This document shows, one piece after another, positions 1 to 30,560 of a DNA stretch of 30,560 bases. Position numbers and translations under genes: made by a program. The stretch is from a virus: positions 1-30,560 of the IMG/VR virus record IMGVR_UViG_3300049255_000527, one strand, 5' to 3'. Each line of letters starts with the position of its first letter. Position 1 is the stretch's first letter. The notes below the pieces were generated by a model, which worked only from the letters and a program-made list of their open reading frames with translations, ran no database searches and was not told where the DNA came from.

Positions 1-984
1 ATGAAGGGTTTGACGACCTCGGTGGCCCATGCCTTGGCGCAGCATCCGGACATCTTTCTTCCGAAGATCAAAGAGCCGCACTATTTCACGACCGATATCT
101 TCAAAAACACCGATCGCCTGGAACAGCTGTCCACGCACGGCTTCGCGAATATCCGGCGGATTGGCAGCCTGAAACGCTATCTCGCGCTCTATGCGCGGGC
201 CCCGAAGGCGGCGAGATATCGCATCGACGCGTCCACAAGCTATCTCTATTCCGAAGAGGCCACGCGGAATATTCTGGACTTCGATCCCGACGCCAAGATT
301 GTCATCCTCTTGCGAGATCCCGTGGCGCGGGCCTGGTCGGAATATGGAATGAACAAGGCGATCGGCGTCGAGCTCAGCAGTTTTCGCCAGGCCGTGGAGC
401 GAGAGCTCCAGGAAATGCGTGAAAACATCCTCAATCCCTACAAGCGCTACATTCATGCCAGCCGCTATGGGGATCAGGTGGAGCGGGTTCTTAAGCTGTT
501 TCCCCGCGAGAACATTCTCATCGAGGTGGTCGATCGGCCTGGGCGGGGGTTTCAGGCGATCATGGCCTCTCTGGCGGCGTTCCTCGGCCTGCCCGAGGGG
601 GCGACATTCACCGAATTGAAGAAGATGGTGACTCAGGCCCCCCGCCTCAGGCTGCTGAACCACATTCTGTATTTCACGGGCGTCAAGGGGATCCTGATCC
701 GGGTCATCCCCCCCCGACTGAAGGACGCCGTCAAGCAGGTTTATTTCAAGTCGACCGACGCCGCGATTACGCCGGAAGACCAGGTCTTCCTGGCCGAGAT
801 TTTCGAGGAGAGCACGCGAAAGGTGGAGCGGCTGACGGGGCTCGATCTTTCCCATTGGACCCGGCCGCGGGGGGCGGCCGAGGCCCCCGCGAACGCCGCC
901 TGCGCCACCGCCAAGCCGTCTCGCCTCTCTTCGCCGCTGGCCGCCCCGATGACCGGCCCCGATGAGGGCCATCTCACGGCTTGA
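1..984 (+). CDS. Sulfotransferase, PAPS-dependent (5' end probably cut by window edge)
   Basis: A 327-residue reading frame that starts at the first base of the window. Proteins of this family move a sulfuryl group from PAPS to a sugar or other acceptor. The 5'-phosphosulfate loop, usually K-x-G-T-T-S behind a hydrophobic strand, appears here as KGLTTS at residues 2-7, so the preceding strand is missing and the true start probably lies upstream. The family features QHPDIFLPKIKEPHYF (14-29) and the 3'-phosphate motif RDPVARAWSEYG (105-116) are both clear. The last 35 residues are Ala/Pro-rich and look like a disordered tail. It is followed by 116 bases without a gene and then the phage portal gene. 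Given the other glycan genes in the window, sulfation of a surface polysaccharide is the likely role, but the acceptor is inferred, not seen. Confidence 0.85.
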   Translation: MKGLTTSVAHALAQHPDIFLPKIKEPHYFTTDIFKNTDRLEQLSTHGFANIRRIGSLKRYLALYARAPKAARYRIDASTSYLYSEEATRNILDFDPDAKIVILLRDPVARAWSEYGMNKAIGVELSSFRQAVERELQEMRENILNPYKRYIHASRYGDQVERVLKLFPRENILIEVVDRPGRGFQAIMASLAAFLGLPEGATFTELKKMVTQAPRLRLLNHILYFTGVKGILIRVIPPRLKDAVKQVYFKSTDAAITPEDQVFLAEIFEESTRKVERLTGLDLSHWTRPRGAAEAPANAACATAKPSRLSSPLAAPMTGPDEGHLTA

Positions 985-1100
985 CAACCGGCCGAGACTA
1001 TGTTGCAATATGAAAACTGGCGAAGGTTGCGTCGGGGCTGAAGCGCTCTGAACCTCCCGCCCGGTCCCACGAATTTGCAACGATTTCCCGGGGGGGCGTC

Positions 1101-2966
1101 ATGGCGCGATCCGCTCAAGGGCCCGCCGCGTCTCCCCCTGACCTGATGCGCCTCAAGCGCACCTTCACCGATCACGAACAGCTCACCTATGAGGCGCGGC
1201 GCCACAGCCTGACCGCCCTCGACTATTATGACAGCGACCAGTTCACCCGCGCCGAGCTGGCGGCTTTGCGCGAACGGGGTCAACCGCCCATCGTGGTCAA
1301 CCGGATCAAGCCGGCCATCAATGGCATTATCGGCGTCAGCCAGAAGGGGACGAGTGACCCTAAGTGCTGGCCGCGCCAACCTGGCGACGAGGATGCGGCG
1401 GACGCGGCGACGGATGTGCTGCGCTATATCGCCGACTTCAACCGGTGGAAGCGGCTGAAGCTGGACGTGTTCAAGGATATCCTGGTCCCTGGATCCGGGG
1501 CCGCCCTGATCGGCGCGGACGCCGACAGCCAGGTGACGATCACCCAGATCCGCTGGGAAGAATTTTTCCATGACCCCCGCGCGCGGCGCCCGGACTTCAA
1601 GGACGCGCGGTATCTGGGGATCGCCAAGTGGATGTACGCCGACGACGTGGCGGCCCTGTATCCCGATAAGGCGGGGGCCATAGAGGCCAACGTTCAAGCG
1701 GCCGGCGGGGCGGGGATGATGATCCCGGACGAGAGTTTCCAGGATCGCCCCCTCAGCGGGCCGGGCACGGGCTCGGCCTGGATCGATCCCAAGCTGCGGC
1801 GCCTCCTGGTGTGCGAGCTCTATTGGCGGGACGCCGGGACCTGGAGCCGCTCGGTCTTCACCGGGACCGATATTCTGGAGCACGGACCCAGCCCCTATCA
1901 GGACCACAAGGGCCGCCCCGACTGCCCCATCGAGGCCCAGAGCGCTTATGTCAGACGCGACAATGGTCGCTACGGGGCTGTATGGGACATGATCGGGCCG
2001 CAGGACGAGGTGAACAAACGCCGGGCCAAGAGCCTGCACCTGCTCAGCGTCACCCGGATCGAGATCAAGGACCCCAGCGCCATCAATATCGACGCCGAGG
2101 AGGCGCGGCGTGAGGCGGCGAGGCCGGACGGGGTGATCCCTTACGGCTGGGGCCTCGCGCCCAATGTGACCGAGTTTCAGGGCAATCTGGAGATGATGGC
2201 CGAGGCCAAGGCCGAACTGGAGCGCATGGGTCCAAGCCCCGCGGTGCTGGGGCGCAACAGCGAGGATGCGTCGGGCCGGGCCTTGCTGGCGCGACAGCAG
2301 AGCGGCCTGACGGAACTCGCCAACCTCTATGGCGCCCTGGAGGACTTCGAGCTGCGCGTCTATCGCCAGAGCTGGGCCCGGGCGAAGCAATATTGGCGGG
2401 CGCCGCAGTTTATCCGGGTGACGGACGACGCCAATGCGCCGCGGTTCGTGGGCCTCAATCAGCCGATGACCCATCCGGCCACGGGCGAGGTTCTGGGCTA
2501 TCAGAACGCCGTCGCCGAGATGGACGTGGATATCGAGATCGACACCCAGCAGGACGTGGGCAACCTTCAGGCCGAGGCGTTCAGCGAAATCCTCGACCTG
2601 GTGAAGATGAGCCCGGTCTATCAGCAGCAGATGAGCCTCAAGGACCTCATCCTGCTCTCGCCCATCGCCCACAAGCGCGCCGTGATCGACGCCCTCGACC
2701 AGGCCGCCCAGTCGCAACAACAGGCGGCGGCGGTGAGGGACCAGATCGGCATGGCCCACGCGGCGGCGCAGATCGAATTGACCAAGGCCAAGACCGAGGA
2801 AAGCGGCGCGGCGGGCACGGCGAAGATGTTGAACGCGCTGAGCGAGGCTCACGCGGCGCATGCCGGGCAGGCGGCGGCGGGGTTTGAGGCGGGGGTGGGG
2901 GCGGCGCGAGGGGAACAGGGGCAGGAGGTGGCGAAAAAGGGACGAGGCGTCGCGGATTCAGGTTGA
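1101..2966 (+). CDS. Phage portal protein (P22 gp1-like)
   Basis: A 621-residue protein resembling podovirus P22-type portals, which form the dodecameric ring at the capsid vertex through which DNA is packaged and ejected. Supporting features are the N-terminal helical region, the stretch PPIVVNRIKPAINGIIGV near residue 62 and the WEEFFHDPRARRPDFKDARY segment typical of this family. The C-terminal third is a long Gln/Ala-rich helix (about residues 535-610) that fits the portal barrel. It is somewhat shorter than P22 gp1 (about 725 residues). The ATG sits after a G-rich stretch that could serve as a ribosome binding site. A 706-codon open frame on the other strand over the same DNA is a by-product of GC-rich codon use. 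The gene ends where base composition drops sharply, marking the edge of an inserted segment. Confidence 0.88.
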   Translation: MARSAQGPAASPPDLMRLKRTFTDHEQLTYEARRHSLTALDYYDSDQFTRAELAALRERGQPPIVVNRIKPAINGIIGVSQKGTSDPKCWPRQPGDEDAADAATDVLRYIADFNRWKRLKLDVFKDILVPGSGAALIGADADSQVTITQIRWEEFFHDPRARRPDFKDARYLGIAKWMYADDVAALYPDKAGAIEANVQAAGGAGMMIPDESFQDRPLSGPGTGSAWIDPKLRRLLVCELYWRDAGTWSRSVFTGTDILEHGPSPYQDHKGRPDCPIEAQSAYVRRDNGRYGAVWDMIGPQDEVNKRRAKSLHLLSVTRIEIKDPSAINIDAEEARREAARPDGVIPYGWGLAPNVTEFQGNLEMMAEAKAELERMGPSPAVLGRNSEDASGRALLARQQSGLTELANLYGALEDFELRVYRQSWARAKQYWRAPQFIRVTDDANAPRFVGLNQPMTHPATGEVLGYQNAVAEMDVDIEIDTQQDVGNLQAEAFSEILDLVKMSPVYQQQMSLKDLILLSPIAHKRAVIDALDQAAQSQQQAAAVRDQIGMAHAAAQIELTKAKTEESGAAGTAKMLNALSEAHAAHAGQAAAGFEAGVGAARGEQGQEVAKKGRGVADSG

Positions 2967-3069
2967 GCTAATCAAAATCGAACACACCTGAATTTTGGTG
3001 GCTTTGGAGAACAGATCAAAAACATCGACTAAATTTCCAAATCGGACCTAAGCTTGGCCCTAGAACGCA

Positions 3070-3648
3070 ATGGGCATTGCAGAGAGTCAGAGCTCAACTT
3101 ATATGTTGACTGATCCGCTACTTTTGGGTGCAGTGGACGCTGGAGAGCTTCGGCTCTGGACCGGTTCTGTAGGGGTGCCAATTAGGTTGGTTCGGCGAAT
3201 GTTGATGACGCCATCTACCTATGATGAAATTATGAGGGATCCGTGGCCGAGAGAGCCAGAAGACCGGTCAGACCATGACGCGAGGTCGAGGCGCCGTAAC
3301 CTCCATGCGGTGATCAACAAGTTTGTCGAAGGTGGAAAACTCGTTCCCGACTTCGAAGCGAAAGTGCTGCAGCCCTCAGCGCCAGAGTTCAAAAACCTGA
3401 TAGAATTGCGATCGGGGCCTCCTCGGCCACAGTCCCGCCTACTTACCTACGTGTTTCAGCCTGGGGTCTGGATCGGAGTGAGTTTACGATTGCGGTCTGA
3501 GCTTGGCGCTCGTGATGATCCACGGTGGCTGCGTGAAGCGGCCCTGTGCAGGAGTGCGTGGGTTTCGATATTCGGAAACCGCCCAGCCCATTCAGTTACT
3601 TATCCGCTTGATTGGGCGCGAATTGCGAGACTGTCTGATGCGAAATGA
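3070..3648 (+). CDS. Hypothetical protein, first gene of AT-rich accessory cluster
   Basis: A 192-residue protein I do not recognise. It has no signal peptide or membrane segment. Residues 75-95 are charged (RRRNLHAVINKFVEGGKL). The C-terminal half (about 110-190) has a strand-rich pattern ending in a W-x-x-x-F...P segment, which faintly recalls HigB/Gp49-like toxin folds. With an XRE-type gene directly downstream, a toxin-first higBA-like pairing is possible but speculative. The TGA stop lies inside the start of the next gene (11-base overlap), so the two are translationally linked. Base composition is clearly lower in G+C than the flanking phage genes. It sits between the portal and scaffold genes, a place where accessory 'moron' genes insert. 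Confidence 0.6.
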   Translation: MGIAESQSSTYMLTDPLLLGAVDAGELRLWTGSVGVPIRLVRRMLMTPSTYDEIMRDPWPREPEDRSDHDARSRRRNLHAVINKFVEGGKLVPDFEAKVLQPSAPEFKNLIELRSGPPRPQSRLLTYVFQPGVWIGVSLRLRSELGARDDPRWLREAALCRSAWVSIFGNRPAHSVTYPLDWARIARLSDAK

Positions 3649-4075
3649 TTTGACCAAGCGGAAATCTCTGGAAGCGACCCATATCTTGGGGGAACTCGCG
3701 GCAAGCCGCCTATTTTCACTTATCCATGAACGCTTTGCTGAGCTCCAAGCGTCGGAGGGTTTAACTCAGGCTGATCTTGCTCATAAACTAGGAATTTCAG
3801 AGCAAGCCGTCTCTCGCTGGATGGTTGAGCCTAGGGATATGAGGGTCAGATCCGCAGGTAGGCTTTTGGCAGCCCTCAATGCCCACTTGTTGTTTTCGAT
3901 TGATAAATTCGAAGATATTCAAGCGGGCAACTTTAATAAATCGATCAATGTCTACTCAGATGAGCCGATAATATCAGTTCAATTAAGCACTGAGAAGATA
4001 TCCTCTGTGAAGGAGCTGTCTGTTGAGTCTCAGGAGCTGATTTCGGCTTCTCAGTCGACTTTCAGCTATGCGTGA
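3638..4075 (+). CDS. XRE-family helix-turn-helix protein
   Basis: A 145-residue protein starting at the ATG at 3638. An upstream in-frame start at 3503 would lie wholly within the previous gene and is less likely. Residues 41-62 (GLTQADLAHKLGIS...VSRWM) form a classic XRE/HigA-type helix-turn-helix, in which the second helix reads the DNA major groove. The first 30 residues are helical, and the C-terminal 60 residues are Ser/Glu-rich with no recognised domain. It overlaps both neighbours: 11 bases with the upstream gene and 8 with the downstream one. This points to a single transcript and probably autoregulation. It could be an antitoxin for the upstream protein or a stand-alone regulator. 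The HTH is solid; the partner is inference. Confidence 0.75.
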   Translation: MRNDLTKRKSLEATHILGELAASRLFSLIHERFAELQASEGLTQADLAHKLGISEQAVSRWMVEPRDMRVRSAGRLLAALNAHLLFSIDKFEDIQAGNFNKSINVYSDEPIISVQLSTEKISSVKELSVESQELISASQSTFSYA

Positions 4076-4592
4076 TCATTTTTGGCAATTCCCACACGGA
4101 TTCTCCATATTCTGCGATGACATACGCCAGGAAATCGGCGGTAAAATCACCCTGGTGGGCGTCTATAATGTTGCCATACTCGCGATGGACGGCTTTCCAT
4201 TAGTTATTCCAAAGCTCTGCTTTTCTACTCGCTATCGAGAGCCATTATTAATGGAGCGCGCGAGCGAATTGATATTCAAATTGATAGTCAACGATGGCCC
4301 TGAAGATAGGGTTGTTTTCGAGCATATAGTTTCTGTGTCTACTATAAAGCCATATGATATAATGGCTGAAAGCGAAGAAACGGACCCTACTTCATTCTGG
4401 GAGTTTATAATTAATGGCATGGTATCTCCATTAATTATAAAAGATACGTCAAAAATCCGGATGCGAGCTTACCGCGATGGCGAAGAACAAAGATTAGGTG
4501 CGCTCCTTATTCGTGCGCCAACTGATGATGAGCGCGCTTATATGGCTGGAAGTCCCCCTCGGAAAGGCCGCGTCAAGCGCCCCCGCAATTAG
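4068..4592 (+). CDS. DUF6941-like protein of unknown function
   Basis: A 174-residue protein whose N-terminus carries CDDIRQEIGGKITLVGVY (residues 16-33). As I recall it, this is the hallmark of a widespread bacterial family of unknown function, DUF6941. The family assignment is from memory and has not been checked by a search. The rest is strand-rich, and the C-terminus is basic (PPRKGRVKRPRN). The ATG overlaps the TGA of the HTH gene, so translation is probably coupled. Composition is AT-rich (26 of 60 bases G/C at 4201-4260, against 41 of 60 in the capsid gene at 7501-7560). No enzymatic motif is visible. It closes the three-gene cluster. Confidence 0.6.
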   Translation: MRDHFWQFPHGFSIFCDDIRQEIGGKITLVGVYNVAILAMDGFPLVIPKLCFSTRYREPLLMERASELIFKLIVNDGPEDRVVFEHIVSVSTIKPYDIMAESEETDPTSFWEFIINGMVSPLIIKDTSKIRMRAYRDGEEQRLGALLIRAPTDDERAYMAGSPPRKGRVKRPRN

Positions 4593-4722
4593 GCACCCAG
4601 ACTCCTCAATAATAAGCCGATTTATTCATCCTTCACTTTTCCTTTGGGGACTAAAAAAGCGATATTTTGATCCGTCCTTGCTCGGCGCGACACTCCTCTT
4701 GAGCCGCGTCGGAGGTTTCAAG

Positions 4723-4881
4723 ATGGTTCCCCCTGATGATGCGGGTTCCCAGAAGAAGGTGACCGCGGCCAGGGCCATGCCGAAGGCGCGGCCCGTGGCG
4801 ACGCGCGATGCGGACATCAAGGCCCGCGTGGCCGATCTTAAGACAACCTATCCGAGGATCCTGGCGCCAATATCGCGCTAA
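4723..4881 (+). CDS. Small basic hypothetical protein (52 residues)
   Basis: A 52-residue frame starting at the ATG at 4723, preceded by GGAGG at 4711-4715 with seven bases of spacing. The frame is open upstream to 4498, but that part overlaps the DUF6941-like gene and lacks a ribosome binding site. The product is rich in Lys, Arg and Ala, with a central VATRDADIKARVADLK helix and no recognised domain. High G+C returns here, so it belongs compositionally with the phage genes rather than the AT-rich cluster. It may be a small phage protein. A spurious frame cannot be excluded. Confidence 0.35.
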   Translation: MVPPDDAGSQKKVTAARAMPKARPVATRDADIKARVADLKTTYPRILAPISR

Positions 4882-4942
4882 ACTGCCGGGCCGGCGCGAG
4901 CCGTTTGGCCGGTCCGGCCGAAAATGCTAAGCTAATGTCGCC

Positions 4943-5395
4943 ATGTCCCTTGCCGAAGCCAGCACCGTCGAACGCTTCGCCCACGAGTTGGCGAGCCCGG
5001 GGTTTGGCGATCTGCGCGATGACGTGGCGGCGCGGTCGCAGCGCATAAGCGCGCTCGTCGACGAGGTGATCGCCAAGCTTGGACCTGAGCCCGGCCAGAG
5101 TGTTCAAGACCAGTCCCGCCATCTGGCGTTGGTGGAAGGTCTGACGGCGCTGATGTCGTCGGGCCTCGATGTCTTGCGCGGCAATCTCGACGCCATGGAC
5201 CCGGACGGCCCGCTGTTCGAGGCCGCCGAAGCCGCGCACAACGCGATGGTGGAGGACTATTACCGACTGGTCGCTTTGAGCGCCGCGCTGGATCCGGGGT
5301 CTCGGGCGGGGCCCGTGGCTGAGCCTCTGGCCGATGACGAAGACGTCGGCGCCTGGATGGAGCGCCAGATCGCCGCTCTGCATGCCGACGCTTGA
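4943..5395 (+). CDS. Probable antitoxin partner of RelE/ParE-type toxin
   Basis: A 150-residue, strongly helical, acidic protein without a recognised DNA-binding motif. It is called an antitoxin only because of its position: the downstream toxin-like gene starts inside its last codons (14-base overlap), the usual toxin-antitoxin layout. The sequence has heptad-like stretches (RSQRISALVDEVIAKLG near 31-47, then a region around 60-115) and an acidic C-terminus, DDEDVGAWMERQIAAL, which would suit binding to a basic toxin. At 150 residues it is longer than most RelB/ParD antitoxins. It may instead be a phage protein that happens to abut the toxin gene. Confidence 0.55.
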   Translation: MSLAEASTVERFAHELASPGFGDLRDDVAARSQRISALVDEVIAKLGPEPGQSVQDQSRHLALVEGLTALMSSGLDVLRGNLDAMDPDGPLFEAAEAAHNAMVEDYYRLVALSAALDPGSRAGPVAEPLADDEDVGAWMERQIAALHADA

Positions 5396-5654
5396 GGCGA
5401 GCCGGCGGTTTCTGAGGGCCTACCAGAAGGCGACGACACGCGACCGCGACCGCGCCGAACGGATCAACAGGGCTCTGGAACTGTTCAGGACCGACCCCGA
5501 CCATCCCAGTCTGAACTTCGAGCGGCTCGCCGGGTCCGACCTGTTTTCCATCCGTGTCAATCGCGGCGACCGGATCATTCTGCGCCGGCGGGACGGCGAC
5601 CGGTTCGAACTGGTCGATGTCGGATCGCACGACATTTATCGACGGTATCCTTAA
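5382..5654 (+). CDS. RelE/ParE-superfamily toxin
   Basis: A 90-residue protein starting at the ATG at 5382; the frame is open further upstream, but the conserved fold begins here. Members of this superfamily cleave mRNA on the ribosome (RelE) or poison gyrase (ParE). Features include an N-terminal helix pair with many basic residues (TTRDRDRAERINRALELF), LNFERLAGSDLFSIRVNRGDR and the strand-rich C-terminus RIILRR...VDVGSHDIYRRYP, which is typical of the family. The gene overlaps the candidate antitoxin. It lies between the portal and scaffold genes, so it could serve prophage maintenance. Which target it attacks cannot be read from the sequence. Confidence 0.75.
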   Translation: MPTLEASRRFLRAYQKATTRDRDRAERINRALELFRTDPDHPSLNFERLAGSDLFSIRVNRGDRIILRRRDGDRFELVDVGSHDIYRRYP

Positions 5655-5676
5655 GGCCTGAATTCACGCCAGGTCC

Positions 5677-5778
5677 CCCCGGATCAAGTCCGGGGCAGGC
5701 TCCGGGTCCCGCATCTCCGCTTCCTCCTACGCCAAGGCTCCGGAGGACAGGTCGCTGCGTGCGGGATGACGGGGAGGG
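5677..5778. repeat. Intergenic palindromic repeat, type A
   Basis: A GC-rich intergenic element starting with CCCCGGATCAAGTCCGGGGC (itself a hairpin, 5677-5696) and ending in GGGATGACGGGG. Its left part recurs at 8187-8220 and its central CTTCCTCCTACGCCAAGGCT recurs near 10026-10045. It lies just after the toxin gene and could act as a terminator. No coding potential is seen. Confidence 0.7.
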
Positions 5779-5797
5779 GGGGCTTTGGACCCAAAAC

Positions 5798-5939
5798 TCC
5801 CGCTCATCCTCGCGAACGCGAGGACCCAGTTCTGTGCAAGACTGACGTGGCCGAAAGGCCTGAAGCGCCGGGGCCGCGCGATCTAAAATCCGTAGACCTG
5901 GACAACACTGGGTCCTCGCGTTCGCGAGGATGAGCGGGG
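5798..5939. repeat. 32-bp inverted repeat pair (GCTCATCCTCGCGAACGCGA)
   Basis: Two arms, 5798-5830 and 5907-5939, are perfect reverse complements over about 32 bases (core CTCATCCTCGCGAACGCGAG), separated by 76 bases. A third copy with one change lies at 24187-24218. Each arm also contains a short internal palindrome (CTCGCGAACGCGAG). It could fold into a long stem after the toxin-antitoxin pair. It looks like a dispersed chromosomal intergenic repeat. Confidence 0.8.
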
Positions 5940-6187
5940 TGGGGCTGAGAGCGAGCGGCGCGGTTTGCGCGTGGCGCCTTCCCCCTCCACCGCTTCGCGG
6001 TCGTTCGTCCGCTTCGCGGCCTCACCCCCCGCTCACGCGAGGGAGGAGATGAAATACCGGCCGCCGCCGGGCAGCCGCAAGGCTAAAGGGCGCCATCCGG
6101 GCCGTCAGCCCCGTCAAGCTGGCATCCGCCGCCGGGATACGGGCGAACGCAGGCCGCCGCTGTACGGGCGAAAGAGGAAAAACCCCC
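5940..6187. other. Non-coding leader before scaffold gene
   Basis: Together with the repeats before it, this completes a 533-base gap between the toxin and scaffold genes. It contains a repeated CCGCTTCGCGG and a run of Arg/Pro-rich codons in one frame that I do not accept as a gene. AAAGAGGA at about 6172 is the likely ribosome binding site for the scaffold gene. No promoter could be assigned with confidence. Confidence 0.4.
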
Positions 6188-6865
6188 ATGGATGAACAAG
6201 ACCTGGCCGCCCTCATTGAGGGGGAGGCCGAAGCTGTGGCTGAGGCGCAACCGGAGGCCACGGACCCCCCGGCGGCGCAGGCGGAGGCGCCGGAGGCGGG
6301 CGAGACGCCCGCGGTCCAAGCGCCGCCGGCCCCGCCGGAGCCCGGTCACGTGCCGGTGGCCGCGCTGTTGGACGAACGCGATAAGCGCAAGGCCGCCGAG
6401 AGGCGGTTGGCGGAGATCGAGGCCGGGCGAAAGGCGGATGGTCCGCCGCCGGAGGAAACCCCCGCCCAGCAGCTCTGGGCCTTGCGGATGGATATCTCGC
6501 GGGAGCTGATCACCAGTCAGATCGGCGAGGCGGAATCCCAGGCCCTGCACGACTGGGGGGAAGCCAAATGCGGGTCCGACCCGCATTTCAACGCCCAGGT
6601 CTTCGCGTCCAAGAACCCTTACGCGTTCCTTCGTCAGGCGCGCCAAAGCGAGCAGCTTCTCGCCGAGGTGAGTGCGGACGATCTTGACGATTACCGGGCC
6701 TGGAAGGCGTCGAGGGTCGCGGGCGAGACGCCCGCGCTCCGAGCGGCGCCCCCGCCCACCCCGCCGCGCTCCCTGGCCGACGCCCCCAATGCGGGCGGGG
6801 CTGGGGCTGTGTCCGAGACCCCCATGGGTCCCGGCGCGGCGTTCAACGCCACCATCAGACGCTAG
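6188..6865 (+). CDS. Probable capsid scaffolding protein
   Basis: A 225-residue acidic protein directly upstream of the major capsid gene, the usual place for a scaffold, which guides procapsid assembly and leaves before DNA is packaged. The first 55 residues are Ala/Glu/Pro-rich and disordered. A helical segment, LLDERDKRKAAERRLAEIEAGRK, at about 60-82 is a probable coiled coil. Residues 95-180 are helical (ALRMDISRELITSQIGEAESQALHDW...), and the C-terminus is Pro-rich and flexible. Start ATG at 6188 with AAAGAGGA upstream. The call rests on position and composition; no sequence hallmark defines scaffolds. Confidence 0.65.
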   Translation: MDEQDLAALIEGEAEAVAEAQPEATDPPAAQAEAPEAGETPAVQAPPAPPEPGHVPVAALLDERDKRKAAERRLAEIEAGRKADGPPPEETPAQQLWALRMDISRELITSQIGEAESQALHDWGEAKCGSDPHFNAQVFASKNPYAFLRQARQSEQLLAEVSADDLDDYRAWKASRVAGETPALRAAPPPTPPRSLADAPNAGGAGAVSETPMGPGAAFNATIRR

Positions 6866-6922
6866 TCGCCCTGTCGGATCCTCCGGCCGGGCCAACCCTC
6901 TCATGCAAGGACCCTTAAGGCC

Positions 6923-8068
6923 ATGGCCGAGACCCTTCTCTCCACCGCCAATGAGCGGCAGATCTGGATCACCAAGTATTTCCAGGAATATGTCCGCAAC
7001 AGCCGTTTCATGCCCTACATGTCGAACGCCGACATCAATAAGGGCGGCATCATCCTCACCAAGTTCCAGAAGGAGGATGAGGCGTTCCGCACCATCAACA
7101 TCCCCTTCATCGCGCGCCTGAAGTCGCTCGGCGTCACCGGCGCCACGGTGCTGGACGGGGCGGAAGAGGAGCTGACCAACTTCAACTGCCCGATCACGAT
7201 TGATTGGCGCCGGAACGGCGTTCGTCTGCCGAAATCCACGACCTTCCGCACCGAGATCAATCTCTGGGACGCGGCCAAGGACGCCCTGATGGTGTGGGAA
7301 TCGGAGAAGCTGCGCGACGACATCATCAAGGCCCTGGCCCATGTGATCGTCGATGTGAACGGGACCATCGTCCCCTTCGATCAGGCCACGGCGGCGCAGC
7401 AGAACACCTGGGTCGCGGCCAACAGCGACCGGGTGCTCTTTGGTCACCTGAAGAGCAACTACAACGCCACCTTCGCCACGGCGCTCGCCAATGTCGGCAC
7501 GGCCTCGGACAAGACCAGCGCCACGATCATGGGCCTCGCCAAGCGGATCGCCAAGACGGCGGATCCGCACATCCGGCCCTATCGGGTGGAGGATGGCGAC
7601 GGGCGCGAGTTTTATGTGGCGTTCCACGGCTCCCGCACCTTCCGCGACCTGAAGGCGGATTCCACCATCATCACCGCCAACACCCAGGCGCGTTCGCGTG
7701 AGGGGATGGGCATGGAGAAGAACCCGATCTTCCAGGACGGGGATCTGATCTATGACGGGGTGATCCACCGCGAAATTCCGGAGATCGACGCCTATTGCGA
7801 CGCCTGCTCGGCCAATCCCAATGGCGGGGCGGCGTTCGATGGGGCCGGCGCCTCCAGCGCGGATGTGCGGCCGATCTTCGTCTGCGGCGGCGGGGCCGTG
7901 GGCCTCGCCTGGGGTCAGGAGCCCACGCCGCGCACCGACATGATCAAGGACTATGGCTTCCGTCCGGGCGTCGCCATCGAAGAGCTGCTCGGCGTCAAGA
8001 AGATCAACTTCAACGGCGTCCAGAACGGCATGGTCACGGTGTTCGTCGCGGCCGGGGCCGACAGCTAA
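6923..8068 (+). CDS. Major capsid protein
   Basis: A 381-residue protein that builds the icosahedral shell. It resembles the phage capsid family often labelled DUF4043/P22-like coat (HK97 fold), in particular the N-terminal MAETLLSTANERQIWITKYF and the long well-ordered alpha/beta sequence without signal peptide or membrane segments. Features such as FYVAFHGSRTFRDLKAD (around 229-245) and the late hydrophobic VRPIFVCGGGAVGLAWGQEP fit the P-domain and A-domain pattern of such coats. It is preceded by the scaffold gene and followed by a small virion protein gene, the standard podovirus order. Codon use is strongly GC-biased, suggesting long residence in, or adaptation to, the host. Confidence 0.82.
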   Translation: MAETLLSTANERQIWITKYFQEYVRNSRFMPYMSNADINKGGIILTKFQKEDEAFRTINIPFIARLKSLGVTGATVLDGAEEELTNFNCPITIDWRRNGVRLPKSTTFRTEINLWDAAKDALMVWESEKLRDDIIKALAHVIVDVNGTIVPFDQATAAQQNTWVAANSDRVLFGHLKSNYNATFATALANVGTASDKTSATIMGLAKRIAKTADPHIRPYRVEDGDGREFYVAFHGSRTFRDLKADSTIITANTQARSREGMGMEKNPIFQDGDLIYDGVIHREIPEIDAYCDACSANPNGGAAFDGAGASSADVRPIFVCGGGAVGLAWGQEPTPRTDMIKDYGFRPGVAIEELLGVKKINFNGVQNGMVTVFVAAGADS

Positions 8069-8092
8069 GCGCTAAATCCCGGTCATCTTCCT

Positions 8093-8255
8093 CCCCGTCA
8101 TCCCGGCCAAGGCGCAGCCGCGAGCCGGGACCCAGGAGACTGGGCGGGGTCTTAAGGTTCGCGAACCGAAGCGCCCGTTCCCGTCTCCCCGGATCAAGTC
8201 CGGGGCAGGCTCTGGGTCCCGGGTTCGCCCTGACGGGCGCCCCGGGATGACGGGG
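8093..8255. repeat. Intergenic palindromic repeat with terminal inverted ends
   Basis: The element is bounded by CCCCGTCATCCCGG (8093-8106) and its reverse complement within CCCGGGATGACGGGG (8241-8255). It contains the GGATCAAGTCCGGGGCAGGC segment also seen at 5681-5700. It sits between the capsid gene and the next virion gene, where it could end capsid transcription. No gene is visible in the 270-base gap. Confidence 0.7.
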
Positions 8256-8338
8256 AGGGGGGGAACGCTCCGCGCTCCGCGTTTCCCCTCCCTCCGTTTC
8301 CCCTCCCTCAACCCTCATCATGAAAGGTGCGGATCAGC

Positions 8339-8806
8339 ATGACCGCCTATGTCACCTCTTTGTTCAACGCCAAGGCCGGGGCGTCGTCCGGACACGGACT
8401 GTCCCGAATGTCCACCCACCTTCACGCCGTCTCGGGCAGCATTTCCACCTGGGCGGCGAACGACACCATCGCCATCGGCTATCTGCCCCGTGGGGCCGTG
8501 GTCACCAGCTGCAACCTGAAGGCCGCCGGCCAACTGGACAGCAATGGATCGCCGACCCTGGCCCTGGATGTCGGCATTGTCGGGACGCCGCAGCTGTTCA
8601 AGGCCGCCGTGACGACCGTGGGCCATGCGTCGGGCGCGTCCGTTGACGCGACCATCGCGGCGGCGGGCCTCCTCTACGCCAATACCAGCGGCGCCGATGT
8701 CGAGGTTCTGGTGACGGTCCACACCGCCGCGGCCACCCCGGTCGCCGGAACGCTGGAAGTGGACATCGCCTACTACGTCGAAGACGTCGCCGGCTCCAAT
8801 CCGTGA
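8339..8806 (+). CDS. Small virion-associated protein, possible capsid decoration protein
   Basis: A 155-residue protein starting at the ATG at 8339, with AAAGGTG nine bases upstream; an in-frame GTG at 8327 is less well placed. It is strand-rich and Ala/Thr/Ser/Val-rich (for example GYLPRGAVVTSCNLKAAGQL near 45-65 and LEVDIAYYVED near the end), with no charged domain or signal peptide. Short beta-rich proteins coded just after the capsid gene are often decoration or head-completion proteins. I do not recognise a specific family, so that role is inferred from position. Its stop overlaps a GTG that could also begin the next gene. Confidence 0.55.
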   Translation: MTAYVTSLFNAKAGASSGHGLSRMSTHLHAVSGSISTWAANDTIAIGYLPRGAVVTSCNLKAAGQLDSNGSPTLALDVGIVGTPQLFKAAVTTVGHASGASVDATIAAAGLLYANTSGADVEVLVTVHTAAATPVAGTLEVDIAYYVEDVAGSNP

Positions 8807-8817
8807 GGGGCCCGGCC

Positions 8818-9066
8818 ATGACGCTCGAAGCTCCCCCCCTCCGACGCCTCACCGATCACTGGCTGAACGCCGCCACGGTGGTGGCCCTCAGCGCCATCCT
8901 GGCCGTGGTGGGCTGGACGGCCATGCAGCTGGTCGCCATGCGCGACGACATCCACACCCTGAAGGACGCCATCCCCGCCCTGCAAAGCCGCATGGACCGG
9001 ATGGAGCGGCATCAGGACCTGGTGGACGGCTACATTTTTCACGCCGAGGGGGTCGCCCGGACATGA
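8818..9066 (+). CDS. Single-span membrane protein of the lysis cassette, holin-like
   Basis: An 82-residue protein with one clear membrane segment (about 17-40, AATVVALSAILAVVGWTAMQLVAM) followed by a charged helix with heptads (DDIHTLKDAIPALQSRMDRMERHQDL). GAGGGG at 8805-8810 supports the ATG at 8818, though a GTG at 8803 overlapping the previous stop is possible. Its TGA overlaps the ATG of the endolysin gene (ATGA), so the two are translated together. This arrangement and topology suggest a role in releasing or activating the endolysin. It could be a holin, a pinholin-like protein or an inner-membrane spanin; the sequence alone does not decide. Confidence 0.6.
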   Translation: MTLEAPPLRRLTDHWLNAATVVALSAILAVVGWTAMQLVAMRDDIHTLKDAIPALQSRMDRMERHQDLVDGYIFHAEGVART

Positions 9067-9503
9067 CGACCCCCGCCCTCACCGAAGATCTCAAACGCGA
9101 TGAGGGGCGGCGCCTCACCGCCTATGCCGACACCCGGGGCGTGTGGACCTGCGGCTATGGCCATGCCGGCGTGGCCCCGGGCACGGTCTGGACCCAGAGC
9201 CAGGCCGACGCCCAGTTGGCCGCCGATATCGCCCGAACGACCCAGGAGCTGGACGCCGCCCTGCCCTGGTGGCGGACCCTGGACGCGGTGCGCCAGGACG
9301 CCCTGGCCAATATGGCCTTCAATCTGGGGGTCCACGGCCTGCTTCAGTTTCACCACATGCTGAGCGCCCTGGAGGCCCACGACTTCCGCGCCGCCAGCGC
9401 CGCCATGCTGCTCTCCGACTGGGCCGAGGATCCCCCCGCCGGCGTCGGCGAGCGGGCCCTGCGCCTGGCGGCCATGATCCGCGGCGGCGCCCGCGCGGCT
9501 TGA
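9063..9503 (+). CDS. Endolysin, T4-lysozyme-like muramidase (GH24)
   Basis: A 146-residue protein with the catalytic triad of glycoside hydrolase family 24: Glu14 in DEG, Asp23 in ADT and Thr29 before CGYGH. The spacing is the same as Glu11/Asp20/Thr26 of T4 lysozyme. These enzymes cut the MurNAc-GlcNAc bond of peptidoglycan. The helical C-terminal lobe carries the familiar QDALANMAFNLGV stretch (around 78-90). No signal peptide or SAR segment is present at the N-terminus, so it should depend on a holin for export, consistent with the membrane protein coded just upstream. The start overlaps the previous stop by four bases. Confidence 0.9.
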   Translation: MTTPALTEDLKRDEGRRLTAYADTRGVWTCGYGHAGVAPGTVWTQSQADAQLAADIARTTQELDAALPWWRTLDAVRQDALANMAFNLGVHGLLQFHHMLSALEAHDFRAASAAMLLSDWAEDPPAGVGERALRLAAMIRGGARAA

Positions 9504-9521
9504 ACCCCAAAGAACCCTGAA

Positions 9522-9950
9522 ATGACCGAAAACGCCCCCGCGCCGCCCGGCGTCATGCCGACCTATGCCGACCAGATCCTCTCGGCTCTGCTGGTGGGCG
9601 GCCTGCAGATGATCCATGGGCTGAAGCCCGACCAGGTGAGCGCGGCGGCGGCGGATATCGTGTCGCTGATCGGCCTCGTCTATGGCCTGTTCGCGGCCAA
9701 TCCCACCCAGCCCTCGCCGGTGGCCTTCGTGCTGGGCCTCGTCCGCCGGAGCGGTCAGGGGCGCGCCTATAATGCCGGGTTCGCCCAGGTCGAGGCGGTT
9801 CTGGCCGCCAAGGCCGCAAGCCTGGCCCGCGCCGAGGCCCGGCAGGTCGCCGGGCCCCTCCTGGGTCCCATGGCCGCGCCCTTGGCCGCCAAGGTCGCTC
9901 AAGACGCCGTCCAGGCGGCCGCGAAGGCGTGGCTGTATCCCGTGGGGTGA
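9522..9950 (+). CDS. Hypothetical phage protein, Ala-rich, partly hydrophobic
   Basis: A 142-residue protein starting 18 bases after the endolysin gene. Residues 17-30 and 45-60 (IVSLIGLVYGLFAAN) are hydrophobic, and the rest is an Ala-rich amphipathic helix (LAAKAASLARAEARQVAGPL). I do not recognise a family. Its place right after the endolysin allows a lysis role (second holin) or a structural one. It shares its Ala-rich helical style with the 107-residue gene further downstream, but no alignable identity is obvious by eye. Confidence 0.5.
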   Translation: MTENAPAPPGVMPTYADQILSALLVGGLQMIHGLKPDQVSAAAADIVSLIGLVYGLFAANPTQPSPVAFVLGLVRRSGQGRAYNAGFAQVEAVLAAKAASLARAEARQVAGPLLGPMAAPLAAKVAQDAVQAAAKAWLYPVG

Positions 9951-9970
9951 GGGGCGAACCCGATCATTTT

Positions 9971-10078
9971 ACCCCCGCTCATCCTCGCGAGTGGGAGCCT
10001 CTCCGCCGTCATCCCGGGTCCGCGGCTTCCTCCTACGCCAAGGCTTCGGAGGACAAGGTCGCCTTGTCCGGGATGACG
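9971..10078. repeat. Intergenic palindromic repeats before 10146 gene
   Basis: Contains CCCGCTCATCCTCGCGAG (from 9973, same family as 5798), then an element bounded by CGTCATCCCGG (10007-10017) and CCGGGATGACG (10068-10078). Its centre shares CTTCCTCCTACGCCAAGGCT with the element at 5721. It probably forms a stem and may end lysis-cassette transcription. Confidence 0.7.
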
Positions 10079-10145
10079 AAAAAGCAGTGATTTCAATAGA
10101 ATAACCCAACCCCAACCCCCTCCCCCCACACCGAAAGGAGCCCCG

Positions 10146-10469
10146 ATGTCTGATCTCTCCCTCCTGTTGCACAAGGTTGAAGCCTGGTTCGCGGGCATTG
10201 TCGGCCCGGCGGGATCGCCGGCCGTGGCCAAGGCGGCGGCGTCGCTGACGGCGGCCGCCAATGATGTGGAGGCCGCCATTCCGGTGATCGCCACGGCCGC
10301 CGCCAACGCGGCCCTGGCGCTGATCCCCGGCGGCCTGGGAACGGAACTTGACCCGGTGGCCGACGCCCTGATCGATCAGGTCTGCGCCAAGCTGCTGGCC
10401 AAGAAATCCACGGCGCCCGCTCCGGCCCCCGCCCTCGCCCCGGCGGTGGTTCCGGGCGCGGTCGCCTGA
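10146..10469 (+). CDS. Small Ala-rich hypothetical phage protein
   Basis: A 107-residue protein with a strong ribosome binding site (AAGGAG at 10135-10140). It has a helical N-terminus (LLLHKVEAWFAGIVG), a long alanine-rich stretch with hydrophobic segments around 44-65 (AAIPVIATAAANAALALIPGG) and a Pro/Ala tail. No domain is recognised. Its stop is directly followed by the ATG of the gp4-like gene with no gap. It may be membrane-associated; holin-like and virion-structural roles both remain open. Confidence 0.5.
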   Translation: MSDLSLLLHKVEAWFAGIVGPAGSPAVAKAAASLTAAANDVEAAIPVIATAAANAALALIPGGLGTELDPVADALIDQVCAKLLAKKSTAPAPAPALAPAVVPGAVA

Positions 10470-11132
10470 ATGGCCACGATCCGCGACGCCGTGACGCGGG
10501 CGCTGCTTCTGCTGAAAGCCACGGCGCCCGGAGACGACCCCACCGCCGACGAGCTGGCGGAGGGCCTTCGCGGCGCGCAGGCGTTGATCCTCGAGATCCA
10601 CGAGGCCCGCGGCCCGCTGCTGACGCGCGACATCACCGGGAACACCACGCCGGGCGAGAACCAACGCCTGCGGGTGCAGGCCGGATCGACGGTCAGCGTC
10701 ACGCTCCCCAACAGCGTGGCGATTTCCGACGCCTATGATCCCGACGACTACGGGTTTGATCCCGGCATCCCCTGTGACGGCGCCGCCAATCCCCCGGTGG
10801 GATCGACGGGCGCGGCGGACGGGATCGCCTGGCGCCAGCCCACCGACGGGGCGCGGATCGAGATCGTCGGGACCCAGCAGGGCCTCTATTTCTACCGCGC
10901 CGACACCAATGCCTGGATGCCGGCCCTGGGTCTCGCCCTCGACACCGAACAGCCGCTCAATCAGCGCCTGCAACCCGCGTTCGAGGCGCTGCTGGCCGAG
11001 CGGTTGGCGGATGTGTTCGCCAATGCGGATCAACTGACCCCGGCGCAGAGGAGCCGCCTCTCCAAGGCGCACGAACTGCTGTTCAGCCGCCCGGGCGCGG
11101 GCCGGCGGCCGGTGCGCGCCCAATACCTTTAA
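10470..11132 (+). CDS. gp4-like head-tail connector / tail accessory factor (copy 1)
   Basis: A 220-residue protein resembling P22 gp4, which adds to the portal after DNA packaging, closes the channel and docks the tail. The N-terminal ATIRDAVTRALLLLKATAPGDDPTADELAEGLRGAQ pattern (helix, loop, helix 'xxAL..LN.m') is typical of the family. The middle is strand-rich, and the C-terminal helix (AFEALLAERLADVFAN...) ends in a basic tail. A second protein of similar size and plan lies at 18241-18900. The two differ greatly in sequence, so they are not recent duplicates. Gene start abuts the previous stop. Confidence 0.65.
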   Translation: MATIRDAVTRALLLLKATAPGDDPTADELAEGLRGAQALILEIHEARGPLLTRDITGNTTPGENQRLRVQAGSTVSVTLPNSVAISDAYDPDDYGFDPGIPCDGAANPPVGSTGAADGIAWRQPTDGARIEIVGTQQGLYFYRADTNAWMPALGLALDTEQPLNQRLQPAFEALLAERLADVFANADQLTPAQRSRLSKAHELLFSRPGAGRRPVRAQYL

Positions 11133-11187
11133 GCCCTCGCGCCGCCCTCGCCCCACGGGCGACGGCGGCCTTGTCGGAGGACACGCC

Positions 11188-11346
11188 ATGCCCGTCAAAG
11201 GCCACGCCGCCTCCGACCCGCAAGGCGAGATCGATCTCGCCCTAGATCCGGATCAGGACGCCCTGGAGATCGATCCCCAGGGCGAGGTTCTGATCGTCAC
11301 GCCCCCGACCGAATGGGTGGGCCAGACAGCCTCGGAGACCCTCTAA
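11188..11346 (+). CDS. 52-residue acidic protein
   Basis: A short frame with TCGGAGG at 11174-11180, seven bases before its ATG. The product is acidic, with a repeating IDLALDPDQDALEIDPQGEVLIV pattern, so possibly a small beta hairpin. It ends one base before the ATG of the tailspike gene, which it probably drives by translational coupling. I do not recognise it. A virion adaptor or tailspike-binding peptide is conceivable from position only. Confidence 0.5.
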   Translation: MPVKGHAASDPQGEIDLALDPDQDALEIDPQGEVLIVTPPTEWVGQTASETL

Positions 11347-11347
11347 G

Positions 11348-13180
11348 ATGCGCTTCACCCTGATCCCCGCCGTCTCGGCGCTCGCCCTCCTGGCCGCGTG
11401 CCAGGGCGCGCCCGCCTACGCCCAGAACCTGCCGCCTAGCGGCCTGCCGGCCCGGGGCGCGGTGGCGGGGACGGACGTGATCGTGGATCAACCCGCCGGC
11501 TCGGCCACCGTTCAGGGCGCCCAGGCCAGCGCCATTGCGACCTATGTGGCCAATAATCTCGGAACCCCGGCCTTCAACCTCTCCAACGCCACGAGCCTGC
11601 CTCTGACGAGCGGCGTCACCGGCGCGCTTCCCCTGGCCAATGGCGGGACGGGCGTCACCAGCCTTGCCGGCCTCAAGGCCGAGGTTCTGACCAGTGTGGA
11701 CAGTTTCGGCACCGACCCCACGGGCGCGGCCGACAGCACGAGCGCCTGGAACACCGCCCTGGCGAGCGGCCTGCCCCTGACCTGCCAGGGAACCTACAAG
11801 GTCCACGGCACGGGCGCGGGCATCCTGAACGTCACCAGCGTCAACAATCAGGGCCAACGGGTCGTCGGCGGTGGCTCCTCTTACGGCGCGGGGGGCCAGA
11901 GCGCGTTTGCGCCCGCCACGACCGGCGCCTGCGTCATCAGGCCGGACAGCACGTCAACGGGCGCGGTGTTCCTGATCGATGGCGCCGGTTTTCCCGGCGG
12001 CGGCGCGGGGATATCGTGGCTCCAAGGGTTCGGCCTCGAAAACCTTGCGTGCGACCTGACCAACATGTCGGACGTGGCCACCAACGCCTGCATCGTCCAA
12101 ATCCAGGCGTGGGACGTCACCTATAACCGGGTGCGGGTCATCGGGGATGGGGTGAACAAGCGGGCGTATCTGGCGAAGGCCGGGGCGTATACTTCCAGCC
12201 TCATCAATTTTGAGGGCCACATTGTGGACCTTGAGGGGACAAGCAGCGCCAATGCGGTCACGACCATTGCGCTGATTAATTCCGACATCGGCCGAATCAT
12301 CGGGAACTACGCCAATTTTATCAGCCTCACGGGCGGCGCCGTTCAACCGGTCTATGACAGCGGCACGATGACGCCTGTCTATTTAGCGTCTGGGTCCTCG
12401 AATATCCCCCCCGCACTGTCAGCCGGGTGCGCGTCCGGGTGTTATGCGATCCCTGCCGTGACCGTCACCAATAGCGACAGCTGGACCTTCAGCACGGACA
12501 TTGAGATTCCGTCCGGCGCCGGGTTTCCAGCCACTTATAACGATGGGACGCACGGCAGTCTCAACGCGCTTCCGGGAATCGTGGTGCCCTCGACGTGGAC
12601 GAGAGTTTCGCTACTGCCCGGCCAGGTCAGTGGGATGTACCTCTTCGACTATAGCGGCAGTACGTTTTCGCTGGGCGCCAATGCAGGAGGGGGTTCGCCG
12701 TATAATCTCGTTGACGCGCCCACTACGTTCACCAACGGTTGGACAATACCTGGCTCATCCAAGTGGTCTGTTAATAGCGCCCAATCACTGCCGGGCCTCG
12801 GCATCCGCCCTGCATCTGACGCGGCGAGCATCACTTATCTGGCCAACGCCGCTAATACAGACGTGTATGAGTGCTATACTTATGGCACGGGCGGATGCAA
12901 TTTTAACGACCAAGCAAACCTTTTTGGTTGGTCGGATTACGAAGGCACTCACGCTTGGGCGCTGACTATTCCATCGAGCGGCAACGGATTGTTCACGTTG
13001 TATGGTTCGGGGACCGCTAAAATCATCCTTACGGGCGCAAACGGCACCATTTCAACGACGGGTGGCGTAACCGCGACAGCGGGATACACGGCCAACGGGG
13101 TCGCTGGCGTGTCATGTGCGGCCGGCACCGTCTCTCTCACCACGCTCGTGGTCACCATCGGCATTGTCACTCACTGCTAA
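11348..13180 (+). CDS. Tailspike/tail fibre with right-handed beta-helix start and signal peptide
   Basis: A 610-residue protein. Residues 84-102 (LPLTSGVTGALPLANGGTG) carry the repeat typical of phage tail fibres. Residues 117-150 (VDSFGTDPTGAADSTSAWNTAL...) match the opening turn of pectate-lyase-like right-handed beta-helix tailspikes (normally D-FGA-x-GDG-x-x-DD-T). The C-terminus ends in GIVTHC, an ending I recall from alphaproteobacterial phage tail proteins. Unexpectedly, the N-terminus (MRFTLIPAVSALALLAACQG) is a signal peptide with lipobox LAAC (15-18) and a second possible cleavage at AYA-Q (23-26). Such proteins bind and often cut surface polysaccharide. The second half (about 12200-13150) is poorer in G+C than the first, suggesting a swapped receptor-binding domain. 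Catalytic residues cannot be assigned by eye. Confidence 0.7.
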   Translation: MRFTLIPAVSALALLAACQGAPAYAQNLPPSGLPARGAVAGTDVIVDQPAGSATVQGAQASAIATYVANNLGTPAFNLSNATSLPLTSGVTGALPLANGGTGVTSLAGLKAEVLTSVDSFGTDPTGAADSTSAWNTALASGLPLTCQGTYKVHGTGAGILNVTSVNNQGQRVVGGGSSYGAGGQSAFAPATTGACVIRPDSTSTGAVFLIDGAGFPGGGAGISWLQGFGLENLACDLTNMSDVATNACIVQIQAWDVTYNRVRVIGDGVNKRAYLAKAGAYTSSLINFEGHIVDLEGTSSANAVTTIALINSDIGRIIGNYANFISLTGGAVQPVYDSGTMTPVYLASGSSNIPPALSAGCASGCYAIPAVTVTNSDSWTFSTDIEIPSGAGFPATYNDGTHGSLNALPGIVVPSTWTRVSLLPGQVSGMYLFDYSGSTFSLGANAGGGSPYNLVDAPTTFTNGWTIPGSSKWSVNSAQSLPGLGIRPASDAASITYLANAANTDVYECYTYGTGGCNFNDQANLFGWSDYEGTHAWALTIPSSGNGLFTLYGSGTAKIILTGANGTISTTGGVTATAGYTANGVAGVSCAAGTVSLTTLVVTIGIVTHC

Positions 13181-13186
13181 TCGAGG

Positions 13187-14440
13187 CTAGGCCGGGCTAC
13201 CTCTCGAATCTTGTGCCCGATCGGTCCATCGCATAGGCCCCAGAGGTCTCGCCGAATACCTAACCCGCTTTGAGGGAGCTGAAATGGTTTCGTTTTGGCA
13301 ATAGGTCAGGCACGCGTAGAAAACTATAGAACCTAAGAAACTGCCAATCGAGCCAGCGAACACTAATTCAGAGGTAAGCATAGCTAACAGTATAGCTGGG
13401 AACGATGGTATCTGCTTATACCTGCTGAAGGCAAATATACAGGAAGCCAGAATAAGCAACGCAGTGCAGACGCCGAAATTGATAGCGAAGGTTAATATTT
13501 CCGACTCGGTAACTCCAAGACTGCTCAATAGAGAATAGGTAGCATATTTGATGTTCGAAAAATCTATATAATGAACTCCATAACCAAGAAATGGGGCATG
13601 CAACGCCGTTTCGAGTCCAGAGGTCATCAATTTCGCCCGCAAGACATTATCTACGTCGTATGAAGGGGCGGAGAATGTGAAATATAGAAATATAAGAGCA
13701 GTCGTGAAGCTCCAGAAAAGGAGTGGTATACGACGTAGGCCTGGAAAAAGTATTATTGTGGCGGTGACGGATTCAAGCCCAATATATCTGCGGGCGCCAC
13801 TGAGATATATTGAATAGCAGATGAGTAAGAATAATACTGAAGATGCGGAAAATAGCCTTCCGGTCTTAACACGAAACGCCAAATATGAAGCGGCGATATA
13901 GGAGACATATCCTACCGCTAGGCTATTTCCCGAAAGGCCAAGAAAATGTAATCCATAGTTCAGACTTCCCGCCTCGCCGGCGACCTGCGCCAAGTGCCCA
14001 ATATTAAAATAGGTAGTTATATTAGCCACCATGTCTCCGGTGGCGAATAACACGCAAATCTGGCAAATTCGTAAAAGAAGATCAGACTGACGTCTAAAAA
14101 AGAATAGAATTAGCGGAACAACGCAATCAATGCCGAATAGACCAAGGTCACGAAACGACATGCCGTCTTTAAAATACCGGATGATAGTCGAAAAAATAAA
14201 CCCAGCTAAAGCAAGTCCTAGCATATAAACCGATACAAATCGTCTACCGTCTTGCTGGGCGGTTCTGTTGAATGCGCTTATATCAGATGCGGTCATCCCC
14301 ATCAGGCCGATTGCAATAACGGCGGCTGACAACGCTGACGCAGTTGCGGAAGGGATCTGGAATATGCCGTTCAGATAAAGTGACGATACGGTCCCCCAGG
14401 CCGTCATCCAGATAAAAACGCTAGCTGGCGAAATGTTCAT
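13187..14440 (-). CDS. O-antigen polymerase/ligase-like polytopic membrane protein (Wzy/WaaL type)
   Basis: A 417-residue protein with about ten to twelve membrane segments, so an inner-membrane protein. Such proteins either polymerise lipid-linked repeat units (Wzy) or attach finished O-antigen to lipid A core (WaaL). The periplasmic motif HAPFLGYG (281-288) and the SGARRYIGLE segment (214-223) match this superfamily. With a flippase and a sugar mutase beside it, Wzy is the better guess, but sequence cannot separate the two. Composition is AT-rich (25 of 60 bases G/C at 13681-13740), unlike the phage genes. The last 25 residues are coded by GC-rich DNA and look appended at the insertion junction. 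It converges on the tailspike gene, with six bases between the stops. Confidence 0.75.
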   Translation of the reverse strand: MNISPASVFIWMTAWGTVSSLYLNGIFQIPSATASALSAAVIAIGLMGMTASDISAFNRTAQQDGRRFVSVYMLGLALAGFIFSTIIRYFKDGMSFRDLGLFGIDCVVPLILFFFRRQSDLLLRICQICVLFATGDMVANITTYFNIGHLAQVAGEAGSLNYGLHFLGLSGNSLAVGYVSYIAASYLAFRVKTGRLFSASSVLFLLICYSIYLSGARRYIGLESVTATIILFPGLRRIPLLFWSFTTALIFLYFTFSAPSYDVDNVLRAKLMTSGLETALHAPFLGYGVHYIDFSNIKYATYSLLSSLGVTESEILTFAINFGVCTALLILASCIFAFSRYKQIPSFPAILLAMLTSELVFAGSIGSFLGSIVFYACLTYCQNETISAPSKRVRYSARPLGPMRWTDRAQDSRGSPA

Positions 14441-14635
14441 GCGGGCTAATTACGGATGAAACGGCTTGTTGGCTAGATATTGGCGTACGCCGCCTGACGG
14501 GTTCCGCGCCGACGGCTGCGCATTTGGTTTTTGACGTGACAAAGGCGCCCGGCGAATGACGGATTAAAGCGCCGATGTGCGGGCGGGCGCTTAGGCCCGT
14601 CCCGCCGGCCAGTGCCGACCACCAAAGCCGAATTT

Positions 14636-15742
14636 CTACACCGTCGCCGCTTGGCCTAGCAAAGACTTCATAGCACTTAGCGCTGACCCCACAGCCTGAT
14701 CCATATTGAAGTACTTGTACTCCGCAAGACGCCCGACAAAGGTCGTTTTTTGGGCTCTTTGCGCGAGAGCCCTATACCGTGCATAGATCTCAGCATTCTC
14801 CGGGCGTGGTATCGGGTAATAGGGATCCCCCTCAGCCTGGGGATATTCGTAGACTAGGGATGTGCCTGAGTGGGTCTGTCCCGTCAGGTGTTTGAATTCG
14901 GTGATACGGGTAAAGGGCACCTCGCCGGGGTAGTTAACCGTGCCCACGCTCTGAAACTGCGACCGCTCGGCAAGGTGGACGTGTGCGAAGAAAATGCTGC
15001 GGTATGGCAGGCGCCCCTCTGAATACCGAAAAAACGCGTCGATCGGACCTGTATAAATCGTCCAGTTCCTATCGACCCGGGCCTCGATCTCGAAATAATC
15101 GGTGGCCAGCTCGATGGTGATGTTCTTGTGATCCAGGAGGTTCCGAAACAGGCCAGTGTAGCCGTCCTTCGGCATGGCCTGATAAGTGTCGGTGAAATAC
15201 CTGTCGTCGTCATTGCTACGGGTTGGAATGCGTGACGCGACGCCTGGTGAGAGTTGGCTGAGCTCAAGCCCCCATTGCTTGCGCGTATAGTTTCGGAAAA
15301 ACATATCGGCCAACCGCACCCCGACACTATTGAGGACGACATCCTCACTGGTGCGAATCTTGTCGCAGGGAATGCGCAGGCTTTCCAGAAGCGCCTCGGC
15401 GCCGGCCTCATCTAGGCTCAGGTCAAAGACGCGCTCAAGCGTGACACGGTTGATGGGAAAGGGCACCTCTAGGCCGCCGAGTTGCGCCAAGACGCGGTGC
15501 TCGTAGGGTCGCCAGGTCGTGAAGCGAGATAGGTAGTCGAAAATCCGCTCGGAATTGGTGTGGAAAATGTGGGGACCGTAGGGGTGAACCAGCACGCCGG
15601 CCGAATCGAAGCGATCGTGAGCATTGCCACCGATATGGTCGCGCCGGTCAATGATCAGGACGGTGCGACCGGCCTCGGCTAACTGCCGCGCGCAGACCGC
15701 TCCCGCGAACCCGCAGCCCGCGATCAGAACATCAAATCTCAT
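14636..15742 (-). CDS. glf: UDP-galactopyranose mutase
   Basis: A 368-residue flavoenzyme that converts UDP-galactopyranose to UDP-galactofuranose, the donor for Galf residues in O-antigens and capsules; it acts in the cytosol. The N-terminus has the FAD-binding GCGFAG (9-14), DRRDHIGGN (32-40) and the family signature YGPHIFHT (55-62). TRKQWG further on is also conserved. Its length agrees with E. coli Glf (367). The ATG at 15742 begins the conserved fold; a longer in-frame start at 15865 would lie inside the flippase gene. It overlaps the flippase stop by 11 bases, so the two are co-translated. The presence of glf predicts a Galf-containing surface glycan. Confidence 0.93.
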   Translation of the reverse strand: MRFDVLIAGCGFAGAVCARQLAEAGRTVLIIDRRDHIGGNAHDRFDSAGVLVHPYGPHIFHTNSERIFDYLSRFTTWRPYEHRVLAQLGGLEVPFPINRVTLERVFDLSLDEAGAEALLESLRIPCDKIRTSEDVVLNSVGVRLADMFFRNYTRKQWGLELSQLSPGVASRIPTRSNDDDRYFTDTYQAMPKDGYTGLFRNLLDHKNITIELATDYFEIEARVDRNWTIYTGPIDAFFRYSEGRLPYRSIFFAHVHLAERSQFQSVGTVNYPGEVPFTRITEFKHLTGQTHSGTSLVYEYPQAEGDPYYPIPRPENAEIYARYRALAQRAQKTTFVGRLAEYKYFNMDQAVGSALSAMKSLLGQAATV

Positions 15743-17072
15743 CGGAGACACTTTCGGCGCCCCCGGGCTGGCGGTGCCAGGGTGGCGGAAAAACTGCGAC
15801 CGCCATGGCGGCGGTGACGACGGTTTCGGTGATCCCAAGGGAGATGGCGGCACCCGTCGCCCCATAGCGATAGGCCAGGGGAGGCAGCAGACAGAGATTC
15901 ACCAAGCCGCCTCCGGTAACAATCCAACTGAATACACGCGTCATGCGGCGTGGCAAGAGCACCAAAAGCCCTAGCACGCTATTGGCCGCCAGAATAAGCG
16001 GAAGCGCGGCCATGATCCGAAGCGGCGTCTCGGCCGCCGCATAATGGCCGCCGCCCACCAAGGCCACGATCGGACGCGCGAAGAGAAACAGCATCACGCC
16101 AACTACCAGCCCGACCCCGCACAGAGGCGCCGCGATTAGCCCAGCGAGCCGCGCGCCGGACTTCAGGGATTGCGTCGTGGTCTGGACAAGTCGCGGATAG
16201 GCGGCTGTTGTGACCGGTGGAATGAAGGCGGCGCTCGCGTTCCTGATCTTATCGGCAGTAGAAAAAAAGGCGAGTTGGGCGGGGCCGCAGATCGTCCCGA
16301 CGAGCACGGTGTTGGTCACCGAATAGAGGCTGACGGCGGCGGTGGAGAGAAAGGTATGGCCGCCTTCGCGCAGGGCGTCCCGAATGCCAGAGAGCGTCGG
16401 CCATGCCAGGGGCTCCTTTAGTGATTTAGTTAGGATGCCCAAGCAGAGACCTCCAGCGAGGATCGGCGTCAGCGCTATTATCAGCGCCGCTCGAGGAAGG
16501 TCGTCCGGGCGATGGACCCATGAGAAGGTGGCCACCAGGCTCGCGCTGCGGGCGGCGAGCAGGCAGACCGAGGGAACCGCCATGCGCTCCAGGCCCCGGA
16601 ACAACCATTCAGGAAAAATGATCGACCCCATCGCCAAGGGCAGGAAAAAGACCATGGTCGGGCGGCTATCGCGCAGGGCGGGTGCCAGGGCCGTCCCGAC
16701 CGCAAGCAGCAGGACGCCGCCGATGAGCAGCAGGGCCTTCGCCCCTAGGACCGCGCTGACATACGGGCCGATCGGCGTTCCTTCGCTCCTGGCCTCGGCG
16801 ATGCGCCGCGCCGCCGAGAGGTTGAAGCCGAACTCCACGAAGAGACTGAGATACAGGACGGTCGCCTGGGCGAGCATCAGCCGGCCGAAGGTGACCACAC
16901 CCAGGGCGCGCAATAGGTAGGGGATGGTGATCATGGGCGCGATGAGGTTCGCTGCCTGAACGGCCGAAAGTGCCGTCATGTTCTTGAGAAATAGCTTATC
17001 CAGTCCGAAGAGCTTGGGCAGCTTAGGGGCCTTCGACCAGGGGCTTGAAAACCTCGAGAGCGTCTCTTTCAA
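15732..17072 (-). CDS. Polysaccharide flippase (Wzx type, MOP superfamily)
   Basis: A 446-residue protein with about twelve to fourteen membrane segments that should flip undecaprenyl-linked repeat units across the inner membrane. The region after residue 30 (KNMTALSAVQAANLIAPMITIPYLLRALG) is the usual opening of the Wzx family, and ADKIRNASAAFIPPVTTAAYPRL is typical for its middle. The frame opens with a TTG at 17072, overlapping the upstream glycosyltransferase by 50 bases. An ATG at 16979 would cut off part of the first membrane segment, so TTG or another upstream start is preferred, but the start is uncertain. The N-terminal 25 residues are Lys/Pro-rich and cytoplasmic. It forms an operon with glf downstream and the glycosyltransferase upstream. 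Confidence 0.85.
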   Translation of the reverse strand: MKETLSRFSSPWSKAPKLPKLFGLDKLFLKNMTALSAVQAANLIAPMITIPYLLRALGVVTFGRLMLAQATVLYLSLFVEFGFNLSAARRIAEARSEGTPIGPYVSAVLGAKALLLIGGVLLLAVGTALAPALRDSRPTMVFFLPLAMGSIIFPEWLFRGLERMAVPSVCLLAARSASLVATFSWVHRPDDLPRAALIIALTPILAGGLCLGILTKSLKEPLAWPTLSGIRDALREGGHTFLSTAAVSLYSVTNTVLVGTICGPAQLAFFSTADKIRNASAAFIPPVTTAAYPRLVQTTTQSLKSGARLAGLIAAPLCGVGLVVGVMLFLFARPIVALVGGGHYAAAETPLRIMAALPLILAANSVLGLLVLLPRRMTRVFSWIVTGGGLVNLCLLPPLAYRYGATGAAISLGITETVVTAAMAVAVFPPPWHRQPGGAESVSDEI

Positions 17073-18000
17073 ACAACCACTTCTGTGCCCTTATCATCGC
17101 CCTATAGTCCGAGAAATTTTTCGAGTGGTCCTCGAAGTTAGAAAATATCTCGCCGATCTTATCAGCCGCACGCACGGCGAAATCCGACTCGTTGTCATCG
17201 ATTTTGTAGGCTCTATCTACGGGGACATCGATGTCATTGGCCGCGCTGCCCCGTTGGTTGGTGATGACGCAACACCCCAGTGCCGCAGCTTCTCGCGGGA
17301 TGCGGTCCTGACCGGGATGGTTGCCAAAATCGACATAGACCTTGGCCCGGGCGAGCAGGTCCATAACCTCGCCGCGCGACATGCCGACGATGGGAACCGC
17401 CGTCCCGGGCGCCAATCGCGAGATCACCTTGCGGGTCGTCTCGACGCCCTTGGCGGGGTTGTAGGCAACGATGTCCTCCTTTTGGTCGACCGACGTCGAT
17501 GAGCCGCGCACGACGAATTCGTCATTAATGAAGTCGCCGAGGAACCGCGACTCGCAACCAGCGGCAGACTGGAGGAAGTGTCGCGCATATTCCGACTGGA
17601 CGAGGTGATGATGAATTTTGCGACGTCCCTGCGGCGTCCGGACATCTACAAAGGAAAAGGGGGAGAGCAGATTTCGAATAAAAAAGCGTGGCTTTCGCGA
17701 GCCAAAATAGTTATCGACGCTTAACCACCAAAACACGATCTGATGCCCCGGAAATTCATCAATAAAATATGAATATACCTCAGGCAAGACAATAATAGAA
17801 TCTGCTGAAACTTGGTGTTTTCTAATAGTAACAGTTTTATAGTTCTCATACGGCTTCGGTTTTTCAAAATATTTCCTAAACGGCCAGTATAAAAACTTCG
17901 TTTTAATTCCGGCGCTTATCAAGACATCTGAAAGCTGGTGCAAGAGTTCGCACCCTCCGGTCGCGCCGTCGCCACCGCTCACGATCACAACTTCACGCAT
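17023..18000 (-). CDS. Glycosyltransferase, GT-B-like
   Basis: A 325-residue protein that probably adds a sugar to the lipid-linked repeat unit. The ATG at 18000 has GGGGGTGA just upstream and begins the first Rossmann strand (REVVIVSGGDGATGGCELLHQL). A GTG at 18027 is less likely. The C-terminal domain carries VYVDFGNHPGQDRIPREAAALGCCVITN (about 240-267), the position where GT-B enzymes bind the nucleotide (the E-x7-E-like region), and ends in a helical tail. Codons in the first third are AT-rich, while the last third is closer to host composition, so the gene may be a mosaic. It is first in the flippase-glf operon. Donor and acceptor are unknown. Confidence 0.7.
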   Translation of the reverse strand: MREVVIVSGGDGATGGCELLHQLSDVLISAGIKTKFLYWPFRKYFEKPKPYENYKTVTIRKHQVSADSIIVLPEVYSYFIDEFPGHQIVFWWLSVDNYFGSRKPRFFIRNLLSPFSFVDVRTPQGRRKIHHHLVQSEYARHFLQSAAGCESRFLGDFINDEFVVRGSSTSVDQKEDIVAYNPAKGVETTRKVISRLAPGTAVPIVGMSRGEVMDLLARAKVYVDFGNHPGQDRIPREAAALGCCVITNQRGSAANDIDVPVDRAYKIDDNESDFAVRAADKIGEIFSNFEDHSKNFSDYRAMIRAQKWLFERDALEVFKPLVEGP

Positions 18001-18240
18001 TTCACCCCCGTCGATGTCTTCGGTCACGTCACGCCCCTTGGCGGAAAACCGTGCGCTGCGAGGCCGATCTCACGGGGAATATGCCGCAAGCGAAGATACA
18101 ATATCACGCGCCTTGAGTTCAAACTCTCTCGTCGTTCATTTGAATCAGCGCTGGCTTACCGTGGTTATCCCTGAAACGCTCAAGGGGCTTTAGTTTCCGT
18201 AGCTCCCTGCTTCGCCTAACCCCCACCCCCGGAGGCTCCC

Positions 18241-18900
18241 ATGTCCCTGACGGTACGCCAGGTGATTGAGCGCGCCGGTCGTCTGCATGGGCTGTGGGCG
18301 TCGGGGGCGGAGCCTTCGGCCTCGGAGGCGGCGGACGCCCTGGTGGCGATCAACGCGATGAAACGGGCGATGTTCGGGACCCTGATCGGCCCCCGGCTGG
18401 GGCCGCAGAGCCTGACCGGCACCACGGGCCAGGCGGAGACCGGCGGCGAGTATCAGATCCCCGGCGGCGCGGCCTTCACCCTGACGGCGCCCCTGAATCC
18501 GAAATCCGGCGCGCGGTTCGGCGTGGTGGATGCGGGCCTGTCCTGGGCGACCACTAACCTGACGATCAATCCGAACGGCCGGCTGATGAACGGCGCGGCG
18601 TCCAACTATGTGATCTCGACGACAGGGCAGAACACCCGCTTCTGGTTCCGGGGCGATACGGGCAATTGGGTGATCGAGGCGGACTTCGCCTCTCTGGACA
18701 GCGCCATCGAGTTCCCCGATCCCCTGATCGCCTATCTCCCCTACCTGCTGGCCGTGGTCATCGCCGCGGAGTTCGGGGCCGACATCCGGCCCGAGATCGC
18801 GGCGGCGGCGCAGGAGGGTCGGGAAGCCTTCGCGCGGACCTATTACCGGCGCGGACGCGGGCAGGTGGAGGGCGTGATCGGGCTGACGGTGGCGGGGTGA
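18241..18900 (+). CDS. gp4-like head-tail connector (copy 2)
   Basis: A 219-residue protein with GGAGG at 18231-18235 before its ATG. It has the same overall plan as the 10470 gene: N-terminal helices (LTVRQVIERAGRLHGLWASGAEPSASEAADALVAINAM), a strand-rich middle, and C-terminal helices (IAYLPYLLAVVIAAEFG...) ending in a basic segment. P22 gp4 itself closes the portal channel and holds the tail. Of the two copies, this one has the closer N-terminal match to gp4-type proteins as I know them. Its last 172 bases recur at 20997-21168 after an inserted methyltransferase/glycosyltransferase cassette, so the cassette was added without breaking this gene. Confidence 0.7.
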   Translation: MSLTVRQVIERAGRLHGLWASGAEPSASEAADALVAINAMKRAMFGTLIGPRLGPQSLTGTTGQAETGGEYQIPGGAAFTLTAPLNPKSGARFGVVDAGLSWATTNLTINPNGRLMNGAASNYVISTTGQNTRFWFRGDTGNWVIEADFASLDSAIEFPDPLIAYLPYLLAVVIAAEFGADIRPEIAAAAQEGREAFARTYYRRGRGQVEGVIGLTVAG

Positions 18901-18903
18901 GGG
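18729..18903 (+). repeat. 175-bp direct repeat, copy A (3' end of connector gene)
   Basis: Identical to 20997-21171 except for one base (T at 18746, A at 21014), with an offset of 2268. It covers the last 57 codons of the gp4-like gene plus the stop and three bases. With copy B it brackets the methyltransferase/glycosyltransferase cassette. Confidence 0.97.
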
Positions 18904-19049
18904 TAACGGGATGTATCTTGGTAATCCTGCTCGTCTTGGAACAAATCAGGGCCTGAGGTCTCAAACCAATAGATCTATTCACAATCGGCGCATGCGGCCA
19001 TAACGCGCCACTCTGAGTCGCCGGGCCGTGAGCCCGTTCCTGAGCGACC

Positions 19050-19706
19050 TCAGCTGCCGGCCTTACGGGCCCAAATGAGGGTTTCAACGCCATAGAATTC
19101 ATGACTGCCGATCAAGGCTCGCCTAAGGGCGCGCGAGAGGGGTTCCACCAGCAGTCCTAAAGTCCAGAGCAAGACGGGTCGGTAACGCCTAGCAAAATAG
19201 GTAATCTCGAAGCCGCCAGTTCGGAGCGCGTGCAATATGGCGTCAGGGTCGGGCGGCGGCGGCTTATGCGTTTCGTCGTCGAAATAGCAGAGGCCGCCAC
19301 GACGCGGAAAATCAACGGAGGCTTGGCAAGGAAAGGCAATGTAGAGAGCCCCGCCCGGCTTCACCACACCCATCATCGCCTCCAATGTGGCGACTCGATT
19401 ATCGACATGTTCGATATTGTGCGCAGATATAACAGCGTCAAACGCAGGTCTCAATCCAGAAATCGCGCTAGAGAAATATTCGGGTGTCGTGATAACATAT
19501 TCATCAGCCATATTAGGCTGAGTTTGATTACAGTCTCCGATATCAATACCTGTATAGTGACATAAAGGAATTGCGTCTTTAAATCTGTAAGAAGAATTGT
19601 TTCCGCAGCCAACATCCAGGATACGAGAGTTCGGGGAAAGACATCTCAGGAATGCGAATTTCCCGCGCGACTTGAGCAGAAACGGAATGAATTGTCTTAA
19701 ACGCAT
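19050..19706 (-). CDS. Class I SAM-dependent methyltransferase
   Basis: A 218-residue enzyme with motif I ILDVGCGN (29-36), the acidic strand-2 residue in GIDIG (53-57), NIEHV (97-101) and the post-motif VKPGG (115-119), all typical of Methyltransf_11-like enzymes that bind S-adenosylmethionine. The substrate cannot be read from sequence. Next to glycosyltransferases in a surface-glycan setting, O-methylation of a sugar or chain-end capping is plausible. Composition is lower in G+C than the phage genes. The gene runs against its neighbours inside the repeat-bounded cassette. The region around 180-200 (PVLLWTLGLLVEPLSRAL) is hydrophobic and may bind the membrane. Confidence 0.8.
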   Translation of the reverse strand: MRLRQFIPFLLKSRGKFAFLRCLSPNSRILDVGCGNNSSYRFKDAIPLCHYTGIDIGDCNQTQPNMADEYVITTPEYFSSAISGLRPAFDAVISAHNIEHVDNRVATLEAMMGVVKPGGALYIAFPCQASVDFPRRGGLCYFDDETHKPPPPDPDAILHALRTGGFEITYFARRYRPVLLWTLGLLVEPLSRALRRALIGSHEFYGVETLIWARKAGS

Positions 19707-20205
19707 ACGCCCCCGCCCAGTCTAGTCAATAATCAAAGTTCAATCCCAACACATAAACAAGTCTGGTAGGTTAATCCAGGTGCCCGATGGCGCGTGTCGT
19801 CAAACGCCAGATAACTCAACCTAGCTTGCTTTGTGAGCTTGAGCCTACTTGAAGACGTGATTTAGCTTTGCGTAGGCGGTAAGGGTGGCCAGGGGGTTTT
19901 GCTGCTAGGCAGGCAGCCGATAGGCGCAGTGGCCTGATCCAATGATCCAGAGCAGGCCCGGTAAATTCCGCAAGGTCCGCGCCTTCTATAAGGTGTGTGA
20001 TTGCGAGGGAAGCGGTTGCCGACGCGGGTGTTAAGGTGGAGTTTATGACCGCCATGCTTAGGAATGAACTTCCGCGCCAGGGGCGCCGCCTGCGGTCCGC
20101 CGCAGGATCTCCGTCGGTCATTTAAGGCCCCTGCGGCGACTGGCGGTGCGGTACAATGATAATTTTAGGCGGGCGACAGGCCGGCAGGTTTTGAGGGAGC
20201 GGGGC
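19707..20205. other. 499-base gap inside cassette, no gene recognised
   Basis: Lies between the divergent methyltransferase and glycosyltransferase genes, so it should hold their promoters. A minus-strand frame at 19816-20121 (101 codons) has no ribosome binding site or familiar domain and is not accepted. A 26-codon frame at 20045-20125 is too short to judge. GAGGGAG at about 20193 serves the downstream gene. Composition is mixed, which could reflect a decayed gene. Confidence 0.4.
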
Positions 20206-20994
20206 GTGTCCAAGGGCGAAGAGGCGGCGGTCACGCTTAGCTGCGTCGTGCCCGCCTATGAGAACGCGCCGATCTTGGCGCGCTGCCTACTCTCCCTCGT
20301 CACCCAGACGGGGATCGACACAGAGGTAATCGTCGCCGACGATTCGAGAACCGCCGCCGTGCGGACCTTGGTGGAGGGCCTGGCGGCCGTCTATCCACAG
20401 CTCCGGTATGTCACCGGCGCGCGAACGGGAAATCCGGTGGAAAATTGGAACCTTGGCCTGGATGAGGCCCGGGGCCGTTACCGAGTCGTCGTCCATCATG
20501 ACGAGTTCTACATCGACGCCGATGGTCTGCGCCGGGCCGTGGACCGCCTGGACAGCGACAAGGCCGATGTTCTCGTCGCGAATCTGTTTGCCGTCATAGG
20601 CGGCGGCAGAAGCGCCTTTTTTACTGTGCGCAAACTGGCACGGATGATGCGTTGGGCGCCCTGGACCCTCTATGCGCTGAACTGGGTGGGTCCTACCGGT
20701 GTGGTCATTTACAGAGGACGCCAGGATCTCAGATTTGACCCTTCTTTGAAATGGATGGTGGACGTAGATTTCTATGTACGTCTGTTAACTGGCAGGTTCA
20801 TCGAAGATGACGATATTCGCATCGTCTCGATCTGTCACGAAGGTCAGATCTCCAACCAAGTGGAAAAGTATAAAACACTTTCCCAGGAAATGGACTGGCT
20901 AAGAAATACTTACCCCACTCGCCTTAAATATTGGAAATATGAAATACTTCTCGCGGTCAACAGACTCCGCACGGCGCTTCGAGTGGCTCGATAG
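20206..20994 (+). CDS. Family 2 (GT-A) glycosyltransferase
   Basis: A 262-residue enzyme that transfers a sugar from a nucleotide donor. GTG at 20206 with GAGGGAG six bases upstream is the best start; a GTG at 20146 lacks one. The GT-A fold opens with LSCVVPAYENAPILARCLLSL (11-31). EVIVADDS (40-47) contacts the nucleotide. The metal-binding DxD position reads VHHDE (96-100), and WMVDVDFY (183-190) fits the catalytic-base region. No membrane segment is seen. It ends just before repeat copy B. The final codons are AT-rich, while the start is GC-rich. It belongs to the same cassette as the methyltransferase. Confidence 0.85.
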   Translation: MSKGEEAAVTLSCVVPAYENAPILARCLLSLVTQTGIDTEVIVADDSRTAAVRTLVEGLAAVYPQLRYVTGARTGNPVENWNLGLDEARGRYRVVVHHDEFYIDADGLRRAVDRLDSDKADVLVANLFAVIGGGRSAFFTVRKLARMMRWAPWTLYALNWVGPTGVVIYRGRQDLRFDPSLKWMVDVDFYVRLLTGRFIEDDDIRIVSICHEGQISNQVEKYKTLSQEMDWLRNTYPTRLKYWKYEILLAVNRLRTALRVAR

Positions 20995-20996
20995 GG

Positions 20997-21171
20997 CGCC
21001 TATCTCCCCTACCAGCTGGCCGTGGTCATCGCCGCGGAGTTCGGGGCCGACATCCGGCCCGAGATCGCGGCGGCGGCGCAGGAGGGTCGGGAAGCCTTCG
21101 CGCGGACCTATTACCGGCGCGGACGCGGGCAGGTGGAGGGCGTGATCGGGCTGACGGTGGCGGGGTGAGGG
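20997..21171 (+). pseudogene. 175-bp direct repeat, copy B: orphan 3' fragment of the connector gene
   Basis: A headless copy of the last 57 codons and stop of the gp4-like gene at 18241-18900 (174 of 175 bases identical). It starts three bases after the glycosyltransferase stop and has no start of its own, so it is not expected to be expressed as a protein. The base change T to A turns one Leu codon (CTG) into Gln (CAG). High identity means either a recent duplication or repeated gene conversion between copies. Confidence 0.95.
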
Positions 21172-21193
21172 GCGCGCAGGCTACCCCCCAATT

Positions 21194-21226
21194 CCGCTCT
21201 TCCTGGCTCGCGCGAGGATGAGCGGG
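21194..21226. terminator. Imperfect stem-loop after repeat copy B
   Basis: CCGCTCTTCCTGGCTCG pairs imperfectly with CGCGAGGATGAGCGGG (same family as the repeats at 5798 and 9973). It lies between the connector fragment and the converging minus-strand gene, so it may stop transcription in one or both directions. Confidence 0.45.
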
Positions 21227-21242
21227 TGATAGAGTTTGCCCC

Positions 21243-22001
21243 CTAAGGCTTCACCCCGATCGTCATCTGAACATCGAAGGGGCCGGTGTCGCCGGGGGAG
21301 ACGGTGACGGGGATGCCGACCGCTTCGAGGGCGTATTTGATCGCCGTGCCCCGGGCGTTGCCGGGCTTGACGGTGAGATGCAGGCCCCGGGGCAGGGGGT
21401 TGGGCGCGCCGATGCTCTTGGCCTGGCCGCGATAGCCGGCCTGGTCGATCAGCTTGATGAACTGGTCGCCATAGGCGGCGGCCTCGGGGTCCGAGAGGGT
21501 GGAGACATCGATGTTCGGCGGCCCTGGAATGGCCTTGAGCGCGGCCAGGAGGCGGGTCTTCTGGGCGTCGGTCAGGCTGCGCGGGCCGGCGGCCGGGACG
21601 TGGCTCGGGACGGTGGCGGCGGCCTTGAGATCCTTTTGGGCGGCGGCGAGCTGGTTCTTCAGCGTCTGGTTCTCGGTCCGAAGGGCGGTGACCTGGGCCA
21701 GGCTGGCGGCGGAGGCCCCAGAGGACGCCCCAGAGGACGCCCCAGAGGACGCGCCAGAGGGTGCGCCGGCGGGCGCCGCGGGCGGCGTGTGAGCCCCCGG
21801 CGTCGGGGCTGGCGCGGGCGGGGCGTCCATCAGGACGATATCGTGAGATGGCGGCGGCCGGTGGCTGAGCGCCTCGGTGACGGCCAGCTGCTCACGCAGG
21901 GCGGTGAAGCGCACGGTTCCCACCGCGCCCAGGACGACGGCGACCGCCCCCGCGGCGAGCAGGATCTGCGAGGCGAGAAGCCACAGACGCACGACGGACA
22001 T
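21243..22001 (-). CDS. Membrane-anchored coiled-coil protein of unknown function
   Basis: A 252-residue protein starting at the ATG at 22001; an open frame reaches 22133, but its extra part is Arg/Pro-rich and atypical. Residues 5-30 form one membrane segment, with the bulk probably periplasmic. After a Pro-rich linker comes a SGAS repeat (about 80-98), coded by a 12-base tandem repeat. A coiled coil (LAQVTALRTENQTLKNQLAAAQKDLK, about 101-126) follows. The C-terminal domain (142-252) has an alpha/beta pattern ending in DTGPFDVQMTIGVKP. I do not recognise a family. It runs opposite to the phage genes, as host genes or morons do. A spanin, envelope or exclusion protein would fit the layout; none is shown. 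Confidence 0.65.
   Translation of the reverse strand: MSVVRLWLLASQILLAAGAVAVVLGAVGTVRFTALREQLAVTEALSHRPPPSHDIVLMDAPPAPAPTPGAHTPPAAPAGAPSGASSGASSGASSGASAASLAQVTALRTENQTLKNQLAAAQKDLKAAATVPSHVPAAGPRSLTDAQKTRLLAALKAIPGPPNIDVSTLSDPEAAAYGDQFIKLIDQAGYRGQAKSIGAPNPLPRGLHLTVKPGNARGTAIKYALEAVGIPVTVSPGDTGPFDVQMTIGVKP
21717..21764. repeat. 12-bp tandem repeat inside coiled-coil gene
   Basis: CCCAGAGGACGC occurs three times perfectly (21717-21752), followed by one degenerate unit (GCCAGAGGGTGC). It codes for the Ser-Gly-Ala-Ser linker on the minus strand. The unit is a multiple of three, so copy-number change alters linker length without a frameshift. Confidence 0.9.
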
Positions 22002-22147
22002 ATCCACAGTGATCACCCCCGCCGTTTGAACGCCTCGGCCGGTCACGCCGCCACGGGCCGCACTTATCCTTAAGGCAGGCGCCGGGGCAAGGTGACGCGG
22101 AGTCGCGGGCCGGAGATGGCGCCGGAGAGCCACAGAAGGGGGGCGCC

Positions 22148-23677
22148 ATGCCGAACGTGGGTCAAGGCTCCGCGCCTCCCGATCAGATCGCCCAATTCCG
22201 CAGCGACGGGATCACAGCGGCGACGGGCCTTCGGATTCCGTTTTTCACCGACGCCTTCAGCCGGTCCTTCGGCTTCCCTTCCGTCCTGCCGGTCAACATG
22301 ATCATCGAGGAGACGCCGCTTCGGGAGGAGCGGCCCTATGCGGCCTATGTGGGCCTGCGCGAGGTGCACTATTCCCGGCCGGGCCTGGTGAGTTATCGGA
22401 CCTACGCCTCGGGGCCCGTGCGCGGGGTGTTTCGGGCGCCGTTCTCTTACGGCGGCGGGCTCTTCGTGGTGGCGGGGACGACGGCCTATAACGTCACGAC
22501 GGGCGCGGCCTGCGGAACCATACCGGGGACCGACCGGGTGCGCTTCGCGGCCAGCGAGCAGCAGATGGTGATGGTGGCGGACGGCGCCGCCTATCTGTTC
22601 GATGGGAGCAACTTCAACCCCATCGACAATGGCGTCCTGCCGCCGGTCTGTGACGTGGCCTGGCTGGGCGGCCGCTTCGCCTATATGGCCATCGGGACCG
22701 ACACCTGGTGGTATTCAGAGATCGACGACGCGGGGAACGAGGGGGGCCTCGACTTCGCCACGGCGGAAGGCTTCCCCGACCCCAATGTGGCGGTCAGCGT
22801 GCTCAATGACGAGCTGGTGATCTTCGGGACCCAGAGCGTCGAGTTCTGGCAGGTGACCTCGGATGCCACGGCCCCCTTCGCCCCGGTGGTGGGGCGCGGC
22901 TATCAGCGGGGCTGTATCGCCCGCGATACCGTCGCCTTCGCCGATAACGGGCTCTTCTGGGTGGGCGATGATCTGGTGGTCTATCGGGTGGGGAGCGTTC
23001 CCACGCGGGTCAGTTCGTCCAGCATCGAGGACAAGATCCGGCAATGCGCCGACCCCTCGACCCTGACGGCCATCGTCGTGCAGTTCGAGGGCCACGAGTT
23101 CTATGTGCTGAATGTGCCGGGTGTCGGCAGTTACGCCTATGACCTCAGCCGCATCGGGACCCAGGCCCAGGCCTATGGCGACAGCTATCAGCGCGGCGAA
23201 TGGCAGGAATGGCAGAGCGCGGGCTTCGACACCTTTCGGGCCCAAGTCGCCGTGATGCTGAACGGCGTCGCCTATGTGGGCGATATGACCACGGGCGATC
23301 TGTGGACGATGCAGGTGGGCGCCTATACCGACGCGGGCGGCCCCTTAAAGCGCGAGGGCAGCCTCTTCATCAAGGTGGAGGAGGGAACGCCCCGGTGCCT
23401 CAACCTCGTCCTGCACGGGGTGGTGGGGCAAGGCAACGCGGTCGATCCGGGCGCCGATCCCTTGGTGGAGATGCGCTTTTCCGACGACCAGGGCCAGACC
23501 TTCACGCCGTGGCAAGCGTCCGTGCTGGGGCCGCTGGGGCAATACCGGACGCGGGCTTACTGGCAGAGGCTGGGGTTGTTACGCGCGCCGGGGCGGTTGG
23601 TGCAGGTGCGGTGTTCGGACCCGGTGAACGTGGTGTTCAGCCACGTGGAACTGAACGCGGCGCGGCCGGGGTATTGA
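22148..23677 (+). CDS. Tail hub / packaged-DNA stabilisation protein (P22 gp10-like)
   Basis: A 509-residue beta-rich protein. P22 gp10 forms the hexameric hub below gp4, to which the tailspikes and needle attach. Features fitting the family are a long run of repeating strand pairs, DTWWYSEIDDAGNEGGLDFATAEGFPDPNVAVSVLNDELVIFGTQSVEFWQ-type motifs near residues 187-240 (split over several strands), and the absence of a signal peptide or membrane segment. AAGGGGGG just before the ATG is the ribosome binding site. Length is close to P22 gp10 (472). The gene starts a plus-strand operon with four-base overlaps or gaps of a few bases through most of 22148-26934. Confidence 0.75.
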   Translation: MPNVGQGSAPPDQIAQFRSDGITAATGLRIPFFTDAFSRSFGFPSVLPVNMIIEETPLREERPYAAYVGLREVHYSRPGLVSYRTYASGPVRGVFRAPFSYGGGLFVVAGTTAYNVTTGAACGTIPGTDRVRFAASEQQMVMVADGAAYLFDGSNFNPIDNGVLPPVCDVAWLGGRFAYMAIGTDTWWYSEIDDAGNEGGLDFATAEGFPDPNVAVSVLNDELVIFGTQSVEFWQVTSDATAPFAPVVGRGYQRGCIARDTVAFADNGLFWVGDDLVVYRVGSVPTRVSSSSIEDKIRQCADPSTLTAIVVQFEGHEFYVLNVPGVGSYAYDLSRIGTQAQAYGDSYQRGEWQEWQSAGFDTFRAQVAVMLNGVAYVGDMTTGDLWTMQVGAYTDAGGPLKREGSLFIKVEEGTPRCLNLVLHGVVGQGNAVDPGADPLVEMRFSDDQGQTFTPWQASVLGPLGQYRTRAYWQRLGLLRAPGRLVQVRCSDPVNVVFSHVELNAARPGY

Positions 23678-23678
23678 T

Positions 23679-24098
23679 ATGCCCGCTCAACCCCTTCCGG
23701 CCCCGCCGTTCTCCACCCCGTTCCTGACCGGACAGACGATCTCCCGGGTGTGGCAATCCTGGCTCTTGGCGCTGTGGAATCGCGTGGGCGGACAGACGGA
23801 CAAGGTGGAGAGCGCGCTTACCGTCGCCAACGCGGCGGCGCCCAGCACGACCCAGGTGATCGCCAGCGGCGGCCTGCAAGCGGGCGGTGAGATCGGCGGC
23901 AATGTGGGCGTGGCCTTCTACAAGGCCCTCACCAATGTCGCGAGCCTTCCCACGACGGGGGTCAATCAGGGCGACTGGGCCTATGCCCTGGATGGCTGCA
24001 AGGCGGGGGAATCCACCGGCCACGGCACCGGCGTTCCGGTCTGGCGGTCGGGATCGGCCTGGTATGCCGTCGATAGCGGCGCGGTGGTGAGCGCGTAA
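23679..24098 (+). CDS. Phage tail-module protein of unknown function
   Basis: A 139-residue protein starting one base after the gp10-like stop. The N-terminus, FLTGQTISRVWQSWLLALWNRV (15-36), resembles the opening of small proteins often coded in podovirus tail modules. The central part is Gly/Ala-rich, and the C-terminus (VWRSGSAWYAVDSGA) has the shape of a small beta module seen on tail proteins. It is probably virion-associated. No enzymatic motif or membrane segment is seen; a precise role is not assignable. Confidence 0.55.
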   Translation: MPAQPLPAPPFSTPFLTGQTISRVWQSWLLALWNRVGGQTDKVESALTVANAAAPSTTQVIASGGLQAGGEIGGNVGVAFYKALTNVASLPTTGVNQGDWAYALDGCKAGESTGHGTGVPVWRSGSAWYAVDSGAVVSA

Positions 24099-24111
24099 AC
24101 GCCCTCTAAAC

Positions 24112-24218
24112 CCCGCTCATCCTGGACAAGGCGAAGCGTCAGCGAAGCCGCGATCCAGGACCCAGAGGACTGGGCAATCTGGAAAACACTGGGTCCTCGC
24201 GTTCGCGAGGATGAACGG
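24112..24218. repeat. Intergenic palindromic repeats before tail fibre gene
   Basis: CCCGCTCATCCTGGAC (24112) and a nested stem in the following 50 bases, then ACTGGGTCCTCGCGTTCGCG (from 24188), matching the right arm at 5907-5939 except near its end. It probably folds into stems; a dispersed intergenic repeat. Confidence 0.7.
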
Positions 24219-24237
24219 AAATAGAGGGTATTCCCCC

Positions 24238-24990
24238 ATGACCGGACAACTCCTCCTCCAACCCGTGATCCGGGCCGTGGACGCCAATGGCTTGCCCCTC
24301 GCCGGAGCGAAGCTGCAATTCTACGCCACGGGGACGACGACGCCTCAGGCGGTCTATTCCAGCGCGGCCCTGACGACGCCGCTCGCCAATCCCGTGGTGG
24401 CCGATAGCGGGGGCCTGTTCGTCCCGATCTTCCTCAATCCGGCGGAGACCTATCGGGCGCAGCTTCTGACCTCGGCGGGATCGCTGATCGCGGACCTGGA
24501 CCCGATCAATGGGGCGCCGACAATCAGCGCGGGGGAAGTGACGGCGGCCATGCTGGCCAGCGGCGCGGCGGCGGGGAACCTCGGCTACACCCCGGTCAAC
24601 AAGGCGGGCGACACGGCCACCAACCTGACCCTGGCGGCGACCTCCCTCTCGACGACCAGCGCGGGCTATCTGGGCGCGCCGGTGAACGAGCAGGACAGCG
24701 CCTATAGCTTCGCCCTCGGCGACGCCGGCAAGATGGTGCGGGGGAATAACGCCTCGGCCATGGCCTGGACGCTCCCACCCAATACGAACATCGCCTTTCC
24801 CATCGGCACGGCCATCGTGGTGAGGAACGTCGGCGCCGGGACGATCACCCTGACGCGCGGCTCGGGCGTGACGCAGCAGATCGCGGGCTCGGCGACCAGC
24901 AAGGACGTGGCGCTCGCCCAATGGGGTTTCGCCACCTTGATCCAGGAAGCGGCCAACACCTGGGTCGTCAGCGGGACGGGGATTTCGTGA
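24238..24990 (+). CDS. Tail fibre / head-binding-domain protein
   Basis: A 250-residue protein starting at the ATG at 24238 with TAGAGGG about nine bases upstream; an earlier in-frame ATG at 24211 lies in the repeat. Residues 7-85 (VIRAVDANGLPLAGAKLQFYATGTTTPQAVYSSAAL...) match the N-terminal module common on phage tailspikes and fibres, which docks them to the tail. LGYTPVNKAGDT (around 113-124) is a frequent fibre motif. The C-terminal half is a beta sandwich-like Thr/Ala-rich region. It has no beta-helix, so it may be an adaptor on which the larger tailspike sits. The next gene overlaps its stop (GTGA). Confidence 0.7.
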   Translation: MTGQLLLQPVIRAVDANGLPLAGAKLQFYATGTTTPQAVYSSAALTTPLANPVVADSGGLFVPIFLNPAETYRAQLLTSAGSLIADLDPINGAPTISAGEVTAAMLASGAAAGNLGYTPVNKAGDTATNLTLAATSLSTTSAGYLGAPVNEQDSAYSFALGDAGKMVRGNNASAMAWTLPPNTNIAFPIGTAIVVRNVGAGTITLTRGSGVTQQIAGSATSKDVALAQWGFATLIQEAANTWVVSGTGIS

Positions 24991-25358
24991 CCGGCGCCAT
25001 CGCGGCCCTGGCCAGCGCCGGCGCGGCGGGCGGCGGCTCTGGAACGCCGGGGGCGGTGTCGTGGTCCAATATCTACGCCGTCAGCGGCGGCTCGACCAAT
25101 TTCCAGACCCTGAGCGGGATCACGGGCGCGATCACCGTCAGCGCCTCCCAGAGCGGCGGGTCGATGCTGGGCTACACCCTGAACGGGGTCAATTACACCT
25201 ACAGCGGGGCCTTTTCCTGGCCCGAAGGTCAGGCGCTCGGCTGGTATCTCATCGGCCCCGGCGCCGGGACGATCACCACGACCTATAATGGCGGGACGGC
25301 GCTCGCCAGCTTCACCTATTCCATCACCAACCCGCACAATGGGGGCTTCAGCCCGTGA
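24987..25358 (+). CDS. Small beta-rich tail-associated protein
   Basis: A 123-residue protein beginning with a GTG that overlaps the previous TGA by four bases, implying coupled translation. It is Gly/Ser/Thr-rich with alternating strands (VSWSNIYAVSGGSTNFQTLSGITGAITVSAS...) and ends in a short Asn/Gly tail. No domain is recognised. Position and composition suggest a fibre tip or an accessory beta sandwich. The next gene overlaps its stop in the same GTGA way. Confidence 0.55.
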   Translation: MTGAIAALASAGAAGGGSGTPGAVSWSNIYAVSGGSTNFQTLSGITGAITVSASQSGGSMLGYTLNGVNYTYSGAFSWPEGQALGWYLIGPGAGTITTTYNGGTALASFTYSITNPHNGGFSP

Positions 25359-25819
25359 TCCGCATTGAGCGGGATCCGGCGTTCTGGACGGCCGTCGCGG
25401 CGCATCCGGCCCTGAGCGTGATGAGGGGGGACGCGGACCCGTCGCTGATCGGGGCCTTGGCGGGGCGGGAGAACGTGCTTCCCCTGGCGGCCGATCACGG
25501 CGGGTATCTGTTCATCCGTCAGGACGCCCTGGGCTTCGTCGCGGAACTGCACAGCCTCTTCACGCCGGAAGGCTGGGGGCGCGAGGCGCTGATCGCCGGG
25601 ATTGAGGCCTTGGGCGCCGTGTGGCTGCTGGGGTTTCAGACGGTGGTGACTCTCGAGATGCGGGACAACCCGCGCAGCCGGCCGCCCAAGAGCTTCGGTT
25701 TCGTCCAGTGCGGCGACTGGCGCGAGGGGCCGTTCGGCGCCGCCAGACAATGGATTTTAACGCGGGCCGCATGGGAGGCGTCTCCCACGGCCAAGAGGAG
25801 GGCGAAATGCCTGCATTGA
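25355..25819 (+). CDS. GNAT-like phage protein (possible ejection-module protein)
   Basis: A 154-residue protein starting at a GTG overlapping the previous stop. The pattern of an N-terminal FWTAVAAHPAL, a strand at GYLFIRQD, then VAELHSLFTPEGWGREALIAGIEAL (65-89) resembles the acetyltransferase-like (GNAT) folds found in podoviruses next to ejection genes (P22 gp14 / T7 gp13-like). I recall these as internal-virion or assembly proteins rather than true acetyltransferases. The pyrophosphate-binding loop (Q/R-x-x-G-x-G/A) is not evident, although GWGREAL occupies its place. It overlaps the next gene by 13 bases. Confidence 0.55.
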   Translation: MIRIERDPAFWTAVAAHPALSVMRGDADPSLIGALAGRENVLPLAADHGGYLFIRQDALGFVAELHSLFTPEGWGREALIAGIEALGAVWLLGFQTVVTLEMRDNPRSRPPKSFGFVQCGDWREGPFGAARQWILTRAAWEASPTAKRRAKCLH

Positions 25820-26499
25820 TTCCGGCCTTGATCGTGGGCGCGGGGGCTGTGGCCGGGGCGGGGATCAGCGCCGTGGCTTCGGGGAACGCGTCTCACCAGG
25901 CCAGCCAGGCGGCGGCGGCCAATAACGCCCTGCAAAGCCAGATCTACAGCCAGAACAGCGCCAATGCGCAGCCCTATATCCAGGCGGGGGACGCGGCCAA
26001 CACGGCCCTGCAAGGGTTCCTGGGGATCGGCGGCGACCCGGCGGCCAGCCAGAAGGCGCTGAACGATTATCTCAACTCCACCGGCTACCAGTTCAACCTG
26101 GATCAGGGGATCGAGGCGGCGCAACAGAACAAGGCCTCGTCGGGGCTTCTGAACAGCGGCGCGACCCTCAAGGCCCTGGACCAATACGGGACCGGCCTCG
26201 CGGACCAATATGGCCAGCAATATGAGCAGAACCTGCAGGGCGTTGTCGGAACGGGCGTCAGCGCCACCAACGCCCTCTCGGGGACGGGTCAAAGCTACGC
26301 CAACGCCGTCTCGTCCAACAACAACAGCGCCGCCAGCACGAGCGCCAATGCGGGCCTGGCGGCGGCGGGCAGCGCCAATAGCCTGATCGGCAACGCCCTG
26401 AGCGCCTATGGCCTGACGCGCGGCGGGTCCAGCTTCGGCGGCGGGGGCGGGGCGACGCAATCGGCCTATCAGAACGCCCTCGGGGCCTTTGGAGGTTAA
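25807..26499 (+). CDS. DNA ejection/transfer protein (P22 gp7-like)
   Basis: A 230-residue protein starting at the ATG at 25807, with GAGGAGGG just upstream. The frame is open to 25621, but that stretch overlaps the GNAT-like gene in another frame. The N-terminus is a Gly/Ala membrane-type segment (LIPALIVGAGAVAGAGISAVA), as in proteins ejected ahead of phage DNA to build a channel across the envelope. It is followed by a Gln/Asn/Ala-rich helical region (NNALQSQIYSQNSANAQPYIQ) and Gly/Ser-rich ends. Similar sequences in podoviruses are labelled DNA transfer or injection proteins. Its place just before another ejection-type gene agrees. Confidence 0.7.
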   Translation: MPALIPALIVGAGAVAGAGISAVASGNASHQASQAAAANNALQSQIYSQNSANAQPYIQAGDAANTALQGFLGIGGDPAASQKALNDYLNSTGYQFNLDQGIEAAQQNKASSGLLNSGATLKALDQYGTGLADQYGQQYEQNLQGVVGTGVSATNALSGTGQSYANAVSSNNNSAASTSANAGLAAAGSANSLIGNALSAYGLTRGGSSFGGGGGATQSAYQNALGAFGG

Positions 26500-26502
26500 G
26501 CC

Positions 26503-26934
26503 ATGACCGATGGCGTGAATGTGGATTTCGGGCTGCTGAAGAGCCCCGACTATGTGGGCGACTATGCCCATGCGTTCGAGGTGGGGCGGCAGATGGCCCA
26601 GCCGCCGGGCGCCGCGCCGACCACGATTGTCAATGCGCTGAGCCCCGGCGCCGCGCCGGCGCCCGATCCCTGGGGCGCGCGGCTGGAGGCTTTAAGCGGC
26701 GATGAGCGGGCCGGCGCGGCGACGCAGGCCGAGCTGCTGACCAATCTGGGGACCGGCCTTCGGGCCTATCCCTATGGCGAGCGCGCGCGGATCCTGCGGC
26801 ACCTGGCGCCCGCCCTGGCGGCCCGGGGCGTGCCCGCCCAGGCCCTGGCCGGCTTCGATCCCACCGATCAGGCCCTGGACGCCACGCTGAGCGCGGCAAG
26901 GGCGCTGCAGGCCAGACTGGCCGCGCCTCAATAG
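26503..26934 (+). CDS. Probable internal virion / ejection protein
   Basis: A 143-residue protein three bases after the gp7-like gene. The N-terminal NVDFGLLKSPDYVGDYAHAFEVGRQ (6-30) resembles the start of podovirus internal virion proteins, where 'NPDY...AF..G' recurs. The middle is Pro/Ala-rich, and the C-terminal half is helical (ERARILRHLAPALAARG...). It is much shorter than P22 gp16 or gp20, so it may be one part of a split or reduced ejection set. It converges on the lipoprotein gene, with which it overlaps by seven bases. Confidence 0.5.
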   Translation: MTDGVNVDFGLLKSPDYVGDYAHAFEVGRQMAQPPGAAPTTIVNALSPGAAPAPDPWGARLEALSGDERAGAATQAELLTNLGTGLRAYPYGERARILRHLAPALAARGVPAQALAGFDPTDQALDATLSAARALQARLAAPQ

Positions 26935-27467
26935 GGATAGGGCGGCGGCGGCGGCGGCGGATAGGCCGGGACGAGATAGGGACGCGGATAGGGGTAGTAG
27001 GGCCGGGGCTGGGCGATCCGCTCGCCATAGGACGTCATGCACTGGGCGTAGACGACATTATAGCGATGCTGGATGCGGGCGGCGGCGGCGTCGCCGGAAT
27101 TGGCGCCGAGCGCCCCGCCGAACAGCAGGCCCGAGGCCGCCCCCACCGCCGCGCCGGGTCCCGCCTGGTGCGTGGCGCTGCCGATCAGGGCGCCGGCCGC
27201 GGCCCCGACCCCCGCGCCGAGGGCCGCGCCGCCGATGGCGTGATTGGCGGCCGCGTCGCCGGGGGTGGTCTGGGCGGTGCGCACGGCGGTGGCGCGGCAA
27301 TAGTCGTCGTGCTGGCGGAAGGTTCCATAGTCTTCGCCGGGATGGGGCATGGCCACGAGGTTGGGGCCGGCCGGCATGTCCGTGGCGCAGGCGCCCAGGC
27401 CCAGGAGGGCCAGTGAGATCACGGCCGGCCGAACAGCGCGTCCAAGAGGATGTGAGGTCTGGGTCAT
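26928..27467 (-). CDS. Glycine-zipper lipoprotein
   Basis: A 179-residue envelope protein. The signal peptide ends in lipobox LGAC (24-27), so Cys27 should carry lipid and anchor the protein, probably in the outer membrane. Residues 78-122 form a glycine-zipper helix hairpin (GGAALGAGVGAAAGALIG and GAAVGAASGLLFGGALG). RYNVVYAQCMTSYGER (135-150) is a conserved tail motif of such lipoproteins. The end is Pro/Tyr-rich. It sits on the opposite strand between ejection and terminase genes, suggesting a moron. By altering the envelope it could block superinfecting phage, though a host origin is equally possible. The stop overlaps the converging gene by seven bases. Confidence 0.8.
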   Translation of the reverse strand: MTQTSHPLGRAVRPAVISLALLGLGACATDMPAGPNLVAMPHPGEDYGTFRQHDDYCRATAVRTAQTTPGDAAANHAIGGAALGAGVGAAAGALIGSATHQAGPGAAVGAASGLLFGGALGANSGDAAAARIQHRYNVVYAQCMTSYGERIAQPRPYYPYPRPYLVPAYPPPPPPPYPY

Positions 27468-27607
27468 GAGCCTTTAACGTCCAAAAACGTCGCCCCCGTC
27501 TCTCAAAACCCCAGCCAACCTGAACGGAAGCTGAAGAGCGGCCGGGCGCGCCTGCGGGACCCGGCCGGGCGGCGCGGACGGCGGCCTTGATCGGGAGCGC
27601 CGCCGAC

Positions 27608-29032
27608 GTGTCGAACGCTCCGCCCGCCGACGGTCTCTCCGGCCTCTGGGCCCCGCAGGAGGGGCCGCAGACACGGTTCGTCGAGGCCGAGGAATTCGAG
27701 GTGGTCTATGGCGGGGCGCGGGGCGGGGGAAAGACCGACGCGGCCCTGGGCGACTTCGCCTTTCACGCCAGGAAATATGGGGCGGGGGCCCAGGGTCTGA
27801 TGGTGCGTCGCACCCGCCGGGCCCTGGAGCCGACCCTGGTCCGGGCGCGGCAGATCTATGGCCCGGAAGGGGCGATCTGGTCCGAGAGCCGGTCGTGTTT
27901 TGAATGGCCGAGCGGCGCCCGGCTCTATTTCCGGCATCTGGATAATGACGCCGACGCCAATCTCTATCAGGGTCACGCCTATAGCCGGGTCTATGTGGAG
28001 GAGCTGACCCAGTTCCCCTCGCCCGTCCCGGTGAACAAGCTGAAGGCCACCCTGCGCAGCGCCACCGGGGCGCCCTGCGGCTTTCGCGCCACCTGCAATC
28101 CGGGGGGCGCCGGCCATGCCTGGGTCAAGGCCCGCTACATCGATCCCGGCCCCGGTGAGCGGGTGGTGGAAACCTTTACCAACCCCTTTGACGGCGCGAC
28201 CCTCGAAATGGCGCGCCTGTTCATCCCCGCCCGCCTGCCGGACAATCCCGCCCTGCTGAACCAGGACCCCTATTATGTGGCGCGCCTGGCCATGTCCGGG
28301 TCGGAGACCCTGGTCCGGGCCTGGCTGGAGGGCGACTGGAATGCGGTGGAGGGGGCGTTCTTCGACAAGTGGCGGCCGCGCAATGTGGTGAAGCCCTTTC
28401 CCATCCCTCGTCACTGGACGCGCATCCGGTCGTTTGACTGGGGCTATGCCGCGCCCTTTTCGGTGGGCTGGTGGGCGGTGGCCTCGGAGACCCGGATCGA
28501 CGGCGCCGACCTCATTCCCAGGGGCGCCCTGGTGCGCTATCGCGAGTGGTATGGCCAGGATCCCCAAACGGGCCAGGGCCTTCGCCTGGTGACGGAGCTG
28601 GTGGCCCAGGGCATCCTGGAGCGCGAGGCGGACGATCCGAAGCCCATGGGCGTCGCCGATCCCTCGATCTTCGCCCACATGGACGGGTCCTCCATCTCGG
28701 AAAGGTTTCGACGGAAGGGGGTGGACTTCAAACCCGGCGACAATACGCGCATCGGCCGCCTGGGGGCCTTTACCGGCTGGGACCAGATGCGGGCGCGGAT
28801 CGCCGGGGACGAGGACGGGCCGGGCCTGGTGGTGTTCGACACCTGCCGGCACTTCATCCGCACCGTGCCGTCCCTGCAGCATGATCCCATGCGGATGGAG
28901 GACCTGGACACCCGGGCGGAAGACCACATCGCCGACGAGACCCGCTATGCCTGCCTGTCCCGCCCGGTCCTCGGCAAACCCGCCAGACCCGACCCTTATG
29001 GCGAGACGGGGCTGTGGAGCCATAAGCTGTGA
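27608..29032 (+). CDS. Terminase large subunit
   Basis: A 474-residue DNA-packaging motor. The Walker A loop GGARGGGKT (35-43) and Walker B VYVEE (128-132) drive ATP hydrolysis, ATCNPGG (161-167) is the coupling segment, and the RNase H-like nuclease begins at FDWG (Asp277) with another acidic site in VADPS (Asp351). GTG at 27608 follows GGGAG at 27592-27596. A TTG at 27587 would add seven residues. Length is in the usual 450-550 range. The small terminase is not in view; it normally lies upstream, where a lipoprotein gene on the other strand stands instead. This is the last phage gene in the window, so the portal gene is not directly downstream as usual. Confidence 0.93.
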   Translation: MSNAPPADGLSGLWAPQEGPQTRFVEAEEFEVVYGGARGGGKTDAALGDFAFHARKYGAGAQGLMVRRTRRALEPTLVRARQIYGPEGAIWSESRSCFEWPSGARLYFRHLDNDADANLYQGHAYSRVYVEELTQFPSPVPVNKLKATLRSATGAPCGFRATCNPGGAGHAWVKARYIDPGPGERVVETFTNPFDGATLEMARLFIPARLPDNPALLNQDPYYVARLAMSGSETLVRAWLEGDWNAVEGAFFDKWRPRNVVKPFPIPRHWTRIRSFDWGYAAPFSVGWWAVASETRIDGADLIPRGALVRYREWYGQDPQTGQGLRLVTELVAQGILEREADDPKPMGVADPSIFAHMDGSSISERFRRKGVDFKPGDNTRIGRLGAFTGWDQMRARIAGDEDGPGLVVFDTCRHFIRTVPSLQHDPMRMEDLDTRAEDHIADETRYACLSRPVLGKPARPDPYGETGLWSHKL

Positions 29033-29054
29033 AGGGGGGCGGGAGGCGGCCTTG

Positions 29055-30560
29055 CTACCTCCGCGGGGGGCGACGCGCCTGGACAAGGATGAGGCCGAAG
29101 GCCAGGGGCGCGAGCCAGAGGATACGGATATTCAGCCGCGGATCGGGGTTCGAGAGGGCGCCACAGAGCGCCGCATTGACCAGGATCGCGGCGACAAAGG
29201 CGGCGCAAACCGCCAGCGTGCGGGGATCCGGTCGCCAGGCCCGCCGCCCGAAGGCCGCCAGGGCGATACCGAGGCCGGAAAGGCCGGCGGTGACGGCAAT
29301 GACGTCCTCCCACGCCGCTTGAGCTGTCGTCTTTCCACAGGGGGCGCCGGTTGTCCGCCAGCAGAACGGACTGACGCCGAACAGCGGGCGGGGATCAGAG
29401 GCGGCGCCGATCAACGAACGCGCGCGAAATCCCGTCACCGTGGACAGGGAGACGTCGGTCAGGGTCGCCAGGGAATTGCGCGCGGCCGCCGCCAGGACCC
29501 CCGCCGGGTCATCGCGAATGACCGCGGCCACAAAGCGGGGCTGTTCCAGATCGAGGGCCAGCCGCGAGGGCCCGTCGGCGGGGGTGAAAACGCCCGTGGC
29601 CGGATCGCTCGACCACAGAATCTGCAGGGCGTCCTGGAAGGGCTTATCCTTATAGCGACACAACTCGTAGGCGACGCCGGCCGCGCAGGCCCGGCGCAGA
29701 TAGACCCGGCCGGGGCCGTCCGCCAGAAGGCGCGCGGTCAGGAAGGGCGGTTGCAGAATGGGCGCGCGCAGCTTGTGGGACTCGACGGCGAAAATGCCCA
29801 TGATCGCCCCTTGTCCGATCGCCGCGGCGGCGAGGACGGCGGCCCCCGCGCGCAGGGTCCGGACCTTGCCGCGCCGCGCGGCGCCCAGGGCGAGCCCGGC
29901 CACGGCGGCGGCCACGAGCGCGATGGGGCCGACGGTGGTGTGAAACCCGACGGCGGCGGCGAGAAGGATCAGGAGCGCCCCTCGCTCTCCCCCGTTCAGG
30001 CGGTCCCAATAGGCTACGAGCGTCACCCCGGCGATGACCGCGAGGGGGACGAAAAGGTCGGGCATGAGGAGCCCGGCGACCGCGCCGGCGGTGGAGAGGG
30101 CCGTCAGGCCCGCCGCCAGGGCGAGATAGGCGCCGACCCGGGCGGCGGGCGCGGCGACCCGCAGTAATAGCCGAAGGGTCCAGGCCAGGATCAGGGCCTG
30201 GGCGACCACCGGCGCCCATACGCCCGGGCGGCTCAAGAGATAGGCCATCAGGGACCATGTGGGAGACCGGGCGGCCAGGAGCGCGAAGGCGCCCGAGGCA
30301 TGCTGTGGCCCGGCCACCCCCACGGCCGCGCCGTGAATGCCGACGGCGGCGAGCTCGTTCTGTCCCACGACCAGATAGGCGCGCGCGTCCGGATAGAGCC
30401 ACGGCTCGCCGGTCACGGCGGCCGGCAACAGCAGGATCGCCGCCGCGAGCGCGATCACGGCGACGGCTTTCAAGAGATCGGCGAGGCCGGACCCGCGCCG
30501 CGCGGCGACGTCTTGCAAACCGGCGGCGGGGATCGGCGAGGAGGAGGTGGCCCGGCTCAT
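29055..30560 (-). CDS. Polytopic membrane protein, possible GT-C glycosyltransferase
   Basis: A 501-residue protein with about ten membrane segments; the ATG coincides with the window's last bases. An early large loop with PDARAYLV (57-64), a soluble region of about 150 residues before the last membrane segments (RRACAAGVAYELCRYKDKPF...) and C-terminal TM helices fit the plan of lipid-linked-sugar (GT-C) transferases, but key residues cannot be confirmed. Such enzymes work at the periplasmic face. It is GC-rich like the phage genes, unlike the other glycan genes here. It converges with the terminase gene with 22 bases between stops. It could equally be an uncharacterised membrane protein of unrelated role. 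Confidence 0.6.
   Translation of the reverse strand: MSRATSSSPIPAAGLQDVAARRGSGLADLLKAVAVIALAAAILLLPAAVTGEPWLYPDARAYLVVGQNELAAVGIHGAAVGVAGPQHASGAFALLAARSPTWSLMAYLLSRPGVWAPVVAQALILAWTLRLLLRVAAPAARVGAYLALAAGLTALSTAGAVAGLLMPDLFVPLAVIAGVTLVAYWDRLNGGERGALLILLAAAVGFHTTVGPIALVAAAVAGLALGAARRGKVRTLRAGAAVLAAAAIGQGAIMGIFAVESHKLRAPILQPPFLTARLLADGPGRVYLRRACAAGVAYELCRYKDKPFQDALQILWSSDPATGVFTPADGPSRLALDLEQPRFVAAVIRDDPAGVLAAAARNSLATLTDVSLSTVTGFRARSLIGAASDPRPLFGVSPFCWRTTGAPCGKTTAQAAWEDVIAVTAGLSGLGIALAAFGRRAWRPDPRTLAVCAAFVAAILVNAALCGALSNPDPRLNIRILWLAPLAFGLILVQARRPPRR

Follow-up and report, generated by a model that had tools for sequence, protein, structure and literature searches.

Described systems

It is well established that P22-like phages carry morons near their tail genes. 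In the epsilon34 survey, the compared phages had no morons elsewhere in the morphogenetic cluster, and direct repeats are unmentioned (PMC2629481). Long, variable target duplications of ~100 bp have been described for the recombinase-free insertion of restriction-modification genes, as outlined in Nobusato et al. 2000 (cited in PMC1643837 and PMC3874152). In Salmonella Typhimurium DT8/DT30 the wzy locus is excised reversibly and forms circles; ~1 in 500 cells lose it, and it can be reacquired in co-culture (PMC12074656). The original statement on the locus described here, that no unit of this kind had been described, was therefore wrong, as insertion with long target duplication and the Salmonella wzy locus are both close precedents.

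The phage and its late gene cluster

The stretch of DNA we analyzed (the window) is a 30,560-bp IMG/VR virus contig with P22-type genes for the portal, major head protein, head closure (Hc3), DNA ejection protein, and large terminase. The relatives, which we collected with the head-closure gene as the downstream anchor, comprise metagenomic phages and Caulobacteraceae MAG contigs; the window phage is a soil phage infecting Caulobacter-type bacteria, and its closest relative, L002, has a DNA identity of ~89%. The features of the locus are as follows:

18241-18900, plus strand: second adaptor-like tail gene, complete, with a predicted gp4-like fold and a TSP4/T4-gp10-like beta domain (alignment, predicted fold, Foldseek)
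18729-18903, plus strand: repeat copy 1 (the original), with the ancestral base T at 18746, which is T in all relatives compared
18904-20996, no strand assigned: inserted cargo, 2093 bp, lower in GC than the backbone and in no relative
19050-19706, minus strand: class I SAM-dependent methyltransferase, intact (PF13489, 1.7e-9; PF08241, 1.5e-8)
20146-20994, plus strand: family-2 glycosyltransferase (PF00535, 9.6e-19)
20997-21171, plus strand: repeat copy 2, an orphan adaptor-gene 3' end without a start, with the derived base A at 21014
21243-22133, minus strand: the gene whose L002 counterpart comes next after the adaptor gene at the empty site (L002 10690-11439, 74% identity)
22148-23677, plus strand: head-closure (gp10/Hc3-like) gene (phrog_578, 7e-75)

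The product of the gene at 18241-18900 has 93% protein identity to its L002 counterpart. We predicted its fold with AlphaFold2 on an 18-sequence alignment (pLDDT 86) and compared the model by Foldseek, which matched it to the Pan3 and Pam1 adaptors (TM 0.62/0.73 and 0.61/0.72, respectively). In the model, adaptor helices appear to be arranged around an inserted beta domain like that of tailspike TSP4 of phage CBA120, and the repeat codes for the C-terminal helices. At the sequence level, the adaptor homolog is the product of 10470-11132 (Pam1 adaptor 7eep, 1.9e-13), for which the fold model was poor (pLDDT 54). The repeat had been placed at the 3' end of a gp4-like connector gene; the gene end and the adaptor fold both held, but the gene encodes the second, spike-anchor-like adaptor of two, and the name connector seems acceptable by predicted fold. 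The presence of two adaptor-like proteins (18241-18900 and 10470-11132) in one podovirus is an observation in its own right, as is the altered gene order within the family seen in L056, L057, and L058, where the adaptor-like gene is downstream, not upstream, of the head-closure gene.

Several other features of the cluster were noted. Between the spike and adaptor genes, the window has a minus-strand block (13187-18027) of a polymerase-like gene, a UDP-galactopyranose mutase gene, a Wzx-like flippase gene, and one more gene; this interval in L002 has only another, 358-aa membrane protein, and in other relatives a plus-strand wzy-like gene. A helix-turn-helix and DUF6941-like gene pair is located between the portal and scaffold genes of the window (3503-4592), and a similar pair in L004 (12247-13103) is immediately upstream of the head-closure gene, making this pair cargo whose location differs among relatives. 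A palindromic intergenic repeat occurs at three places in the window as an exact 20-mer (5804-5823, 5914-5933, and 24195-24214), and L004 has palindromic intergenic repeats as 168-bp copies with 96% identity (1258-1425 and 14751-14918) behind its head-protein and head-closure genes; no copy of the motif turned up in a search of four host MAGs and two phage records. Inside the head gene cluster of the window, a small gene pair (4943-5654), the second gene of which is ParE-like, is a possible toxin-antitoxin pair.

The direct repeat and its cargo

The claimed match between 18729-18903 and 20997-21171 was confirmed, at 174 of 175 positions in direct orientation and 2268 bp apart. The one mismatch is T at 18746 and A at 21014, the longest identical run is 157 bp, and the similarity is far beyond chance; this is the sole near-identical direct repeat of such size in the window. 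A search for a third copy found none, the only further match being the single allelic copy of L002. Copy 1 runs on without a break from the 5' part of the gene at 18241-18900, includes the last 172 bases of that gene, and spans its stop codon and 3 further bases (TGA GGG), and copy 2 begins 2 bases past the glycosyltransferase stop codon (TAG, 20992-20994). The cargo is placed behind the intact gene, not within it. If translated, the derived A of copy 2 would turn a conserved hydrophobic residue (L) into Q. We found no terminal inverted repeat or hairpin in the repeat and no folded site, no terminal inverted repeats of the insert, and no match in a search for tRNA or Rfam elements.

With a GC content of ~50–64% versus ~70% for the phage backbone, the cargo is foreign in composition. 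Both the methyltransferase and the glycosyltransferase said to lie between the repeats were found by domain and are full length relative to their homologs. Homologs of the glycosyltransferase, which are Caulobacteraceae proteins with 40–49% identity, end near the same residue, and its true start is probably near 20206. The best relatives of the cargo in 388 Caulobacteraceae genomes had 40–49% identity for the glycosyltransferase and 44–46% for the methyltransferase (chromosomal proteins in the latter case), with no phage structural genes nearby, and searches of other viral contigs with the two proteins identified no carriers. The domain search of the cassette found no recombinase or transposase domain, in keeping with the original remark that it contains neither transposase nor integrase, and PF00589 and PF00239 were absent from the window record and from nine relatives, records that may be fragments. 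A consensus scan of the cassette for promoters and terminators gave scores at the level of shuffled sequence, and the link to a GtrB-like phrog family was a marginal match.

Glycan cargo is common in the phage family. Further surface-polysaccharide genes in the window include a sulfotransferase and wzy/glf/wzx; many relatives have wzy-like genes in the interval from spike to adaptor, and at different positions L002 encodes an FkbM methyltransferase and a further membrane protein. Based on the gene class and these surface-polysaccharide genes of the family, the cassette probably changes a glycan on the host surface, in the manner of serotype conversion. A likely benefit of the cargo, judging from the gene class and the tailspike neighbors, is that the changed host surface sugar keeps out superinfecting phages of the same type.

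Distribution among relatives

The empty site sought in related genomes was found in L002, which goes from the same adaptor gene straight to the next gene, with one copy of the repeat sequence and no insert; window 18223-18902 aligned with L002 9982-10665, and window 21237 onward with L002 10681 onward, with nothing inserted. All 30 related contigs with the adaptor gene (23 viral and 7 MAG) had a single copy and no methyltransferase/glycosyltransferase cassette, L014 being masked at the adaptor-gene 3' end. Because of the L002 empty site and these 30 cassette-free single-copy relatives, we consider the insertion specific to the window record. Other cargo between similar repeats had also been envisaged; none of the 30 relatives had different cargo between copies of this repeat or a further occupied site. 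The insert is thus extra DNA between conserved phage genes, with deviating composition and missing from relatives, which are the marks of a moron. It also has those of insertion with long target duplication: the 175-bp repeats are single in L002, the repeat is the end of the conserved target gene, and there is no transposase or terminal inverted repeat.

Origin of the insert

On balance we favor, as the probable account, that a moron of two surface-glycan genes was inserted once, non-homologously, and duplicated 175 bp of its target. The two copies differ from each other at 1/175 positions (0.6%) versus 14/166 (8–9%) to L002 over the same stretch, and because of this both copies most likely came from one genome; a copy from another phage would be expected to show a divergence similar to that between related phages. 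This argues against the original proposal that the cassette entered together with a gene-end copy of its own: with the copies 99.4% identical and the nearest relative 8–9% off, duplication within the genome is indicated. The ancestral base in copy 1 and the derived base in copy 2 form the pattern expected of a non-coding leftover, which favors the duplication account. An older or foreign origin of either copy could be masked by gene conversion between them, and since only one occupied genome is known, parsimony is the basis for the order of events.

By this account, the insertion point would be three bases past the stop codon of the intact adaptor gene. A linear DNA fragment may have been captured, for example where a break had left ends staggered by ~175 bp that were then filled in, or where two copies of the phage genome had broken at staggered positions. 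The target would have been duplicated at insertion, with copy 1 remaining functional and copy 2 drifting, and the repeat would be a by-product of the insertion. End joining is a conceivable joining route given the presence of Ku in the host genus (7/16 genomes). Microhomology at the junctions was weak, as a 29-column match scored at the 3–7% level of random pairs, which is not significant.

The arrangement of cargo between two repeats is also the exact product of a Campbell-type crossover, and it could therefore reflect a mobile cassette in the form of a 2268-bp circle with one copy of the gene end, which enters and leaves by a single such RecA crossover. The Salmonella wzy locus (2558 bp, with 113-bp repeats) makes circles and is lost and regained (PMC12074656). 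However, the copies in the window are too alike for one to have been imported, the 30 relatives offered no circle, second site, or alternative cargo, and the cargo was missing from other viral contigs; we regard this route as distinctly unlikely. A somewhat better chance, although still a small one, goes to an assembly artefact in which two strains or a repeat node were misjoined by the assembler. In favor of this, the record is metagenomic, its 157-bp identical stretch exceeds usual k-mers, and a repeat node with two ways in and two ways out would fit an empty phage plus a separate molecule (a free circle) equally well. Nevertheless, the junctions are outside the shared sequence, so that some reads must have run out of the gene end into the cargo and others out of the cargo into the interior of the gene; moreover there is no third copy, and the base difference shows that the copies were kept apart.

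The restored 3' end and the direct repeats also look like att sites, as would be left by an integrase-type element with the adaptor-gene 3' end as its attachment site, similar to gene-end-restoring islands. This is very improbable: searches of the cassette, the window record, and the nine relatives found neither a tyrosine nor a serine recombinase, the insert is behind an intact gene, 175 bp far exceeds usual cores, and no other phage of the family had an insertion between such repeats at this site.

Possible reversibility of the insert

As originally predicted, a single crossover between the repeats would remove exactly 2268 bp and keep the adaptor reading frame, and a crossover to the left of the mismatch would alter one residue of the adaptor-like protein (L to Q). 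Minimal lengths for RecA pathways are quoted as 23–90 bp (PMC12074656). Since the 157 identical bases, 2.3 kb apart, are well above the RecA length, occasional precise deletion is expected, and by this reasoning the cassette should undergo homologous deletion at some rate. Its persistence would therefore suggest either youth or selection for the cargo. That the cassette comes and goes, as had been suggested, is possible but found no support among the 30 relatives, which had no alternative cargo or second occupied site. The insert offers a way to test directly if cargo in phages becomes reversible through long target duplications.

A possible second case

A contig of Caulobacteraceae MAG G017 (L078; G017:C426) has the 3' end of a g25355-like phage gene repeated at 1-107 and 2972-3078 (107 bp, one mismatch), and these repeats enclose 2.86 kb with SRAP, DUF3597, and DUF937-like (host-like) genes. 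In L078 the ejection gene is truncated after ~25 codons, and the second repeat copy is cut off by the contig end; a search for a contig continuing downstream of the repeat found none. L078 is no more than suggestive of a second gene-end duplication, at a different gene in the same phage family. It was the only additional candidate from a search of the family and of distant prophages for gene ends duplicated in this way. We consider it doubtful, with little chance of being correct, that the lineage repeatedly gains 2–3 kb of foreign DNA with 100–180 bp duplications of structural-gene ends in a recombinase-free, reversible exchange of morons. If true, repeated gene-end duplication would leave the gene whole and the cargo cleanly deletable later, and confirmation of the L078 case would raise interest.

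Comparison with known systems

The window insert is a variant of known things. The class outlined in Nobusato et al. 2000 has in common with it foreign genes, no transposase, a target duplication on the order of 100 bp, and an empty site in a relative, and differs in that it involves restriction-modification genes in Helicobacter chromosomes, whereas the window has glycan genes in a phage late operon and a duplication of 175 bp. In common with the Salmonella wzy locus are a glycan block of ~2.5 kb, long direct repeats, and no known recombinase. That locus contains O-antigen genes between perfect repeats, and its precise loss leaves one repeat (PMC12074656); it is chromosomal, with intergenic 113-bp repeats and with excision and circles established by experiment, whereas the window insert is phage-borne, has a gene-end repeat, and is known from sequence.

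In P22-like phages, morons such as epsilon34 gtrABC and the "ant moron" occur like the window insert among P22-type morphogenetic genes, with cargo located by tail genes, and modify surface polysaccharide, as the window cargo probably does (PMC2629481). Unlike the phages of the epsilon34 survey, the P22-like Caulobacteraceae phage family of the window has cargo, including surface-glycan genes, at several places inside the morphogenetic cluster. The product of 18241-18900 appears to have its fold in common with the adaptor proteins of cyanophages Pam1 and Pan3 (7eep, 9vyg), and differs from them in an extra tailspike-anchor-like beta domain, in a genome with a second adaptor gene. The window provides a readable snapshot of moron entry into a phage late operon with an essential gene left unbroken. 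To our knowledge, a moron in a phage late operon accompanied by a 175-bp duplication of a structural-gene end is a combination that has not been described previously.
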